Shown one piece after another: positions 1 to 62,894 of a stretch of DNA of 62,894 nucleotides (positions are counted from its first letter, which is position 1; the number at the start of each line of letters is the position of its first letter). The position numbers were made by a program, and so were the translations under genes. This DNA comes from Deltaproteobacteria bacterium (GTDB taxonomy: Bacteria; Desulfobacterota; DSM-4660; Desulfatiglandales; Desulfatiglandaceae), in NCBI GenBank assembly GCA_019307945.1, contig JAFDIS010000010.1, forward strand, positions 1 to 62,894, read 5' to 3'. Below the pieces are notes generated by a model. It had not been told where the DNA came from. It saw nothing but the letters and a program-made list of their open reading frames with translations, and ran no database searches.

Positions 1-29
1 ATCCCATTATTCACAAACCACCTATAAGC

Positions 30-698
30 GTGGTTGATTTGGTGGGATTGAAGAAGCAAGGTGCGGAAATTTCGGTCCGAAACGAATTCGAAGTCAATAG
101 AACGGAATTTACACATGAAGGATATCCTTACGATGCCTTTGTGTTTTACTCGCGTTTCAGCGGGACCATAGACGGAGATGAGTATTCCTTCAGAAAGTGC
201 TACGCCCGGGGGTGCGATAGAAACCTCTGTCCCCACGTGTCCCAGGCGGTCCTGATCGCCAACAGGTATCTGCAGAGGGATTATGCCGAGCTCAAAAAGG
301 CGGGAATTCAGGTGGAGGAAAAGCTGTTCACCCTGGAGGGTATGCTGGTCCGCTATGACCGCAAACGCGACGAGTTCGTCTCCCCGCTCATTCTGGACGA
401 TTACATCCGAATGGCAAAGGAGGGGGCTTCCGTTTCGACGGAGATTTCGCTGGAATACTTGCCCGCCGTGGAATATTTCGAGCACCGTGAAGAAAAACGC
501 GTGTTTTTCACCGCGAATTTCCGTGTCCGTTATCTGGAAAAGACACACATATGCCAGAGATGCGTGGCCTGCTTTGATATGAAAGAAGAGGCGGTGGAGA
601 AGGGCCCCGCCATGGAGTTGGCCAACTCGAGGCTTGCCGCCATCTACGAAGAACTGGATGCGGCCAATATCCGGTACGAGCCGGTTTACTTTTCCTGA
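30..698 (+). CDS. Conserved hypothetical Cys-containing protein, possibly 5'-truncated by the window edge
   Basis: I do not recognise a named family. The 222-residue product carries a Cys/His cluster near residues 58-69 (C-x4-C-x4-C-x-H) that resembles a small metal-binding knuckle of the SWIM type, and a second C-x2-C-x2-C group near residue 174. The rest alternates charged helices and strands, with no signal peptide or membrane segment. The GTG at 30 has no convincing ribosome binding site and the frame stays open to the first base of the window, so the true start may lie upstream. It ends just before the convergent regulator gene. A role in metal binding is inference only. Confidence 0.7.
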   Translation: MVDLVGLKKQGAEISVRNEFEVNRTEFTHEGYPYDAFVFYSRFSGTIDGDEYSFRKCYARGCDRNLCPHVSQAVLIANRYLQRDYAELKKAGIQVEEKLFTLEGMLVRYDRKRDEFVSPLILDDYIRMAKEGASVSTEISLEYLPAVEYFEHREEKRVFFTANFRVRYLEKTHICQRCVACFDMKEEAVEKGPAMELANSRLAAIYEELDAANIRYEPVYFS

Positions 699-709
699 GG
701 GAGGAGTTT

Positions 710-2095
710 TCAGACCTGGATTTTCTTTTCCACGTGGATCTCGTGTGCCTTGAGCCACTTCCAGAGGGTGACGCGGCTCACTCCGAGGAGCCGGGCGGCT
801 TCCGACTTGTTACCGCCCGCTTCTTTGAGCGCATGCAGGATGTCCTCCCTCCGGACCCTGGTTCTTCGGGGCCTCACAGCGGGTTTCTTGCCCACGGGGG
901 AGGAAATTTTTCCCCCTAGGTCCGGGGGCAGGTGCGAGGGCCCGATCAGGCCTCCCGGGCAGAGGACGAAAGCGTATTCCAGCGCATTGATTAATTCGCG
1001 GACGTTCCCCGGCCAGTCGCAGCCCGCCAAGCGCTCCATGGCCTCTTGATTTACGCCGGTGATTTTCTTTTTGCTCTTGAGCCCGATGCGGTGCACGAAG
1101 GTGTCCACCAGAAGGGGAATGTCTTCGCGGCGCTCCCGCAAGGGCGGCAGGTGTATCGGAATGACCCCGATGCGGTAATACAGGTCGTCACGGAATTTCC
1201 CTTCTTCCATGAGCTTGCCCAGGTCCTTGTTGGTGGCCGCGATGATGCGGACATCGATGGAGATGGGCTTGTGGTCCCCCACCTTTTCGATTTCCTTTTC
1301 CTGCAACACCCGCAGCAGCTTGACCTGCGTGGAGGGGGGCAGATCCCCGATCTCGTCCAGAAAGATGTCTCCCCCGCTGGCCGCCTCGAAGCGTCCCACC
1401 CGCGTCCGATCCGCGCCGGTAAAGGCACCCTTCACATGACCGAACAGCTCGCTCTCCAGGAGGGATTCATTGAGGGCCGCGCAATTCACCTTGATGAAGG
1501 GGCCTTCAGCCCGCGCACCCTGTCGATGGATGGCCGAGGCCACCAGTTCTTTTCCCGTGCCGCTTTCTCCGTAGATGACCACCGGGGCCTCGGATTGAGC
1601 TGCGTTCCGGATAAGGTCGAAGACTCGGAGCATGGGAACGGATTTTCCCACTATGCCCTCAAAGGAATCCTCTATGCTCAACGTCTCGCGAAGGGAGCGG
1701 ATGACCTTCTCCTTGGCCACCAGTTCCGTGCAGTCGGCAAGTGTTTCCACTCCGCCCACCACGTTGCCCTCGCGGTCGCGGAGAACGGCCGCGTTCTTGA
1801 GGGCGTGTAACGGACTTCCATCTTTTCTCCGCAGGACGCAGCGGCTCTGACGAACCGATCCAATGCTGAACAGGGCGCAGTGTCTTTTCCCTCCCTCCAG
1901 AATGGTTCCGAAACACTGATTGCAGTTGAGTATCCTGCAGGGTTTGCCGATGAGTTCCTCCTTGCGGTATCCTGTGATCTCCTCCATGGCCCGGTTGACG
2001 GAGAGGATGATCCCATCGGGGTCCACCACCATTAGGCCGTCCAGCATGGTCTCTACAATGGTCTCCCAATAACGGTTGTATTCTTCTTGCAGCAC
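710..2095 (-). CDS. Sigma-54-dependent transcriptional regulator (PAS - AAA+ - Fis HTH)
   Basis: This is a 461-residue bacterial enhancer-binding protein. The order is a PAS sensor domain (about 8-120), a central AAA+ domain with Walker A GESGTGKE (176-183), the sigma-54 contact loop GAFTGA (223-228) and DEIG (247-250), and a C-terminal Fis-type helix-turn-helix (about 428-452). The PAS domain has a cluster of cysteines (53, 58, 61, 73, 86), which could hold a metal or act as a thiol/redox sensor; that is inference. It has no receiver domain, so it is probably controlled by direct ligand or redox sensing. It is divergent from the tusA/hdr operon, which has a sigma-54 promoter, so it is the probable activator of that operon. 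Confidence 0.93.
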   Translation of the reverse strand: MLQEEYNRYWETIVETMLDGLMVVDPDGIILSVNRAMEEITGYRKEELIGKPCRILNCNQCFGTILEGGKRHCALFSIGSVRQSRCVLRRKDGSPLHALKNAAVLRDREGNVVGGVETLADCTELVAKEKVIRSLRETLSIEDSFEGIVGKSVPMLRVFDLIRNAAQSEAPVVIYGESGTGKELVASAIHRQGARAEGPFIKVNCAALNESLLESELFGHVKGAFTGADRTRVGRFEAASGGDIFLDEIGDLPPSTQVKLLRVLQEKEIEKVGDHKPISIDVRIIAATNKDLGKLMEEGKFRDDLYYRIGVIPIHLPPLRERREDIPLLVDTFVHRIGLKSKKKITGVNQEAMERLAGCDWPGNVRELINALEYAFVLCPGGLIGPSHLPPDLGGKISSPVGKKPAVRPRRTRVRREDILHALKEAGGNKSEAARLLGVSRVTLWKWLKAHEIHVEKKIQV

Positions 2096-2139
2096 GAGCC
2101 TTCCACCTCGTTTCCCTGAATTCCGGGGGGATCCATTAA

Positions 2140-2174
2140 AGTTAACTTTTTACTTATGTAAACGCCTGTTAACT
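2140..2174. promoter_or_regulatory. Palindromic candidate upstream activator site
   Basis: AGTTAAC at 2140-2146 is mirrored by GTTAACT at 2168-2174, and an inner TTTAC-TTAT-GTAAA palindrome sits at 2149-2162. The AT-rich element lies between the divergent regulator and the tusA/hdr operon, about 100-135 bp upstream of the sigma-54 promoter. That is the usual distance for an enhancer-binding protein. Binding by the adjacent regulator is inferred. Confidence 0.5.
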
Positions 2175-2275
2175 GTAAGCACTCTTTTTCCAGGGGTCAA
2201 GAGCAAAAGGGTCAAATCAAAATTATGATATCAGGTCAATCAGTTATCAGCAGAACCGTCTACTTGCGAGGGGCT

Positions 2276-2291
2276 TGGCATCGTCATTGCA
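2276..2291 (+). promoter_or_regulatory. Sigma-54 (-24/-12) promoter of the tusA/hdr operon
   Basis: TGGCAT-N5-TTGCA matches the sigma-54 consensus TGGCAC-N5-TTGC at all conserved positions except the last base of the -24 box. GG is at 2277-2278 and GC at 2289-2290, which gives the invariant spacing. Transcription would start near 2302, about 40 bases before the GTG chosen for the first tusA-like gene. The site lies inside the longer open frame, which argues against starts upstream of it. Confidence 0.72.
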
Positions 2292-2341
2292 TGCTGTTGA
2301 AAGTGCAGGTCAACGGGTCGATCGAAGATCGAGGAGGGATC

Positions 2342-2593
2342 GTGGGCGATGCTCAACAGGTGCACGGGGTCTTGGACTTGCGCGGGTGGCGCTGCCCCTG
2401 GTGCATACTCAAAGCACAAAGTCGTCTCCGCGGTATGAAGCAAGGCCAGATACTCGAGGTACTGCTGAGCGACCCGGATGTAGAATGGCATTTTCCCCGC
2501 ATTCTCGAAAACAGTCAAGATCGTCTCATAGGATTGGAATGCTGCAAAGACGGGCTCTACAGGGTCCGGATCCTGAGAGGGCGGTCGGCGTAA
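2342..2593 (+). CDS. TusA-family sulfur-carrier-like protein with CPWC in place of CPxP
   Basis: The 83-residue product has the TusA length and fold signature: LDLRG, a Cys-Pro active-site loop, then KxGxILEVLLSDP. TusA proteins carry a persulfide on the Cys of a CPxP motif; here the motif reads RCPWC, so the second Pro is a Cys and a CxxC pair is created. A further CC pair occurs near the C terminus. GTG at 2342 is chosen because GAGGAGGG lies directly upstream, the length fits the family, and the sigma-54 promoter lies between this codon and more upstream starts. It is the first gene of the hdr operon. Function in sulfur transfer or dithiol chemistry is inferred. Confidence 0.75.
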   Translation: MGDAQQVHGVLDLRGWRCPWCILKAQSRLRGMKQGQILEVLLSDPDVEWHFPRILENSQDRLIGLECCKDGLYRVRILRGRSA

Positions 2594-2661
2594 GAACCTA
2601 AAACTTTAAGAATCCGGCCGGGGTCGGCGGGGCGTCTCCGGGGATACGAAGGAGGATAGTC

Positions 2662-2916
2662 ATGGGAGAAGTAGATCTTCAGAGCATTAAACCGGCGAGC
2701 GTGGTGGATGCCAGGGGCGTGTCTTGCCCGGGGCCTCTGCTGGAGGCCAAGAAGGGCATCGGGAACGTCAAGGTCGGCGAGATTCTCGAGGTACTGTCCA
2801 ACGATCCGGGATCCAGGAATGATATTCCCGCCTGGGCCAAGAAAGTGGGGCATGAGTATCTGGGATACCTCAGCGTGGACGGGGCGGACCGGCTCTTTGT
2901 CAAGCGTCAAAAATAG
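2662..2916 (+). CDS. tusA: TusA-family sulfurtransferase / sulfur carrier
   Basis: This 84-residue protein has the canonical TusA core DARGVSCPGPLLEAKK, with the persulfide-carrying Cys in CPGP and the following GEILEVLSNDP strand. An AAGGAGGATAG ribosome binding site precedes the ATG. It lies 68 bp after the CPWC variant and 12 bp before flpD. Together with the DsrE protein at the far end of the operon it suggests persulfide delivery to, or acceptance from, an Hdr-like complex, as known for the sHdr sulfur-oxidation systems; the direction here is not known. Confidence 0.9.
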   Translation: MGEVDLQSIKPASVVDARGVSCPGPLLEAKKGIGNVKVGEILEVLSNDPGSRNDIPAWAKKVGHEYLGYLSVDGADRLFVKRQK

Positions 2917-2928
2917 GCGGGGGCTGCA

Positions 2929-3351
2929 ATGTCAGGCCGGGAGAACGAGGCAAAGATCCTGATCTTAGCTACCGAAGACTGCGCCTACCCGGGTGCCAAT
3001 GCGGTGGGTCAGGCACACATGAGCTATCCTGAAAACACTTACATCCTCAGGGTGCGGGCGCCGGTAATGTTTCCCGAGCGTTTTTATCTGGACTGCTTTG
3101 AAAAGGGAATTTACGGCATCATTATCGCTTCCTGCGGTGTGGAATGTCCGTACGAGGGTGCCTATGAAGCCTTGGCCTCCAGGATCGACAAGGTATATGG
3201 CATGATGAAAGAGCGGGGCCTCGACACCAGGAGGCTCCGCCTTACCGGAATTTGTACCGTGTGCACCAGGGCCTTTGTGAAAGAGGTCAATCAGATGAAT
3301 GAACTCGTCACGGAACTGGGTCCCCCGGGTACGGAGAAAAAGGCGGCTTGA
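2929..3351 (+). CDS. FlpD/MvhD-family iron-sulfur electron-transfer subunit
   Basis: The 140-residue protein belongs to the MvhD/FlpD/FrhD family ([2Fe-2S] subunit that passes electrons between a hydrogenase or dehydrogenase and HdrA). Visible features are the N-terminal TEDCAYPGAN region, SCGVECPYEGAYEA, and GICTVCTRAFVKEV, giving the Cys set typical of the family. Some relatives contain selenocysteine, but this copy uses Cys throughout. It is the first of the oxidoreductase subunits in the operon and probably docks onto one of the two HdrA proteins. Confidence 0.88.
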   Translation: MSGRENEAKILILATEDCAYPGANAVGQAHMSYPENTYILRVRAPVMFPERFYLDCFEKGIYGIIIASCGVECPYEGAYEALASRIDKVYGMMKERGLDTRRLRLTGICTVCTRAFVKEVNQMNELVTELGPPGTEKKAA

Positions 3352-3499
3352 TAAGCCCTTGATCAGCATTCCGACCACGGCCGCGGAATACGTCCCACAG
3401 CACCGGACAAGAGCAAACGGCACCATGGCGGGGGAGGCCGTTTTCGGTAACCCTTCCGGAAACGGACCTTGGTCGTGAGGCAAGGGAAAGGAATCTTCT

Positions 3500-4807
3500 A
3501 TGTCCACAGAAACCATGAAATTCGATGCACTGATCTTGGGAGGAGGCATCGCCGGGCTCCAGGCGGCCCTGGACCTGGCGGATCAGGATTTCAAAGTGGC
3601 CATCGTGGAAAAGGACGCATCCATCGGGGGGAAGATGATTCGGCTTTCAAAGGTCTTTCCGACGCTCGATTGCGCGAGCTGCATCACGACACCCAAGATG
3701 GCCGCCGCTGCACACCATGAGAACGTGAAAATCTTTACGTACTGCGATCTGGAGTCTCTAGAAGGTACTGGAGGAAAGCTGACCGCCTCTGTTCGGCAAA
3801 AACCCAGATTCGTTGACGAGGACAAGTGTATCGGTTGCAGACAGTGCGAGTACAACTGCCCAGTGATGGTGTCGGACCCGGAACAGGGCGGTTTTTCCGC
3901 GCGCAAGGCCATCTACATCCCTTTTTCGAACGCCATTCCCCAGACCGCATTGATGGACGTGGAGAATTGCACGTTATGCGGCAAATGCTCCAAGGTTTGT
4001 CCCACCGAGGCCGTTGATTATTTTCAGGAGCCCAGGATCTTTACCATAGAGGCCAAGACGGCGGTTATGACCACGGGCTTCGAGCTGACGCCCCTGGAGA
4101 ACAAGGTGCAGTATGGCGAGGGGAAGATTCCCAATGTGATCACGTCACTCGAGATGGAAAGACTTCTGGCGCCTCATGGGCCCTACAACCGGGTGTTGAG
4201 ACCTTCGGACGGGATGGAGCCGGATTCCGTGGCCTTCATTCAATGCGCCGGTTCCCGGGACAAGAGCATGGGTATTTCCTATTGTTCCAGGGTCTGCTGC
4301 ATGTACGCCATCAAACAGGCGATGCTGCTCTCCGGGGCCCTGCCCTTGGCCGATATCGCCATCTACTACATGGATATCAGGGCCTTCGGCAAAGGGTATG
4401 AACAGTTTTTTCAGAATGCGATGGCCATGGGCATCGCATTCATCAAAGGCAAGGTGGCCAGGATAGACGCCGGTGAGGGCGGGGCGGTTAGACTTCACTA
4501 TGAGGCCCAGGGAGAAGACGGAGGCGTTCGTACCGCAGATCACGATCTCGTGGTTCTGTCCCTGGGCATGGTTCCCGCGTGGAATCCCGCCGGAACCTGT
4601 ACGGTGTCCACGGGCGATGACGCCTTCATCAAAACGATTCGACCCAAGGTGGCTCCGACGTTGACCGATATGGAAGGCGTTTTCGTGGCAGGGGCGGCCG
4701 CCGGTCCCAAGGACATCGTAGATACCATCGTGGAGGCGGGAGCGGCGGCCATGGAGGCCTCCAAGTACCTGGCTTCATTGGCCCGGACCGTCAAAGCTGC
4801 TGCGTGA
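3500..4807 (+). CDS. hdrA: HdrA/QmoA-like FAD and iron-sulfur subunit
   Basis: This 435-residue flavoprotein starts with a Rossmann FAD motif (ILGGGIAGLQAALDLA), then the HdrA Cys segment LDCASCITTPKM. Two 4Fe-4S ferredoxin motifs follow (CIGCRQCEYNCPV and CTLCGKCSKVCPTEA, about residues 112-175), then a second FAD region with CAGSRD and YCSRVCCMYA. The size and order resemble QmoA and short HdrA proteins. HdrA is the flavin subunit that splits or merges electron flow in heterodisulfide reductase complexes. A 148-bp gap without a gene separates it from flpD; AAAGGAATC precedes the ATG. Its electron donor is unknown. Confidence 0.9.
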   Translation: MSTETMKFDALILGGGIAGLQAALDLADQDFKVAIVEKDASIGGKMIRLSKVFPTLDCASCITTPKMAAAAHHENVKIFTYCDLESLEGTGGKLTASVRQKPRFVDEDKCIGCRQCEYNCPVMVSDPEQGGFSARKAIYIPFSNAIPQTALMDVENCTLCGKCSKVCPTEAVDYFQEPRIFTIEAKTAVMTTGFELTPLENKVQYGEGKIPNVITSLEMERLLAPHGPYNRVLRPSDGMEPDSVAFIQCAGSRDKSMGISYCSRVCCMYAIKQAMLLSGALPLADIAIYYMDIRAFGKGYEQFFQNAMAMGIAFIKGKVARIDAGEGGAVRLHYEAQGEDGGVRTADHDLVVLSLGMVPAWNPAGTCTVSTGDDAFIKTIRPKVAPTLTDMEGVFVAGAAAGPKDIVDTIVEAGAAAMEASKYLASLARTVKAAA

Positions 4808-4845
4808 GGCGTGAGCTGAAGAAAAAGAAACCGGGAGAAACGGAA

Positions 4846-6780
4846 ATGGTCGATGAGAAACGGGACCAAGTGACGGCACCAGGACCAAAGGTAGGAGTGT
4901 ATGTCTGCCACTGCGGGGGCAACATTTCGGACCATGTGGATGTGGAAAAGGTCTGCGAAGACGCAAAAGGCATCCCCGGCGTGGTGACCGTCAAGAACAA
5001 CATGTTCATGTGCTCGGACCCCGGCCAGCAACTGATAATGGAGGACTTGAAGAACGGCACCATTGATCGTGTGGTGGTGGCGTCCTGTGCGCCGAGTCTC
5101 CATGAAAGCACTTTTAGGAGTGCCATTTCCAGGGCGGGGGGCAATCCTTATACATATGAGCACGCAAATATTCGGGAGCAGGTCAGCTGGGTACACCATG
5201 GCGAAGGGGCCACGGAAAAGGCGACTCGGCTGGTGGCGGCTGCGGTGGGAAAGGCCAGGGAGTTGCATCCACTGGAACCCTTCCGCGTGGATGCCAAACG
5301 CCATGCCACCGTGATCGGAGGAGGCGTTGCGGGTCTCCGCGCCGCAAAGGACCTGGCCGACCGCGGAATTCAGGTGGTCCTGATCGAAAAATCTCCTTTC
5401 CTGGGGGGATGGACCGCGCACTGGGATCGGTTGTCTCCCACCGAAGACGACGTCTCCGAGCTCATTCCGGAGCTTTGTCGGCAGGTACTGGATGACCCGG
5501 CCGTCGAAGTGCATACCTGTTCACAGGTGATCTCCTTTGAAGGCTTTATCGGGAATTTCAGGCTGGGCTTCAGAAAAGAGCCCCCCGCCGAGGGCGCGTA
5601 TGCGGAGGAAATCGAAAGAATGAAACAGTCGGGTGCGGATACGGGCGATTTCATTCCGCACGTCGGCGTCTGCCCGGAGCCTTTGCCCGAGGCAAGTGAG
5701 GAGCAGACGGTGGAAACCGGGGTCGTGGTCCTGGCCACGGGGTTCAGGCCTTACACGCCCCGCAAAGGCGAATACGGCTATGGAGAGATTAAGGAGGTCA
5801 TCACACTTCCGGACCTGATCAGGATCATAGCGGAGAACCGACGTGCGGGCGGAGGGCAACTACTTCAAGTCAACGGCAGGAAGATCCGCGCCATGGCCAT
5901 GATCCACTGTGTGGGGTCCAGACAGATTCCGGGAATCCACGAAGAGACGGAAGGCAGACCTCTCAACCAATATTGCTCCAGGGTCTGCTGCGGAGCCACC
6001 CTTCATGCCGCAAACCTGATCCGTGAAACGCACCCCGGCACACGCATATTCGATTTTTATCGGGATATCCGGACGTACGGGCGGGGGCAGGAAGAAGTCT
6101 ATGAGAAGGCCTCGGACAACAAGGTCCTTTTTTTCCGTTTCGAGGCACAAGATCCGCCGGAAGTGTCCGGGAATGCAGGAGAGGGAGACTTTCCCGTATC
6201 CGTCAAGGTAAAGGACACCCTGACCTTCGGTGAAGAGATCGAGACCAAAGTGGACCTGGTGGTCCTTGCCGTGGGCATGGAACCCAATGACGTCTCCGAT
6301 CTGGTGGAGATGATGAAACTCCCCGTAGGCGCGGACCGTTTCCTCCTGGAGGTTCATCCCAAGCTGCGACCTGTTGAGCTTTCCGTAAGCGGCGTTCTGG
6401 TGGCCGGCACGTCGCAGGCCCCGTTTGATGTGGGTGAGACCTGTGCCGCGGCTTCGGCCGCCGCTGTCAAGGCGTCGGCGGTCCTGGCAAGGGGGGGATT
6501 CGTGGAACTGGATCCCTTCATCGCGGAAATAGATATGGGCAAATGCAAAGGGACGGGTGCCTGCGTGGAGGCCTGTATCGTGGACGGCGCACTGCGTATG
6601 GTGGAGATGGATCTGGACGGCGAGAAAGTGCTTCGCCCCGAGGTCGTGCCCGCCTTGTGCCAGGGTTGCGGCGCATGCACGGCCGTGTGCCCGGAAAACG
6701 CCATCAATGTCTCCGGGTGGACCTTGAAGCAGTACGAAAAGATGGTCGAAATGATCGTCTCAGAGAAGCTTGCGGCCTGA
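4846..6780 (+). CDS. hdrA: Second HdrA-like FAD/Fe-S subunit (long HdrA, QmoB-like)
   Basis: The 644-residue protein begins with the HdrA N-terminal domain (VGVYVCHCGGNI), followed by an FAD-binding Rossmann core (GGGVAGLRAAKDLA, about residue 145), CVGSRQ and YCSRVCCGATLHAA, and ends with two ferredoxin motifs. The last (CQGCGACTAVCP) is complete. The preceding one (CKGTGACVEAC) lacks the second Cys of a normal 4Fe-4S motif. ATG 4846 is preferred over the GTG at 4804 because GGGAG stands eight bases upstream. Having two different HdrA proteins in one operon parallels QmoA/QmoB, but no membrane QmoC is present; soluble HdrB and HdrC follow instead. Confidence 0.9.
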   Translation: MVDEKRDQVTAPGPKVGVYVCHCGGNISDHVDVEKVCEDAKGIPGVVTVKNNMFMCSDPGQQLIMEDLKNGTIDRVVVASCAPSLHESTFRSAISRAGGNPYTYEHANIREQVSWVHHGEGATEKATRLVAAAVGKARELHPLEPFRVDAKRHATVIGGGVAGLRAAKDLADRGIQVVLIEKSPFLGGWTAHWDRLSPTEDDVSELIPELCRQVLDDPAVEVHTCSQVISFEGFIGNFRLGFRKEPPAEGAYAEEIERMKQSGADTGDFIPHVGVCPEPLPEASEEQTVETGVVVLATGFRPYTPRKGEYGYGEIKEVITLPDLIRIIAENRRAGGGQLLQVNGRKIRAMAMIHCVGSRQIPGIHEETEGRPLNQYCSRVCCGATLHAANLIRETHPGTRIFDFYRDIRTYGRGQEEVYEKASDNKVLFFRFEAQDPPEVSGNAGEGDFPVSVKVKDTLTFGEEIETKVDLVVLAVGMEPNDVSDLVEMMKLPVGADRFLLEVHPKLRPVELSVSGVLVAGTSQAPFDVGETCAAASAAAVKASAVLARGGFVELDPFIAEIDMGKCKGTGACVEACIVDGALRMVEMDLDGEKVLRPEVVPALCQGCGACTAVCPENAINVSGWTLKQYEKMVEMIVSEKLAA

Positions 6781-6833
6781 GGCCGATGAACCCCGGGGAA
6801 AATAGAATAAGGAATGTTTCCGGAGATACCGCA

Positions 6834-7151
6834 ATGAACGGGATGGGATCAGGGAAAGAGGGCCTGAAAGAAGCAATGAAAAGGCTCCGAAAAGAACGAA
6901 AAGAGATGATCGCCGCGGCTGCTGCAAAAGTTAAGGCCCAGAACAAGGCCGTCCGGGCCATCATGGAGCAACTGAGGGAGGGACCCAGGACCGTGCCCGA
7001 GATTGCCGATGCATCAGGCATCCCCACGGACCAGGTACTCTGGTATCTCGCTTCGTTGAAGAAATATGGAAAGGTCCTGGAGGGCGAGAAGGACGGCAGC
7101 TATTTTAGATACCAGGCGGCGGGGGCGGAAGAGGAACAGGCCGCCGGATGA
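6834..7151 (+). CDS. Small winged-helix protein embedded in the hdr operon
   Basis: The 105-residue protein has a basic helical N terminus followed by a winged-helix-like segment (VPEIADASGIPTDQVLWYLA, then KYGKVLEGEKDGSYFRY). ATG 6834 is preceded by GGAG with eight-base spacing; an upstream in-frame ATG at 6786 has no usable site. It sits between the long hdrA and hdrC, so it is probably co-produced with the complex. It could be a local regulator or an assembly/structural subunit; the sequence cannot decide. Confidence 0.75.
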   Translation: MNGMGSGKEGLKEAMKRLRKERKEMIAAAAAKVKAQNKAVRAIMEQLREGPRTVPEIADASGIPTDQVLWYLASLKKYGKVLEGEKDGSYFRYQAAGAEEEQAAG

Positions 7152-7206
7152 CGGTGAACGCCGCCGAGCCCGATCTGTTTGGAATTCCTCGGAGGGGGAT
7201 TTGGTT

Positions 7207-7509
7207 ATGACCCAGGTGAATCCCGAGTTTGCTGAAAAACTGGAAGATTTCGGCGTGGACACCACAACGGATTGTTTCAATTGTGGGACATGCGCCGCCA
7301 TATGTCCGCTCATCTACGAGCATTTCCCGAGAAAGATAATCCGCTACGTCCAGATCGGAGCAAAGGACCGGATCCTGGACAACTACGAAGACCTCTGGAA
7401 ATGCCTCCATTGCGGGCTTTGTATCCAGACCTGCCCGAGGGAGGCGGATCCGGGCGACATCATCATGGGGTTGCGACGCTTTGTGGTGGATCAGTGGAGG
7501 AGGTCGTAA
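7207..7509 (+). CDS. hdrC: HdrC-like iron-sulfur subunit
   Basis: This 100-residue protein has two 4Fe-4S motifs, CFNCGTCAAICPL and CLHCGLCIQTCPREA, separated by the typical HdrC linker with R-x-IRYVQIG. HdrC carries electrons between HdrA and the catalytic HdrB. ATG 7207 follows a GGAGGGG site; more upstream in-frame codons lie within the spacer after the winged-helix gene. The stop codon is one base before the hdrB start codon, so the two are translationally coupled. Confidence 0.92.
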   Translation: MTQVNPEFAEKLEDFGVDTTTDCFNCGTCAAICPLIYEHFPRKIIRYVQIGAKDRILDNYEDLWKCLHCGLCIQTCPREADPGDIIMGLRRFVVDQWRRS

Positions 7510-7510
7510 G

Positions 7511-8437
7511 ATGTATAACCCGAGATATATCATTGACGTACTGGCGGACAATATCCGCAAGACGCGCAATCCTTTTGGTGCGGGAAACGGTACGGTGAAC
7601 AAGTGGTGGAAGGGCGTCAACCTGCGTACCGAAGGCGATGCCATGCTTTATACGGGTCTCATGTATCAACTGATGCCCTACATCAAGAAAACCACCAAGC
7701 AGATCGAGAAATTCGAAGACACCACCCTTGCCGATTACGTGGGTCTCCAGAAATATGTGCCCAAAGTGATGGTCAAATCCGCCTTCGTGTTCATGGCATC
7801 AAGGAAGGACAAGGAATACTTCGGCGGAATTCTGCGCAATATCGTGAAGCTGCTCGAGAGATCAGGCGTGGACTTTTTCTACCGTCCCAAACTGGACTAC
7901 TACAGTGGGATCCTGCTTTATGACCTGGGAGATCTTCAGGGATTTATCGAGCATGCGAAGTTTGTGGCGGGAAAACTGAAAGAAAAGGGGATCAGAAAGG
8001 TGATTACGGTGGATCCTCATACCACCTATGCCCTGAAGGTGCTTTATCCGAAATACACGGGGATAAATTTCGAAGTGAAGACCTATTTCGAACGGCTGAA
8101 TTTCAAGGGCAACGGGTATGGCAAACAGGTGACGCTTCACGACCCCTGTTTTTATGGAAGGTACCTGGAACTGTCCGATGTGCCCGCGAGGATCCTGGAT
8201 GAGTTCGGGATTGAAAACGTCAAAGTCAGAAACTCCGGCAAGTTTACCGGTTGTTGCGGCGGTCCGGCCGAATCCATATCCCCCGCCCTGACCAAGGAGA
8301 TCCTGAGCAGGAGATACGCGGACCTCAAGGAAACGGGCAAACCCATTGTCGCCATGTGCCCCATCTGCCTGGGGAATCTAATCAAGGCCGGCGCTGACGT
8401 CCAGGATCTCTCCGCCCTGCTTGCGGACTGTGCGTAA
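7511..8437 (+). CDS. hdrB: HdrB-like CCG-domain subunit
   Basis: The 308-residue product carries one complete CCG (cysteine-rich) domain in its C-terminal half: HDPCFYGRY, FTGCCGGPAES and CPICLGNL. The N-terminal half has no cysteines, whereas classic HdrB has two CCG domains that bind two non-cubane 4Fe-4S clusters for heterodisulfide cleavage. This copy therefore probably holds a single cluster. AGGAGG is eight bases upstream of the ATG. It is the likely substrate-binding or sulfur-handling end of the Hdr complex. Confidence 0.88.
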   Translation: MYNPRYIIDVLADNIRKTRNPFGAGNGTVNKWWKGVNLRTEGDAMLYTGLMYQLMPYIKKTTKQIEKFEDTTLADYVGLQKYVPKVMVKSAFVFMASRKDKEYFGGILRNIVKLLERSGVDFFYRPKLDYYSGILLYDLGDLQGFIEHAKFVAGKLKEKGIRKVITVDPHTTYALKVLYPKYTGINFEVKTYFERLNFKGNGYGKQVTLHDPCFYGRYLELSDVPARILDEFGIENVKVRNSGKFTGCCGGPAESISPALTKEILSRRYADLKETGKPIVAMCPICLGNLIKAGADVQDLSALLADCA

Positions 8438-8511
8438 ATAGAGATAGGTTTCAGGAATCAGACCGGAAGGAAATTGGAAATCAAATTGAAAAAGGAGGAG
8501 GAAAAAGCGGA

Positions 8512-8886
8512 ATGAGCCAGGAACCTAAGGAAAAGATTGTTTATATTGCAACTCATGCAGGAGAAGACCCGGAGAGGGCCACCCTTCCCTTTGCGCTGGC
8601 CAACGCCGCGTTGGCCATGGAGGTTGAAGCGATCGTATTCTTGCAGGGAACCGGCGTCTACCTGGCCAAAAAGGGTTACCTGGAGAATGTGCACGCGGGG
8701 GGCTTCGCACCACTCAAGGAATTAGTGGCGAGTTTCCTGGAAGGCGGAGGTAAGCTCATGGTGTGCGTGCCCTGTATCCAGCACCGGAACATCGAGGAGT
8801 CGGACTTGATCGAGGGGGCAACTCCCACGGCGGGCGGGACGATGACCCTGGAGATGCTCGATGCCAACGCCACCCTTGTGTATTGA
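8512..8886 (+). CDS. DsrE-family sulfur-relay protein
   Basis: This 124-residue protein has the DsrE/DsrF-like fold signature: an N-terminal strand KIVYIATHAGEDPERATLPF, an AMEVEAIVFLQGTGV strand-helix and a Cys (VCVPCIQ) near residue 85 in the position where DsrE relatives carry the persulfide. A strong AGGAGGA site precedes the ATG. DsrE and TusA exchange sulfane sulfur in sulfur oxidisers. Here a DsrE and two TusA-like proteins bracket the Hdr subunits, which supports a sulfur-linked role. Confidence 0.85.
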   Translation: MSQEPKEKIVYIATHAGEDPERATLPFALANAALAMEVEAIVFLQGTGVYLAKKGYLENVHAGGFAPLKELVASFLEGGGKLMVCVPCIQHRNIEESDLIEGATPTAGGTMTLEMLDANATLVY

Positions 8887-8910
8887 CCGTTTAGAGATCG
8901 GTTGATTTCG

Positions 8911-8995
8911 AAAAACCGGAAGCTTTAAAGGGCTCGCTTTCCGGTGAACATCACGGCGGAGCCGGTGATGCTCACGGGGAGCGAGCCTTTTCGGT
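8911..8995 (+). terminator. Long imperfect hairpin after the tusA/hdr/dsrE operon
   Basis: Two arms of about 35 bases (from AAACCGG near 8913 to CATCACGGC, and from GCCGGTGATG near 8971 to CGGTTT) form an almost continuous hairpin about 25 bp after the dsrE stop. The outer stem pairs GGCTCGCT with AGCGAGCC. There is no long T tract, so it may be a terminator or an mRNA-stabilising end. The rest of the 380-bp gap to glpD shows no gene. Confidence 0.55.
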
Positions 8996-9266
8996 TTCAT
9001 CGACCGGAACGTCCTTGCGCATTTGCGGCAGGGCCCTTTTCCCGTTGGTGACGTCCCACAGGTGCCGGACCGCCCGGGGCTCCCGGCGCCGAGGAGAGCT
9101 TTGGAGTGGATCCCTGGTTTTCCGCCTGATTTTGCGCTATCATGGAGAGTGATGACCGGAGAGACACGGCTCTCGAAGCACCCGGTCATCCTGAAGAAAT
9201 GTTTTAGCGCCGGGTTGGTTTGGGGCACCGGAAGACGACCTCGGCGGCGAAAGGAAGGGCGCACGC

Positions 9267-10817
9267 ATGTTTCTCGAAGACGTGGAAGAAAGCTGGGATC
9301 TCGTGGTCATAGGCGGCGGAATCACGGGGGCCGGCATTCTCCTGGAAGCCGCCCGGGCGGGCCTGCGGGCCCTGCTGCTCGAGCAGCGGGACTTTGCCTG
9401 GGGAACATCCGGCCGTTCCTCCAAGCTGGTCCACGGCGGGCTGAGGTACATCAGGGACGGGCACCTGATGCTCACCAGGGTGTCGGTGCGGGAAAGGGAG
9501 CGGTTGCTCCGTGAGGCCGCGGGCCTCGTGGAGCCCCTGGAATTCGTTATTCCCATTTACGACGGCCACAAACTGGGGAAAAAGGCCCTGGGTTTCGCTC
9601 TCACGATTTACAGTATCCTGGCCCACAAGAGACAGCATGTCTACCTGGAAGCCGCCGAACTTCGTGAGCGTGCCTCGCTTCTGGTTTCCGAGGGGCTACA
9701 GGGCGGGTTTCAGTACCTGGACGCGCGTGTGGACGATGCGAGGCTGGTCCTGCGAGTGATTCAGGAGGCGGAATCCCTGGGCGCATGCGCCTTGAACTAC
9801 TGCGCCGTAACAGAGGTGCGTCGGAGTCGAGCGGGCAAGATGCGCGGCGTGGGGGTGAGGGACGTGGAGACCGGCGTAGAGCGTTCGTTTTCAAGCCCGG
9901 TAGTGATCAACGCCACGGGGGCCTGGGCCGAGAGTCTCCACCCATGCCCGGAACCGGGCCGCCGCATTCGCCCTCTGCGGGGGAGTCACCTCGTGTTCCC
10001 GGCCTCCGTTATCCCCCTTGAACGGGCCCTCACACTGGAGCACCCCGTGGATCAGCGCCCTGTGTTCCTTATCCCCTGGGAAGGTGTGGTGGTGTACGGG
10101 ACCACGGACCTGGATCACCACGAAGACCTTTCCCATGAGCCGGTCATCAGTACTGAAGAGGCGCGGTATCTCATGGAAGGCCTGCGGCATATTCTCCCGG
10201 GGGTTTCTACGGCGCAGTGCCTCTCATCGTACGCCGGCGTAAGGCCCGTGCTCAGCAGGGGGGACCGGCCTCCTTCCAAGGAATCGCGCGAACACGCGGT
10301 GTGGAAAGACGAAGGCCTGGTCACGGTCACGGGGGGCAAACTCACCACCTTCCGGCGGCTTGCGTGGGACGCCCTTCACGCGGCCGGGGTATTGCCGGGG
10401 AAGGGGGAGCGCGAGGAACGAAAGGCTCCCGTGTTTGTACGAACCGCGGAAATCTTGAACCGGCCCCCGGATCTTTCGCCCGAAACGTGGGCAAGGCTCA
10501 TGGGTCGTTACGGCGCCGCGGCGGGGGACATGGTTGCCGCCGCGGGTGCGGGAGACCTGGACGCCGTGCCGGGTACCCGGACTTTGTGGGTTGAATTGGC
10601 CCATGCGGCCCGCTGCGGAAAGGTGCGGCACCTCGAAGACCTGCTTCTTCGCAGGGTGCGCCTGGGTGTTTGCACCCCCCTGGGTGGACGGGAGCACATT
10701 GAAAGGGTGAGGACCCTGTGCGCGCCCCATCTGCCCTGGGACCAGAGGCGCTGGGAAGAAGAGATCGCGGCTTACGTGCGTTTGTGGGAGCATCACTATG
10801 CACCCCCGAAAGTCTAA
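9267..10817 (+). CDS. glpD: FAD-dependent glycerol-3-phosphate dehydrogenase
   Basis: The 516-residue protein oxidises sn-glycerol 3-phosphate to dihydroxyacetone phosphate and passes electrons to quinone at the membrane. It has the N-terminal FAD motif VVIGGGITGAGILLEAA, the family signature KLVHGGLRYI, and the GlpD substrate-domain block VTVTGGKLTTFRRLA. The length fits the family. GGAAGGG lies about ten bases before the ATG. No glpK or glpF adjoins it, so it probably serves lipid-derived glycerol phosphate or phospholipid turnover. Confidence 0.93.
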   Translation: MFLEDVEESWDLVVIGGGITGAGILLEAARAGLRALLLEQRDFAWGTSGRSSKLVHGGLRYIRDGHLMLTRVSVRERERLLREAAGLVEPLEFVIPIYDGHKLGKKALGFALTIYSILAHKRQHVYLEAAELRERASLLVSEGLQGGFQYLDARVDDARLVLRVIQEAESLGACALNYCAVTEVRRSRAGKMRGVGVRDVETGVERSFSSPVVINATGAWAESLHPCPEPGRRIRPLRGSHLVFPASVIPLERALTLEHPVDQRPVFLIPWEGVVVYGTTDLDHHEDLSHEPVISTEEARYLMEGLRHILPGVSTAQCLSSYAGVRPVLSRGDRPPSKESREHAVWKDEGLVTVTGGKLTTFRRLAWDALHAAGVLPGKGEREERKAPVFVRTAEILNRPPDLSPETWARLMGRYGAAAGDMVAAAGAGDLDAVPGTRTLWVELAHAARCGKVRHLEDLLLRRVRLGVCTPLGGREHIERVRTLCAPHLPWDQRRWEEEIAAYVRLWEHHYAPPKV

Positions 10818-10869
10818 CGCCGCAAAGGGCCCGTCAGGGCCCTAAGAGGAGGCGCCCGCTCTAAAGCCT

Positions 10870-12543
10870 ATGAAACCCACCCATTCGCCGAACTCCCGGA
10901 GGGACCTTCTGCTGATCGGCCGTTTCCTGCGGATCCTCGAACCCCGAGACCGCATGAAACCGAGCGCGGCCGATATGAGACGCAGGGCGCGGGAGGTACT
11001 GGAAGAGGCCCGGGCCGAAGGGACCCTGGAACACCTGGTGCGTCAGCTCGTCCTGGCAACGGGACTCGATGCGTTCCTGCCCGACGCATACCGCCGTTTC
11101 CAGCCCGCCGTGCTGGAGGGCATGGTGTTTCTGCTCACACGCATGACTCCGGCCAGACTGGGCCGCAAGATCGTTGAGCAACTGAGGCTTCCGCCGTCGG
11201 CCGACCCCGGCAGGAGGCTGCTCGTACTTATCAAGGACATGCCCACCCTGCAAAAGCTGGGGCAGGTGATAGCGAGAAACCCCCGTTTGGACCCGCGTTT
11301 CCGCGCCTCCCTCGTGGATCTGGAGGACAACCTGCACACCATGACCTATGCGCATTTGCGCAGGCTTGCGGAAAAGCAGGTCAAGGCTGCGGCCTGCCGG
11401 GGCAGGATCATGCCGCAGCGTCGGATCCTGTCCGAGGCGAGCGTCTGTGCGGTGGTCCCGGCCAGGGTCGAGCCCGCAACGGGGCCTTCCATGGATGCGG
11501 TCCTGAAGTTCGTCAAACCCCGGGTGAGGCGTACCCTCAAGGCGGAACTGCGACTACTGGATAGTGTGGCGGAATTCATGGAAGGGTGCAAAGAGGCTTG
11601 GGGGCTGTCGGGATTTCGGTTCCGGGAGATCCTGCAAGAGGCCAGGGGCGTGGTGGAACGGGAAGTGGACCTCATCTCGGAGCAGAAAAACCTGGCCGAG
11701 GCCAGATCTCATTACGCATCGAACAGGGGTCTCCTGGTCCCTGCGGTCCTGAAGGTCTCCACCCCTTTCATGACTGTTATGGCACGTGAGGAAGGCCGTA
11801 AGATCACGGACGTGGGTCACCTGGATGCCGGGGAGAGGCGGAGACTGGCCCAGGCCCTGGTGGACACCTGTATCCTGGCGCCGGTGCGGGAGTTGCGGGG
11901 TACGGGGATCTTTCACGGCGACCCCCACGCGGGGAACCTGGCCTACCGGTTTTCGAACGGGAAACCGGTGCTCATCCTCTACGACTGGGCGGTCATGGGC
12001 AGACTCAACCGCCTGGAGCAGTTCGCTTTCATTCTCTTGACCCTTGGCTTGATCCTGGGAAACGCTGAGGCCGTGTTCTACGCGGGAGATATGATTACCG
12101 GGGGCCAACTCACGGCTGAGCCGGACAGGGAGCGTGTGTTCCGGGACATCGTACGCAAGACTCTGGCGGAACGTACCGGTCGACTCAAGGGAATCCTGGC
12201 CTCCGTCGAGGCGTTGTTCGAGGCCTTTACCTACGAGGGGGTCGTGTTTTCAGCGGATCTGATGATGTACAAAAAGGCCCTTTTTACGCTCCAGGGCGTA
12301 CTTGCGGAAGTGGACCCCACTTTTGACCGGGACGCCTATCTGGTCCGGGCCGCGGCGGCGGCGTTCCTGGATGACCTCTTCCGAATCAGGTTGCGGCCCG
12401 TGATGCGGGAGATCTGGTCCCTGTACCGGCGGAGCTTTATGCTTTTTTTCCGCATCCAGAAGGTGATCCTGCGGTTCTTGGTGGAGGTGACCCTGTTCTG
12501 GGCAAGGCTCCCGGGCAAGTGGCTTGCGGCCCGCCGGCAATGA
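10870..12543 (+). CDS. AarF/UbiB (ABC1) family atypical kinase
   Basis: This 557-residue protein has the ABC1/AarF kinase features: a KLGQVIARNP segment resembling the KxGQ motif (about residue 130), the catalytic loop FHGDPHAGNLAYR (about residue 352), and LYDWAVMG where the DFG-type metal-binding Asp is expected. The C-terminal 40 residues are hydrophobic and aromatic and could anchor it at the membrane, as in UbiB relatives involved in quinone biosynthesis. It follows glpD by 52 bp in the same orientation. The substrate is unknown. Confidence 0.85.
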   Translation: MKPTHSPNSRRDLLLIGRFLRILEPRDRMKPSAADMRRRAREVLEEARAEGTLEHLVRQLVLATGLDAFLPDAYRRFQPAVLEGMVFLLTRMTPARLGRKIVEQLRLPPSADPGRRLLVLIKDMPTLQKLGQVIARNPRLDPRFRASLVDLEDNLHTMTYAHLRRLAEKQVKAAACRGRIMPQRRILSEASVCAVVPARVEPATGPSMDAVLKFVKPRVRRTLKAELRLLDSVAEFMEGCKEAWGLSGFRFREILQEARGVVEREVDLISEQKNLAEARSHYASNRGLLVPAVLKVSTPFMTVMAREEGRKITDVGHLDAGERRRLAQALVDTCILAPVRELRGTGIFHGDPHAGNLAYRFSNGKPVLILYDWAVMGRLNRLEQFAFILLTLGLILGNAEAVFYAGDMITGGQLTAEPDRERVFRDIVRKTLAERTGRLKGILASVEALFEAFTYEGVVFSADLMMYKKALFTLQGVLAEVDPTFDRDAYLVRAAAAAFLDDLFRIRLRPVMREIWSLYRRSFMLFFRIQKVILRFLVEVTLFWARLPGKWLAARRQ

Positions 12544-12546
12544 TCC

Positions 12547-13113
12547 TCAAGAGGCCTCCAGACGTTTTTCCAGGGCCTCGATTTTTTGCGCCAGGGATTC
12601 CATTTTCCGGGACAGGACTTCCAGTTCGTCCCTGGTTGGAAGGTGCATTCGCCCCAAGATTTCGCGGGTGCGCTGATCGATCTTGTCCCGCATCCACTTC
12701 CTCAAGGATTCACCGTAGCCCAGCACGTCCTTTTTGAGCAGACCCTTTTCATGGGAACGGATCTTCTTCTCGCGTTCGAGGCGGTCGATGAGGCGGTCCA
12801 GTTCTTCCTCGGCCGCGGTCAGACCGCTCTGCCAGATAGAGGCGTAACGCCTGCCCAGTTCGAACACGCTGCCCGGGCCTTTACGCAAGAGTTCGGCCAG
12901 AATGCCCGTGGGCACTTCGCGGTCCTTTCCGCCCTTCCGCCGGGCCAGGATCTGTGAGAGCACCTGGGCGGTGATGTCTTCCCCGGTGGTGTTGTCCACG
13001 ATCCGAACCGTTTCCCCGTTCACCACGAGTTCCGCCACGCCCTCAAGAGTAACATAGCGCCGGTCCGTGGCATCGTAGAGCTTGCGGTTGGCGTATTTTT
13101 TGATCTTGTGCAT
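12547..13113 (-). CDS. Polyhydroxyalkanoate-type regulator (PHB/PHA accumulation DNA-binding domain)
   Basis: The 188-residue protein opens with the conserved PhaR-type DNA-binding domain (IKKYANRKLYDATDRRYV, residues 3-20, then VDNTTGEDIT). The C-terminal two thirds are charged coiled coil with heptads (LSRKMESLAQKIEALEKRL). ATG 13113 is used because homology begins there; the frame runs further upstream without family support. In PHA producers this family represses phasin genes; no PHA synthase is seen here, so the target is unknown. It converges with the AarF gene, with only 3 bp between the stop codons. Confidence 0.88.
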   Translation of the reverse strand: MHKIKKYANRKLYDATDRRYVTLEGVAELVVNGETVRIVDNTTGEDITAQVLSQILARRKGGKDREVPTGILAELLRKGPGSVFELGRRYASIWQSGLTAAEEELDRLIDRLEREKKIRSHEKGLLKKDVLGYGESLRKWMRDKIDQRTREILGRMHLPTRDELEVLSRKMESLAQKIEALEKRLEAS

Positions 13114-13242
13114 GGCAACCCCCGTTTTCTTTGCCCTTATGCCCGGGGGCCTGCCGCTCCCGCAGACCGCCCCTCGAGCACAGATGACGACAACATCATA
13201 ACGCATTGCGTCATCAAATGTCAATCCCCGGGGGGTATGGCC

Positions 13243-13476
13243 TTATTCCACCTCGATTTCGGTGACTCTTTTCGTGGAATCTTCCTCATCCCTTTCCAGA
13301 CACTCGATCCCCTCCTGGACCAGGGCGCGCAAGGCCTTGAGAAATTCGACCCCCGAGCGGGAAAGGTGTTCGAAAAAAGGGGATTTTCGGCCTGCGGTCC
13401 TTTCCAGTTCGTGGAAAAACCGGCCCACGGGGCAGAGGTAGATTTCCTCATCCTTTTCCTTTTCCATCTTCCGCAT
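13243..13476 (-). CDS. Small conserved hypothetical protein after arsA
   Basis: This 77-residue acidic protein overlaps the 3' end of the ArsA-like gene by 29 bp; ATG 13467 is an alternative start. It contains EEIYLCPVGRFFHELERT and a helical tail, and no recognised motif. Tight coupling to the ATPase gene suggests a shared function, which remains unknown. Confidence 0.65.
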   Translation of the reverse strand: MRKMEKEKDEEIYLCPVGRFFHELERTAGRKSPFFEHLSRSGVEFLKALRALVQEGIECLERDEEDSTKRVTEIEVE

Positions 13477-14653
13477 CTCCCAGGTCGATGACCAGGTACG
13501 GCTCCTCGAAGCGTGCCCTGGCCGAACGGGCCGCGGCGACGCTCCGAGGGAGCATGACGTGTTTCTTGTAGCCTCCCAGCCGGATCACCAGTTCATCGGA
13601 GATCCGGTTCAAGCGGATGTCGCCCTTGGCGGCAAAAGGGATCTTGATCCGGATCCTGTAGCCCCCTGCTTCCTTGCTCAGTTCCAGGGGGGCGCCTTCC
13701 TGGAAATGGTCCAGGGGATCCCGGCCGGCGTAGATTTCCTCGCCCAGCAGGGCAAGGTCCTCGGGGCCCAGGATTTCTTCCCGAAAAAGGTTGACCGTGA
13801 GAATGGGGACCGGGCTGAAATAGGCCTCCGCCGTCTCCATGTACCGCTTCTGGTTCTTGCGCCAGTCCCGGAAATAATCATCCCGGACCGCCTCGGGCAG
13901 GACTCGGTTCATGATCACGGCGTCTATGTGCATGCCGAAGAGACAGAAGTACATGAAGGCCCGCTGGGTCTCCTTGAGGACGATCTTTTCCGGGTTCGTC
14001 ACCAGACGCACGGACGTAATGCCGGGGTCCGTCAGGATTCGGTCCACGCCCCGCAGACGTTCGAAGAGGCGTTCGATGGTGTCGAAGTATTCTTCGCCGG
14101 GAATGGGCACGTCATAGACCCGTCGGGCAACGGGTCTCACGTAACGGGCTATGGTCCTTTCCACCTTGAAAATTTTCTTGATGTACCATTCCAGGGTCGT
14201 GGGGATGCTGATGAATCGCAGAGACTCCCCGGTGGGGGCGCAGTCCAGGATGATGACGTCGTAGGTCTCCTTTCGGACGTAGCGGTTGATATAGAGCAAG
14301 AGGTTCACCTCTTCCATGCCCGGCAAAACCGCCAGTTCCTCGGCGAGGATCTCATCCAGTCCGCTGGTGCGCAACAGGGTGGAGAGGTAACTGTGGATGT
14401 CCCCCCAGTTCTCCTCGATTTCGCGCTGTATGTCCAGTTCCTGGATCCAGAGGCGATCGTGGACCCGGACCGGCTCACCACGGTTGAAATCCAGGAGGCC
14501 CTTTTCCAGGTCGAAGACGTCCGAAAGGCTGTGAGCCACGTCCAGAGAGAGGATGATGGTGCGCTTCCCCTGTCGGGCGCAGGCCATGCCCGTGGCCGCG
14601 GCGACGCTCGTCTTGCCCACGCCCCCCTTTCCGGCGAAAAAGAGGATTCTCAC
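13448..14653 (-). CDS. ArsA/GET3-family ATPase with C-terminal Hsp20-like domain
   Basis: The 401-residue product starts at a GTG with GGAGG just upstream and immediately gives the deviant Walker A motif GKGGVGKT (8-15). DVAHSLSD (switch I) and DCAPTGESLRF (switch II) follow. The last 80 residues form a beta-rich domain of the ArsA_HSP20 type. Eukaryotic GET3 targets tail-anchored proteins and ArsA drives arsenite export; bacterial copies without ars genes nearby, as here, have no settled role. It is the fifth gene of a minus-strand operon that begins with the fused helicase. Confidence 0.9.
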   Translation of the reverse strand: MRILFFAGKGGVGKTSVAAATGMACARQGKRTIILSLDVAHSLSDVFDLEKGLLDFNRGEPVRVHDRLWIQELDIQREIEENWGDIHSYLSTLLRTSGLDEILAEELAVLPGMEEVNLLLYINRYVRKETYDVIILDCAPTGESLRFISIPTTLEWYIKKIFKVERTIARYVRPVARRVYDVPIPGEEYFDTIERLFERLRGVDRILTDPGITSVRLVTNPEKIVLKETQRAFMYFCLFGMHIDAVIMNRVLPEAVRDDYFRDWRKNQKRYMETAEAYFSPVPILTVNLFREEILGPEDLALLGEEIYAGRDPLDHFQEGAPLELSKEAGGYRIRIKIPFAAKGDIRLNRISDELVIRLGGYKKHVMLPRSVAAARSARARFEEPYLVIDLGDAEDGKGKG

Positions 14654-14691
14654 CTCAAGCCTCCTCCACCTGCTGTCGAATGACCGGGGGC

Positions 14692-15228
14692 TCAGGACCC
14701 TGCGGCCGTGAGCTTTTCGATTATGCCGGTCGTTGAAAAGCCTTCCACGAAGGGGATCCGTACCACGCGCCCTCCGGCCTCTTTCACCACGTCTGCGCCG
14801 ATGATCCGGTCCTCCTCCCAGTCGCCCCCCTTTACCAGAACGTCCGGCACCAGCGCTCTTATGACCATCAAGGGGTCGTCCTGGTCGAAGATCAGTACCG
14901 AGTCCACGAAGGCAAGGGCGGCGATCATCTCTGCCCTGGCGCTCTGGGGCATCACGGGCCGTTCCGGACCCTTTATGGAGCGGACGGATCGGTCGCTGTT
15001 CACGGCCACCACCAGGTGGTCCCCCAGAGCACGGGCCTGGCATAGGTAGCGCGCGTGGCCGGGGTGCAGAAGGTCGAAGCAGCCGTTGGTGAAGACTACC
15101 TGTTTGCCCAGGGCCTTGAGGTCCAGGCGCCTTTTCCGCACCTCCTCCAGCGAGGCGATCTTCTCACGGTAAGGTTCCAATGCGATACTCCGCTCCTCTT
15201 CCCCCGGATCGAACCCCCGGGGAATCAT
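14692..15228 (-). CDS. rfaE2: D-glycero-beta-D-manno-heptose 1-phosphate adenylyltransferase
   Basis: This 178-residue nucleotidyltransferase transfers AMP to heptose 1-phosphate to make ADP-heptose for the lipopolysaccharide inner core. It has VVFTNGCFDLLHPGHARYL with the HxGH motif at 55-58 and the C-terminal GFSTTGII motif (the ISTTxII family signature). Only the adenylyltransferase half of HldE is present, so the kinase is encoded separately outside the window; gmhA for the same pathway is at 37.8 kb. Its ATG overlaps the comF stop (ATGA), which fixes the start. Confidence 0.92.
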   Translation of the reverse strand: MIPRGFDPGEEERSIALEPYREKIASLEEVRKRRLDLKALGKQVVFTNGCFDLLHPGHARYLCQARALGDHLVVAVNSDRSVRSIKGPERPVMPQSARAEMIAALAFVDSVLIFDQDDPLMVIRALVPDVLVKGGDWEEDRIIGADVVKEAGGRVVRIPFVEGFSTTGIIEKLTAAGS

Positions 15229-15959
15229 GGCCTGACCGCCCGGGCCAGGACCAGGCAGAAGACCCGGCCCGCACCTCGGCGTTTCAGGACCCCGGCACAT
15301 TCGCCCAGCGTGTTGCCCGTGGTCGCCACGTCGTCCACCAGCAGGATATCGAGGCCCTTGAGTGAATCCTTGCCGCGCACCTCGAAGGCGCGAACCACGT
15401 TCCTGCGGCGTTCCTCGCGGTCCAACCCTGTCTGAGGTTTCGTATATCTTACCCTGCAAAGCGTCGTGAAGTCCAGTTTCGCGTCCAGGGCCCGGGCAAC
15501 GTGTCGGGCCAGGAGCAGACTCTGATTGAACCCCCGCTCCCGCAGTTTCCTTGGGTGAAGGGGCACCGGCATGACGAGGGGGTCCCGGGCCTCGAGCCAC
15601 CCCAGGGCGAAGCGGGCAAGGAGGGGCCCCAGGACATGTGCAAGGCTGCTTTTGCCCCCGTATTTCAATCGGTGGATGGCGGTCATCAAGGCCCCCTCGT
15701 ACAGGTACGGGGCCCGGAGCGCATCGAATGCGGGCGCCTTTCGGAGGCACGGCTCACAGAGGTGGTCGGGTCCCTCCCCGGGGAAAGGGGTTCCGCAGCA
15801 GGGGCACAGGGGCGATGAGATTTCATGAAACCCGGAAAGGCAGGCGGCGCAAAAAGAAGACAGAGGGTCTTCCGAATCGGGAGCCGCGGCAAGGAAATCC
15901 AGGCAGACGGGACACCTGGGCGGGTAGATCAGGTTCAGGAGCGATGAGATGAGGTTCAT
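15225..15959 (-). CDS. comF: ComF-family phosphoribosyltransferase-like protein
   Basis: The 244-residue protein has an N-terminal zinc-binding region with four Cys pairs (CPVC, CAAC, CPCC, CEPC) and a C-terminal phosphoribosyltransferase domain with VDDVATTGNT. ComF proteins support natural transformation in some bacteria, but the family is widespread and often of unknown role. It overlaps both the upstream YkgJ gene and the downstream rfaE2 by 4 bp, showing tight coupling. Confidence 0.92.
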   Translation of the reverse strand: MNLISSLLNLIYPPRCPVCLDFLAAAPDSEDPLSSFCAACLSGFHEISSPLCPCCGTPFPGEGPDHLCEPCLRKAPAFDALRAPYLYEGALMTAIHRLKYGGKSSLAHVLGPLLARFALGWLEARDPLVMPVPLHPRKLRERGFNQSLLLARHVARALDAKLDFTTLCRVRYTKPQTGLDREERRRNVVRAFEVRGKDSLKGLDILLVDDVATTGNTLGECAGVLKRRGAGRVFCLVLARAVRP

Positions 15960-16327
15960 TCCCCGGACTGGCGGACAAAGTCCTCGAAACTACAGGATGG
16001 ATTGATGCCGGGGCAGGCGTCCTGGGCCGCTTTCCAGTTGTCTTCGTCCGCTACGATAGCGGGGAAAAAAGGCCAGAGCCTGCAGGGGCCGGGCTTGACC
16101 GGATGAATGAGACATAGTTTTTGAGGGTCAAAGAAGAGACAGTATCCGTCATCCCCGCAACGGATGTAGACCTTGCCGTTGCGATGCTCGCAGGATTCCC
16201 GGAGAAAGCTCTCACTGGGTTTTCCGAGGAATCGGGCGATCAGGTCGATTTCCCGCTCCTCCAGATGAATCCCTCCCTCCCCGTAGCAGCATGTCCCGCA
16301 CATCCGACATTCAAACGCCTTGGCCAT
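15956..16327 (-). CDS. YkgJ-family Cys-cluster protein
   Basis: This 123-residue protein has the family signature C-x2-C-x2-CC (CRMCGTCC, residues 7-14), then CGDDGYCLFFD, CLIHPVKPGPCRLWPFF and a final Cys pair. The eight or so cysteines probably bind an iron-sulfur cluster or zinc. It is a useful in-window reference: its GYC-LFFD Cys aligns with the in-frame UGA of the second YkgJ gene at 53.7 kb. It lies 3 bp after the fused helicase and overlaps comF. Confidence 0.9.
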   Translation of the reverse strand: MAKAFECRMCGTCCYGEGGIHLEEREIDLIARFLGKPSESFLRESCEHRNGKVYIRCGDDGYCLFFDPQKLCLIHPVKPGPCRLWPFFPAIVADEDNWKAAQDACPGINPSCSFEDFVRQSGE

Positions 16328-16330
16328 GGC

Positions 16331-19300
16331 TCACCCTACCAGGTCGTCCAGGTTCCAGTCAACGGCCAGCCTGAGCCTGCGGCCCGTTTTTTTCTCCCGG
16401 TAGACAAGATGCCCCTTTTCGAGCCCATGAAGGAACAGGTCCCGGGTAACCACCACGTCTTCCCGGCAATAACGGGTGAGCATTTCCATCTCGCCCTGTC
16501 TGAACCATGCTAGGGCCTGAAGCCCGTCGGCCGTTTTTCCGCGGCCCAGTGTTTCGCAGGCCAGGTGGTCCAGGCCCAGTCGGAACCCCAGCCTGCGATG
16601 GACGTCTTCCAGGATGTCGAAAGTGGGAAGGGCGAGGAGGTCTTGCCCCGTGTAGGCCCCCAGGACCCGGTAATCGAATCGTTTTACGTTGAACCCCACC
16701 ACCAGGTCCGCGTGGGACAGGCGTTCCAGGAGCCGATCAACGTCCTTTTCCTGGAAGGCCTCGAAACGTCTCTCCCGCGAGTCGTAAAGGACCGCCACTG
16801 AGATGCCCATCAGGTGTGCGTTGTTCCATCCTCCAACCTCCTGGGCCGATTTGCGGGTTTCCAGGTCGAAATAGACGATCCGCGGGGCATGCCGTTGTTC
16901 GGGGACGGGTTGGGGAGGCGGGGGAGGAGACTCCGCCCCCTGGTCTCGGCTCGCGACGATTTCCCCGAAGGAAATGCGGCCCAGGAGTCCTTCCATGATC
17001 AGGACCGCGGCACTCTTGTCCAGGGGTTTGTTGCCGTTTCCGCACTTGGGGGAGTGGATGCAGGAGGGGCAGCCCTCCTCGCAGGCGCACTGACGGACGT
17101 GTTCCAGGGTCTTGCGAAGCAGATCCCCCACCACCTCAAAGCCCCGCTGGGCCAGGCCCACGCCCCCCGGGTGGGCGTCATAGATGAAGATTGCGCTCTT
17201 GCCGGTCTGGGGATGCAGGGTGTAGGAGATTCCGCCGATGTCGTTGCGGTCGCACAGGGCGAAGAGAGGGAACATGCCGATGGCCGCATGTTCGATGGCG
17301 TGGATGCCCCCCATGAAGTGGAGCCCCCGTTTCTCGACCAACCGTACCAGGATGTCTTCGATCTCGATCCAGAAACCCACCGTTTCAAAGGTCTGCTCGG
17401 GAAGCTCCAGAGGAAAGGTGCCCATGAGTTCCTGGCCCGGGATGGACCTTTTTTCATAACCCTTGACCCGCTCCGTCACGCGGAGCCTGCCCTCGCGCAC
17501 GAGAAACTGTGCTTCCGGCCGGCTTCGCCTCACCTCGAGGATCTCGGTCTCTTTTTCGGAACGTACACGAGTGAAGTACTTGAGGTCCGTGCGGTGGGCC
17601 ACGATATCCTTCTTGTCCAGGACCAGGCGATCCACCAGGTACTGCCGTGCCCGGTGCAGGTACACCGCGCCTGGGTGACATTCCTTGAAGGCCCGGATTC
17701 CGCTCACCGTGCCGATGGCCTGACCCGTGTCCCGCTCGAAAATGGTGAAGGTGTCACCCGCGGCACGGATATCGACACCGAGGTGGGGCCTGCATCGCGT
17801 CGGGTACCATGCGGGATCGCCGTCGGCCGTACGGCTCAGGTCCCCGGACATCTCCAGGGCCTCGAGGTGGGCGGGCAGGTCCTGTTCCCAGTAGTCCGTG
17901 TCGGCCCTGGTCAGGGGCCGCTCCGCCGCCGCGCAGGGGAGGTGGGCTCGAACCACGAAGGGGTTTTGGGGGTCCAAAACGGCGGCCTCGAAAGACCGGC
18001 CGAAAAAGTCGTCCGGGTGTTTCATGAAGTACTGGTCCAGGGCGTCGGGCTTGGCCACGAGGATAACCATGCTCTCCCGGCCCGCGCGGCCCACCCGGCC
18101 GCCGCGCTGCCAGGTGTTGATGACCGTGCCCGGATAACCCACCAGCAGGCAAATGTCCAGGTATCCGATGTCGATGCCCATCTCCAGGGCGCTCGTGGAG
18201 ACCACCCCGAGCAGGTCCCCGCGGGCCAGCCTGCCTTCGATTTCCCTCCGCTCCTCGGGCATGAACCCGGCCCGGTAGGAGCTGATTCGGGACCTGATGC
18301 GGGGCGAAAGCCGCGAGACCCACACGTGGATCAGCTCGGTCACCTGTCTCGACTGGGTGAAGGCGATGGTCCTGAAACCCTCTTCCACGCATCGTACGAA
18401 GAGTCGGGCGGCGGAGAAGTTGGGGCTCGCGGCCGGGTTCATGAAAAAGAAGTGGCGGCCCGCCCTGGGGGAACCGGTCCCTTCCACCACCCGCACAGGT
18501 TCTCCCACGAGGCTTCGGCCGAAGGCGCCGGGGTTGCTCACGGTGGCCGACAGTAGGATGAAGCGCGGGCTTGCGCCGTAATGATGGCACAGCCTTTTCA
18601 ATCGGCGTATCACCTGGTTCACGTGGGATCCGAAGATGCCGCGGTAGGTGTGAATTTCGTCCAGGACCACGAAGCGGAGGTGCCGGAGAAAGCCCTCCCA
18701 CGCCTCGTGATGGGGCAGGATGCCCCGGTGGAGCATGTCCGGATTGGTGAAAAGGATGTGAGGGGGGGTCGTACGGATCTTCTTCCGTTTATAGGCGGTG
18801 GTGTCCCCGTCATAGATCTCCGCGGTGACGGGGGGATTGCCCATGGCTTCGAGCCAGCTCCAGAGCCCTTTCATCTGATCATGTTCCAGGGCCTTGAGGG
18901 GAAAAAGGTAGAGGGCGCGTGTATCGGGGTTCTTCAGGATTTTTTCGAGGACGGCCAGATTGAAAACCAGGCTCTTCCCGCTGGCCGTGGGCGTGGCGAC
19001 CAGGACGTGCGCTCCTTCCCGGATACCCTGTATCGCCTCCACCTGGTGTGTGTAGAGTCTCTCGAGCCCGAGGTGCTTCATGGCGCTCAGGATTTCCGGT
19101 GACAGATCCGGTATCCGGGCGTAGGCTGCCCTTCCGGGCGGGAGGTATCGGTGGTGCGCCACGGCCCGCCCGAACTCGGGGTGGTTTTGAATATAGTCCG
19201 CAAATCGCGACAGATCCAATGGAGATTCGCTTCCTTTCCGGGGGGTATCTTGGGAAAGCGTTCCTGCCTGTTTTCTAACACAGTCGAGGCATTTTTGACA

Positions 19301-19444
19301 GGCTTCTTTTCGGCCTTGCCGAGGTAATCGGGGCTGAAGAATCGAACCGTCGGGTCCGGAGGAATGAAAACTCGTGACTTCCGGAGCAAAATCTGGTAGT
19401 TGTTTTTTGAATCGCCCCAAGGCTTCCGGGCATCGCATGAGCAC
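16331..19444 (-). CDS. MrfA-like DEAD/DEAH helicase fused to a DEDD 3'-5' exonuclease (MrfB/YprB-like)
   Basis: The 1037-residue protein has a superfamily 2 helicase core with Walker A ATPTASGKS (150-158), DEIH (262-265), the C-terminal helicase motifs STSALEMGIDIG and GRVGRAGRES, and a DUF1998-type Zn-binding region (CACEEGCPSCIHSPKCGNG, about residue 800). Residues 855-1037 form an RNase-H-fold exonuclease with YFDLET (Asp860, Glu862), GFNVKRFD (Asp924) and YCREDV (Asp996). In Bacillus subtilis the two activities are separate adjacent genes (mrfA/yprA and mrfB/yprB) for repair of mitomycin-type damage. The GTG start is uncertain; the first 70 residues contain CQKCLDC and may be partly non-coding. 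Confidence 0.9.
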   Translation of the reverse strand: MLMRCPEALGRFKKQLPDFAPEVTSFHSSGPDGSILQPRLPRQGRKEACQKCLDCVRKQAGTLSQDTPRKGSESPLDLSRFADYIQNHPEFGRAVAHHRYLPPGRAAYARIPDLSPEILSAMKHLGLERLYTHQVEAIQGIREGAHVLVATPTASGKSLVFNLAVLEKILKNPDTRALYLFPLKALEHDQMKGLWSWLEAMGNPPVTAEIYDGDTTAYKRKKIRTTPPHILFTNPDMLHRGILPHHEAWEGFLRHLRFVVLDEIHTYRGIFGSHVNQVIRRLKRLCHHYGASPRFILLSATVSNPGAFGRSLVGEPVRVVEGTGSPRAGRHFFFMNPAASPNFSAARLFVRCVEEGFRTIAFTQSRQVTELIHVWVSRLSPRIRSRISSYRAGFMPEERREIEGRLARGDLLGVVSTSALEMGIDIGYLDICLLVGYPGTVINTWQRGGRVGRAGRESMVILVAKPDALDQYFMKHPDDFFGRSFEAAVLDPQNPFVVRAHLPCAAAERPLTRADTDYWEQDLPAHLEALEMSGDLSRTADGDPAWYPTRCRPHLGVDIRAAGDTFTIFERDTGQAIGTVSGIRAFKECHPGAVYLHRARQYLVDRLVLDKKDIVAHRTDLKYFTRVRSEKETEILEVRRSRPEAQFLVREGRLRVTERVKGYEKRSIPGQELMGTFPLELPEQTFETVGFWIEIEDILVRLVEKRGLHFMGGIHAIEHAAIGMFPLFALCDRNDIGGISYTLHPQTGKSAIFIYDAHPGGVGLAQRGFEVVGDLLRKTLEHVRQCACEEGCPSCIHSPKCGNGNKPLDKSAAVLIMEGLLGRISFGEIVASRDQGAESPPPPPQPVPEQRHAPRIVYFDLETRKSAQEVGGWNNAHLMGISVAVLYDSRERRFEAFQEKDVDRLLERLSHADLVVGFNVKRFDYRVLGAYTGQDLLALPTFDILEDVHRRLGFRLGLDHLACETLGRGKTADGLQALAWFRQGEMEMLTRYCREDVVVTRDLFLHGLEKGHLVYREKKTGRRLRLAVDWNLDDLVG

Positions 19445-19470
19445 CGTGCCCCGTAAATGAAAGGCGTCTC

Positions 19471-20250
19471 ATGAGCCACGGCAAAGACAGTCTTCCACCC
19501 ATCATCAGGCTCCAATACCGGAGTGGCGATCTCATTATCAAAGAAGGCGATTACGGAATCTCCATCTACAAGATTCTCCGAGGCCGGGTGGGAATTTATT
19601 CGCAGTCCGGGGACACGGAAGTCAAGCTTGCCACCCTGGGGCCTGGGCAGGTGGTGGGGGAGATGACTTTCCTGGGTCGGGCCAAGGAGCGCCGATCCGC
19701 CTCGGCCCGCGCCCTGGAAGACGTGGAAGTGGAGGTGTGGCATCCCGAGAGACTCGCCCGCGAATACGAGGAGATGCCGCCGATCCTCAAGTACATCGCG
19801 AATCAGGCCCTCAAGAGGCTGGTGCGCATGAACAAACTCCTGACCAAACTCAGCGCACGGAAAGAGGCGGCAAAGAGAGAGGCCGGGCGGGGCAGGGTTG
19901 AGCCCGGGGAGTCCCAGCGGCAGTTTTACCGCAAGGAAATCGACCGTCCATTCGAGTACCGGCCCCTGGACGGCCCGTCCCATGTGACCCTCACGGGGCA
20001 AGTGAAGGACATCAGTCTCGGCGGGGTCGGTGCGGTGGTAAGTTCCCGAAACACCAAGGTATTTCCTCACGAACGGGGGGAAGAAGTCCGCCTTCATCTG
20101 GTCCTGCCGGACGGCAAAGAGATCGAGGGGAGGGCGAAGATTGTCTCCATTCGAAGGGACAAGACACCGGGCCGCGTTTTTCTCGGCCTCAACTTCACGG
20201 ATATGACCTATGAGTCCAAGAAGCGGCTCGGATTTTTTCTCATGCCCTGA
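19471..20250 (+). CDS. Cyclic-nucleotide-binding domain plus PilZ domain protein
   Basis: Residues about 10-120 form a cNMP/CRP-type beta-barrel (GDLIIKEGDYGISIYKILRG, then GPGQVVGEMTFLG, close to the phosphate-binding cassette). Residues about 150-255 form a PilZ domain with a basic N-terminal patch and DISLGGVGAVV matching D/N-x-S-x-x-G for cyclic di-GMP binding. There is no helix-turn-helix. It probably acts as a sensor or adaptor that combines two nucleotide signals. It is divergent from the helicase and precedes another cNMP-domain protein by 23 bp. Confidence 0.88.
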   Translation: MSHGKDSLPPIIRLQYRSGDLIIKEGDYGISIYKILRGRVGIYSQSGDTEVKLATLGPGQVVGEMTFLGRAKERRSASARALEDVEVEVWHPERLAREYEEMPPILKYIANQALKRLVRMNKLLTKLSARKEAAKREAGRGRVEPGESQRQFYRKEIDRPFEYRPLDGPSHVTLTGQVKDISLGGVGAVVSSRNTKVFPHERGEEVRLHLVLPDGKEIEGRAKIVSIRRDKTPGRVFLGLNFTDMTYESKKRLGFFLMP

Positions 20251-20273
20251 GCCGGGCCAGGGAGCATTCCGCC

Positions 20274-20675
20274 ATGATCGAAGATCATTTGCTTTTAGGA
20301 TATATCGCCAGCGAGGAAACCTACGAGGACCGCACGGTGATCATCGAGGAAGGAAGCAAGGGGGAATGGATCTTCGTGGTCCTGGAGGGCCGTGTCAAGG
20401 TCAAAAAGAAGACCGAAAAGGGCAAGGTGACCCTGGACACGCTCAAGGAAGGAGACATCTTCGGCGAAATGGTCCTCCTGGAACAGCGTAAAGGCGTGCG
20501 CACGGCCAGTGTGGTCGCAGACGGACGGGTCCGCGTGGGGGTCCTGGACACCCAGCGTGTGGTACGCGACTATGAATCCCTCTCTCCACAGCTCAAGGAC
20601 CTGATCCGCACACTCATCGTACGGCTCAAGGAGACCACGGCGCGGGTGAGTGCCATGGCGGCCGGAGCGGATTAG
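20274..20675 (+). CDS. Single-domain cyclic-nucleotide-binding protein
   Basis: This 133-residue protein is one cNMP-binding beta-barrel (IIEEGSKGEWIFVVLEGRVKV, GDIFGEMVLLEQ, RTASVVA) with a C-terminal helix and no output domain. The Glu of GEM is present; the Arg after it lies in RKGVRTAS. It is co-oriented with and close to the cNMP-PilZ gene, so the two probably act in one pathway, perhaps controlling motility or surface structures. The partner protein is unknown. Confidence 0.88.
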   Translation: MIEDHLLLGYIASEETYEDRTVIIEEGSKGEWIFVVLEGRVKVKKKTEKGKVTLDTLKEGDIFGEMVLLEQRKGVRTASVVADGRVRVGVLDTQRVVRDYESLSPQLKDLIRTLIVRLKETTARVSAMAAGAD

Positions 20676-21004
20676 GCTCCCTCGTCCTTCTTACCGCCGA
20701 ACTTCTTTCTCATGGCATCGGCGATCTCTTCGTCCCCTGGTCGGGGTCCGGCCTTTTGTTCCGCTTTTTCCCTGGCGCCGCGAAGGATGTCAGACATGAA
20801 CGTATCCTCTTCGCTGCTCCAGGCGCTCCAACCGTCCGAGTCGATGTATTCGTCGTAGGAAGTGGAGTAATAAGGGTCATAGAGCCTGACGCCCTTTTCG
20901 GGATCATACTCGTAGCGTACGAACTCGCCGTCGAACCGTTCCATGTCTTCGTCCGTGAGGCCCAGGCTTTTCAGCAGGGGGATATGTTCTTTTTCCACTT
21001 TCAT
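20672..21004 (-). CDS. Conserved hypothetical acidic protein
   Basis: The 110-residue product is acidic and Tyr/Ser-rich in the middle (DPYYSTSYDEYIDSDGWSAW), with a charged helical end. No known motif or membrane segment is seen. It overlaps the convergent cNMP gene by 4 bp and starts 3 bp after the ABC-F stop, so it is probably co-transcribed with that gene. Function unknown. Confidence 0.7.
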   Translation of the reverse strand: MKVEKEHIPLLKSLGLTDEDMERFDGEFVRYEYDPEKGVRLYDPYYSTSYDEYIDSDGWSAWSSEEDTFMSDILRGAREKAEQKAGPRPGDEEIADAMRKKFGGKKDEGA

Positions 21005-21007
21005 TAT

Positions 21008-23008
21008 TCAGTCCACGCCCAGTTCCTTTTTGATCTTTTCCAGCCGGTCCTGCCCTTGTTCCCAGCGCTCCATCAACTCCTCCAGGCGGCTGCGGGTGTC
21101 GCGATAGTCCCGGAGCATGGGCACGCTTCGTTCTTTATCCTTGAAAAACTCAGGGTCCGCAAGGACTTTTTCGATCTCCTTCTGCTTTTTCTCAAGATCG
21201 CCGATTCGCTCCTCCAGCCCTTCCAGCTCCGCTTGAAGGGGGCCCACGATTTCCCGGATCATCCGCCGCCGTTCCGCCCGTTCCCGCTTGAGGGTCTTGC
21301 GGTTGGCGCGGGACCTGTGAGCCGCATCCGGGCCCCGAGCCTGTCCCGACCCCCCCCCGCGTGTGGATTCCTTCTCGTCCGGGGGCATTTTTTTCTGTTC
21401 GATGCGCTTCAGGTGGTCGTAGTAATCATACAAGCTGCCGGGGTAGTCGTGGATCGCCCCGTCCCTAATGTCCCAGATCCTGGTGGCCAGGCAATTGACA
21501 AAGGCCTGGTTGTGGGAGACGAAGAGCAGGGTGCCGCCATAGTCACCCAGCGCCTCGATGAGCATTTCGGACGATACGAGGTCCAGGTGATTGGTGGGTT
21601 CGTCCATCACCATGAAGTTGCCCGGCTTGACCAGGAGTCTCGCTAGTGCTACCCGTGCCTTTTCTCCGCCCGAGAGCACACCCACGCGTTTTTCCACGTC
21701 GGATCCGGAAAAAAGGAAGGCACCGCACACGGAGCGGACGAACCCCAGGGATTCCTCCGGCACAATGTCGTAGACCTCTTCCAGAATGCTGCGATCGGGG
21801 TTGAGCATCTCCGAATGGTGCTGGGCGAAATAGCCCATCTTTACGCCGTGACCGAAACGCACTTCTCCCCGGTCCGGTTCCAGTTCGCCCGCCACCAACC
21901 GCAACAGCGTGGTCTTCCCGGAACCGTTGGGGCCGATCACCGCCACCCTGTCACCCCGCTGGATGTTCATTGTGACGTCCCGGTAAAGCACTTTTTCACC
22001 GAAACCCTTGGTGATCTCCCGGAGGGTCATGACCACCTTCCCGCTCCTGGGGACCTCGGGAAAAGAGAACCGAATGGTCTTTTCCTTCTTGTGCGTCCGG
22101 ACGAGTTCCAGTTTCTTGACGAACTTGGCCTTGCTCTGGGCCTGGCGCGCCTTGGACGCCTTGGCCCGGAACCGGTCGATGAACTTCTGCGCCTCCTTGA
22201 CCTTCTGCTCCACGTTCCTCGCCTTGGCCTCCAGTGCTCTTTGCTCCTGGCGACGCGCCTTCACGTAAAAATCATAGTTGCCGCTGTAGCTCCGTACCCC
22301 TTCGGGCTCGAAGCTCAGGATCCTTCTCACCTGTCGATTGAGGAAGTCCCGGTCGTGGGAGACCAGGATCACGGCGTTGGAGAAGTTCTCGAGGAATTCT
22401 TCCAGCCAGCGCACGGCCGGAATGTCCAGGTGGTTCGTGGGCTCGTCCAGTAGGAGGAGGTCCGGTTTCCGGTAGAGGAGCCCTGCGAGGGCGGCTCGCA
22501 TCTTCCACCCGCCGCTCAGGGAGGATGCCGGGGCTTCCAGGTCGTCCGGGGAGAAGCCCAGCCCGGTGAGGATTTTTTGGGCCAGGTGCGACGGGTATTC
22601 CTGTTCCAGCAGGTCCAGGTCATGGTGGATTTCCGCGAGTTTCACGGCAAGCCGCGACTGCTCCCGGGAGTCCTTTGCCCGGGCGAGGGCGGTCTCAGTC
22701 TTTCGGAGCATCTCGCGGAGGCGTGGCCTTTCACGGATCGAGTCCAGTATGGATTGGAGAAGGGGGCCCGCAAGCACTTCATGGATGTCCTGGGGCAGGT
22801 ACCCCACGCGCGTACCCCTGGCGATTCGCACTTCTCCCCGGTCCGGTTCCAGTTCGCCTGCCAGGAGTCGGAGCAGGGTGGTCTTGCCTGAGCCGTTTCT
22901 CCCCACAAGGCCTATGCGGTCGCCCGGCTCCACCTGGAACCGAATGTCGCTGAAGATCTCCTTTCCGGCGAATCTCACTGATGCGCCTATGATGTCCGCC
23001 AGACTCAC
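21008..23008 (-). CDS. ABC-F family ATPase (ribosome-associated, Uup/EttA type)
   Basis: The 666-residue protein has two ABC domains: GRNGSGKTT with LSGGW in the first, GPNGSGKTT with LSGGEKARVALARLL in the second. They are joined by a basic coiled linker (P-site tRNA interaction motif region) rich in KA and RQ. A C-terminal coiled coil (about 570-666) resembles Uup. It has no membrane part, as expected for translation-acting ABC-F proteins. GTG 23008 with GGAGG upstream is chosen because homology begins directly there; the frame extends 160 codons upstream through repeat DNA without support. Confidence 0.92.
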   Translation of the reverse strand: MSLADIIGASVRFAGKEIFSDIRFQVEPGDRIGLVGRNGSGKTTLLRLLAGELEPDRGEVRIARGTRVGYLPQDIHEVLAGPLLQSILDSIRERPRLREMLRKTETALARAKDSREQSRLAVKLAEIHHDLDLLEQEYPSHLAQKILTGLGFSPDDLEAPASSLSGGWKMRAALAGLLYRKPDLLLLDEPTNHLDIPAVRWLEEFLENFSNAVILVSHDRDFLNRQVRRILSFEPEGVRSYSGNYDFYVKARRQEQRALEAKARNVEQKVKEAQKFIDRFRAKASKARQAQSKAKFVKKLELVRTHKKEKTIRFSFPEVPRSGKVVMTLREITKGFGEKVLYRDVTMNIQRGDRVAVIGPNGSGKTTLLRLVAGELEPDRGEVRFGHGVKMGYFAQHHSEMLNPDRSILEEVYDIVPEESLGFVRSVCGAFLFSGSDVEKRVGVLSGGEKARVALARLLVKPGNFMVMDEPTNHLDLVSSEMLIEALGDYGGTLLFVSHNQAFVNCLATRIWDIRDGAIHDYPGSLYDYYDHLKRIEQKKMPPDEKESTRGGGSGQARGPDAAHRSRANRKTLKRERAERRRMIREIVGPLQAELEGLEERIGDLEKKQKEIEKVLADPEFFKDKERSVPMLRDYRDTRSRLEELMERWEQGQDRLEKIKKELGVD

Positions 23009-23089
23009 TGTGCGTGAAACCCTCCTCCGCTTCAGATCCTTTGCCGCCGGGCTACGGCCCCGCATACAATGAGAATTTTGCGGGAACCT

Positions 23090-23230
23090 GTCAAGGGGGG
23101 AGATGGGGGACAAAGGCACAAAGGGACAGAGGCACAGAGGGGCGGAGGGGCAAGGGCACAAAGGGGTGGAGGGACAAAGGGACGAAGACGAGGAGGGAGA
23201 AAGAGTCGGGAAGGGGAAAGCCTCCTGACG
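23090..23230. repeat. Degenerate 8-bp tandem array (AAAGGSAC type)
   Basis: Purine-rich repeats of the form ACAAAGGC/ACAAAGGG/ACAGAGGC fill the gap between the CoA-binding gene and the ABC-F gene. The same unit occurs at 27.5 and 32.6 kb. No gene is supported here. Confidence 0.8.
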
Positions 23231-23259
23231 AGGCGGATTCGCATCCGCTGCGAGAGGGA

Positions 23260-23703
23260 TCAGACTTCCTTGAGCTTGCGGTGCTCCACCATGATGCAGC
23301 GGTTCATCACTACCTGCACCTTTTGCGCCATGGCCTTGCGGGCGCTTTCGTTGTGCACCACCCCCAACTGCATCCAGATGGCCTTGACCCCCGCCTCCAG
23401 GGCCTCGTCCACCACGCGAGGCACGCGTTTCGGGTTGAGGAAGAGGTCGGCAACGTCCACGGGGACCGGGATTTCCTTGAGGCTCCTGTAGCAAGTCCTC
23501 CCCAGAATTTCCTTTTGCCCCGGGTTGACGGGTATCACTTCAAAACCCTGTTGTATGAGATAGCGCGCCACCCGGTGGCTGTCCCGTTCCGGCTTCGGGG
23601 AGCATCCCACCACCGCAATGGTCCCGGCACTTTCCAGGAGTTTCTGGATCTCTTGTGCCGGCGGTTCAACCTGCGGCATTTCGCATCCGATTTGCATAAT
23701 CAT
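23260..23703 (-). CDS. CoA-binding domain protein (YccU-like)
   Basis: This 147-residue protein is a single Rossmann CoA-binding domain: TIAVVGCSPKPERDSHRVA, FEVIPVNPG, VDVADLFLNPKRVP and IWMQLGVVHNES match the YccU/CoA_binding_2 family. The substrate is unknown. It follows tatA on the minus strand by 29 bp. Confidence 0.9.
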   Translation of the reverse strand: MIMQIGCEMPQVEPPAQEIQKLLESAGTIAVVGCSPKPERDSHRVARYLIQQGFEVIPVNPGQKEILGRTCYRSLKEIPVPVDVADLFLNPKRVPRVVDEALEAGVKAIWMQLGVVHNESARKAMAQKVQVVMNRCIMVEHRKLKEV

Positions 23704-23732
23704 CGAACGGGGACTGAGTCCTTCTTGCTTTT

Positions 23733-24044
23733 TTATTTCAGGATGTCACGTACTTTCTCGGCCTTCTTTTTGACGTCCATCGCCTTTTTGACGCCCGGGA
23801 CCTGTTCCAGCACCTTGGCGGCAGCCCTTTGCTCCAGGGAAGGCGCGGCCTTGTTTTCTCCATTTTCCACACCCGCCTCGTGGGTCTCGGAAGCGGTCTC
23901 AGGCTTGAGTTCTTTTTTGACCTTTTTGAATTCCCGCACCGCACCGCCCAGGCCCTTGCCGATCTCGGGCAGCCTCCTGGCGCCGAAGATGAGCAGGACG
24001 ATGACTGCGATCACCGTGAGTTCCGTGGGTCCCAGGCCGAACAT
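23733..24044 (-). CDS. tatA: Twin-arginine translocase subunit TatA/TatB
   Basis: The 103-residue protein has one N-terminal membrane helix ([20 protein letters not shown]) containing the Tat FG-xxR-P motif and [12 protein letters not shown] of the amphipathic helix, then a long charged tail. ATG 24044 with GGGAGG upstream is chosen over an ATG 12 codons earlier because TatA proteins begin with MFG. The long tail leaves TatB possible. It would export folded cofactor-containing redox proteins. Confidence 0.9.
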
Positions 24045-24120
24045 CTGAACCTCCCAATGGTTTACAGCCCCTGATTCCACGCAAAGGAATCAAGGGGATC
24101 CGGGTGCGGGGCTCGCTCCT

Positions 24121-25176
24121 TCAGGAGCTGAACACGACGGGTTCCTCGCCCTCTTGCCGGGCTTCCACTTCTCCGATATGATAGGCGTTTTCTCCCATGG
24201 CCTTGAGCCTCAGGAGCACCTCCGTGGTTTCCTCCTCGCTTACTACGATCACAAGGCCCAGGCCGTTGTTGAACGTGCGCATCATCTCGCGGTCCGAAAC
24301 CGCGGCGGCCTTTTGGATATAGGGGAAAACGGGGTGCCGCGGCCAGGCCCGCGGGTCGATGCGGACCTTGCAGGCCCGGGGCAGGATCCGGGGCAGATTG
24401 TCCAGGAGCCCGCCCCCCGTGATGTGGGAGATGCCGTAGATCTTGAAGTCCCGCCTGAGATTCCGGATGGCCGTGGCGTAAATCCGGGTGGGCTCCAGGA
24501 GCTCTTCGCCCAGGGTCCTGCCGAAATCTTCCACGTAATCGGTCACGGACATCTTCAGACCCTCGAAAAAGACCTTGCGCACCAGGGAATACCCGTTGCT
24601 GTGAAGTCCGCTGGAGCCGATGCCCACGAGCTGGTAACCCACGGCGATCTCGGATCCGTCCAGCATTTCTTCGTTGTCCGCAAGGCCTACCACGAAACCC
24701 GCTACGTCATATTCGTTTTCCGCGTAAAAGCCCGGCATCTCGGCGGTCTCGCCGCCGATGAGGGAGCACCCGGCCTCCATGCACCCGGCGGCGATCCCCT
24801 TGACGATGTCCTGGGCCCGGTCCACGTCCAGCTTGCCCATGGATATGTAGTCCAGGAAAAAGAGTGGTGTGGCGCCCTGGACCATGATGTCGTTCACGCA
24901 CATGGCCACCAGGTCGATGCCTATGGTGTCGTGTTTGTCCAGCATGAAGGCGACCTTGAGCTTCGTGCCCACCCCGTCCGTGGATGCCACCAGCACGGGA
25001 CTATTGTAGTGCTGGACGTTGAGGGAGAAAAGGCCCGCAAATCCCCCGATGTTCGTGATTACACCGGACTTGTGGGTCTTGCTCACTATGGGCTTGAGCA
25101 GTTCCACCAGCCGGTTTCCGGCGTCAATGTCCACGCCCGCCTCGGCGTAGGCGTCTTTTCGGCTCTCCGCTCCCAT
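24121..25176 (-). CDS. purM: Phosphoribosylformylglycinamidine cyclo-ligase
   Basis: This 351-residue enzyme makes 5-aminoimidazole ribotide in purine synthesis using ATP. Family blocks are DAYAEAGVDIDAGN at the N terminus, VASTDGVGTKLKVA, CVNDIMVQGA, GGETAEMPGFY and GISHITGGGLLDNLPR. ATG 25176 has AGGAG ten bases upstream and matches the family start; the frame extends another 37 codons without similarity. It is divergent from recG. Confidence 0.95.
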   Translation of the reverse strand: MGAESRKDAYAEAGVDIDAGNRLVELLKPIVSKTHKSGVITNIGGFAGLFSLNVQHYNSPVLVASTDGVGTKLKVAFMLDKHDTIGIDLVAMCVNDIMVQGATPLFFLDYISMGKLDVDRAQDIVKGIAAGCMEAGCSLIGGETAEMPGFYAENEYDVAGFVVGLADNEEMLDGSEIAVGYQLVGIGSSGLHSNGYSLVRKVFFEGLKMSVTDYVEDFGRTLGEELLEPTRIYATAIRNLRRDFKIYGISHITGGGLLDNLPRILPRACKVRIDPRAWPRHPVFPYIQKAAAVSDREMMRTFNNGLGLVIVVSEEETTEVLLRLKAMGENAYHIGEVEARQEGEEPVVFSS

Positions 25177-25315
25177 ACTCTTTTGCTCCTTGCGCCCCCT
25201 CGATCCCAACCCTGTCGAAAGATTCATGGAATCCGCCCCAGTATCTCCTTGAAGCGTGGACAATGTCAAACCTTTTTGGCTTGTCACCCAAAGGTGGATC
25301 TGTTAAGGGGTCCCC

Positions 25316-27430
25316 ATGAGTAAGGAAACATTCAACCTGCCGGAACAGTTCGAAAAAACGGCTTCTCCCGTCACCGTGCTCCGGGGCCTGGGCCCGAAAA
25401 GAGCCGGCCCCCTGGCCGAGCGGGGGATACGATCCGTGGCCGATCTCCTCTTCTTTTTTCCCTCCCGCTACGAGGACCGCAGGGTGGTTTCTCCCATGGG
25501 CTCGCTACGGGAAGGAGAGTCCGTTCTGGTGGAGGGAGAGGTCCTATTGGCGCGGGAGGAGCGGTTTCCCCGGAGCGGAAAACGTCTCTATCGCGTTGTC
25601 TTGCGAGACCACACCGGCAGACTGGTGTTGCTGTGGTTCCACTACCGCAAGAGGCACCTCGCTTCCCTGGCAAGCCCGGGAACCCGTCTCGCAGCCTTTG
25701 GGAAAGTAAGTTTCGACCGGGGTCTGGCCCGGATGATTCATCCTGACGTCAGGCCCCCCACGCCCCATGGGGACGACGCCACGGGGCGGGGGTTTGTGCC
25801 CGTCTATCCCGCGGTGCGGGGCATGCCTCAGGGCGTCATCCGAAGGGCGGTCCTGGATGCCCTGGAGCGCTTTGCGCCCGCCGTTTCCGATCCTGTGCCG
25901 GCTCCGGTCCTCCGGCGGTTGGGACTCCCCGATCTGAGAGAAGCGATCCGGTACGTCCATCGACCGCCCGATCATGCGGACCCCGAGGCCCTCCGACTGG
26001 GGGAGACTCCGTGGCAGCGGAGGTTCCGGTTCGACCGGCTTTTTCGCCTCATGCTGGAGGTGGGGCGCAGAAAACGAGGCCGCAGGCGGAGAGACGGCCC
26101 GGTCTTGGAGATTCCGCCTCAGCCCCACCGGGTCATGGGGGATTTTTTGCCCTTTGACCTCACACCGGACCAGGTGCGGGTGATCCAAGAGATAGCGAGA
26201 GACATGATGGGACCGGCGCCCATGAACCGGCTGGTGCAGGGGGATGTGGGGTGCGGCAAGACCGTGGTGGCGGCGGCAGCCGCCGGGCTGGCCGCCCTCA
26301 ACGGCATGCAGACCGCCTTAATGGCGCCCACCCAGGTGCTTGCCATGCAGCATTTCGAGTTCTTCCAGGGGCTCCCGGCAGGTGCGGGGCTTCGGCCGGT
26401 CCTGGTCACCGGAGGACTAGGACGTAAGGAAAGGTCCCATGCCGCCGAAAAGATTCGGGCGGGCCGGTACAATGTGATCATAGGGACCCATGCCCTGTTC
26501 TCGGAGCGCCTGGAATACGCCCGGCTGGGCCTGGTGGTGATAGACGAACAGCACCGCTTCGGCGTGAGACAGCGGGCCCGTCTGGACCGCAAGGGCGCGA
26601 ATCCCCACCTGCTGGTCATGTCCGCCACGCCTATTCCCCGGACCCTGGCCATGACACTTTACGCGGATCTGGACATATCCACCATCAGGAAAGGTCCTTC
26701 GGGCCGCACCCCGGTGGAGACCCGCCTGGTGGAGAGGGACCGAAAGCGGGAGATCGATCGCGTCCTTCGTGAGAGGCTGGCGCGCGGAGAACAGGCCCTT
26801 GTCATCTGCCCGGCGGTGGATGGCACCGAAGACGCGGACCTCAAGAACGTGGAGGAAATGGCGCGGGCCCTTGGAAAGATCTACGGCCCCCGCTGGGAAG
26901 TGGGCCTCCTTCATGGTCGCATGGCCCCTGAAGAAAAGGAGCGGGTCATGGACCGTTTCCGCAGGGGCCGCCTGCCCCTGTTGGCGGCCACCACGGTGGT
27001 GGAGGTTGGGGTCCACGCACCGCGTGCCACGGTTATCGTCATCGAGCACCCGGAGCGGTTCGGTCTGGCGCAATTGCACCAGTTGCGGGGCCGCGTGGGG
27101 CGCGGAGAGCGGGGGGGACTGTGCCTCCTGGTGGTTTCGGCGGAAATCCCTCCCGAGGCCCGTGAGAGGCTGGAGGTCCTGGTGCGGACGCGTGACGGAT
27201 TCGAAATCGCTCGAAAAGACCTGGAGATTAGAGGGCAGGGAGAACTCACGGGTATTCGTCAGGCCGGCTCGGGCGAGGTCCTGCCCGCCGAGATCTTCGA
27301 GCAACCCCTGCTTCTGGCCCAGGCCCGTTCGGAAGCCGAGCGGATTCTGGACGAGGATCCGGCCCTAGCCCTTCCCGAAAACCGAGGTCTGCTCCGCTGG
27401 CTGGGTCCCCCGGGGGAGTTGGACGTCTAA
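25316..27430 (+). CDS. recG: ATP-dependent DNA helicase RecG
   Basis: The 704-residue helicase rescues stalled forks and branch-migrates junctions. The N-terminal wedge/OB domain is followed by Walker A GDVGCGKTVVA, DEQHRFG, MSATPIPRTLAMT, and the C-terminal RecG signatures LHGRMAPEEKERVM, VEVGVHAPRATV, QLHQLRGRVGR and LEIRGQGELTG. The length is close to typical RecG. It is followed by composite repeat DNA rather than a clear terminator. Confidence 0.96.
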   Translation: MSKETFNLPEQFEKTASPVTVLRGLGPKRAGPLAERGIRSVADLLFFFPSRYEDRRVVSPMGSLREGESVLVEGEVLLAREERFPRSGKRLYRVVLRDHTGRLVLLWFHYRKRHLASLASPGTRLAAFGKVSFDRGLARMIHPDVRPPTPHGDDATGRGFVPVYPAVRGMPQGVIRRAVLDALERFAPAVSDPVPAPVLRRLGLPDLREAIRYVHRPPDHADPEALRLGETPWQRRFRFDRLFRLMLEVGRRKRGRRRRDGPVLEIPPQPHRVMGDFLPFDLTPDQVRVIQEIARDMMGPAPMNRLVQGDVGCGKTVVAAAAAGLAALNGMQTALMAPTQVLAMQHFEFFQGLPAGAGLRPVLVTGGLGRKERSHAAEKIRAGRYNVIIGTHALFSERLEYARLGLVVIDEQHRFGVRQRARLDRKGANPHLLVMSATPIPRTLAMTLYADLDISTIRKGPSGRTPVETRLVERDRKREIDRVLRERLARGEQALVICPAVDGTEDADLKNVEEMARALGKIYGPRWEVGLLHGRMAPEEKERVMDRFRRGRLPLLAATTVVEVGVHAPRATVIVIEHPERFGLAQLHQLRGRVGRGERGGLCLLVVSAEIPPEARERLEVLVRTRDGFEIARKDLEIRGQGELTGIRQAGSGEVLPAEIFEQPLLLAQARSEAERILDEDPALALPENRGLLRWLGPPGELDV

Positions 27431-27477
27431 AAGCGATTCCGGCTCTTGACCGGATTCGGAACAGGGGGCGAGCCGGC

Positions 27478-27860
27478 AACAGAGGCACAAGGGGCATGAA
27501 GGCGGACGACACACCAGCCCGACCAAAGGGGCAAAGGCACAAAGGGGCAAAGGCACAAAGGCACAAAGGCACAGAGGCACAAAGGGACAGAGGGACAGAG
27601 GCACAAAGGGGGAAAGGGGAAGGCAAGTGAAAAATCATTCCCTCCGGGTCCTCTGCGTCCCTGCGGTGAAAACAAAAGAAAAGCTTCACCGTCCGCTCCC
27701 CAGTCCGATGGACCAAATGGACCAGACAGACCAGATAGACCAGACAGACCAGATAGACCAAACCGACCAGAAAGACCAGACAGACCAGAAAGACCAGACA
27801 GACCAAACCGACCAGACCGACCAGATAGACCAGATAGACCAGACCGACCAAACGGACCAG
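27478..27860. repeat. Composite intergenic repeat, copy A
   Basis: Three parts lie between the ends of the convergent recG and selA genes. There is an 8-bp array (AAAGGCAC/AAAGGGAC, 27478-27620, with one interruption). A core follows (about 27621-27711) containing CTCTGCGTCCCTGCGGTGAA and the inverted pair CGGTGAA/TTCACCG. A 9-bp array (GACCAGACA/GACCAGATA, 27711-27860) runs directly up to the selA stop. The same order and core recur at 32.6 kb. The 9-bp unit keeps frames open, but no gene is supported. Confidence 0.85.
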
Positions 27861-29285
27861 TTACGCACCCTCGGGCCGGTATGCCGCCAGCTTTCTTACG
27901 GCCCGGGCGGCCACCTTCAACTCACGATCCTGGATGGTGCGCACATCCATGAGGACCTGTTCCTTTTCCACGCGGGTGATCACGGGGGGATCATGGGAAC
28001 GCAGCCGCTGCTCCATGAAGGCCGAGGTCAGCCTGCCCGGGCTCAGACACACGGCGCGGCTGGGAAGATCGAGGAGTGGGAGGGCGCCACCCCCCACCTT
28101 GGAACTGGTATCGGTCAGAGTCACGGTGAAGTTCCTGGTGTCGAGATCGCCGATCAGGCGCCTCAGTCGCCGGGCCTTTCTCAGGAGAGAGCGCCGATCC
28201 TGCAACAGCATGCGCAGGGTGGGAATCTCGCGTATGGCGGTTTCCTCGTCGCGGTAGATCCGGAGGGTCTCCTCCAGGCCGATGAGGGTGAGTTTGTCGA
28301 TGCGAAGGGGCCGGGCGAGCTGGTTCTTCTTGACGGCTTCCACCAGGTCCTTGCGGCCCAGGATGATCCCGGCCTGGGGACCGCCCAGGAGCTTGTCACC
28401 GCTGAATGTCACCAGGTCCACCCCCTGGTCCAGGACCTCCTGCACCGTGGGTTCTCGAAGCAGCCCGTAGCGGCTGAAGTCCACGAAGCAGCCGCTTCCC
28501 AGGTCCTCCATCACGGGAATGCCGTGCCGCCTGCCCAGGGCCGCGAGGTCCGCACCTGAAACCTCCTGGGTGAACCCCACCACATGGAAATTGCTGGTGT
28601 GGACCTTGAGCAGAAGGGCGGTCTCCGGACCGATCACCTCCTCGTAGTCCCGGAGGTGGGTCTTGTTGGTTGTACCCACTTCCACCATCCTTGCGCCGCT
28701 CTTTCGCATGACCTCAGGGATGCGGAAGGAGCCCCCGATCTCCACGAGCTGACCCCGGGAGACCACCACCTCGCCCCCCCCGGCCAGGGTGTCCAGACAG
28801 AGGAGCACGGCGGCCGCATTGTTGTTCACCACCATGGCGTCTTCGGCGCCCGTGAGTTCCCTCAGGATCGCCTCCACGTGTGTGTAGCGGCTGCCCCTGC
28901 GGCCTTCATCCAGGTCGTATTCGAGGTTGCTGTACGCGCCCGCCAGGGGGCCGAAGCGGGCCAGGACACGCTCCGGTAGGATGGACCGGCCCAGGTTGGT
29001 GTGGACCACCACGCCCGTGGCATTGATCACGGACTGCAGGCTGGGGCGCGCGATTTCCTCCAGGGTATGGAGAGCACGGGCGGAGACGGCCTCCAGTTCC
29101 AGGGCGGCTTCGTCCCGCAGGGAGCCGTTTCGTATTTCCCGCCGCAGGTCTTCGAGCACCCGGTGCACGGCGCGCAGCGCCACGGAGCGCGGGAAACGGG
29201 ACAGGGCATCGGACAAGGGATGGGAGTCCAGGAGACGGTCTACACCGGGGATCTTACGGAACAGGTTCTGATTGTCCTCGCGCAT
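27861..29285 (-). CDS. selA: L-seryl-tRNA(Sec) selenium transferase
   Basis: This 474-residue PLP enzyme converts Ser-tRNA(Sec) to Sec-tRNA(Sec) with selenophosphate. It has INATGVVVHTNLGRS, YSNLEYDLDEGRRGSRY, MVVNNNAAAVLL and the PLP lysine in FSGDKLLGGPQAG. ATG 29285 fits the family start; the frame runs 31 codons further upstream without similarity. Its presence means the organism probably makes selenoproteins, which bears on the in-frame UGA at 53939. SelB, SelD and tRNA(Sec) are not in the window. Confidence 0.96.
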   Translation of the reverse strand: MREDNQNLFRKIPGVDRLLDSHPLSDALSRFPRSVALRAVHRVLEDLRREIRNGSLRDEAALELEAVSARALHTLEEIARPSLQSVINATGVVVHTNLGRSILPERVLARFGPLAGAYSNLEYDLDEGRRGSRYTHVEAILRELTGAEDAMVVNNNAAAVLLCLDTLAGGGEVVVSRGQLVEIGGSFRIPEVMRKSGARMVEVGTTNKTHLRDYEEVIGPETALLLKVHTSNFHVVGFTQEVSGADLAALGRRHGIPVMEDLGSGCFVDFSRYGLLREPTVQEVLDQGVDLVTFSGDKLLGGPQAGIILGRKDLVEAVKKNQLARPLRIDKLTLIGLEETLRIYRDEETAIREIPTLRMLLQDRRSLLRKARRLRRLIGDLDTRNFTVTLTDTSSKVGGGALPLLDLPSRAVCLSPGRLTSAFMEQRLRSHDPPVITRVEKEQVLMDVRTIQDRELKVAARAVRKLAAYRPEGA

Positions 29286-29396
29286 GAATCCGGGGGTCCT
29301 TTCCAGTGGTGGCGATACATTCCGCCTCAATATAGGCCGGAACGGCGCGGCGGTCAATCGGATTGAGGGTTGTCCCACGTATGCGGAGGATTTGCC

Positions 29397-29426
29397 TTGC
29401 CACTCAACGGACGACTGTGATATAAA
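29397..29426 (+). promoter_or_regulatory. Sigma-70-type promoter of tRNA-His
   Basis: TTGCCA (29397-29402) and TATAAA (29421-29426) are separated by 18 bases, and the tRNA begins 15 bases later. Confidence 0.6.
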
Positions 29427-29441
29427 ATTAGGTCATCTTAT

Positions 29442-29518
29442 GGTGGGTGTAGCTCAGTTGGCAGAGCACTGGGTTGTGGCCCCAGTTGTCGAGGGTTCAA
29501 GTCCCTTCATCCACCCCA
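29442..29518 (+). tRNA. tRNA-His (anticodon GTG)
   Basis: A full cloverleaf can be drawn. The acceptor stem GTGGGTG pairs with CATCCAC (one G-T), with the extra 5' G-1 (29442) opposite the discriminator C that marks tRNA-His. A D arm, the anticodon stem CTGGG/CCCAG with GTG at 29476-29478, and a T arm with GGTTCAAGTCC are present. The CCA end is encoded at 29516-29518. Confidence 0.96.
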
Positions 29519-29530
29519 TCCATGCGCTGA

Positions 29531-29560
29531 AAAGAGGGCGGAGACGCCCTCTTTTTTTTC
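29531..29560 (+). terminator. Rho-independent terminator of tRNA-His
   Basis: AAGAGGGCG (29532-29540) pairs with CGCCCTCTT (29545-29553) around a GAGA loop and runs into eight or more T residues. Confidence 0.9.
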
Positions 29561-29699
29561 TTAAGTATCCCCCTCCCATCCACGACGTGGTCATGCCAGG
29601 CTTCAGCGCGAAATGGAGTCCCCCTTTTCCGGATTTCCGGAGAGGAAGGATGTTTTATGGGTTGAATATTGTTTCAGGTTGTGGTAGATAATATTTCAA

Positions 29700-30935
29700 A
29701 TGCTGCAACAATATAAAAAACGGATGATCGCCCAAAGGCTGAGAGAAGCACTCAATGTCGCCCCCGTGGTGGTTCTTGCCGGTGCCAGGCAGACGGGGAA
29801 GACCACCCTTCTCACCCATGAACTACCCTTCAAGGATTGGCCTTTTTTTTCCCTGGATGACCCCGAACTCCTGACACTGGCCAAGGTAAGCCCCAGGGAC
29901 GTGGTCAATGCCCATGACAAAATGATTATCGATGAGGTCCAAAAGGCTCCTGAACTCCTGTCTTATGTCAAGATGGCGGTCGACAAGGATCGATCTCGTA
30001 TTTTTGTGCTTTCAGGGTCAGCAAACCTGCTCTTGATGAAAAATGTTTCAGAAAGCCTTGCCGGAAGGGCGATATATCTGGAACTCATGCCATTTTCCTT
30101 GCACGAGTACTTGGAGAGGCCGGGGCATCACTGGATCGCTATGGCAGGTGAAAGAAATTTTGCAGAAAAACTGGCGGGAACGGAGCAATGTGGCGAGCCT
30201 TTGGACTCCGTTCTCTTCAGAGGCCTCCTGCCGCCTGCGACATTCCTGGATAAAGAGTCCAACATTTCCTTGTGGTGGAAGGGCTATATCGGCACCTATC
30301 TGGAGAGAGACCTCAGAATGCTTTCCCAGGTTGGAGATATCGCTTCGTTTCATCAGTTCATGGAGATACTCGCACACAGGACGGGCAGAATCCTGAAGCA
30401 GAGCGAAGCTGCAAGGGATGCGGGCCTTTCTGCGGCCTCCGCAAGCCGCTACGTGAGTCTCCTCGAGACAACCGGCCTCTATTATCGACTCAGGCCTTTT
30501 TTTGCCAACCTCACGAAACGCCTGATTAAGGCTCCAAAGGGTTTTTTCTTGGACACCGGCCTTGCCGGCGCCCTTGCCGGTTTCAAGACGGCATCATCGA
30601 TCACCCCCGAGTTTGGGGCCCAACTATTGGAAACCTTTGTATTTCATAATCTTCTCGGCCATGTCTCCCATGTGGGGGGAAAATTGTGTTATTTCAGGAC
30701 GCTGGGAGGAAAAGAGATCGAGGTGGATTTCGTCATTGAACTCGATGATGGGCTGGTCGTCCTTGAGGTCAAATACAAGAAGGAATTGACCGCAAAGGAT
30801 GTAAGGCCCCTTATCCAGTTTTCCGATCTAACCTCGGGCGGAAAGAAAATTCTTCTAAAGGCGATCATCTATACCGGGGGCGACATCAAGGCGCTGCCGG
30901 GAGGAGTTTTGGCCATTCCCTGGTTTGTTTTGTAG
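29700..30935 (+). CDS. DUF4143-type ATP-binding protein
   Basis: The 411-residue protein has an N-terminal AAA domain with Walker A GARQTGKTTLL (about residues 28-38), IIDEVQKAPELL as Walker B, and LSGSANLLLMKNVSESLAGR. The DUF4143 middle region and a C-terminal nuclease-like segment (EIEVDFVIELDDGLVVLEVKYKK) follow. These proteins are scattered in bacteria and often horizontally acquired; their role is unclear. It is flanked by a tRNA terminator and a gene-poor, more AT-rich stretch, which fits an acquired cassette. No good ribosome binding site is seen; ATG 29724 is an alternative. Confidence 0.88.
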   Translation: MLQQYKKRMIAQRLREALNVAPVVVLAGARQTGKTTLLTHELPFKDWPFFSLDDPELLTLAKVSPRDVVNAHDKMIIDEVQKAPELLSYVKMAVDKDRSRIFVLSGSANLLLMKNVSESLAGRAIYLELMPFSLHEYLERPGHHWIAMAGERNFAEKLAGTEQCGEPLDSVLFRGLLPPATFLDKESNISLWWKGYIGTYLERDLRMLSQVGDIASFHQFMEILAHRTGRILKQSEAARDAGLSAASASRYVSLLETTGLYYRLRPFFANLTKRLIKAPKGFFLDTGLAGALAGFKTASSITPEFGAQLLETFVFHNLLGHVSHVGGKLCYFRTLGGKEIEVDFVIELDDGLVVLEVKYKKELTAKDVRPLIQFSDLTSGGKKILLKAIIYTGGDIKALPGGVLAIPWFVL

Positions 30936-31408
30936 AGAATTTGTGCCGCCAGGGTTCCCTCCCCGGACTTCATTAAACCTGTCCTATGCGCTTCGTCACA
31001 ACGTCCGGCCCAACCGGCTTAACGCCTCCGGATCCCGTTCTCCCAAACCCCGCTCGCACGCCACCCCGGAAAATTTCCCAGCAGTGGATCGTTTCCGGAA
31101 GGATCGAGGTGCATCATCCCGGCACGATACACACAAGGGGGGGCTCAAGAACCCGGCGCGGAGCGCTGTTGGTTGGCCACTGCGGAGCAGCGGTTTACAT
31201 GGCCCTTTTTGCGTAATTTCTTGCCACCGGTGGAAAGCGATTACACAGGGGGGGGTGGTAAAAAATTTCATACTTGTCTGTCCCGTGGCATGCTGATGGG
31301 CATAACAGGTTGATATCAGGGTATAATTTTTCTTTATGCGGGCTCCTGTTTTGGGCATGATTCTTGCTGAAATATTTAAGACAACTGAGATTCTGACGAC
31401 ACCGGTCA
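30936..31408. other. Gene-free stretch
   Basis: About 470 bases between the DUF4143 gene and the PEP-CTERM remnant show no convincing gene on either strand. The 3' half is AT-rich and includes TATAAT near 31322 without a clear -35 box. Confidence 0.6.
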
Positions 31409-31543
31409 TTGAGGGCCAATTTCGAAAAAATTGACATCGAGATCTCCCCCGCCCCCATCCCCGAGCCGGCCACCATGTTTCTCGTGGGCTCCGGGCTGCT
31501 GGGGCTTGCAGGGCTTGGAAGAAAGCGGATCATCAAGAGGTAG
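31409..31543 (+). pseudogene. PEP-CTERM sorting-signal remnant
   Basis: The frame ending at the TAG of 31541-31543 encodes a textbook PEP-CTERM tail: IPEPATMFLVGSGLLGLAG followed by LGRKRIIKR, i.e. the PEP motif, a membrane helix and a basic end. Only about 44 codons are open (TTG at 31409; TGA at 31394), far short of a secreted exosortase substrate. It is best read as the 3' end of a broken gene. A secretion-sorting (exosortase) system would be needed for such proteins and is not in the window. Confidence 0.7.
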
Positions 31544-31576
31544 CCATTTCCCCTGCCGGGTAGAAAGGTCGAGGAC

Positions 31577-31744
31577 ATGAGGGACAACGGCGGAAGACGC
31601 ATGGGTACGGACCGGAGGCGTTTTTCTTACGCGGGCTATGTGCCCGATCGCCGGACCATGGGCGACAGGAGGAGCGGCAGCGACCGGCGTAGCGGGAGGG
31701 AGAGGCGCTCCGGCGAGGACCGGCGGTCTTCCTTCGCCCCATAA
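31577..31744 (+). CDS. Tiny Arg/Asp-rich repeat protein (55 residues)
   Basis: Directly after the PEP-CTERM remnant lies a 55-codon frame rich in DRR and RRSG repeats (DRRTMGDRRSGSDRRSGRER). Such short RR/DRR proteins are common in deltaproteobacteria and have no known role. A GGTCGAGG stretch precedes the ATG. The regular repeat makes it more than chance, but expression is unproven. Confidence 0.5.
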   Translation: MRDNGGRRMGTDRRRFSYAGYVPDRRTMGDRRSGSDRRSGRERRSGEDRRSSFAP

Positions 31745-31815
31745 CTCACCGGCCCCCTCCCGGGCCTTGCTCCGGCATCCTGCACAAAAGAAGTTTCTTC
31801 GTGTCCCCGGGGGGC

Positions 31816-32505
31816 CTATTCCTGCGCGTCCAGCTTGGCCAGCAGTTCCGCCGAGACCTCTTTCACTCCGGGTCTTCCGTCCAGTTCGATGATCCTGGGG
31901 ACACCGTTGTTTTTGGCGGAAAGGGCCTTGAAGTAATTGACACCGGCCATGGTGCCGGTCTCCGTGTCATAGTAGATGTTGTGCCGCTGGTCGATGGCCT
32001 CCTCGTCCTGGTCGTCCGAGCGGGTCTTGAGGTCCCCGCCGCAGATCCGGCATTTGTCACCGTTGGGCTTGATGGCGTCGATGTAGATGTTGTTGGGATG
32101 GTTGTTGTCGTTCACGCAGAGCCTGCGGCCCATGATGCGGTTCTTGGCGATCTGGCGGTCCAGGACCATCTCGATGACGATGTCCAGGGTGATGCCCTCT
32201 TCCTGCAGGGCCTTGTCCAGGGCCTCGGCCTGGGCCAGATTTCTCGGAAAGCCGTCCAGGAGCCATCCGTCCTTGCAGTCGTCCTCCTTGAGGCGGTTCA
32301 GGATCATGGGAATGGTGATGCTGTCAGGTACCAGTTCACCCCGGTCGATGTATCCCTTGGCCTCTTTCCCGAGGTCGGTGCCCCGCGAGATGTTGTCGCG
32401 GAAGATTACGCCGGTTTCGATGTGCGGGATTCCGTATTTTTCCTTCACGATGGCCCCCTGGGTCCCCTTGCCGCTTCCATTGGGTCCGAAGAACAGGATT
32501 TTCAT
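31816..32505 (-). CDS. adk: Adenylate kinase
   Basis: This 229-residue enzyme interconverts ATP, ADP and AMP. The P-loop reads FGPNGSGKGTQ (normally GxPGxGKGTQ, here Asn for the usual Gly/Ala). ETGVIFRDNI and the DGFPRNLAQAEAL block are present. The LID carries a Cys pair (CRICGG) that may bind zinc together with a divergent first half. The ATG lies six bases after GGAGAG. It is the last gene of a minus-strand series, separated from apgM by composite repeat B. Confidence 0.9.
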   Translation of the reverse strand: MKILFFGPNGSGKGTQGAIVKEKYGIPHIETGVIFRDNISRGTDLGKEAKGYIDRGELVPDSITIPMILNRLKEDDCKDGWLLDGFPRNLAQAEALDKALQEEGITLDIVIEMVLDRQIAKNRIMGRRLCVNDNNHPNNIYIDAIKPNGDKCRICGGDLKTRSDDQDEEAIDQRHNIYYDTETGTMAGVNYFKALSAKNNGVPRIIELDGRPGVKEVSAELLAKLDAQE

Positions 32506-32609
32506 AGCGATCTCTCCTTTATAAGATGGATTGGGCCGCCCTCGTTTCCCCCGGAGCACACCCCGGGCTGAGACGGACAGGGGCAAATTATTGGAGATGA
32601 GGTGGGTTG

Positions 32610-32968
32610 TCAAGGGGCAAAGGGGCAGAGGGATAAAGGCACAAAGGGACAAAGGCACAAAGGGACAAAGGCACAGAGGGACAGAGGCACAAAGGGACAG
32701 AGGCACAAAGGGGCAGAGGGGCAAAGGCACAGAGGGGCAAAGGGGAAGGCAAGTGAAAAATCATTTCCTCTGGGTCCTCTGCGTCTCTGCGGTGAAAACA
32801 GAAGAAAAGCTTCACCGTCCGCTCCCCAGTCCGATAGACCAAATGGACCAGAAGGACCAGAAAGACCAGACAGACCAAACAGACCAGATAGACCAGATAG
32901 ACCAGAAAGACCAGAAAGACCAGAAAGACCAGACAGACCAGACAGACCAGATAGACCAGACAGACCCT
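32610..32968. repeat. Composite intergenic repeat, copy B
   Basis: The architecture is that of copy A at 27.5 kb: an 8-bp array (AAAGGSAC, about 32615-32750), a core with CTCTGCGTCTCTGCGGTGAA and its CGGTGAA/TTCACCG hairpin (about 32751-32835), then a 9-bp GACCAGAYA array to 32968. It ends ten bases from the apgM stop and separates apgM from adk. The two cores differ at only a few positions. Confidence 0.85.
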
Positions 32969-32977
32969 TGAAAAAAG

Positions 32978-34216
32978 CTACCCTCGCCTGCCCCGGTCGA
33001 TTCCCAGGAAATCGGGCATCAAATCGTGCCCCCGCTCGTAGAAGAGCCCCGACCCGGCAGCGGCCTTTTCCGTGAAGCTCGGCCCTCCGGTGTTGCCGGC
33101 AAGTTGCGCCTTGTCTGCCCAGGCGAAGGGTGTGGGCTCGTTGGTGTGGGTCTTGACGCTCACAGGGGTCAGGTGGTCGCCCGCCACGAGGATCCGGTAG
33201 TCGGCAAAGGCCTCCAGGCCCTCCAGCACCCTCCCCACCACCTTTTCGTCGAAGGCCTCGATGGCCTCCACCTTTTCGTGGGGATCGGCGGCGTGGCCCG
33301 CCTCGTCGGGCGCTTCCACGTGCACGAACACGAAATCCAGCCGCTCCAGGGCCTCCAGCGCCCCATTCGCCTTGCCCAGGTAGTTGGTGTCCAGGTACCC
33401 GGTGGCACCCTCCACGTGGATGGATTCGAACCCCATGTAGATGCCTATCCCCTTGATCAGGTCCACGGCGGAGATCACTCCCCCCCGCAGGCCGAACCGG
33501 TCCAGGAAGGGCGGGATGGCGGGGCGTCTTCCCTGACCCCAGAGCCAGATGGAATCAGCGGTCTTGAGTCCTCTTTTTCGTCGTTCCCGGTTGACCGGAT
33601 GGGCCTTGAGCAGTTCCCAGGATCCGCGCATCATGGGCACCACCGGGTTCCCGTTTCCTGCGTTCAAGTAGGGAGCCATGTTCCGGTCCAGGACATCGTG
33701 GGGCGGAATGGTCTCGGCTTGCTCGGGTCCCTCGTCCCACACCAGGAGGTGTCGATAGGCCACGCCGGGGTAGACGGCCAGGCCGGGACGCTCGAGGCCG
33801 GACCTCAGGTCCTCCACGATCCTCCGGCCTTCGGCCGTGGATATGTCCCCGGCGCTGTGGCTCAACATGATGATCTCGTCATGCGACCGGAACTCCAGGC
33901 TCACCAGGTTCATACGAAAGGCCACCTGGTGTGGCCCCAGTTCCACCCCCATGCTGGATGCCTCCAGGGGTGCACGGCCCGTGTGGTACCGGGCTGGGTC
34001 ATAGCCCAGGAGGCAGAGGTTGGCGATATCGCTGCCGGGCTCCATCCCCTCCGGGATGGTCCTGGCGAGGCCGATGCCGCAGGCCGCGATCCGGTCCATG
34101 TTGGGCGTGCGGGCCGCCTCCAGGGGGGTCCTGCCGCCCAGTTCCTCCACCGGGTAATCCCCCATGCCGTCGCCGATCAGGACCACGTAGCGGGTATCGG
34201 GCCTAGGCCTGTCCAT
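32978..34216 (-). CDS. apgM: Cofactor-independent phosphoglycerate mutase-like protein, proposed homoserine kinase
   Basis: The 412-residue protein is an alkaline-phosphatase-superfamily ApgM: VVLIGDGMGDYPVEELGG, RTPNMDRIAACGIG, DIANLCLLGYDP, HVEAPDEAGHAADPHEKVEAI and AGDHLTPVSVKTHT hold the metal ligands. Its start overlaps hom by 14 bp. Because of this common linkage the subfamily has been proposed to replace ThrB as homoserine kinase; no other thrB is seen here. It could instead serve glycolysis. Confidence 0.9.
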   Translation of the reverse strand: MDRPRPDTRYVVLIGDGMGDYPVEELGGRTPLEAARTPNMDRIAACGIGLARTIPEGMEPGSDIANLCLLGYDPARYHTGRAPLEASSMGVELGPHQVAFRMNLVSLEFRSHDEIIMLSHSAGDISTAEGRRIVEDLRSGLERPGLAVYPGVAYRHLLVWDEGPEQAETIPPHDVLDRNMAPYLNAGNGNPVVPMMRGSWELLKAHPVNRERRKRGLKTADSIWLWGQGRRPAIPPFLDRFGLRGGVISAVDLIKGIGIYMGFESIHVEGATGYLDTNYLGKANGALEALERLDFVFVHVEAPDEAGHAADPHEKVEAIEAFDEKVVGRVLEGLEAFADYRILVAGDHLTPVSVKTHTNEPTPFAWADKAQLAGNTGGPSFTEKAAAGSGLFYERGHDLMPDFLGIDRGRRG

Positions 34217-35525
34217 GACGGACTCCCTTTTCCACCCGGATCATCACCGTGCGGTCCGTGAGCACGTCCAGGCCTTCCATGGCGGACAGGGCCCGGTTCA
34301 CGTCGCTTTCCCTGGCCTCATGGGTCAGCATGACCAAGGGAACCGAGCCGTTCACCTCCCGGCCTTTCTGTATCACGCTGGAAATACTGATCCGGTTTTC
34401 GCCCAGTACTCCCGAGATCTTGGAAAGCACCCCGGGCCGGTCCACGGCCGAGAAACGAAAGTAGTAGGCCGTGCTCAAATCCTCCATGGGCTGGATGCGC
34501 ACCGGCGTGCCCGGCTCCTCCGCATGGGCCAGTGGAGGCATGGGCCTGGTCCTGCCCAGCCTGATCTGGCGTGCCAGGTCCATGATGTCCGAGACCACGG
34601 CGCTCGCCGTGGGCTCGCGGCCCGCCCCCAGGCCGTAATAGAGGTTGGGACCCAGGAAATCTCCCTCCAGGTAAATGGCGTTGTAGGCCTCGTTCACGTT
34701 GGCCAGTATGTGATCGGCCGGGATCATGGCGGGATGCACCCGGGCCTCCACCCGGTCGCCCAGCTCCCGCGCGATGGCCAGAAGCTTGACCCGGTAACCG
34801 AACTCCCCTGCGAAGCGAACGTCGTCGGGGGTCAGCCGATCGATTCCGGCCCGGTATACCTCTCCGAACGGGACGGGAGTGCCGTAAGCGAGGGAGACCA
34901 GGATAACCAGCTTGTGGGCCGCATCGGTGCCGTCCACGTCCAGGGTGGGCGGGTCCTCGGCAAAGCCCAGTTTCACAGCCTCCTCGACCACCCGCTCGTA
35001 AGGCAGGCCCTCCAGGGTCATCCGGGTGAGGATGTAGTTGGATGTGCCGTTCAGGATTCCCATGATGGTCTGGATGCGGTTGGCCGCAAGACCCTTGCGC
35101 AGGGCGCCGATGATGGGGATGCCGCCCCCCACGCTCGCCTCGAAGGAGAGGTTCACGCCGTGCCGCGCCGCGGCACGGTAGAGTTCGTCCCCGCACTCGG
35201 CCAGGAGGGCCTTGTTGGCCGTGACCACGTGTTTGCGCTGGGCCATGGCACGAAGGATGAACTCCTTGGCGGTGTCCAGGCCCCCCACGAGTTCAACGAC
35301 CACGTCCACCCGAGGGTCTTCAAGGACCTCTTCCGCGTCCGCGGTCAAGAGCCCGGGCTCCACGACGACGCCGCGGTCCGAGACGACGTCCAGGTCCGCT
35401 ATGCGCCGGACGTTCAGGGGCATGCCCACGCGCCGTGCGATGAGTGCCGCGTTTGTCTTCAGAATCTCGTAGGTGCCCGCCCCCACCGTGCCGAAGCCGA
35501 TTATGCCGATGTTCATTCCTTTCAT
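34203..35525 (-). CDS. hom: Homoserine dehydrogenase
   Basis: The 440-residue enzyme reduces aspartate semialdehyde to homoserine. It has the N-terminal NAD(P) motif IGIIGFGTVGAGTYEIL, VTANKALLAECGDELYRAA, SFEASVGGGIPIIG, ILNGTSNYILTRM and LGFAEDPPTLDVDGTDAAHK. A C-terminal ACT domain (DRPGVLSKISGVLGENRISI) gives likely feedback control by threonine. It is followed by the overlapping apgM gene and lies 24 bp after the aminotransferase. Confidence 0.96.
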   Translation of the reverse strand: MKGMNIGIIGFGTVGAGTYEILKTNAALIARRVGMPLNVRRIADLDVVSDRGVVVEPGLLTADAEEVLEDPRVDVVVELVGGLDTAKEFILRAMAQRKHVVTANKALLAECGDELYRAAARHGVNLSFEASVGGGIPIIGALRKGLAANRIQTIMGILNGTSNYILTRMTLEGLPYERVVEEAVKLGFAEDPPTLDVDGTDAAHKLVILVSLAYGTPVPFGEVYRAGIDRLTPDDVRFAGEFGYRVKLLAIARELGDRVEARVHPAMIPADHILANVNEAYNAIYLEGDFLGPNLYYGLGAGREPTASAVVSDIMDLARQIRLGRTRPMPPLAHAEEPGTPVRIQPMEDLSTAYYFRFSAVDRPGVLSKISGVLGENRISISSVIQKGREVNGSVPLVMLTHEARESDVNRALSAMEGLDVLTDRTVMIRVEKGVRHGQA

Positions 35526-35549
35526 GGTCCGATCCCCCGAATCGCCCCC

Positions 35550-36716
35550 TCACAGGACCTGCTTGATGCCGCGGATGGCCTGACGGGTCCGGTGTGGGTT
35601 TTCCACCAGGGCGAAGCGCACGTACTCGTCCCCGTACTCTCCAAAGCCCGCCCCGGGCGATACGGCCACCTTGGCTTCCTTGATGAGCATCTTGGAGAAC
35701 TCCACGGAGCCCATTTCCCGATAGGATTCCGGGATCCTGGACCAGACGAACATGGTCCCTTTAGGCTTTTCCGTATGCCAGCCGATCCGGTTGAGGCCGT
35801 CCACCAGCACGTCCCGGCGTTCCCTGTATATACCGACGATTTCCTCCACGCAATCGTATGGTCCGTTCAGTGCAATGATGGAAGCGATCTGGATAGGCTG
35901 GAAGACCCCGTAGTCCAGGTAACTCTTGATCCTGCGAAGAGCGGCCACCAGGTCCCGGTTGCCCACGCAGAACCCCACGCGCCACCCGGGCATGGAATAG
36001 CTCTTGGAGAGGCTGAAGAGTTCCACTCCGATCTCCTTGGCCCCGGGCACCTGCATGAAACTGGGCGGCTTGTACCCGTCGAAGGTCAGGTCCGCATAGG
36101 CGAAATCATGAATCACTATGATGTCGTGCTCGCGGCAGAAGGCCACGATCTTCTCGAAAAAGGCCAGGTCCACCACCTCGGTGGTGGGGTTGTGGGGATA
36201 GGAGATGATGAGCATTTTGGGAGTGGGCCAGGTCTGCTTCGTGGCCGTGAGCAGGTCTTCGAAAAAGTCACGACCCGGCCCGATGGGGATGCTGCGCAGG
36301 TCTCCTCCCGCGATGATCACCGAGTACGGATGAATGGGATAGGTTGGATTCGGCGCGAACACCACGTCCCCCGGGCTGATGGTGGCAAGGACCAGGTGGG
36401 AGAGTCCCTCCTTGGCGCCTATGGTGACGATGGCCTCCTCGTCCGGGTCGATTTCCACGTCGTACCGCCGTTTGTACCAGTCGCTGATGGCGTGCCTGAG
36501 CTTGGTGATCCCCATGGAGGCGGAGTAGTGGTGGTTGTGGCCCTTTCGCGCGGCCTCCACCAGTTTCTCCACGATGTGTTTGGGCGTGGGGATGTCGGGG
36601 TTCCCCATGCCGAGGTCAATGATGTCCTCTCCCCTGCGCCTTGCCTCCATCTTGATCTGGTTCACGGTGGCGAAGACGTAAGGGGGCAGACGACTCATTC
36701 TCCTGAATTCCTGCAT
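35550..36716 (-). CDS. alaC: Alanine-type aminotransferase (AlaC family)
   Basis: This 388-residue class I PLP aminotransferase has [39 protein letters not shown], and the PLP lysine in [15 protein letters not shown]. It matches the AlaC group often linked to hom in deltaproteobacteria. ATG 36716 is used, with AGGAGG eight bases upstream; the TTG one codon earlier is less likely. It heads the hom-apgM operon, so aspartate-family metabolism is likely, although alanine-pyruvate exchange is the described family activity. Confidence 0.9.
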
Positions 36717-36834
36717 CAATACCGCCTCCTTCCGAGGCCCCTGGAATCCGGGGCCGTGTCTTTGGGGAAATGAAAGTCCGGTATTATATGCAGGGAGGTT
36801 GAAAAAAGCAAAAATAAATTGGGCAAGAGAAAGG

Positions 36835-36900
36835 GGGCCATCCGGTCTGTCTGGTTAATCGGGGTTGCTTGGGTCTATTGGGTTTGTTGGGGTTGCGTCC
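36835..36900. repeat. Degenerate TTGGGT-type repeat
   Basis: A short run of GGGTTGCTTGGGTCTATTGG-like units resembles the reverse complement of the AACCCAAGT 9-mer array at 54.6 kb. It lies between HU and alaC. Confidence 0.5.
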
Positions 36901-36920
36901 CGTCGTCCCTGTTCGGGCCA

Positions 36921-36961
36921 AACAAAAAAAGCGGAAGACTCCCCCTGGGGGGCCTTCCGCT
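36921..36961 (-). terminator. Rho-independent terminator of HU
   Basis: On the minus strand AGCGGAAGGCCCCCC pairs with GGGGGAGTCTTCCGCT, with a small bulge, and runs into seven T residues. It lies about 85 bp beyond the HU stop. Confidence 0.85.
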
Positions 36962-37044
36962 CCAAACAGGGTGAGGATCGGGGGGGTGTTCAAGGAGGTA
37001 TTCCTTCGCGACCCTCTTGTTAACCCGCGCCTTTGGTTCGGCGT

Positions 37045-37314
37045 CTAGATCTTTTCCTTGAGTGCCTTGCCCGCCTTGAATCGGACCACCTTGGAGGCCT
37101 TGATCTTGATGGGCTCGCCGGTCTGTGGGTTCCTGCCTTTCCTGGCCTTCCGTTTGGTCACGACGAACGTGCCGAAGCCCGCCAGGGCGAGCCTCTTTTC
37201 CTTTTTCAGTGTCTTCTTGGCGATCTCCACGAACGCGTTTAGGGACCTTTCGGCATCGGCTTTTGTGAGTTTGCTTTTCTTGGCGATTTCCGCGATTAAT
37301 TCCGCCTTGGTCAT
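37045..37314 (-). CDS. HU-family nucleoid protein
   Basis: This 89-residue histone-like protein has the HU/IHF core: LIAEIAKKSKLTKADAERSL, the LAGFGTF turn, the DNA-binding arm RKARKGRNPQTGEPIKI, and the end VVRFKAGKALKE. It is a monocistronic gene with its own terminator. GGAGGGA lies just upstream of the ATG. Confidence 0.95.
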   Translation of the reverse strand: MTKAELIAEIAKKSKLTKADAERSLNAFVEIAKKTLKKEKRLALAGFGTFVVTKRKARKGRNPQTGEPIKIKASKVVRFKAGKALKEKI

Positions 37315-37693
37315 GACATCCCTCCGTGAAATTGGCTCGAGTTGAAGATTGAAATGACACCATCCTTACTACTTATGCCAAGACCCGTGACTATTCTCTC
37401 CCCCCCTTCTTCGAGATTTGTCCATGGATGGCCACCATCGTTCGGGGCCGGGAAAAGACGATCGGATATGCCCGATTCGGATTTTTCGCAAGGTGGTGTT
37501 TTTAATTCGGTGCGTTGAGCGTTTGGATGAAGAGTTGAAATCTTTAACACAGATCCAATGCGTTTTCAATGAAAAATAGATAGGGGGAAACGATACAGCC
37601 CTTATTTTTCAGCAGTGAACGGATCTTCGACGCCTCGAATGCACCGGGAACGGCGGGTTCCGGTGCCGCGTGCCGACCACATGCGTCCCTCTG
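37315..37693. other. Gene-free divergent region between HU and gmhA
   Basis: No gene is supported on either strand. It must hold the HU promoter; TTGAAA near 37570 on the minus strand is a weak candidate. The gmhA promoter lies at its right end. Confidence 0.5.
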
Positions 37694-37722
37694 TTGACAA
37701 ACCGCTCGAAAAACCTTAGTTT
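37694..37722 (+). promoter_or_regulatory. Sigma-70-type promoter of the gmhA-uvrB operon
   Basis: TTGACA (37694-37699) is followed after 17 bases by TAGTTT (37717-37722). The -35 is perfect and the -10 keeps T1, A2 and T6. It lies about 85 bases before the gmhA start. Confidence 0.45.
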
Positions 37723-37809
37723 TCAGAAGCCCACAGGGGACACGTTCCGTAAAGGGTCCCGGGGGCTTTCGGAGCGAGCCTCCGCCTGACGGGGAAGGAA
37801 GGGGATTTC

Positions 37810-38397
37810 TTGAGGGCCATCGTCGACAAGATCCTGGCTGAGAGTCTCAGCATCAAGGAACGGTTTATAAGGCGGAACGCGGATCGGCTGATCCGGGCCT
37901 CTGAAAAGATCGCCACGGCCATGGCCGGTGACCGCAAACTGTTGCTCTGCGGAAACGGCGGCAGTGCAGCGGATGCTCAACACATCGCTGCTGAATTCGT
38001 GAATCGCTTCAGCCTGGAACGTCCGCCTCTTCCGGCGATTGCCCTGACCACCGACACATCCATTCTCACCAGCATCGGGAACGACTACTCCTTCGAGCAG
38101 GTCTTCTCAAAGCAGGTGAAGGCCCTGGGCATGGCGGGCGATGTGCTGCTGGCCATCAGCACCAGCGGGAACTCCCCCAACGTCCTGGAGGCCGTAAAGG
38201 CGGCCCGCGCTCTGGGAATCTACACCATCGCGCTTGGGGGCGGGGACGGGGGGAAGATGGCCGATATGGTGGACCTTCCCATCCTCGCCGGGGGAGGATC
38301 CACCGCCAGGGTTCAGGAAGCACATATCCTGGCGGGGCACATCATCTGTCGCCTGGTGGACCACATCCTTTTTCAAAGCCACCTGAGCGGGGAGTAG
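37810..38397 (+). CDS. gmhA: Sedoheptulose 7-phosphate isomerase (phosphoheptose isomerase)
   Basis: This 195-residue SIS-domain protein has LLLCGNGGSAADAQHIAAEF, the TTDTSILTSIGNDY loop, AISTSGNSPNVLEAV and QEAHILAGHIICRLVD, all typical of GmhA, the first step of ADP-heptose synthesis. The start is a TTG preceded by GGAAGGGG. Together with the adenylyltransferase at 14.7 kb it indicates a heptose-containing lipopolysaccharide core. DiaA is a paralogous alternative. Confidence 0.9.
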   Translation: MRAIVDKILAESLSIKERFIRRNADRLIRASEKIATAMAGDRKLLLCGNGGSAADAQHIAAEFVNRFSLERPPLPAIALTTDTSILTSIGNDYSFEQVFSKQVKALGMAGDVLLAISTSGNSPNVLEAVKAARALGIYTIALGGGDGGKMADMVDLPILAGGGSTARVQEAHILAGHIICRLVDHILFQSHLSGE

Positions 38398-38406
38398 GAG
38401 TCAGGT

Positions 38407-39357
38407 ATGCCGCCAATCAAACCTATCGCCCTGGACGGCGTGACCTCCTATTCTCTGAAGGACCGGCGGAGCAAGGTGGGGGTGGACCAATTTGCCGAGC
38501 CCTGGTCCCCTGACGGCTCCGTGGCGCGGTGGATGCGCACCCTGCCGCGGATCCTGGCGGCCGGGGACTTCGCGCAGGTGGTGGAGGGAATCTGCACCGC
38601 GGTCCGCGGGGGCAGGGCCGTGGTGCTGGCCATGGGAGCCCATGTGATCAAGGTGGGGTTGGGACCCGTGATCATCGATCTGATGGAGCGGGGGATCCTG
38701 AGCGGGGTGGCCATGAACGGGGCCTGCATTATCCACGACGCGGAAGTGGCCATGGTGGGACGTACCTCGGAGGACGTGGCCGCGGTCCTGGGAGAGGGAA
38801 AATTCGGCATGGCCCGGGAGACGGCCGAGTTCCTGAACGGCGCCGTCAACAATGGGGCGGCGCGGGACGAGGGACTGGGGTTGAGCGTCGGGCGCGCTCT
38901 CTCTGAAAACGGCTTTCCCCACAACCGGTCCAGCATCCTGGCCCGGGCGTACGAACTGGGGGTGCCGGTGACCGTGCACGTGGCCGTGGGAACGGACATC
39001 ATCCATTTCCATCCCACGGCGGACGGGGCCGCCATCGGCAAGACGTCGCACACGGACTTCCGCATCTTCGCCCGTCTCGTCTCGGGGCTCGAGGAGGGCG
39101 TATTCATCAACCTGGGCTCGGCCGTGGTCCTCCCCGAGGTTTTTTTAAAGGCCGTTTCTCTGGTGAGGAATCTGGGTCATCCGGTGAAGCGTCTCACCAC
39201 CGTGAACATGGATTTCATTCGACAGTACCGCTCCTTCACCAACGTGGTGCACCGGCCCACGCTGGAGGGAGGAAAGGGGTACAATCTCATCGGGCATCAC
39301 GAGATCATGTTTCCTTTGCTGGCCGCCGCGGTCCTGGACCGCCTGCGGGGGAACTGA
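38407..39357 (+). CDS. Conserved protein, possibly deoxyhypusine-synthase-like Rossmann fold
   Basis: The gene is clearly real (316 residues, nine bases after gmhA, within an operon), but the function is uncertain. It has AVVLAMGAHVIKVGLG, MNGACIIHDAEVAMVG, VTVHVAVGTDIIHFHP and VFINLGSAVVLPEVFLKA. The strand-helix order recalls deoxyhypusine-synthase relatives, but bacteria lack the eIF5A substrate and I do not see the canonical lysine motif. No membrane or secretion signals are present. Confidence 0.75.
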   Translation: MPPIKPIALDGVTSYSLKDRRSKVGVDQFAEPWSPDGSVARWMRTLPRILAAGDFAQVVEGICTAVRGGRAVVLAMGAHVIKVGLGPVIIDLMERGILSGVAMNGACIIHDAEVAMVGRTSEDVAAVLGEGKFGMARETAEFLNGAVNNGAARDEGLGLSVGRALSENGFPHNRSSILARAYELGVPVTVHVAVGTDIIHFHPTADGAAIGKTSHTDFRIFARLVSGLEEGVFINLGSAVVLPEVFLKAVSLVRNLGHPVKRLTTVNMDFIRQYRSFTNVVHRPTLEGGKGYNLIGHHEIMFPLLAAAVLDRLRGN

Positions 39358-39381
39358 CTCCGTGGTGCGAGGAGAACACCA

Positions 39382-39600
39382 ATGCCTATATACGAGTTCA
39401 GATGCCTTCAATGCGACGAGGAGTTCGAGACCCTCGTTTTCAAGAATGACGAAAAGGTAAACTGCCCGAAATGCGAGGGAGCGAAGGTGAGGCGTCTCAT
39501 GTCAGCATGCGCCCATAAGAGCGAAAGCGGGTTTACCCCGGCTTCAGGTTCCTCGGCCTGCGCCTCGTGTTCCAGCACCAATTGCAGCAGTTGCCATTAG
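39382..39600 (+). CDS. FmdB-family zinc-ribbon protein
   Basis: This 72-residue protein opens with the FmdB signature MPIYEFRCLQCDEEFE and CPKCEGAKVRRL, a zinc ribbon with two C-x2-C pairs, and ends in an unusual Ser/Cys-rich tail (SSACASCSSTNCSSCH). Such proteins are often regulatory or zinc-storage-like; the function is unknown. It sits between the unknown Rossmann-like gene and ispF. Confidence 0.9.
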   Translation: MPIYEFRCLQCDEEFETLVFKNDEKVNCPKCEGAKVRRLMSACAHKSESGFTPASGSSACASCSSTNCSSCH

Positions 39601-39681
39601 CCCCCGTGGGGGCCGTGGGTCCCTGCAGCGGCAACGGGGCCGTTTCATAACGCATTGCCTCGTGTTGACGGAGAAGATCGT

Positions 39682-40170
39682 TTGTTCCGGATAGGTTTCG
39701 GATACGACGTACATCGTCTGGTACCGGGAAGGGCCCTGGTCCTGGGCGGCGTGCAAATAGAGAGCCGCCTGGGGCTGGAGGGCCATTCGGATGCGGACGT
39801 CCTGACCCACGCCGTGATGGATGCCCTCTTGGGGGCCATGGGAAAGGGGGACATCGGCCGTCACTTTCCGGACACGGACCCGGTCTTTGGGGGAGCGGAC
39901 AGCATGGTCCTGCTGGAGCGGGTGGCCGGGTGGATGAGGGATGAGGGCCTCAGGCTCAACAACCTGGATGCCGTGGTGGTGGCGGAGGCCCCCAAACTGA
40001 GTCCCCATTTTCCCGCCATGCTCGAGAATTTTTCGCGGGTCCTCGGAGTTGCGCCGGAGCGAATCAACCTCAAGGCCACCACCACGGAAGGCCTCGGTTT
40101 TTGCGGGCGGGGCGAGGGCATGGCCGCCCACGCGGTGGTCAGTCTTTCAGGAGAAACAGGCAGGGATTGA
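39682..40170 (+). CDS. ispF: 2-C-methyl-D-erythritol 2,4-cyclodiphosphate synthase
   Basis: The 162-residue enzyme catalyses the cyclisation step of the MEP isoprenoid pathway. It has RIGFGYDVHRL with the zinc ligands Asp-x-His, EGHSDADVLTHAVMDALLGA, DIGRHFPDTDP and the C-terminal TTTEGLGFCGRGEG. TTG 39682 is chosen because GGAGAA lies six bases upstream and homology begins at once; the TTG nine codons earlier gives an unsupported extension. IspD is not adjacent. Confidence 0.94.
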   Translation: MFRIGFGYDVHRLVPGRALVLGGVQIESRLGLEGHSDADVLTHAVMDALLGAMGKGDIGRHFPDTDPVFGGADSMVLLERVAGWMRDEGLRLNNLDAVVVAEAPKLSPHFPAMLENFSRVLGVAPERINLKATTTEGLGFCGRGEGMAAHAVVSLSGETGRD

Positions 40171-40173
40171 AAC

Positions 40174-41610
40174 GTGACCATCAAGCTTTACAACACGGCG
40201 AGCCGCAGGAAAGAGATCTTTGAGCCCCTGGAGCCGGGCCGCGTGGGGATGTACGTCTGTGGGGTTACGGTCTACGACCTTTGTCACATAGGACACGCCC
40301 GATCGGCCATCGTCTTTGACGTGCTCTCCCGCTACCTGCGAGCGAGGGGCTTTGAGGTGACCTATGTGCGAAACTTCACGGACGTGGATGACAAGATCAT
40401 CGAGCGGGCCCGGGAAATGGGGAGAGACCCGGGCGACATCGCTCGAGAGTATATCCGCGCCTTTCACGAGGATATGGCAAGGCTGGGGGTCGCCCCCGCG
40501 GACCACGAACCCAAGGCCACGGAGCATATCGACGGGATGATACGAATGATCCGGACCTTGATGGAAAAAGGGTTCGCCTACGAAGTGGACGGGGATGTTT
40601 TTTATTCCATAGAGGCCTTTCGGGACTACGGCGCCCTTTCCGGCAGGAAGATGGAGGATCTTCAGGCGGGAAGCCGCGTGGCCGTGGACGCCAAGAAGAA
40701 AAACCCCCACGACTTCGCCCTCTGGAAGGCCGCCAAGCCCGGGGAACCGCGCTGGGAAAGCCCCTGGGGTCCGGGCAGGCCGGGTTGGCATATGGAATGC
40801 TCGGTCATGAGCAGTCATTTCCTCGGCAATACCTTCGACATCCACGGTGGCGGCAGGGATCTCCTCTTCCCGCATCATGAAAACGAGCGCGCCCAGTCCA
40901 TTGCAGCCAACGGCGGCGGGTTCGCCCGCTACTGGGTGCACAACGGGTTCGTGACCGTGGACTCCGAGAAGATGTCCAAGTCCCTGGGCAATTTCCTGAC
41001 CATCCGGGACGCACTGGAGACCTATCACCCCGAGGTCCTGCGCCTCTTCCTCCTGTCCAAGCACTATCGAACGCCCCTGGATTTTTCCAGGGAAGCCGTC
41101 ATGGACCTCCAGGCCGGACTGCTGCGCATCTACCGCACGCTCCAGCGGCTGGAGGAGCGAATCGGCTCCCCGAAGACGGACCAAGACCCTACCGGCGCCC
41201 TCAGGAATCCGGCCGAAGGGACCTTCCCGGCCGATTTCGTGGGCGTCATGGACGACGACCTCAACACCGCGGCCGCCGTTGGGCTCCTGTTTGAGAAGGT
41301 CCGGGAGATCAATCGTCTCATGGATGAAGGCGTCTCAAAAGAACTGCTCGAGAAGGAGCGGGACGACCTCATGGCCGCAGCGTCCGTCCTGGGGATTCTG
41401 CGTGAGTCCCCCCGCGACTTCGAGCTCGGACTGGCCGAGGCAGCCGGGAGACTCGACGCGGGGAAGATCGAGGATATGATACGTCAGCGGGCCGAGGCCC
41501 GCAAGGCCAGGGACTGGAAGACGGCCGACGCCATCAGAGACCGGTTGAAAGAAATGGGAGTGATCCTGGAGGACGGCCCGGGAGGCACCACCTGGAGACC
41601 GGATGTTTGA
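40174..41610 (+). CDS. cysS: Cysteinyl-tRNA synthetase
   Basis: This 478-residue class I synthetase has the zinc-site Cys in [10 protein letters not shown], the HIGH motif in [23 protein letters not shown] with the second zinc Cys, HHENERAQS, and KMSKS in [11 protein letters not shown]. The start is a GTG 3 bp after ispF. It overlaps uvrB by 8 bp. Confidence 0.97.
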
Positions 41611-43597
41611 ACTCGTCACGGAGCTTGAACCCTGCGGGGACCAGCCCCGGGCCATCGAGGATCTCACCGACGGCGTGCGCTCGGGGCTGGCGCACCAGGT
41701 TCTTCTGGGGGTGACGGGGTCGGGTAAGACCTTCACCATGGCCCATGTCATCGCCAGGGTCGGGAAGCCCACCCTGATCATAGCGCCCAACAAGACCCTG
41801 GCCGCTCAACTCTACGGGGAACTCAGGCGCTTCTTCCCGCAAAACGCCGTCGAATACTTCATCAGCTACTACGACTACTACCAGCCCGAAGCCTACATCC
41901 CCCAGACGGATACATATATCGAGAAAGAAACCCACATCAACGAGCAGATCGACAAGATGCGCCACTCGGCCACCCGGTCCCTCCTGACCCGCAACGACGT
42001 TATCATCGTGGCGAGTGTGTCGTGCATTTACGGGCTGGGATCCCCCGAGGCCTACCACGACATGCTGCTCTATGTGGAACGGGACACGGAACTGGTACGG
42101 GACGACGCGGTCCGCAAACTGGTGGAGATTCATTATGAGCGGGGGGAGTACGATTTCTTCCGGGGGCGCTTCCGGGTCCGGGGCGACATCCTGGACATCT
42201 ACCCTGCGCACGAAGAAGACCGGGCCGTGCGCATAAGCTTTTTCGGGGACACGGTGGAGCGCATCCAGGAGATCGATCCTCTCACGGGCAAGGCCCTGAA
42301 GGACATGGATCGGATCACGGTCTTCCCGGCGAGCCACTACGTGACCACGGTCGAGATCAGGGAGCGCGCCGTCGAGGCGATCAGGGACGAGCTGGAAGAG
42401 CGGGTAAGGTTCTTCCGGGATCAGGGCATGCTGCTGGAGGCACAGCGCATCGAAGAGCGCACCCGCTTCGACCTGGAGATGATGCTGGAGATGGGGTACT
42501 GCCATGGCATCGAGAACTATTCCCGGCACCTGACCGGCAGGGCCCCGGGGGAGCCGCCCCCCACGCTGCTGGACTATTTTCCACGGGATTTCCTGGTGAT
42601 CCTGGACGAGAGCCACATCACCGTGCCTCAACTGGGAGGCATGTTCCGCGGGGACCGATCGCGCAAGGAAAACCTGGTCCGGTACGGGTTCCGCCTGCCC
42701 TCGGCCCTGGACAACCGGCCGCTCACCTTCGAGGAGTTCCAGGAACGGGTCAAACAGACCATCTACGTGTCCGCCACGCCGGGCCCTTATGAACTGGAAA
42801 AGTGCGAGCGCATCACGGAACAGATCATCCGGCCCACGGGCCTCACGGACCCCGTCATCGAGGTGCGGCCCGCCGAGAATCAGGTGGACGATTTACTGGG
42901 AAGGATCCGGGAAAGGGTGGAGCGAAACGAACGGGTCCTGGTGACCACCCTCACCAAGAGCATGGCCGAGGACCTCACCGAATATTATGCGGACCTCGGA
43001 ATCCGCGTCAAATACCTGCACTCGGACATAAAGGCCATCGACCGAATGGAGATCATCCGGGACCTCCGTCTTGGGGTCTTCGATGTGCTGGTGGGCATCA
43101 ACCTGCTTCGCGAAGGCCTGGACCTGCCCGAGGTCTCCCTGGTGGCGATCCTGGACGCGGACCGGGAAGGTTTTCTGCGCTCGGAGCGTTCGCTGATCCA
43201 GACGGCGGGCCGTGCCGCGAGGAACGTGAACGGGACCGTGATCCTTTACGCGGACGAGATCACGCCATCCATCCGCAGATCCATTGATGAGTGCGAACGC
43301 CGCCGCCGTATCCAGGAGGTCTACAATCTCGAGCATGGTATCACTCCGGCCACGGTCCAAAAAAATATCGAGGACGTCCTGGGCTCCGTATACGAAGCGG
43401 ACTACGTGACGGTCCCCACCGTGCAAGAGGAGGAGGTCCCCTATCTGCCGCCGGACCGGGCCGAAGAGATGGTGGCGGAACTCCGCAGGAAGATGCTTGC
43501 GGCGGCCCGGGAATTGGAATTCGAGGAAGCGGCCCGCCTGCGAGACAGGATCCGGGACCTTGAGGCCGGATACCTTGAGGTCATGTCCTTTGACTGA
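41603..43597 (+). CDS. uvrB: UvrABC excinuclease subunit B
   Basis: The 664-residue protein has Walker [13 protein letters not shown], the beta-hairpin [66 protein letters not shown] and the C-terminal UVR domain ([20 protein letters not shown]). It performs damage verification in nucleotide excision repair. It is the last gene of the gmhA operon. No clear terminator follows; the next promoter lies about 50 bases downstream. Confidence 0.97.
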
Positions 43598-43645
43598 TCA
43601 CCCATGATGGGGTCTTTCCGCCAGCCGGCGACCTGCCGATTTGCC

Positions 43646-43675
43646 TTGACAATCCCGACCGGTCTCATTTATAGG
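43646..43675 (+). promoter_or_regulatory. Sigma-70-type promoter of the 2-hydroxyacid/CoA operon
   Basis: TTGACA (43646-43651) and TATAGG (43670-43675) are separated by 18 bases. An AT-rich tract with repeated TAG and partial palindromes (about 43679-43712) lies between the promoter and the start and could be an operator. Confidence 0.55.
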
Positions 43676-43786
43676 ATAGACATAGTTACTTTATAGCTAG
43701 ATAGTAGCCATAAACGTGGCCGGACGCCGGGTCGGATGATACGGGCGCACACACGGCGGCGGCGCATTCCAAAAGGAGGCGGTTTC

Positions 43787-46387
43787 GTGAAGATCATTAA
43801 TGAAATCAAGGAAATCGTCGGGCCTGAGAACGTGTTTGACGACCGGGTGGAATGCCTGTGCTATTCGCGGGATATGTCCGTTCACCGTGGGGTGCCGGAC
43901 GCCGTGGTCTTCGCCAGGACCACGGAACAGGTGTCGGCCATAATGAAGATCGCACACCGCCACCGGGTCCCGGTCACGCCCCGCGGGACAGGGACCAGCG
44001 TGACCGGCGCGGTCCTTCCCATTAGAGGGGGCTTGCTCCTGGATCTCCACCTCATGAACCACATCCTGGAGATCAACCGGGAAGACTTCTACGCCCGTCT
44101 GGAACCGGGCGTTGTGTGCCTCACGTTGAACCAGATCCTGGCCAAGGACAATCTCATGTTTCCTCCCAACCCGGGCAGCGAGGCCATCGCCACCATCGGA
44201 GGGATGGTTTCAACCAACGCCAGCGGGCACCGCGCGGTCAAGTACGGCACCACGCGGGACTACATCAAAGGCCTGAAGGTAGTGCTCGCGGACGGACGCG
44301 TGGTTGAGACGGGGACAAGGGCGCCCAAGACTTCACTGGGCTATGACCTGACGCATCTGTTTTCCTCGGCCGAGGGCACCCTGGGCATCATCACCGAGGT
44401 GGTGGTGAAATTGGAACCCAAGCCTGAGTACGGGGCCCTGGCCACGGCGGTGTTCGGGGATCTGAACGCAGCCGGGGACGCCGTGACCGAGGTGACCACC
44501 TCCGGGATCAAGCTGGCGGGCTGCGAGATCATGGACCGATTCAGCCTGAAGGTGGTGGAAAAGGCCCTGGGAAAGGACGCCGGCACCATAGAGGCCCTCC
44601 TCATCATGGAGGCGGACGGGCCGCGCGAGGTGGTGGTGCGGGACATGGATCGGATCGGGGAGATCTGCCGCAAGTACGGGGTCCTGGAGTACGAGTGGAC
44701 GGACGATCCGGAAAGGCGGGAGGAGATGATGAGGGCCCGGGGCGGGCTCGTGCCCACGCTCTCCCGCATAAAGCCGTTCAACCGTTTGGTCCCCATCGCC
44801 GAAGACCTGGGCGTGCCTTCGACCAAGATTCCGGAGACCATCAGGCGGGCACAGGCCATTTCGGAAAAGTACGGGGTCCTGATCGCCACCTTCGGCCACG
44901 TGGGCGACGGCAACGTCCACACTACCTTTGTCTGCGACGTGCGAAACCGGGACGACTGGGATCGCTTGAAACCGGCGGTGGAGGAACTGGTAAACACCGC
45001 CATGGAGATGAAGGGGACCTTGAGCGCCGAGCACGGCAGCGGTCTGACGCGCGCGCCCCACATGGAACGCCAGTTGGGCCCGGGCCTGGATGTGATGCGC
45101 GTCATCAAGAAGGCCCTGGACCCGGAGAACATCCTCAATCCGGGCAAAATGGCCCTGGAGGAGAAGGAAGGCGGGGCGGATATATATGACTACTTCGCCT
45201 TCAAACCGCTGGTGGAAGACCCGGACAAGATGCGGTCCCTCGGCGAGGAGGTGGACAACGAGGTCCTGGCCTGCATCCACTGCGGTTTCTGTCGCATGGG
45301 ATGCCCCACCTTCAGTGTGACCCAGCGGGAAGGGAGAAACGCCAGGGGCCGGAACGCGCTGGCCTTCTATCTCATGGACGGCACGGTGGAGCCTTCCCCG
45401 GAACTGGCCGAGGCCTTTTACAGTTGCACCACTTGCCAGGCCTGCACCTACTTCTGCCCGGCCCAGATCAAGGTGGACGAGATCGTGGAAGCGGTGCGCA
45501 GGAGGCTGTACGAAGCGGGCATGGCTCCCCAGCCCGTGCTGGGGGTGCGGGACAACATCTTGAAGACGGGGAACGTTTACGCGGGCGCGCGAGAGGATCG
45601 CATTGAAATCTATCCCGCGGCCCTCAAGGAGAGGATCAAAAAGGGAGAGCTGAAAAAACAGGCCGAGACATTGTTGTTCATGGGTTGCGTGCCGAGCTAC
45701 CTGGACATGAAGATGGTCCCGAGCCTGATTCAGCCCCTGGACGCCGCGGGCGTGGATTACACCACCCTTGCCATGGATGAGAACTGCTGCGGGTTTCCGC
45801 TGTTTCTGATGGGCTCGTCGGAATTCGAGGACCACGCCGCAAAAGTCATGGAGCGGATCCGGGCCACGGGCGCGCGGGAACTGGTAACCCCGTGCGCGGG
45901 CTGTTTCAAGACCTTCAGCAAGATCTATCCTCGGCTGGGGGACCTGGGCCTGGAGGTGTATCACTCGGTCCACTACCTGGAACGGTTGATCAGCGAGGGC
46001 CGTATCCCTCTCAAGGGCCGGAAGGCCGTGAAGGTGACCTACCATGACCCCTGCGACCTGGGCCGGGCCTTCCAGATCTTCGAGGAGCCGCGTAACATCC
46101 TCAAAGGGATCCCCGGGGTGGAATACGTGGAGATGGCCCGAAACCGCTTGCAGGCCCGGTGCTGCGGAGGCGGGGGCGGAGTGCAGGCCAACAACCCGGA
46201 GATGGCCGTCCAGATGGCCGCCGAAAGGGTGCGGGACGCCCTGGCAGTGGGTGCCGAGGTGATCGTCTCCGGGTGTGCGGCGTGCAAGGACAACCTCAGG
46301 AAAGGGGCAAAGGCTATTCCCAAGCAGGAGCGGGGAAAGATCAAGATCATGGACATCACGGAGATGGTCGCCAGGTCCATGGCCTGA
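43787..46387 (+). CDS. FAD-linked oxidase fused to an iron-sulfur CCG protein (GlcD-GlcF / D-lactate dehydrogenase type)
   Basis: This 866-residue protein fuses a FAD_binding_4 oxidase (RGTGTSVTGAV, PGSEAIATIGGMVSTNASG, ending PENILNPGKM, about residue 460) to two ferredoxin motifs (CIHCGFCRMGCPT and CTTCQACTYFCPA) and two CCG domains (ENCCGFP with CAGCFK, then HDPCDLGR with CCGGGGG and CAACKDN). Such proteins oxidise D-lactate, glycolate or other 2-hydroxyacids and pass electrons to Fe-S carriers. GTG 43787 with AGGAGG eight bases upstream is chosen. It heads the operon with the dehydratase, so its substrate is probably a 2-hydroxyacid or its reduced product. Confidence 0.92.
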   Translation: MKIINEIKEIVGPENVFDDRVECLCYSRDMSVHRGVPDAVVFARTTEQVSAIMKIAHRHRVPVTPRGTGTSVTGAVLPIRGGLLLDLHLMNHILEINREDFYARLEPGVVCLTLNQILAKDNLMFPPNPGSEAIATIGGMVSTNASGHRAVKYGTTRDYIKGLKVVLADGRVVETGTRAPKTSLGYDLTHLFSSAEGTLGIITEVVVKLEPKPEYGALATAVFGDLNAAGDAVTEVTTSGIKLAGCEIMDRFSLKVVEKALGKDAGTIEALLIMEADGPREVVVRDMDRIGEICRKYGVLEYEWTDDPERREEMMRARGGLVPTLSRIKPFNRLVPIAEDLGVPSTKIPETIRRAQAISEKYGVLIATFGHVGDGNVHTTFVCDVRNRDDWDRLKPAVEELVNTAMEMKGTLSAEHGSGLTRAPHMERQLGPGLDVMRVIKKALDPENILNPGKMALEEKEGGADIYDYFAFKPLVEDPDKMRSLGEEVDNEVLACIHCGFCRMGCPTFSVTQREGRNARGRNALAFYLMDGTVEPSPELAEAFYSCTTCQACTYFCPAQIKVDEIVEAVRRRLYEAGMAPQPVLGVRDNILKTGNVYAGAREDRIEIYPAALKERIKKGELKKQAETLLFMGCVPSYLDMKMVPSLIQPLDAAGVDYTTLAMDENCCGFPLFLMGSSEFEDHAAKVMERIRATGARELVTPCAGCFKTFSKIYPRLGDLGLEVYHSVHYLERLISEGRIPLKGRKAVKVTYHDPCDLGRAFQIFEEPRNILKGIPGVEYVEMARNRLQARCCGGGGGVQANNPEMAVQMAAERVRDALAVGAEVIVSGCAACKDNLRKGAKAIPKQERGKIKIMDITEMVARSMA

Positions 46388-46410
46388 GCCCCCCGGGCAG
46401 AGGTGAATAC

Positions 46411-47655
46411 ATGTCTGAAGACCGAAAGGCGCAAAGGAGGACCATTGAGGCCACAAAGGCCTGCCGCAGGCTCATGGAGGACCACTTCCGGGAACTGGAC
46501 GAGGCGGCAAGGACCGGTTCCAGGAAGATCGCCTGGTGCACCAGCGTGGGGCCGGCCGAACTCTTGCGCGGAATGGGATTCCTGGTCTATTTCCCGGAAA
46601 ACCACGGCGCCATGCTGGGTGCGACCAGGATGGCCACGGAATTGATCCCCTACGCCAATGCCATCGGCTACTCTCCGGACATCTGCTCCTACCTCACCGC
46701 GGATATCGGGTCGTATCTCCGGAAGAAGACGCCCCTGACGCGGGCGTACGGCATCGAGTCGGTGCCGCGGCCGGACGTGCTGGTGTTCAACACGAACCAG
46801 TGCAGGGACGTGCAGGACTGGTTCGCCTGGTACGCGCGGGAGCTGGGGGTCCCGCTGGTGGGAGTTCACACCCACCGGGATATCGGTCCTATCCGTTCGT
46901 TCCAGATCAAGGATATCGCAAAACAGATCGAGGAGCTGGTGCCGTTGCTGGAAGAGATTACCGGGGAACGGTTCGACATTGACCGGCTCAAAGAGGCGGT
47001 GGGCCTGTCACGGCGGACCTCGGAACTGTGGCGTGCATGCCTGGAGTCGGCAGCCGCCGTGCCTTCGCCGTGGACCTTCTTCGACGCCACGATCCTGATG
47101 GGACCGGCCGTGGTGGCCCGGGGGACCCGGGAGGCGGTGGATTTTTACGAAGTGCTCCTGGCTGAACTCAAGGAACGGATCCACCAGGGGATTGCGGCCG
47201 TGGAGGGAGAGCGGCACCGGCTGTACTGGGAGGGGATGCCGGTGTGGGGGAAATTACGGGCCCTGTCCGAGCAGCTCGCGGAGCTGGGGGCCTGCGTGGT
47301 GGCTTCCACTTACTGCAACAGTTGGATCTTCGACCAACTGGACCCGGAGCGCCCTTTCGAGAGCATGGCCCAGGCCTATACCGAGCTTTTCATTGTTCGG
47401 GACGAGGCGTACAAGGAGGAATACATCACCCGGTGCCACGAGCTCTTCCGGTTCGACGGGATGATCTTTCATGACGCCAAGACCTGCCCCAACAATTCCA
47501 ACAACCGCTACGGCATGCCCGAGCGGCTGGCACGAAAGCTGGGCGTTCCCGCATTGACAATCAACGGCGACCTGAACGACCTCAGGTGCTATTCAGAGGA
47601 ACAGACCCGGACCAACATCGAGGCCTTTATCGAGCAACTGGACGAAGGGGCGTGA
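46411..47655 (+). CDS. 2-hydroxyacyl-CoA dehydratase D-type subunit
   Basis: The 414-residue protein belongs to the HgdB/BcrC-type family: WCTSVGPAELLRGMGFLVYFPE (the Fe-S Cys region), MATELIPYANAIGYSPDICSY, VFNTNQCRD, STYCNSWIF and CPNNSNNRYG. These enzymes remove water from 2-hydroxyacyl-CoA through a ketyl radical formed by an ATP-driven one-electron transfer from an activase. Most systems need two different subunits; only one is seen here. It is followed after 61 bp by the activase gene. Confidence 0.88.
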   Translation: MSEDRKAQRRTIEATKACRRLMEDHFRELDEAARTGSRKIAWCTSVGPAELLRGMGFLVYFPENHGAMLGATRMATELIPYANAIGYSPDICSYLTADIGSYLRKKTPLTRAYGIESVPRPDVLVFNTNQCRDVQDWFAWYARELGVPLVGVHTHRDIGPIRSFQIKDIAKQIEELVPLLEEITGERFDIDRLKEAVGLSRRTSELWRACLESAAAVPSPWTFFDATILMGPAVVARGTREAVDFYEVLLAELKERIHQGIAAVEGERHRLYWEGMPVWGKLRALSEQLAELGACVVASTYCNSWIFDQLDPERPFESMAQAYTELFIVRDEAYKEEYITRCHELFRFDGMIFHDAKTCPNNSNNRYGMPERLARKLGVPALTINGDLNDLRCYSEEQTRTNIEAFIEQLDEGA

Positions 47656-47716
47656 GCGGCCCGAGGGGGCGCTTCCCGAAGAGCAAGAATTTGGTTTCCA
47701 TAGTGGAAAGGCGGCC

Positions 47717-48556
47717 ATGGGAAAGGAACTTTTCTTAGGCGTGGACGTGGGGGCATCCCGTACCAAGGTGGCGGTCCTGGATTCTGCGAGGAGCCTCGTA
47801 GGCCGTTCAGTGCGAAAGTCGGGCACGGACTTTGCCGAGACTGCGGACACCTGCCTGGAAGAGGCCCTGGCCATGGCGGGGAGGGCGCGGGAGGACGTGG
47901 CCTGCTGCGTTTCAACGGGATACGGCCGGAAGAACGTGGGCTACAGTGACACGTCCAGGACGGAAATCGGTTGCCATGCCAAGGGCTGCTATCACTATTT
48001 TCCCCGGGCGATGACGATCATCGACATCGGCGGCCAGGACAACAAGGTGATAAGGCTGGACGATGCGGGCAGGCGTCTCGGGTTCAAGATGAACCGGAAG
48101 TGCGCGGCCGGAACCGGCGCCTTCCTGGAGGAGATGTCCATGCGCCTGGACATCCCCCTGGAGGAGATGGACGCCCTTGCCCGCTCTTCGGAAGGCATGG
48201 TGGAACTGGGCAGCTACTGCACGGTTTTTTCCGCCACCGAGGTGCTGGAGAAGATCCGCAGCGGCAAGAAGGTCCCGGACATCGTCAAGGGACTCTTTTA
48301 CTCGGTGATCAAGCGGATCCTGGAGATGGACACGCTGACGGACACTGTGGTGATGACCGGGGGGGTCGTGGCGCACAACCCCTACCTCGTGGACATGGTG
48401 GCGGAAATCATCGGCAGGCCCGTGCTGGTGCCGGAATACCCCCAGTTCACCGGCGCCGTGGGGGCCGCCCTGTTCGCCCTGGAGGAGACGGCGGGGTCCC
48501 CGTCGAATCCGGGGAGGTCAACAATGATGGAGGAGGTCGAAAATGCTTCAGAGTAA
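47717..48556 (+). CDS. Acyl-CoA dehydratase activase (HgdC/BadF/BcrA type ATPase)
   Basis: This 279-residue ASKHA-fold ATPase has GVDVGASRTKVAVLD, TEIGCHAKGCYHYFP, IIDIGGQDNKVI, RKCAAGTGAFLEEMS with the cluster Cys, a further Cys in YCTVFSATEV, and TGGVVAHN. A [4Fe-4S] cluster bridges the dimer and delivers a low-potential electron to the dehydratase. It overlaps the acyl-CoA ligase gene by 14 bp. Confidence 0.93.
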   Translation: MGKELFLGVDVGASRTKVAVLDSARSLVGRSVRKSGTDFAETADTCLEEALAMAGRAREDVACCVSTGYGRKNVGYSDTSRTEIGCHAKGCYHYFPRAMTIIDIGGQDNKVIRLDDAGRRLGFKMNRKCAAGTGAFLEEMSMRLDIPLEEMDALARSSEGMVELGSYCTVFSATEVLEKIRSGKKVPDIVKGLFYSVIKRILEMDTLTDTVVMTGGVVAHNPYLVDMVAEIIGRPVLVPEYPQFTGAVGAALFALEETAGSPSNPGRSTMMEEVENASE

Positions 48557-50123
48557 ATGGATGCACATGGGGACGGTCTTGAAGATGCACGCCGTCAACT
48601 ACCCCGACAAACTGGGATGGCAGGACAAGGCCCGGGAATTCACCTTCGGTGAGTGGAATGCGCGTTCCTGCCGCCTGGCAAACGGCCTCAAACGGTTGGG
48701 GGTGGGGCATGGGGACACCTTTGCGGTCATCGCCTACAACCGCGGGGAGTGGATGGATATCTACGCCGCGTGCGGTAAGGGGGGCCAGGTCTGCGTGCCG
48801 GTGATGTTCCGGCTGGCGGGACCCGAGATCGAGTACATCGTGAACCACTCCGAGTGCAAGGCCTTTATCGTGGAAGCTCCCTTCGTGGAACTCATCAACA
48901 GCATCAAGGACAAACTGCCGGTGCCCGGGGACGCCTACATCTACCTGGGGGATGGACCTGTGCCCGAGGGTTACGTGGGGTACGAGGAATTGCTGGCGGA
49001 TTCGTCTCAGGAAGAGCCTGAGGAGTTGGTGGATGCGGCCGATATCTGGGTCGTCATGTACACCTCCGGGACCACCGGAAGGCCCAAGGGCGTCCTGAGG
49101 ACCCATGAAGCGAACATGGCCCAGTACTACCTCAACAACATAAACATGGGTGTCCTCCCCACGGACAAGGTGATGCTGGTGATGCCCATGTGCCATGTCA
49201 ATTCCATTTTCTACTCCTTCCCTTACACACTGGTTACGGCCCCGGTTTTCGTGTATAATATGATAAGTTTTGATCCGGAAGACCTCCTGAGGACCATCGA
49301 CAAGTACAAGATCACCTTTACTTCCCTCGTGCCCACTCACTACATCATGCTCCTGGCCCTGCCCGAAGAAGTGAAGGACAGTATCGACGTCTCTTCCATT
49401 CGTCAGCTCCTCATCTCCTCGGCCCCGGCCCGAAAGGACCTCAAGTTGGCCATCATGGACTACTTCAAGAACGCCGAGCTGTGGGAGGCGTACGGGACCA
49501 CCGAGGGGGGCCTGGTGACCCTCCTGCGGCCGGAAGACCAGTTCAAGAAGCTGGGTTCCATCGGCAAGGAGATCTTCGGGACGGATCGCATCCGGATCCT
49601 GGACGAGAATAGAAACGAGGTGCCGGACGGAGAAGTCGGAGAACTATTCTACCGCACCCCCATGCTTTTCAAGGAGTATCTCAAAGAGCCTGAAAAGACC
49701 CGGGACGCCTTTGACAACGGCTGGTCCTCGGCCGGAGACATGGTGCGCCGCGACGAGGACGGGTATTACGTCCTGGTGGATCGGAAGGCCAACATGATCA
49801 TCACGGGTGGGGAGAACGTCTACCCCTCGGAAGTTGAAAGCGCCGTGGGCGCACACGAGGCCATCAAGGACATCGCGGTCATCGGTGTGCCGGATGAAAA
49901 GTGGGGTGAGGCGGTAAAGGCCGTGGTGGTATTGCACGAGGGCTACGAGCCCGGCGAGGAGCTGGCCAGGGAAATCCTGGAGTGGTCCCGGGACAAGATC
50001 GCCGGGTTCAAGCGGCCCAAGAGCATTGATTTCGTGACGGACGAGGAGATGCCTCGGACACCCACGGGCAAGATCCTGCACCGCATCCTGCGGGAAAAGT
50101 ACGGCAAGTGGAGCGAAGGCTGA
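48543..50123 (+). CDS. Acyl-CoA ligase (AMP-forming)
   Basis: The 526-residue ANL-family enzyme has the P-loop MYTSGTTGRPKGVLRTH, AYGTTEGG (A5), the Asp/Arg hinge YYVLVDRKANMIITGGENVYP (A7-A8) and the C-terminal lysine in RTPTGKILHRILRE (A10). It converts a carboxylic acid to its CoA thioester with ATP. The substrate is unknown; the operon suggests a hydroxy- or enoyl-acid. GGAGGAGG lies directly before the ATG. Confidence 0.93.
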   Translation: MLQSKWMHMGTVLKMHAVNYPDKLGWQDKAREFTFGEWNARSCRLANGLKRLGVGHGDTFAVIAYNRGEWMDIYAACGKGGQVCVPVMFRLAGPEIEYIVNHSECKAFIVEAPFVELINSIKDKLPVPGDAYIYLGDGPVPEGYVGYEELLADSSQEEPEELVDAADIWVVMYTSGTTGRPKGVLRTHEANMAQYYLNNINMGVLPTDKVMLVMPMCHVNSIFYSFPYTLVTAPVFVYNMISFDPEDLLRTIDKYKITFTSLVPTHYIMLLALPEEVKDSIDVSSIRQLLISSAPARKDLKLAIMDYFKNAELWEAYGTTEGGLVTLLRPEDQFKKLGSIGKEIFGTDRIRILDENRNEVPDGEVGELFYRTPMLFKEYLKEPEKTRDAFDNGWSSAGDMVRRDEDGYYVLVDRKANMIITGGENVYPSEVESAVGAHEAIKDIAVIGVPDEKWGEAVKAVVVLHEGYEPGEELAREILEWSRDKIAGFKRPKSIDFVTDEEMPRTPTGKILHRILREKYGKWSEG

Positions 50124-50174
50124 GAAACGGAAAAGATCCGACATCGCAAATTTCAGGACCAAAGGAGACCGAAT

Positions 50175-51365
50175 ATGTTGACCAAGGCATACATTCCCTA
50201 CCGAGGATACTACAGCACCCCGTTTTGCCGGTGGCAGGGCAAGATGGCCAATGAGCACGCCCTTGTCCTGGCGTCTGAGACCAGCAAACGCTGGCTGGCG
50301 GAAAAGGGCTGGGACCCCGCCATGTTCGATTACCTGATCCTGGGTATGACCATAGGCCAGCCCCAGTGGTTCTACGGCAGCCCCTGGGCGGCGGCGGTCA
50401 TGGGCGCCGAGGGCATTCCCGGCATGACCATCAGCCAGGCCTGCACTACATCCACCACCTGCCTGTTCCAGGCCGCCGTCGGGATCGAGACCGGGCAGTG
50501 GGAAAACGTCTACACCCTGATGACGGACCGCACTTCCAACGGGCCTCACACGGTGTGGCCCAACCCGAACGGACCGGGGGGAGAGGTCCTGAGCGAAAAC
50601 TGGCTCATGGACAATTTCAATCGCGACCCCTGGGCCCGAAACGCCATGATACAGACTGCCGAAAACGTGTCCAAAGAGGCGGGTTTCACCAGGGAGGAGG
50701 CCGACGAGGTGACCCTGCGGCGCTATGAGCAGTACTGTATGGGCCTGGAAAACGACCGTGAGTTCCAGAAACGGTACATGTTCCCGGCCGAGGTGAGGCT
50801 CTCCAAGAAAAAGACCCTCATGGTGGAAGAGGACGAAGGCATCATGCCCAGCACGAAGGAAGGCCTGGCCGCGTTGCGCCCGGTCCTTCCGGACGGTATT
50901 CATACCTTCGGGTCACAGACTCACCCGGCGGACGGAAACTGCGCCCTTGCGGTGACCACCAGGGAGCGGGCAAAGGAGCTGAGCGCGGACGGATCCATCG
51001 AGATTCAGGTGCTCTCCTACGGGTATGCGAGGGCCAAGAAGGGTTATATGGCCATGGCCGTGGTGCCGGCCGTGAACATGGCCCTTGAAAAGGCCGGGAT
51101 CAAGATCACCGACGCCAAGGTCCTCAAGACGCACAACCCCTTTGCGGCCAACGACCTGTATCTGGCAAAGGAGACGGGAATCGATGTCATGGGGTTCAAC
51201 AATTACGGCTGCTCCATGATATTCGGCCATCCCCAGGGGCCGACAGCCGGTCGGTGCATCATAGAGGGAATCGAGGAGGCCGTGCTCCTGGGCGGCGGGT
51301 ACATGGTATGGGGCGGTTGCGCGGCAGGCGACACGGGCGCAGCGATTGTGCTCAAGGTGGGCTGA
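50175..51365 (+). CDS. Thiolase-family protein
   Basis: This 396-residue protein has thiolase landmarks: the acyl-accepting Cys90 in ISQACTTSTTC, KTHNPFAAND, and NYGCSMIFGHPQGPTAGR with the catalytic His. The final active-site region reads GGGYMVWGGCAAGD, where classical thiolases have Cys in GGGxG-x4-E surroundings, so it is divergent. It would cleave or form a beta-ketoacyl-CoA. It ends the operon before a strong terminator. Confidence 0.88.
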   Translation: MLTKAYIPYRGYYSTPFCRWQGKMANEHALVLASETSKRWLAEKGWDPAMFDYLILGMTIGQPQWFYGSPWAAAVMGAEGIPGMTISQACTTSTTCLFQAAVGIETGQWENVYTLMTDRTSNGPHTVWPNPNGPGGEVLSENWLMDNFNRDPWARNAMIQTAENVSKEAGFTREEADEVTLRRYEQYCMGLENDREFQKRYMFPAEVRLSKKKTLMVEEDEGIMPSTKEGLAALRPVLPDGIHTFGSQTHPADGNCALAVTTRERAKELSADGSIEIQVLSYGYARAKKGYMAMAVVPAVNMALEKAGIKITDAKVLKTHNPFAANDLYLAKETGIDVMGFNNYGCSMIFGHPQGPTAGRCIIEGIEEAVLLGGGYMVWGGCAAGDTGAAIVLKVG

Positions 51366-51509
51366 TTAGGCCTCATCTCCTCGTAACAGCTCAAGAAGAA
51401 GGGGCAGAAGGGTTTTTCTGACGCGACTGTAGGGAGGGCTGGTCGGCGAAGCCACCGCGCTTCCCCCAAGCATTGTGCTGATACATCATTCCTTGTCATC
51501 CCATATTTG

Positions 51510-51544
51510 AGGGCCGTTCCAACTTCGGGAACGGCCCTTTTTCT
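51510..51544 (+). terminator. Rho-independent terminator of the 2-hydroxyacid/CoA operon
   Basis: AGGGCCGTTCC (51510-51520) pairs perfectly with GGAACGGCCCT (51528-51538) and runs into a T-rich tract. It lies about 145 bp after the thiolase stop; the intervening bases show no gene. Confidence 0.92.
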
Positions 51545-51639
51545 TGTGGCGATTTATCTTGAAATCGGCTATAGGGGGACCCAAGATTTTTTAAGCACTC
51601 CCGGTCAATCATCCGAATCCTGGTCCGGAATCGAGAACT

Positions 51640-52890
51640 ATGGATGTAGTGATTCTTACGGTTGCGACCATCTTGGGCTTTTACATGGCCGCCAATATCG
51701 GATCCAACGACCTTGCCAACGCCATGGGAACGTCCGTCGGATCCTGTGCCATCACGCTGAAACAGGCGGTCGTCATTTCCATCGTGGCCAACGCCCTGGG
51801 AGCGGTGCTTGCCGGTGGGTATGTCACCGGGACCATCAGCAAGGGGATCATCGACCCATCGCTCCTGGCGCACAACCCCAATCTGCTGATGCTGGGCATG
51901 TTCGCCTCCCTGCTGGCCGCGGGGCTTTGGGTGAATCTTGCAACTTATATGGCGCTCCCGGTTTCAACGTCCCACGCCATCGTGGGCGCGGTGGTGGGAT
52001 TCGGGATCCTGAGCGTGGGTGCGGGGGCCGTGACCTGGAACAAGATCATCCTGATCGTGGCAAGCTGGATCACCTCTCCCGCCATAGGCGCATTAATAGC
52101 AGGCGGCCTGTACAGGTTCATCGACAGGAAGATGATGTCTGCGGAAGACCCGCTCAAGGCCACGCATCGCTATGTCCCCTACATGGTCTTCATGGTCTTT
52201 CTGGTCCTGATCCTGTCGTTCATCTTCAAGGGCCTTAAGAATCTGAATCTGCACGTGGGGTTTTTCCAGACCGTCCTGCTGGCCATTCCCTTTTCCGTGC
52301 TGGGGGGGGCACTGGGCCTCTGGTGGGTCCGGAGACAGGCGCGCCCCGAGTGCGCCCTTAGACCGGAGCAGGAGGGGTTCACGCCCCTGGACAGGCTTTT
52401 CGCCCAGCTCCAGGTGCTCACGGCCTGCTACGTGGCCTTTGCCCACGGCGCCAACGACGTGGCGAACGCCGTGGGGCCGCTGGCTGCGATCTTTTCGGTG
52501 GTACAGACTAAGGCGGTCGCGCTGAAGGTGGAGGTCCCCTTCTGGATGCTCCTGGGAGGCGGCATGGCCGTTGGGGGCGGGCTCATGCTTTTCGGGACGC
52601 GCGTCATGGAAACCATCGGAAAGAACATCACTGAACTCACCCCCTTGCGCGGCTTTTGCGCCGAGTTCGGAGCGGCCACCACGATCCTCATTTGCTCCCG
52701 CATGGGGCTTCCCATCTCCACCACCCACGTGCTGGTGGGATCGGTTGTGGGCGTGGGGATCATGCGGGGAATGGGGACCCTCGACCTCCGGGTCCTGAAG
52801 AATATCGCTCTGTCCTGGGGCGTCACCTTGCCGTTCACGGTCCTTTTGTCGATGCTTTTTTATAAACTTTTTGTTTATATGCTGTTATAA
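51640..52890 (+). CDS. PiT-family inorganic phosphate transporter
   Basis: The 416-residue membrane protein has about ten hydrophobic segments and the duplicated PiT signature: ANIGSNDLANAMGTSVGS in the N half and FAHGANDVANAVGPLAAI in the C half, each with the GANDVAN core. It imports phosphate with a cation. The DUF47 gene 155 bp downstream is its usual partner. Confidence 0.94.
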   Translation: MDVVILTVATILGFYMAANIGSNDLANAMGTSVGSCAITLKQAVVISIVANALGAVLAGGYVTGTISKGIIDPSLLAHNPNLLMLGMFASLLAAGLWVNLATYMALPVSTSHAIVGAVVGFGILSVGAGAVTWNKIILIVASWITSPAIGALIAGGLYRFIDRKMMSAEDPLKATHRYVPYMVFMVFLVLILSFIFKGLKNLNLHVGFFQTVLLAIPFSVLGGALGLWWVRRQARPECALRPEQEGFTPLDRLFAQLQVLTACYVAFAHGANDVANAVGPLAAIFSVVQTKAVALKVEVPFWMLLGGGMAVGGGLMLFGTRVMETIGKNITELTPLRGFCAEFGAATTILICSRMGLPISTTHVLVGSVVGVGIMRGMGTLDLRVLKNIALSWGVTLPFTVLLSMLFYKLFVYMLL

Positions 52891-52904
52891 TTTTTCCATT
52901 TCGG

Positions 52905-53027
52905 CAGGGCGTTGAAAAGCGTGAGCCGGCGCGGGCGAGGCAAAACGATGCGAGAAGGTCAGTTTATATCTTGTGATCCTAATTTTGACCCGAGCATCGA
53001 CAACCGCCGTAATTTTTCAACAGCCCG
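52905..53027. repeat. Terminal inverted repeat element, MITE-like
   Basis: CAGGGC-GTTGAAAAG (52905-52919) is inverted at TTTTTCAACAGCCCG (53013-53027) and encloses about 90 bases without a gene, between the PiT gene and its DUF47 partner. The CGGGCTGTTGAAAAA end resembles short repeats seen in related genomes. No target duplication is obvious. Confidence 0.45.
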
Positions 53028-53045
53028 TTAGAGGGGGAGGGGGTT

Positions 53046-53711
53046 ATGCGGCTTTTACTCAGCTCATTGTTTCACACGTCTCCGTTTGAGAACCTGCAGA
53101 AGCATGCGGACATGGTGCGGGACTGCGCGAAACTCTTCAGAGAGGCCGCCCTGATGCGTACGGGCGAGGAGCCGGCCAAATTCGAAGAGATCACCGACAA
53201 GGTGGCCCATCTGGAAAGCAGGGCGGACGCCGTGAAACGTAATATCAGAAACCATCTCCCCCGCGGTGTCCTGATGCCCGTGGACAAGTTCCAATTCCTC
53301 CAGTATGTCAGGGAACAGGATAAGGTCCTGGACGAAGTGGAAGAGGCCTTGCTCTGGCTTTCCCTCAGATCGGAGCCCATACCGGAAGCGGTGGCCGCGG
53401 ATTTCAAGGACCTGGTGGAAGCCGTTATTCCCCCCATTGAAAAGCTTTCCGACCTGGTGGCCATGGCCACCGATTTCTTCAAGAGCCGAACGGAGGGGCA
53501 GCGCACCCGGATGAAAAGCCTGATCCAGGATATCCGGCAGCACGAAAACGAGGCCGACTTTCTGGAGCATGAGCTCAAGGTGAAGATCTTCCAGGAGATA
53601 GATGACGCCCTGGCCGTATTTCACCTCGTGCGTCTGGTGGAGATCGTGGGTCACATTGCGGATCATGCCGAGAACGCGTCCGACAGGATGCGAGCCATGA
53701 TCGCACGGTGA
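53046..53711 (+). CDS. DUF47/PhoU-like phosphate-transport accessory protein
   Basis: The 221-residue all-helical protein matches the DUF47 (TIGR00153) family, a PhoU-like helical bundle with metal-binding acidic residues (EITDKVAHLESRAD, DIRQHENEADFLEHELK). It regulates or gates the PiT transporter. A GGGGGAGGGGG stretch lies before the ATG. Its stop overlaps the start of the following YkgJ-type gene (GTGA). Confidence 0.92.
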   Translation: MRLLLSSLFHTSPFENLQKHADMVRDCAKLFREAALMRTGEEPAKFEEITDKVAHLESRADAVKRNIRNHLPRGVLMPVDKFQFLQYVREQDKVLDEVEEALLWLSLRSEPIPEAVAADFKDLVEAVIPPIEKLSDLVAMATDFFKSRTEGQRTRMKSLIQDIRQHENEADFLEHELKVKIFQEIDDALAVFHLVRLVEIVGHIADHAENASDRMRAMIAR

Positions 53712-54397
53712 CAGCCATGGAGGAGGGTAGGAGCTTTTGCATCCGATGCGGGGAGTGCTGCCTGGCCGCCGGCCCGACCCTCCAACGCCCGGACTTGATC
53801 CTCGTGAGGGAAGGGGCCATTGCGCCCGAAAACCTCTTTACGATCCGCCGGGGCGAGGTGGTCAGGGACAATGTGCATGGGGGTCTGGCGCGAACGGGCG
53901 TGGAAATGGTGAAGGTCCGCGAACGGGAGGACGGGGGCTGAGTCTTTTACGACGCCGCGGGCTCCCGCTGCCGGATATACGAACAAAGGCCGGCCCAGTG
54001 CAGGGCCCTTGCCTGCTGGGACAGCACCGAGTTCATGGCCGTTTTCAAGGGGCCGCGCGCCACCCGCTGGGACCTGGTGCGGGACGGTGCTCTCCTGGCC
54101 CTGATGCGCGAGCATGAAGCACGGTGCGCCTACGAAACCCTGGCCAGCCTGGTGGCCGAAATACCGCAACAGGGAGACCGTGCCGTGGATCGCCTCCTGG
54201 AGATCTTGCGGTTCGACGCACATATCCGCCCATTTACCGCCGGCAAACTGGGCCTTGATCCCAAGCAGATGGATTTTCTCTATGGCAGGCCGCTTACCCG
54301 GACCATCGAGGTGTTCGGATTGACGGTGAGACGGGAGCCGGACGGCACATTTTTGCTCACCACGGTGGATGACCGGGAAAGGCGCAGTGTGAAATAG
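53708..54397 (+). CDS. YkgJ-family Cys-cluster protein with in-frame UGA: candidate selenoprotein
   Basis: The frame runs from GTG 53708 (overlapping the DUF47 stop) to 54397, interrupted once, by TGA at 53939-53941 (codon 78). Both sides belong to one YkgJ-type protein of 229 residues. Before the UGA is C-x2-C-x2-CC (Cys11, 14, 17, 18). After it are U78-VFYD, Cys88-RIYEQRP, Cys98 and ALAC103W. In the family, and in the other YkgJ gene of this window (GYC-LFFD, then C-LIHP), position 78 is a conserved cysteine. Reading UGA as selenocysteine restores every expected ligand. The part after the UGA lacks its own plausible start near the break and is full length. The alternative is a nonsense mutation in a formerly normal gene. 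Confidence 0.8.
53954..53971 (+). other. Candidate bacterial SECIS hairpin
   Basis: Counting the UGA as +1, GCGG (+19 to +22) pairs with CCGC (+27 to +30) around a GCUC loop. The lower stem GC pairs with GC (+16/17 with +32/33) across one C-U mismatch. The loop G is at +23, the position of the key loop G in the Escherichia coli fdhF element. The hairpin is short, so the call is tentative. Confidence 0.45.
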
Positions 54398-54504
54398 CCG
54401 AAAAGGCAGGGAGGGGGATCTGTTTTTGAGTCCCGGGTCTTGAAGCGGGGAGGGTTTCGTGCCTCGGGTGAAGCCGGCAGGCGGAACGGGCGGTGAGGCC
54501 TTGA

Positions 54505-54810
54505 GGCTTTCACCGCAGATTAGGAAGAGGGGGAAGCCCAGGAGCTTGCAGGACCCAAATTGGGAGACATGAAGCGGGCCTGTCCCTCGCGCACGCGGAC
54601 CACCCGAACCCACCCACCCCAACCAACCCAAGCAGCCCAACAAACCCAAGTAACCCAAGTAACCCAAGCAACCCAACAAACCCAAGCAACCCAAGCAGCC
54701 CAACAAACCCAATTAACCCAAGTAACCCAATGAACCCAAGTAACCCAAGTAACCCAACAAACCCAAGCAACCCAAGTAACCCAAGTAACCCAATCAACCC
54801 AAGTAACCAA
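54505..54810. repeat. Composite intergenic repeat, reverse type (AACCCAAGT array)
   Basis: GGCTTTCACCGCAGATT near 54510 is the reverse complement of part of the core found at 27.6 and 32.8 kb. A 9-bp array of AACCCAAGT/AACCCAAGC/AACCCAACA follows (about 54600-54808). The array lies between convergent genes and abuts the fhs terminator. On the minus strand it could read as WVTWVA-type peptides, but no gene is supported. Confidence 0.8.
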
Positions 54811-54839
54811 AAAAGGGAGCCGGGTTTTCCCCGACTCCC
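54807..54839 (-). terminator. Rho-independent terminator of fhs
   Basis: On the minus strand GGGAGTCGGGG and CCCGGCTCCC form a stem around AAAA, followed by six T residues, 30 bp after the fhs stop. Confidence 0.88.
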
Positions 54840-54869
54840 CATCGTTGGTTTGTTTGATGTTTGTCCGGA

Positions 54870-56633
54870 CTAGAACAGGCCGGTCACCTTGCCGGTGTTG
54901 ACGTCGACGTCCACACGCCGGAAGGCCGGGTTGGAACTGGTGCCGGGCATCAGGCTGATGGTGCCGGCGCAGGGGCAGAGGAACTTGGCTCCCGAGTAGA
55001 TCAGCACGTCGCGGATGGGCAGCCTCCAGCCCTTGGGAACACCCTTGAGGGCCGGGTCGTGGGAGAGGCTCAGGTGCGTCTTGACCATCATGGTGGCGTA
55101 CTCGTCGTACTTGGAATCGCCTTCCAGCATCTTTGCCTTGGCCTCAGCCTCGGGCAGCCAGTCCACGCCGTCGGCGCCGTACACCTCGCGCGCTATTATG
55201 TCCACACGATCACGGAGTTTCGTTTCCAGGGGGTAGAGGAACTTGAACTCGTTCTCCTCATCACATGCCTCTTTCACCGCCTCTGCGAATTCGATGGCGC
55301 CGTCACCGCCGTCCGCCCAGTGGGTGGACACGGCACAGCGAGCCTTTGCTTCTTCCGCATATTTACGGACCAGGGCGATCTCGTCCTTGGTGTCGGTGTG
55401 GAAGCAGTTGATGCAGACCACCGGGTTGATCCCCGCCTTGCGGATCGTGTTGATGTGATGGACCATGTTGGAAACGCCCTTTTCGAGGAGTTCCAGGTTT
55501 TCTTTGGTGTAGGCCTCATCCAGGGGGATACCGGCCACGACCTTGGGACCGCCGCCGTGCATCTTGAGAGCGCGGATCGTGGTGGTGAGCACGGAGACGT
55601 GGGGCTTCAGGCCGCTATAGCGACACTTGACATTCCAGAATTTTTCAAACCCGATATCCGCGCCGAAACCACTCTCGGTCACATGGTAATCGAACATCTT
55701 GAGGCCGATGCGGTCGGCGATGATGGAGGACTGCCCCACCGCGATGTTGGCGAACGGCCCTGCATGCACCATGCACGGCTGATACTCGGCCGTACACATG
55801 AGGGTGGGATTGATGGTGTTTCTCATCCACGCGGTCATGGCGCCGCCCACTTCCAGGTCGCCTGTGGTCACGGCCTTTCCGCTCTTGTCGAAGGCCAAGG
55901 TGATCTCGTCAAGACGCTTGCGCAGGTCCGCCAAGTCCCTGACAACGGAAAGGATGGCCATCAATTCGGAGGAGACGGCGATCCCGAACTTGGACTGCAT
56001 GGTGAAGCCGTCGTACCGTCCTCCCAGACCGATTACGATATTCCGCAGGGACTGGGCGCAGAAATCCAGGATCCAACCCATTTCCACGCGGGTGGGGTCG
56101 ATGTTGAGACGCCGCATACCCGTCAGACGCTGGAGTTGTTCGTCATTGTAGTTACGCTCGTGCTGCATCCGGGCGGTGAGAGCCACCATGGCCAGGTTAT
56201 GGGCGTTCATTATGTCGTTGATGTCCCCGGTCAATCCGAGGGAAAATTCCGTCATGGGTATGAGGATGGAATTTCCGCCGCCAGCCGCGGTTCCCTTGAT
56301 ATTCATGGTGGGTCCGCCTGAAGGCTGCCGCAGGCATCCGCCCACGTTCAGGCCGAGTTTGCCCATTCCTTCCATCAGGCCCACCGACGTGGTGCTTTTT
56401 CCTTCACCGAGCGGCGTGGGGGTAATGGCCGTGACCTCGATGTATTTTCCGTCAGGTTTGTCTTTGAGCCTGTTGATGATCTTCAGAAAATCCAGTTTGG
56501 CCAACCTGCCCATGGGCAGGACCTCTTCCTTTTCCAGACCGAGTTTTTCTTGCCACTCATCGGGCATGGGCATGTTCTTCTCGGCAGCCTCTGAAATCTG
56601 CCAGTCTTGCATCTTTACTGCGTCGTAGGCCAT
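54870..56633 (-). CDS. fhs: Formate-tetrahydrofolate ligase
   Basis: The 587-residue enzyme makes 10-formyl-tetrahydrofolate from formate with ATP, a step of the methyl branch of the Wood-Ljungdahl pathway and of C1 supply. It has the P-loop [48 protein letters not shown] and [22 protein letters not shown] lies before the ATG. It is transcribed alone, with a structured leader and a terminator. Confidence 0.97.
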
Positions 56634-56668
56634 AAGCGCTTTCCTCCTTCCAAATGATGAAATGGTTG

Positions 56669-56791
56669 CGGGGGCGGGGCCCCCGACCCCGGCCGAGTTT
56701 ATGAACCGCGTTGTTCCGGCACCCCTCTATCGCCCCGCTCCGGTACTCAGCCGGGCACCGCAAGGCGTCTGGATCGTCATACGGTGCCCGG
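56669..56791 (-). promoter_or_regulatory. Structured leader upstream of fhs
   Basis: Two strong hairpins precede fhs. CGGGGGC/GCCCCCG with a 3-base loop lies at 56669-56685, about 20 bases from the ribosome binding site. A 10-bp perfect inverted repeat CCGGGCACCG/CGGTGCCCGG at 56751-56791 has a 21-base loop. This could be an attenuator or a metabolite-sensing RNA. I do not recognise a known tetrahydrofolate riboswitch in it. Confidence 0.45.
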
Positions 56792-57076
56792 GTCAAGGGA
56801 TGCGACCTTCTCCGAAGCAGCCCCTCACCTATCACAAAAAATATGGCACGTCAAGCCTAATCGGTTCGAATAATTCCTATGAATTTAAGAGGGTTATGTG
56901 CTGTTCCGATCTGCTCTCGATTTTTGTTTGAATCAATCGGCAGGGATGTGATGTAATGCCTTGCCAGGTGCCGCAACGCCCCCCCGGGGGGGGGCCGCGA
57001 CAATGCCCCGGCCGGAAGCGCGGGCGCGGCGTGGTTGCGGAGGCAAAAACAACAGGTACGTGGGAGAGGAACTCAA

Positions 57077-57898
57077 ATGTCTGAGAGACAAGATCGATTG
57101 GGTTTCATCGGCGCGGGAAACATGGCCACCGCCCTGGTAAAGGGTCTTCTTCAGAGCGAGACCTATAGAGAAGATCAGATGCTTGTGTCGGATCCCAGAC
57201 CCGAGGCGCTGGAGGCCATGCGGGATCTGTTCGGCGTGGTTTCCCTCGAATCGAACCGCGAGGTGGTGAAGGCATGTGGGACCGTGCTACTTTGCGTCAA
57301 ACCCCAGCAGATGGGAGATGTCCTGGAGGGGATCAGTGGGGCGGTGGGAGCCGAGCACCTGGTGATTTCCATAGCCGCCGGGATTCCCCTGAAGATGATC
57401 CGGAGGTACCTGGGCGAGGATGTGCCCCTGGTCCGCGTGATGCCCAACACACCCGCTCTGGTCCAGGCGGGGGCGAGCGCCCTGGCACCCGGCCCGGGCA
57501 CCGCGCGGCACCACCTGGAGACGGCGGAAAAGATCTTCGCAGCCGTGGGCGAGACCGTGGTGGTGGAAGAGGACAAAATGGATGCGGTCACTGCACTGTC
57601 GGGCAGCGGTCCCGGTTACGTCTTCCGCTTCATGGAGTGCATGGTGGCTGCAGGTGCGGCGGTGGGGCTGGAGCAGGAGACGGCCCGCCGTCTGGTACTT
57701 CAGACTTTCCTGGGCGCAGCCCACCTGGCCAAGGAATCTCCGGATTCCCTGTCCAGGCTCAGGGAAAACGTCACATCCCCGGGTGGTACCACGGCCGCGG
57801 GACTGTCGGTTTTCGAAGAGATGGGTCTGGAGAAAATGATCCGCGAGGCGGTGGCCGCCGCGTGCAGGAGAGGCGAGGAACTGGGTCGGCGGTACTGA
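57077..57898 (+). CDS. proC: Pyrroline-5-carboxylate reductase
   Basis: This 273-residue enzyme makes proline from pyrroline-5-carboxylate with NAD(P)H. It has LGFIGAGNMATALVKGLL, VLLCVKPQQMGDVL, ISIAAGIPLKMIRRYLG, VRVMPNTPALVQAGASAL, and the C-terminal ALSGSGPGYVFRFMECM with SPGGTTAAGL. ATG 57077 with GAGAGGA upstream is chosen; 14 further upstream codons are open without similarity. Confidence 0.95.
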   Translation: MSERQDRLGFIGAGNMATALVKGLLQSETYREDQMLVSDPRPEALEAMRDLFGVVSLESNREVVKACGTVLLCVKPQQMGDVLEGISGAVGAEHLVISIAAGIPLKMIRRYLGEDVPLVRVMPNTPALVQAGASALAPGPGTARHHLETAEKIFAAVGETVVVEEDKMDAVTALSGSGPGYVFRFMECMVAAGAAVGLEQETARRLVLQTFLGAAHLAKESPDSLSRLRENVTSPGGTTAAGLSVFEEMGLEKMIREAVAAACRRGEELGRRY

Positions 57899-58170
57899 GG
57901 CGTTCCACGGGACCCTTACGTCAAGGGCGTGTGCAAGGCTCCGGTATAAGCGCTTCAAGGGTGTGAAGGCTCCGTGAAATAGGGGTTCATGCCTTTGTCC
58001 ATTATGCCGGAAGTCTCGGTGGGATCAAGCCCCCCGCCGCAATGCCGGAATTCATGGGGCGATTCAACCCGGCGGCTTGTTCGGCCGATAGACCTGGAAA
58101 GGATGCGGCCCGAGTCTCCCGGCGATCGCGGGGCCGCACCCGCCGCAACGAGAAGAGGGGAGTGGAAGAC

Positions 58171-59667
58171 ATGAGAGACAAGCGGGTGGTTCTCCTGGTT
58201 GAAGATGACGAATCCACGCGGGAATTGTACAAGAAGATCTTGTCCGATCTGCGGGACATCCGGATCATCACCGCCGCCAACGGTCGCGAGGGCCTGGACA
58301 AGATACGCAAGAACATGCCCGAGGTGGTGGTGAGCGATCTCATGATGCCTGAGATGGACGGCAGGGAACTCTGCCGCAAGATCAAGATGGACCCCGCCTC
58401 CGAACTTTCGGGCACCTATTTCATCATGGTGAGCGCCAAGGGGGACAAGGAGGACAAGATCAATTGCATGAAAGAGGGGGCCGACGACTACCTTCGCAAG
58501 CCCGTGGACCCCGACGAACTGGCGGCCCGGGTTAAGGTGGGGCTCCGGATCACGTCCCAGCTCCGCCGTCTGGAGATGGAGACACGGGCCATGTTCGAAA
58601 GGATCGACGTCCTACTGATCCTGGACGGTGGTTGCGCCCCAGGCTACAACCCGGTGACAGCCTTTGTGACCTACCACGTGGAGGCCCTGGGAAGAAAGGT
58701 CTACGGCACCCTCGAAGGCTTCAAGTCCCTGGTGAGCGGGAAGGACGAGGATTTCGTTCGTCTCGTCTATGATCCCGTTTTGTTCAAGAAAATGGATCAC
58801 ATACCCGGCGTATACCATGCAGCGCCCCTGTCCGAGTGGCGGGGTGCGCTGCTCCGCAGCGAACGATACCGGGACTTCGTACACGAGGAGATCCAGAAAA
58901 AGGCCGCCCGAACCGTGCAGGAGCGTGAGGTGCAGGCCATCATCGGCATCGGAGGCAACGGCACCTTCAAGGGGATCGAGGCCCTCTGCCGGTGGATCCC
59001 AACGTCGGTCCAGGTCTTCTTCATCCCCGTGACCATAGACAGCGACATCGCGGGCACCGAGTGCATCGGGGAGAACACGGGCATCGAGATGGGTTCGGAA
59101 AAAATCCGCTGTTACATGGCCGACGCCCGCACTCACAAACGGACATACGTCATTGAGATGATGGGGGCAAGCAGCGGATTTCACGCCCTTCATTCCTGTC
59201 TGGGCTCGCGAGCCCACCTGGCGATTCTTCCCAACACGGTCATCGACCACAGGGCCGTGGTTGAGGCCCTCAACCGGAGGGAGAGCTGCGTCATCGTGGT
59301 GGCCGAAGGCTACAAGCGGGAAGAACGGGAGGCCATGGGTTCGAAAGACAACGCAGCGGAGTTTTTCTACAAGGAACTGCTGGCCACAGGGATCCCCATC
59401 GAGCGCAAGGTGGTCTGCGAGGCCTTTTCGCGGGATATTCGGGGGGCTGCGCCCAACAACCAGGACATCACCCTGGCCCAGCGCATGGCCTATAACGTGG
59501 CCGCGTATCTCAAGGCAGGGACCTCGCGGCTCATGCCGGCGGTGCAGTCCGGCCGCGAGTATGCCATTCCCTTCAACCAGATCCATACGGACAACATGGT
59601 TGAAGAGGCCCTTCTCGCCCTGTCGAATCGTCTCACATCGCCTTCAAAAGCTGATTCGCAGCGGTAA
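58171..59667 (+). CDS. Response-regulator receiver domain fused to a 6-phosphofructokinase-like domain
   Basis: Residues 4-125 form a complete receiver domain: acidic pair Asp12/Asp13, phospho-acceptor Asp56 in VVSDLMMPEMDG, Ser88 and Lys110. Residues 145-498 match the phosphofructokinase family: GGCAPGYN (153-160, cf. GGDAPGMN), IIGIGGNGTFKG (cf. GGDGS), FIPVTIDSDIAGTE (cf. TIDND, catalytic Asp290 and Asp292 kept), and IEMMGASSGF (cf. VEVMGR). GGDG has become GGNG, TIDND has become TIDSD, and the Arg after MMG is Ala, so activity or phosphoryl donor may be altered. ATG 58171 has GGGGAG upstream. The gene is followed by a convergent flavoprotein overlapping it by 35 bp. A phosphorylation-controlled sugar kinase is inferred. 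Confidence 0.9.
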   Translation: MRDKRVVLLVEDDESTRELYKKILSDLRDIRIITAANGREGLDKIRKNMPEVVVSDLMMPEMDGRELCRKIKMDPASELSGTYFIMVSAKGDKEDKINCMKEGADDYLRKPVDPDELAARVKVGLRITSQLRRLEMETRAMFERIDVLLILDGGCAPGYNPVTAFVTYHVEALGRKVYGTLEGFKSLVSGKDEDFVRLVYDPVLFKKMDHIPGVYHAAPLSEWRGALLRSERYRDFVHEEIQKKAARTVQEREVQAIIGIGGNGTFKGIEALCRWIPTSVQVFFIPVTIDSDIAGTECIGENTGIEMGSEKIRCYMADARTHKRTYVIEMMGASSGFHALHSCLGSRAHLAILPNTVIDHRAVVEALNRRESCVIVVAEGYKREEREAMGSKDNAAEFFYKELLATGIPIERKVVCEAFSRDIRGAAPNNQDITLAQRMAYNVAAYLKAGTSRLMPAVQSGREYAIPFNQIHTDNMVEEALLALSNRLTSPSKADSQR

Positions 59668-60973
59668 GCATGGGGTCCCACACCGGACCGAAGGGGGGCG
59701 CATAGGCCAGGTCGCACTGGGCGAACTCCTCAACGAGCATTCCGGCGTGAAGGGCCACGGCGGGCGCATTGATCCGATGCGCCGCTCCTTCCCTGCCCAC
59801 CATCTGCGCGCCCAGGAGGCGGCCTGATTTTCGGTCCCCCACCAGCCGCACTCCCAGGGTGGTGTTCCCGGGATGGGCGTGCGCCCTGCTGCGTCCTTTG
59901 ATAATCACTTCGGCCGGCTCGAAACCCGCCCGTGAAGCCTCCTCCGGAGTGAGCCCGGTTCGGGCCACCTGCATGTCGAAGACCTTGAATACCGCAGTTC
60001 CCACTACGCCCCGGACCTCCGTGGGTCTGCCCGTGACATTGTCCGCCACTGCCCAGCCGGCGCGATTGGCGCGGAGCGCCAGGGGAATCCAGACCCTATC
60101 CCCCGTGACCACATGAAAGGCGTCGGCGCAATCCCCCGCGCTATAGATCGTGTCATGGGAGGTACGAAGCGTCCGGTCCACGGCCACGGCGCGGGAAGGC
60201 CCCAGTTCCAGACCCGCCTCCGCGGCCAGATCGCTGTTGGGTTTGACCCCCACGGCCACCAGCACAATGTCCGCCTCGAGCGCCGGACCGTCACAAATGA
60301 CCCTTAGTCCCGCGCCCGCCTCTTCGATTCCCGAGATGCCGCATCCCGTGTGCAGGACCGCCCCCCGCTCTTCCACCTCGCCGCGCACCATGGCGGCGAG
60401 ATCCGGGTGAAGCCAGGGTAGAAAAATCGGCCTGGGCTTGACCATCTCCACTTGGATACCGCGTTCCACAAAGGCCTCGCACATCTCCAGGGCGATGTAT
60501 CCCATGCCGATGATGACGGCCCGTTTCACGGTGTGGGTTTCCAGGAATGCCTTGATACGCCTCCCGTCCTGAAGGCTCTTGAGGCACATGACACCCTCGA
60601 GGTCCATGCCCGGCAGGTCGGGAACAATGGGAGAGGCCCCTGTGGCCACCAGGAGCCGGTCAAAAGGCTCGACAAATTCACCGCCCTCGCTGCTGCGACC
60701 GCGCACCTGTCCCCGGTCAGGATCTATGACATCCACGCGGTGCCCGGTCCGAAGATCGATACCCTGTTTGTCGCGAAAGACCCGGGCCTCGCGGACCACG
60801 AGTTCATCAATTTTTCTCCGGGGATCCGCGATGTTGTAAGGCATGCCGCACGCGCTGTAAGATACATCCCCGCTCTGCTCGAAAACCGTTACCTCCAGCT
60901 CCGGCATGTTTCTCTTGGCGCGGCTTGCGGCGCTCATGCCGGCCGCGTCCCCTCCAATGACAACGAATCGCAT
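59633..60973 (-). CDS. CoA-disulfide reductase / NADH-oxidase-type flavoprotein
   Basis: The 446-residue single-Cys pyridine nucleotide-disulfide oxidoreductase has the FAD motif VIGGDAAGMSAASRAKR, the redox Cys42 in SYSACGMPYNI, ATGASPIVPDLPG, a second nucleotide motif GMGYIALEMCEAF and SAGDCADAF. A single active Cys is typical of CoA-disulfide reductases, NADH oxidases and polysulfide reductases (Npsr). AGGAGG precedes the ATG. Polysulfide or CoA-persulfide reduction would fit the sulfur theme of the window, but the substrate is undetermined. Confidence 0.9.
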   Translation of the reverse strand: MRFVVIGGDAAGMSAASRAKRNMPELEVTVFEQSGDVSYSACGMPYNIADPRRKIDELVVREARVFRDKQGIDLRTGHRVDVIDPDRGQVRGRSSEGGEFVEPFDRLLVATGASPIVPDLPGMDLEGVMCLKSLQDGRRIKAFLETHTVKRAVIIGMGYIALEMCEAFVERGIQVEMVKPRPIFLPWLHPDLAAMVRGEVEERGAVLHTGCGISGIEEAGAGLRVICDGPALEADIVLVAVGVKPNSDLAAEAGLELGPSRAVAVDRTLRTSHDTIYSAGDCADAFHVVTGDRVWIPLALRANRAGWAVADNVTGRPTEVRGVVGTAVFKVFDMQVARTGLTPEEASRAGFEPAEVIIKGRSRAHAHPGNTTLGVRLVGDRKSGRLLGAQMVGREGAAHRINAPAVALHAGMLVEEFAQCDLAYAPPFGPVWDPMLTAANQLLKAM

Positions 60974-61096
60974 GTGTCTGCCTCCTTGTCGGGTGATTGT
61001 TCGGGAGTAGGATATTACAAGGTGACGGGATGGGGAAGGGAAAGATTCTTGAGGGCTGAATTTTGGGCCTTGAGTTGCATGGAGGATTTTCACGGG

Positions 61097-61132
61097 TTGA
61101 CAGGTCCGGACTAATGATTTACGGTTAAATCA
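61097..61132 (+). promoter_or_regulatory. Promoter with overlapping palindromic operator of the VapBC-like pair
   Basis: TTGACA (61097-61102), 17 bases, then TACGGT (61120-61125). A perfect palindrome TGATTTA-CGGT-TAAATCA (61115-61132) covers the -10 box, an arrangement suited to autorepression by the antitoxin or the complex. Confidence 0.65.
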
Positions 61133-61171
61133 GAAAATCAGTAATAGCAGAAATGCAGTAGGAGTTACCGA

Positions 61172-61447
61172 ATGGATGCCACGATACAGGTGCGTCAGCG
61201 GGGCATGTTCACCTTACCGGCTGAATTACGGGAGCGATACAAGATCAAGCCCGGGGATACTTTCCGTTTGGTTGACCTGGATGGTATTTTTGTGCTGACT
61301 CGAATGGTGCCCCTTGTCCCGGAGCTGGCTCGCGAAATCGAGAGGGCTCGCCTGGAGGCGGGGCTGAGTGTGGAAGATATGCTCAAGGCCTTGCGGGAGC
61401 AGCGGGAACGTTACACGGCGGACAAGTATGGCCCGAGCGAGGAGTAG
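61172..61447 (+). CDS. AbrB/VapB-type antitoxin
   Basis: The 91-residue protein begins with a swapped-hairpin AbrB/MazE DNA-binding domain (IQVRQRGMFTLPAELRERYK, GDTFRLVDLDGIFVLTR) and ends in a helical, charged tail that would wrap the toxin. AGGAG precedes the ATG. It overlaps the PIN gene by 20 bp, the standard antitoxin-toxin layout. Confidence 0.88.
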   Translation: MDATIQVRQRGMFTLPAELRERYKIKPGDTFRLVDLDGIFVLTRMVPLVPELAREIERARLEAGLSVEDMLKALREQRERYTADKYGPSEE

Positions 61448-61886
61448 ACCCTCCATATTTGTAGATGCCGATGTGATCTTCGCCGGCGCCGCGGCTCCAT
61501 CCGAGTATGGGGCCAGTCATGTGATATTGCGGATGGGAGAAATTACGCTTGTCGATTGTATTGCATCGGAACAGGTCGTGACGGAGGTTGAACGGAACCT
61601 TGCAGACAAGCTGCCCGACAAACTGCCGGAGTTTCATCTCCTGGTGAAACGGTCGCTGCGCATTGTCGGCGATCCGCATCCGAATGACCTGGCTTCGTAC
61701 CGGGGACAGGCGGACCGAAAAGATCTGCCAATTCTGGTTGCCGCCGTCAGGGAGGGATGTAGGTATCTGTTGACCTTCAATGTTCGGCATTTCAAGCCTC
61801 CCTCTGATGTGATCAGGGTATTGCGACCCGGCGAGTTCCTTTCCGTGATTCGCAGCCTCTTGAGCACACTGGACGCGTCCGGCTGA
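61428..61886 (+). CDS. PIN-domain toxin (VapC-like ribonuclease)
   Basis: This 152-residue protein has a PIN fold: first acidic residue in FVDADVIFAGAA, Glu in VVTEVERNLADK, and the Asp of DRKDLPILVAAV, followed by LLTFNVRHF. VapC-type toxins cleave tRNA or rRNA with magnesium. ATG 61428 is inside the antitoxin gene and gives a domain-complete protein; the frame is open further upstream. Its stop lies at the edge of the first copy of the direct repeat. Confidence 0.87.
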   Translation: MARARSRPSIFVDADVIFAGAAAPSEYGASHVILRMGEITLVDCIASEQVVTEVERNLADKLPDKLPEFHLLVKRSLRIVGDPHPNDLASYRGQADRKDLPILVAAVREGCRYLLTFNVRHFKPPSDVIRVLRPGEFLSVIRSLLSTLDASG

Positions 61887-62090
61887 GCGCGGTGGATGGC
61901 TGGGGTTGTGAGGGCCCGGTAGGTTCTTTGTGGGAGAGCCTCTGGGACGGGGTGATTTTCTCCGCTACGCTCGCTCCGACCTCCTGTCTCCGCTCGCTGC
62001 GGATCTCGTCCCTCCGGCGTCCATGCCTCCCGGGACGAGGATACGCCGCTCCGAAAAACACCCCGTCCCAGGCTCTCTGAGGCGGTGCTG
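61884..62090. repeat. Direct repeat, copy 1 (about 207 bp)
   Basis: TGAGCGCGGTGGATGGCTGG through the CCCCGTCCCAGGCT end recurs at 62195 with only scattered changes. It begins at the vapC stop codon. No gene is supported within it. Confidence 0.88.
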
Positions 62091-62194
62091 GACCCCCATG
62101 CTTATTCCATTCGCAAAGAAGAGAGGGTGTCAGTCCGGCACGAGTGCGGGGGGATGTTTTCCGGCAGGTGGGTGGCGGGAGGCGACAAGCTCTG

Positions 62195-62400
62195 TGAGCG
62201 CGGTGGATGGCTGGGGTTGTGAGGGCGCGGTAGGTTCTTTGTGGGAGAGCCCGGGACGGGGCATTTTTCTGCGCTACGCTCGCTCCGACCTCCTGTCTCC
62301 GCTCGCTGCGGATCTCGTCCCTTCGGCGTCCATGCCTCTCGGGACGAGGATACGCCGCTCCGAAAAACACCCCGTCCCAGGCTATCTGAGGTGGCGCAGG
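62195..62400. repeat. Direct repeat, copy 2 (about 206 bp)
   Basis: This is a second copy of the element at 61884-62090, 311 bp downstream in the same orientation. It differs by a few substitutions and a 3-5 base indel near the CCGGGACGGGG segment. The 104 bases between the copies are unique and show no gene. Confidence 0.88.
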
Positions 62401-62894
62401 AGCCTCCTACTTTTCACTTTCGGTGAGGGGACAACTTTTGGAGGCAGTGGGAGATTATTCCTGATGTGGGTTGGAGAGGTTTTTCGTGATGCAGAAGAGT
62501 TGGTGAGGCTGTGGAAAAAGGTTCAGATGTAAGGCCCCCGAAGGTCCGAGGAGGGAGGCGTACGTGATTGTACGCCGCAGTGACGAGGGCCGAGGGAAAC
62601 GCAGCAGATGGGCCTTTTTCCACGGCCTCCTGGAGACCGGGAACGCGGAGGGGGAGAGTATCCCCCGCGGGTAAGTCGTAGAAAGGACCAGGCCGGAAGA
62701 CTTTTCACCTGCAGGAAAATATTCCCCGCACGGTTGGGTCCCCAAAACCCCCGTGCCGGAGGTCCCGCGGTGTTTTGGGCCCGCCGTGTTCATTGAACAG
62801 CGGCCCGGGAGAGGGGCGGGTCAAGCAAAAAGAATTTTCCTTGCCGCTTGTATCTGTTTAAGTTATCAAGAAAAATGTTCGAAATAGAAACAAG
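62401..62894. other. Right-end stretch without a supported gene
   Basis: Short open frames exist on both strands but none has family motifs or a convincing start site. GGGTCCCCAAAAC near 62736 and GTTTTGGGCCC near 62771 form a possible hairpin. The last 70 bases are AT-rich and could hold a promoter for a gene beyond the window. Confidence 0.5.

Follow-up and report, generated by a model that had tools for sequence, protein, structure and literature searches.

The window analysed here (62,894 nucleotides, from a genome of the Desulfobacterota) carries an operon that combines genes for sulfur carriers with genes for heterodisulfide reductase (Hdr)-type subunits (Table 1). The original prediction had read it as TusA-TusA-FlpD-HdrA-HdrA-HdrC-HdrB-DsrE, and a check of the open reading frames found all of these genes intact, on the forward strand and in that order. 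Each is also backed by Pfam (TusA twice, FlpD, two HdrA-type FAD/iron-sulfur proteins, an HdrC-type protein with two [4Fe-4S] motifs, CCG and DsrE). The prediction had overlooked the winged-helix gene between HdrA2 and HdrC, which is kept in relatives between HdrA2 and HdrC or QmoC. TusA1 most likely starts at the GTG at 2342, behind GAGGAGG, rather than at the ATG at 2225. The gaps between the genes measure 1-148 bp and intrinsic-terminator-like sites in the operon are no more frequent than in shuffled sequence, from which we infer that the genes are co-transcribed. As the gene order is conserved among relatives, a chance association of the genes is excluded.

Table 1. Features of the operon and its surroundings (positions in the window)
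Feature	Position	Strand	Evidence
up30, 222-aa cysteine-rich conserved protein	30..698	+	orthologs adjoin cassette in 14/19 loci
Divergent sigma-54 activator, PAS + AAA+ + Fis-type HTH	710..2095	-	Pfam Sigma54_activat 2.3e-70, PAS, HTH_8
-24/-12 sigma-54 promoter site TTGGCAtcgtcaTTGCA (TTGGCATCGTCATTGCA)	2274..2290	+	equivalent site in 17/17 intergenic regions; shuffles
Whole operon, TusA-TusA-FlpD-HdrA-HdrA-(small winged-helix)-HdrC-HdrB-DsrE	2342-8886	+	window
TusA1, CPWC variant	2342..2593	+	PF01206 6.9e-14
TusA2, CPGP, core sulfur carrier	2662..2916	+	PF01206 2.7e-20
FlpD/MvhD-type iron-sulfur subunit	2929..3351	+	PF02662 7.7e-21
HdrA1, 435 aa	3500..4807	+	NF040770 positions 138-561 of 777
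HdrA2, 644 aa	4846..6780	+	NF040770 matched as two stretches
Small winged-helix protein, 105 aa	6834..7151	+	weak Pfam FaeA/TrmB matches; 39 sequences aligned
HdrC, 100 aa, two [4Fe-4S] motifs	7207..7509	+	NF038018 qmoC 4e-22, profile positions 4-94
HdrB-like, 308 aa, single CCG site	7511..8437	+	PF02754 one copy
DsrE-family protein, VCVPC	8512..8886	+	PF02635 4e-17

Control by sigma-54, which had been proposed for the operon, is what the upstream region also points to. A -24/-12 site equivalent to the one in Table 1 was present in 17/17 intergenic regions (the window counted), where no more than 1% of shuffles scored that high, and a homolog of the divergent activator was found in 16 of 19 cassette loci. 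With both the -24/-12 element and the activator in place, the operon is predicted to be sigma-54-dependent. Outside the region of the original prediction (2140-8886) lies up30, a conserved gene that most closer relatives also have at this locus. Its start in the window may have been lost at the contig edge. Residues C57, C62, C67, H69, C178 and C181 are invariant in the alignment of its orthologs. It matched nothing in Pfam or NCBIfam, and its AF2 model (pLDDT 85) had no fold match in the PDB (best E 5.6e-3, TM 0.12).

The active-site cysteine of TusA2, Cys22, is kept in 34/34 aligned sequences, and in the DsrE-family protein C85 is kept in 32/34 and C88 in 35/35. TusA2 and DsrE accompany the cassette in all 19 loci compared, deep branches included, which rules out a chance association of the two with the Hdr genes. 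Because the order of the set is conserved across Desulfobacterota, we regard TusA and DsrE as core parts of the system and not as chance neighbours. TusA1 is optional: among 19 aligned sequences its first cysteine is retained in 16 and its second in nine, and many loci are devoid of the gene. The two TusA carriers that had been described are thus both present here, but this state is lineage-specific.

FlpD keeps C109 and C112 in 35/35 aligned sequences, and no gene for an electron donor able to use it was found nearby. The two HdrA proteins are both partial. HdrA1 consists of the HdrA FAD core with the inserted ferredoxin domain, without the N-terminal domain and without the C-terminal ferredoxin; the 14 cysteines that it has in common with methanogen HdrA are invariant in 34/34 sequences, as is an additional cysteine, C82. 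HdrA2 consists of the HdrA N-domain, the FAD domain and the C-terminal ferredoxin, without the inserted ferredoxin, and its cysteines are conserved. The iron-sulfur ligands are therefore divided, with the core cysteines on HdrA1 and those of the N-domain and the C-terminal ferredoxin on HdrA2, where one cluster has three cysteines only. In an HdrA tree, taken without sHdrA and without archaeal type II QmoAB sequences, cassette HdrA1 formed a clade of its own (support 100), nested among bacterial HdrA, and so did HdrA2 (support 97). The possibility named at the outset, that these are ordinary methanogen-type Hdr or Flox subunits with incidental TusA/DsrE neighbours, does not agree with these two clades or with the constant presence of TusA2 and DsrE. 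In distant relatives a GltD/NfnL-like stretch is inserted in HdrA1, suggesting NAD(P)H as a possible electron source.

HdrC most resembles the N-terminal part of QmoC and retains its eight cysteines in 41/41 sequences. In HdrB, 37/37 aligned sequences share C213, C248, C249, C283 and C286, and the N-terminal CCG site of the cassette orthologs is degenerate and has lost its cysteines; the AF2 model matches the EtfD, LutA and HdrB folds. The 'complete soluble Hdr set' of the original prediction is thus inexact, as the HdrB, with a single CCG site, is an incomplete one. Likewise, a membrane subunit is absent here, as had been stated, but not from several sister loci: in L046, L047, L048 and L055 a QmoC-like membrane fusion stands in for HdrC and HdrB while the remaining cassette is retained (the two proteins scored reached 191-195 bits, under the 300-bit equivalog cut-off). 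In L140 an HdrC-CCG fusion is located after DsrE. This swap parallels that of canonical Qmo, which occurs as qmoAB-hdrCB in this genome and in NaphS2 and as qmoABC in Desulfosarcina widdelii.

The gene order is shared by close relatives and by distant Desulfobacterota, including NaphS2 and D. widdelii, at 28-57% identity. TusA2, DsrE, FlpD, HdrA1, HdrA2 and HdrC (or HdrC as part of a QmoC-like fusion) were present in 19/19 loci and diverged in a correlated manner. The scan for carriers covered Desulfobacterota genomes, and occurrence was patchy, with the operon in 16/99 relatives. All 15 carriers in a 297-genome sample of the phylum had dsrA, compared to a base rate of 143/297 (P ~1e-5 assuming independent genomes), and aprA was found in 13/13 carriers checked, 12 of them above the cut-off. 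The search for dsr and apr genes elsewhere in the source genome found both dsrA and aprA, so that the host, taken beforehand to be a sulfur-metabolising organism, is a sulfate reducer by gene content. In the NaphS2 group the operon is flanked by rhodaneses, YeeE/YedE and two small YTD-type proteins. Relatives within the order have an HdrA1-HdrA2-winged-helix version without TusA/DsrE, and three of the four are without a full dsrA; since the HdrA1-HdrA2 core exists without sulfur carriers, its chemistry may not be sulfur-specific.

What could such a complex do? The reading that we prefer, and to which we give about an even chance, is that the operon encodes a Qmo-like soluble flavin complex whose dedicated partner would be the sulfane sulfur on TusA2/DsrE and not APS reductase. 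HdrA1, HdrA2 and FlpD would replace QmoA and QmoB, and HdrC with the one-cluster HdrB would form a second module. Sulfur, which in some relatives might enter via YeeE/YedE and rhodaneses, would be bound by TusA2/DsrE as a persulfide and in this form reach the flavin/iron-sulfur core. Electrons would then be exchanged between this persulfide and a second partner. Here the second partner would be a protein thiol/disulfide, acting at the one noncubane cluster that HdrB has, and in the QmoC-like relatives it would be the menaquinone pool, while FlpD and the ferredoxin domain of HdrA2 could connect the complex to a low-potential carrier. Overall, the complex would oxidise or disproportionate sulfane sulfur and so supply the Dsr/Apr pathway, and the sigma-54 activator would turn it on. 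Gene content, conservation, the promoter site, dsrA and aprA, the module swap and the conserved ligands are observations; complex formation, the substrate, the direction of flow and bifurcation are predictions.

HdrB/HdrA complexes usually catalyse disulfide reduction, which favours a flow in the opposite direction: electrons from ferredoxin or NADH, by confurcation or bifurcation via HdrA and FlpD, would reduce the poly- or persulfide on TusA/DsrE to sulfide, and the complex would be a cytoplasmic sulfur/trisulfide reductase for respiration of S0 and polysulfide or for detoxification. The NAD(P)H source suggested by the GltD/NfnL-like insert and the gene content of the carriers, which is that of sulfate reducers, also fit such a role. 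However, the neighbouring YeeE/YedE and YTD-type genes, which published work links with the oxidation or disproportionation of sulfur (PMC13293266, PMC9751629), suit an oxidative role no less well, and the QmoC-like variant would need menaquinol electrons to be driven uphill; we consider a reductive role possible, if rather doubtful.

A PAS sensor on the sigma-54 activator, the winged-helix protein and the conserved cysteine-rich up30 at the locus, and the patchy presence among relatives would all suit a stress or assimilation unit that yields no energy, in which TusA/DsrE serve biosynthesis or sensing and Hdr keeps the carriers reduced. We find such sulfur delivery or homeostasis unlikely, as a general system would not need dsrA, which all 15 carriers of the phylum sample have, and a big multi-subunit redox complex would be maintaining the carriers. 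Finally, the hydrocarbon degraders NaphS2 and D. widdelii are among the carriers, HdrA1 is nested among bacterial HdrA and versions without TusA/DsrE exist, so the operon could encode an ordinary Hdr/Flox-type bifurcating complex for oxidising organic substrates (aromatics, alkanes) with TusA/DsrE co-transcribed incidentally. This is quite improbable given that TusA2 and DsrE persist at every compared locus, deep branches too, with invariant active cysteines, and that TusA/DsrE are still there where QmoC has been exchanged for HdrCB.

The means by which intermediate sulfur species are oxidised or disproportionated in sulfate reducers are still a matter of study. Sulfur carriers have recently been argued to act in these processes (PMC13293266, PMC12998232), and the accessible text of these two papers names no dedicated Hdr-type complex for such carriers. 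The operon, which may be a means by which sulfate reducers handle protein-bound sulfur, is a candidate that is conserved and whose gene boundary and promoter are clear. It also occurs in cultured, sequenced strains, NaphS2 and Desulfosarcina widdelii PP31, in which proteomics and sulfur-transfer assays are conceivable. A literature search, which covered subscription journals thinly, found no description of this exact gene set.

Among known systems, the YTD cluster likewise has TusA and DsrE-family carriers in sulfate reducers; unlike the operon, it contains no Hdr subunits and its two small proteins have no Pfam DsrE match. This genome has a YTD-type cluster elsewhere (contig C105), with YeeE, TusA and two small proteins without a Pfam DsrE match. 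The operon's DsrE might complete the type II DsrEFH of that cluster, or one of the small C105 proteins may itself be the type II DsrE. With HdrABC-MvhD and FloxABCD-HdrABC the operon has in common the HdrA, FlpD/MvhD, HdrC and HdrB parts and their conserved iron-sulfur ligands. It differs in that two partial HdrA replace one, TusA/DsrE are fixed in the operon and HdrB has one CCG site and not two noncubane-cluster sites; no hydrogenase, Fdh or Flox genes adjoin it.

The sHdr-LbpA system resembles the operon in that HdrA-, HdrB- and HdrC-type subunits are encoded together with TusA and DsrE. sHdr is defined by syntenic shdrC1B1AHC2B2 (type I) or shdrC1B1AHB3 + etfAB (type II) (PMC11582611), and the operon belongs to neither, as core genes are missing and there is a single HdrC and a single HdrB. 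HdrC2/B2, B3, sHdrH and EtfAB are absent from 2342-8886, and relatives also have no second HdrC/HdrB set or EtfAB. The lipoate-binding protein LbpA, for which a search had been proposed, had no match at the locus; all six GCV_H matches in this genome fall on contigs other than that of the operon (C41, C118, C138, C171). Unlike sHdr, HdrA1 retains the inserted ferredoxin domain, and it matched sHdrA (6TJR) over part of its length with 122 bits, compared to 311-380 for solved HdrA.

Like QmoABC and QmoAB-HdrBC, the operon combines two HdrA-like subunits, FlpD and an HdrC-type subunit, and like Qmo it has a third module, HdrCB here and QmoC-like in sister loci. It is not canonical Qmo, as the QmoA+QmoB clade (support 100) leaves out both HdrA1 and HdrA2, whose clades stand apart from the QmoAB of this genome, NaphS2 and D. 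widdelii. HdrA1 scored 197-212 bits against QmoA and HdrA2 117-157 against QmoB, while both reached ~270-480 against most full-length HdrA. Also unlike Qmo, FlpD is a separate gene, TusA/DsrE adjoin and aprAB is no neighbour; aprA (C108) and the canonical qmoAB-hdrCB (C183) lie outside the window, and the qmo-linked HdrB has two CCG sites. Type II QmoAB comprises QmoA/QmoB-like proteins nearer HdrA than canonical QmoAB (Neukirchen 2023, PMC10504309). By bit scores and a tree without type II references, HdrA1 and HdrA2 are nearer HdrA than canonical QmoAB. The mixture of sHdr and Qmo traits in the original prediction holds for the traits, with no sign of mixture by descent. The Qmo design of two HdrA-like subunits and a swappable output thus exists in a second version, one tied to sulfur carriers. 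Tentatively, and with somewhat less than even confidence, we suggest that, next to sHdr and Qmo, this may be a third kind of sulfur machinery built on Hdr, a Qmo-like flavin complex dependent on TusA/DsrE and with interchangeable soluble or membrane output, by which sulfate reducers would oxidise or disproportionate protein-bound sulfane sulfur.

The genes of a TusA/Hdr/DsrE operon are present on the plus strand of the window (see table), with gaps of 1-148 bp, and the sigma-54 control that had been proposed for them is supported. A predicted -24/-12 site (TTGGCATCGTCATTGCA, 2274-2290) lies ~50 bp upstream of the likely TusA1 GTG start. Near-consensus [ACT]TGGCA...TTGC was the best match in 17/17 activator-to-first-tusA regions (window included), and ≤1% of shuffles reached the scores of these 17 regions. 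Conservation of this putative site is the strongest regulatory evidence short of transcripts. The host genome (4.16 Mb in 185 contigs, the window being contig C96) shares its family with NaphS2, a naphthalene-degrading sulfate reducer. The dsr and apr genes that the original prediction proposed to seek elsewhere in it were found, as dsrA and aprA.

Coding features of the operon and its activator
Feature	Position	Strand
TusA1	2342-2593	+
TusA2	2662-2916	+
FlpD	2929-3351	+
HdrA1	3500-4807	+
HdrA2	4846-6780	+
Small winged-helix protein (wHTH)	6834-7151	+
HdrC	7207-7509	+
HdrB	7511-8437	+
DsrE	8512-8886	+
PAS-AAA-Fis sigma-54 activator	710-2095	divergent from operon

We compared loci from three sources: genomes of the host's family, genomes of further families in the phylum, and named genomes. 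The order TusA2-FlpD-HdrA1-HdrA2-wHTH-HdrC-HdrB-DsrE was repeated in related loci, and a distant tier (L136-L139) kept the cassette gene order at 28-57% identity; TusA2, FlpD, HdrA1, HdrA2, HdrC and DsrE were each detected in 19/19 loci. Pairwise distances of the cassette proteins were correlated (Spearman 0.66-0.90, 19 loci), which vertical descent alone could also give. Both predicted TusA carriers are present in the window, but TusA1 is optional in relatives and does not conserve its second cysteine across the TusA1 alignment. At L137 (1-1651, genome G237) a second HdrC/CCG/HdrA1-like gene group directly adjoins the cassette.

HdrA1 is an HdrA core with an inserted ferredoxin, keeping 14 cysteines in common with methanogen HdrA in 34/34 and adding an invariant Cys82. 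HdrA2 retains the N-domain and C-terminal ferredoxin without the inserted one, and FlpD matches fused HdrA proteins over their C-terminal part. The Hdr set is not complete as predicted: HdrB has a single CCG site, invariant across 37/37 sequences, and a degenerate N-terminal one, whereas HdrB of the host's own qmoAB-hdrCB locus has two CCG sites. Its predicted model matches EtfD, LutA and HdrB folds. In the distant tier (L136-L139; genomes G115, G237, G185 and G262) HdrA1 is 705-747 aa long and holds a GltD/NfnL-like insertion, recognised by reading the sequence without a profile, which suggests an NAD(P)H link.

At four loci (L046, L047, L048 and L055) HdrC and HdrB are replaced by a QmoC-like protein with two Fe-S sites and a hydrophobic region resembling cytochrome b; two of the four were scored, and both matched the qmoC model at full length, though under its cut-off (191-195 bits versus 300). 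Locus L140 has an HdrC-CCG fusion 3' of DsrE. Canonical Qmo swaps likewise, with qmoABC in Desulfosarcina widdelii, another cassette carrier, and qmoAB-hdrC-hdrB in both the host (L147, contig C183), where this locus has no QmoC, and NaphS2; alternative Qmo output modules are described in PMC10504309. As TusA and DsrE persist where HdrB is lost, the reaction that faces the carriers more likely takes place on HdrA1/HdrA2 than on HdrB, although a TusA-less version weakens this argument. That version, HdrA1-HdrA2-wHTH with neither TusA nor DsrE seen nearby, was found in four relatives from the order, three of them (G051, G054 and G082) without full dsrA. The sets at L051-L053, in genomes without full dsrA, include an FlpD-like piece.

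Of 297 Desulfobacterota genomes drawn, 143 exceeded the dsrA cut-off, among them all 15 cassette carriers (ten families); the hypergeometric P of this overlap is 1.2e-5 if genomes are independent, which they are not. One nearer relative (G045, 80% complete) carries the cassette without a full dsrA match. By these distributions, the sulfur carriers mark the sulfate-reducer version.

Downstream of the operon in the NaphS2 group lie genes for two rhodaneses, a TPR protein and a YeeE/YedE transporter. Two small proteins precede the operon at three of the group's loci, and the same two occur in the host's YTD-type cluster on contig C105 (L146, 15444-18035; TPR, YeeE/YedE, TusA and the two small proteins), which adjoins a DsrK-like gene. 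These rhodanese, YeeE/YedE and YTD-type neighbours tie the operon to sulfane-sulfur handling, and the cassette likely functions in sulfane-sulfur conversion. A conserved cysteine-rich protein of 222 aa is encoded at 30-698. Related proteins adjoin the cassette at 14/19 loci and in most of the closer relatives, with an invariant CX4CX4CPH...CXXC pattern. The 30-698 protein matched no Pfam or NCBIfam family and no PDB fold; its predicted fold is two repeats of three strands and a helix. On host contigs C41 and C118 (L148, L154 and L198-L201) GcvH-like (lipoyl) domains adjoin large HdrA genes, in part with an in-frame TGA, probably selenocysteine; these groups are possible lipoate-linked Hdr systems.

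The HdrA phylogeny that had been proposed was built from 52 FAD-core sequences. HdrA1 forms a clade (support 100) nested among bacterial HdrA, HdrA2 forms a separate one (support 97), and the canonical QmoA and QmoB clade (support 100) excludes both. Deep branching among lineages matches between HdrA1 and HdrA2. We rejected a canonical Qmo identity on HdrA lineage and apr linkage. An sHdr identity was also rejected: the cassette contains neither shdrC1B1AHC2B2 nor shdrC1B1AHB3 with etfAB, one of which sHdr needs according to PMC11582611. The gene set is undescribed in the portions consulted of the YTD-cluster and sulfur-disproportionation literature (PMC13293266, PMC12998232, PMC9751629, PMC4911364 and PMC12142623). 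It is a real, conserved, sulfur-carrier-linked and Qmo-like set with a conserved sigma-54 site. Type II QmoAB is reported in PMC10504309 to resemble HdrA more closely than QmoAB, and HdrA1 and HdrA2 fit this closeness; on this comparison, by description only, the operon may belong to or neighbour the type II QmoAB lineage.

Follow-up and report, generated by a model that had tools for sequence, protein, structure and literature searches.

A YkgJ-family gene with an in-frame UGA at an invariant cysteine codon in a selenocysteine-decoding deltaproteobacterium, probably not a new selenoprotein

The DNA analyzed here (the window) is a stretch of 62,894 nucleotides, contig JAFDIS010000010.1 of the deltaproteobacterial assembly GCA_019307945.1 (4.16 Mb, 185 contigs, 98.5% complete). 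It carries a gene of the YkgJ type, ykgJ, that is interrupted by a single TGA and is surrounded by the following features:

51640..52890, plus strand: PHO4-family phosphate transporter gene (pit), a neighbor conserved in relatives
53046..53711, plus strand: PhoU-like (PhoU_div/DUF47) gene, overlapping the GTG start of ykgJ, a neighbor conserved in relatives
53717..54397, plus strand: YkgJ-type (PF03692) Cys-cluster gene with one internal TGA, from frame, profile and orthologue alignment
53738..53761, plus strand: upstream Cys cluster CIRCGECC (C11, C14, C17, C18), all invariant in the orthologue alignment
53939..53941, plus strand: in-frame TGA at the codon of an invariant Cys, numbered 78 from GTG 53708 and 75 from ATG 53717
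53954..53971, plus strand: hairpin GC.GCGG-GCUC-CCGC.GC, 4-nt loop at 53961-53964 (19 nt past the UGA), -7.9 kcal/mol
53969..54016, plus strand: downstream invariant Cys C88, C98 and C103 (CRIYEQRPAQCRALAC), from the orthologue alignment
54870..56633, minus strand: formate--tetrahydrofolate ligase gene (fhs), convergent with ykgJ, a neighbor conserved in relatives
15956..16327, minus strand: second YkgJ-family gene, uninterrupted and with the corresponding Cys, 'GYCLFFDPQKLCLIHPVKPGPC'

The frame at 53708-54397(+) has TGA 53939-53941 as its sole internal stop; beyond it, the frame stays open for 151 codons and ends with TAG. The product read through this codon matches the PF03692 profile (CxxCxxCC) with 47.7 bits, the gathering cut-off being 23 bits, and the match runs across the TGA (residues 11-109), which confirms the claim of a preliminary description of this DNA that one YkgJ-type protein is split by one in-frame TGA. 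The homology of the protein is certainly beyond chance. The start is probably ATG 53717, which is residue 4 of the frame first described, while the alternative start, GTG 53708, shares bases with the stop of the PhoU-like gene upstream; the original numbering of the interrupted codon as 78 thus holds when counted from the GTG, but the codon is residue 75 from the likelier ATG. The read-through product is about 226 residues long and extends C-terminally past the Pfam domain. As pit and phoU upstream and the convergent fhs downstream also adjoin the ykgJ orthologue in many relatives, ykgJ is a real conserved gene rather than a chance frame. The second YkgJ gene, cited earlier for its Cys at the matching site, was found as described. 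Elsewhere in the window, at 32980(-), a phosphoglycerate mutase frame reads just past its stop as an (LVYLVCLVFL)n simple repeat.

The replaced residue was examined in an alignment of 29 orthologues (43-55% identity), in which the TGA column is Cys in every sequence, so that the earlier assignment of the UGA to a conserved Cys is borne out. Eight Cys are invariant in this set (C11, C14, C17, C18, C78, C88, C98, and C103), seven of which are kept in ykgJ, the eighth position being the UGA. With the UGA counted as Cys, ykgJ retains all 55 positions that are conserved in at least 90% of the orthologues, and an old pseudogene was rejected as an explanation, since every conserved position is retained and no decay is present on either side of the TGA. 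The lack of decay implies that the UGA is decoded, or is very young, or is an error. The eight invariant Cys suggest that the product probably holds a zinc or Fe-S site, in which Cys78 might plausibly serve as a metal or cluster ligand. No solved structure homologous to the YkgJ group was detected by profile, and a single-sequence structure model of the product was too poor to use (pLDDT 39).

The genome decodes UGA as Sec. The preliminary description had noted selA in the window and had considered Sec decoding probable, proposing that selB, selD, and tRNA(Sec) be looked up elsewhere in the genome; selA was confirmed, the other three are all present, and further Sec genes support the conclusion. 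The assembly contains a tRNA-Sec (73 bits), selB (383 bits), a selD gene that itself contains a TGA, and fdhA, likewise with a TGA, and scanning 2.18 Mb of the genome for coding potential revealed further TGA-split genes, namely three hdrA, mvhD/flpD, and a prdB/grdB-like gene. Together with an FdhA-like molybdopterin oxidoreductase (Mo-enzyme), eight probable Sec genes (fdhA, selD, three hdrA, mvhD, prdB-like, and the Mo-enzyme) were recognized:

27861..29378 of the window, minus strand: selA, selenocysteine synthase (PF03841, 524 bits)
L074:13752-14624, plus strand: prdB/grdB-like Sec gene, GG(U/A) apical loop 17-23 nt after the UGA
L121:14504 and 19115(-), L160:15016 and 19580(-), L072:4077(+), L045(-): hdrA (three copies), mvhD, fdhA, and selD, GG(U/A) apical loop 17-23 nt past the UGA
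L054:682-3027 (genome contig C55), minus strand: FdhA-like molybdopterin oxidoreductase with in-frame TGA

In the Mo-enzyme, the TGA takes the place of the second Cys of the N-terminal 4Fe-4S motif (TSCIL-U-ANLCGLEV) and precedes a SECIS like those at the other Sec sites of the genome (AGGUC loop, 7 bp, +19). This gene is a far stronger candidate for Sec than ykgJ; if its UGA is Sec, Sec would be a 4Fe-4S ligand. Three other observations were made in the same genome: a cobalamin riboswitch at L074:3584-3800(-) (RF00174, 85.6 bits); a thiolase-like segment without obvious start at L130:4887(+), which lies in frame past the TGA ending a likely methylmalonyl-CoA mutase gene and is possibly a remnant; and a Ser/Thr-kinase-like fragment at L120:133(+), on the edge of genome contig C40, with an in-frame TGA near the contig end.

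Given such a genome, the UGA of ykgJ may be decoded as Sec by SelB and tRNA-Sec with the help of the hairpin at 53954-53971, following a recent, lineage-specific conversion of Cys to Sec. This is regarded as a tentative possibility, and it is favored by the complete machinery (tRNA-Sec, selA, selB, and selD), by the exact match of the UGA to an invariant Cys, by a gene otherwise intact and without decay, and by the conserved pit-phoU-ykgJ neighborhood.

The short hairpin with a loop G at +23 was confirmed (G at 53961, the U of UGA being 1). The structure, whose stem has only 4 contiguous bp beneath the loop and then a mismatch, fits only the loose bSECIS model, i.e., the loosest published limits (PMC13188914), and the same loose test was passed after 51 of 272 (19%) ordinary Cys codons of the window genes, 13 of the 272 having the loop at 17-21 nt. 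Synonymous recoding of the ykgJ peptide with the codon usage of the genome yielded an equally stable hairpin in 46-66 of 300 trials (15-22%); fdhA (123-142/300) and the Mo-enzyme (61-75/300) performed no better, and the recoding test alone therefore does not discriminate. A more telling feature is the loop itself, which is GGUCU in fdhA, AGGU in all three hdrA, GGA in mvhD, GGUCG in the prdB-like gene, GGA in selD, and AGGUC in the Mo-enzyme. GG(U/A) at the loop start, at +17 to +23, is present at 8/8 of these other Sec sites versus 6/272 control codons, a contrast that somewhat favors those sites as the loop type was defined after viewing them, whereas the ykgJ loop is GCUC. In favor of Sec, a loose hairpin occurs at the same place in just one of the 29 Cys-containing orthologues, although most of these have a lower GC content than ykgJ (64%). 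Rfam gave nothing meaningful at the UGA site. As positive evidence for Sec, the hairpin was rejected as non-specific in view of the ordinary Cys codons and the recoding trials, and the RNA evidence on ykgJ is neutral overall.

A second UGA was looked for in relatives, through PF03692 in the family, in a sample of the phylum, and by a sequence pattern. The preliminary description had proposed aligning close homologues to see whether others have UGA at codon 78; none has, and Cys was found throughout. UGA at this codon was absent from the 29 aligned orthologues, from the PF03692 matches listed from 46 genomes of the same family (own genome excepted), 45 of which have at least one PF03692 member, and from a phylum sample of 395 genomes, in which 118 genomes besides this one had a match (119 in all). 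A homologue with one TGA in genome G402 was considered as a second case and rejected, the segment around the Cys having no stop. An exact pattern for UGA in the ykgJ motif gave six matches in a collection of 84,980 species, all of them frame-broken chance occurrences; because the pattern requires the nine-residue spacing and NTN-TWY following the UGA, a variant spaced differently could escape it, and the scan may leave out records of the own genome or of one very near. Among the genomes searched, the UGA of ykgJ is thus a singleton, which counts against Sec. Published practice is that at least one further UGA-containing homologue is needed to exclude sequencing error (PMC1088965) and that clusters in which just one sequence has UGA are treated as candidates, because a sequencing error may lie behind it (PMC1088965; likewise PMC2398784); under this rule, ykgJ is a "candidate". 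The pattern named at the outset as speaking against a selenoprotein was found in part: relatives all have Cys and the UGA occurs in one genome alone, but there are no other disabling mutations and the sel genes are present.

Since no second UGA is found and the hairpin is unlike the genome's own Sec signals, a mutation or error is somewhat likelier than a new selenoprotein. ykgJ would then be an ordinary Cys-type YkgJ/CxxCxxCC protein gene with eight invariant Cys, in which one base of one Cys codon was changed, most simply from TGC to TGA, either because a nonsense mutation arose very recently in the population sampled or because the consensus sequence of the assembly contains an error; the UGA would be a stop or a typing error and selenium would not be involved. 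We consider this one-base change somewhat more likely than Sec; the weights given here to the two readings are judgements, not measured probabilities.

That such interruptions occur in this assembly is illustrated by a thiol peroxidase (tpx) gene at L081:14925 (genome contig C121:14925), which lies mid-contig and is intact but for one in-frame TAA, with a read-through match of 153 bits to NF001808. This TAA is undoubtedly a nonsense codon, by mutation or assembly error, and because TAA cannot encode Sec it shows that nonsense interruption does occur in the assembly. If the original codons were GAA in tpx and TGC in ykgJ, as we infer, both changes would be G:C to T:A. In addition, that the TGA falls on an invariant Cys is weaker evidence than is apparent: ykgJ is Cys-rich and has few other codons one base away from TGA, so that 8 of the 16 one-base changes leading to TGA (TGC being assumed; 60 lead to any stop) hit invariant Cys codons. 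As a rough prior, deep-Sep reported 12 new Sec genes, belonging to nine families, from 20 genomes that use Sec; three of these families had no UGA homologues (PMC12013277). A chance TGA at a conserved Cys per genome of similar quality is estimated to be of the same order as this rate, an expectation drawn from the one TAA found, with limited sensitivity; the background rate of nonsense codons is only roughly known. Against a nonsense change or error, interrupted genes are rare, as no stop interrupts any of the 89 ABC_tran or the 109 Response_reg matches of the genome; the genome has at least seven UGA-bearing genes of known selenoprotein families; and it contains no second intact copy of the interrupted ykgJ.

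It is also conceivable, but very improbable, that the UGA is read in some other way (leaky or near-cognate read-through) or that the two halves act as separate proteins. The unbroken coding quality downstream of the TGA would agree with either; however, no sign of another UGA-decoding tRNA was seen, and a split would detach the CxxCGxCC cluster from the three remaining invariant Cys, C88, C98, and C103, all of which precede ATG 54035, the first start listed after the TGA.

Taken together, the gene and its TGA are real in the sequence, but ykgJ is probably not a selenoprotein. The earlier proposal of a new YkgJ selenoprotein keeps on its side the Sec machinery, the invariant Cys, the intact gene, and the absence of the family from a published list of selenoprotein families, and has against it the lack of a UGA homologue, the non-specific hairpin, and the occurrence of nonsense in the assembly. 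That ykgJ represents a new selenoprotein family, in which Sec very recently and in one lineage replaced one of eight invariant and probably metal-binding Cys with a SECIS of non-GG-loop type, is rather doubtful. Whether such a family had been catalogued was left undecided at first; PF03692/YkgJ is absent from the 119 selenoprotein families of a 2026 review (PMC13188914), which indicates that it is possibly uncatalogued, and no paper in the literature searched pairs selenoprotein with YkgJ or COG0727. If the ykgJ UGA is Sec, an uncatalogued family would be added to the prokaryotic selenoproteome, Sec would take a place within a Cys cluster, and a Cys-to-Sec switch would have been caught soon after the event. 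If it is not, the case illustrates why a Cys/UGA pair in a Cys-rich gene should be called a selenoprotein only after another UGA homologue has been found and the SECIS elements of the same genome have been compared.

Compared with known systems, ykgJ shares with the bacterial selenoproteins recognized from Cys/UGA pairs (PMC13188914, PMC12013277) a UGA in place of a conserved Cys, a full Sec machinery, and a hairpin after the codon, whereas it differs from them in being without a second UGA homologue and without the GG(U/A) loop of its own genome. For published UGA/Cys calls without UGA homologues elsewhere, a bSECIS-like structure was reported 3' of the UGA, whereas the hairpin of ykgJ is barely distinguishable from background. 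With the YkgJ/UPF0153 family (PF03692, putative zinc- or iron-chelating domain), it has in common the profile match over the TGA and the pattern of eight invariant Cys, and it departs from this family by the UGA standing for one of these Cys and by its C-terminal extension.
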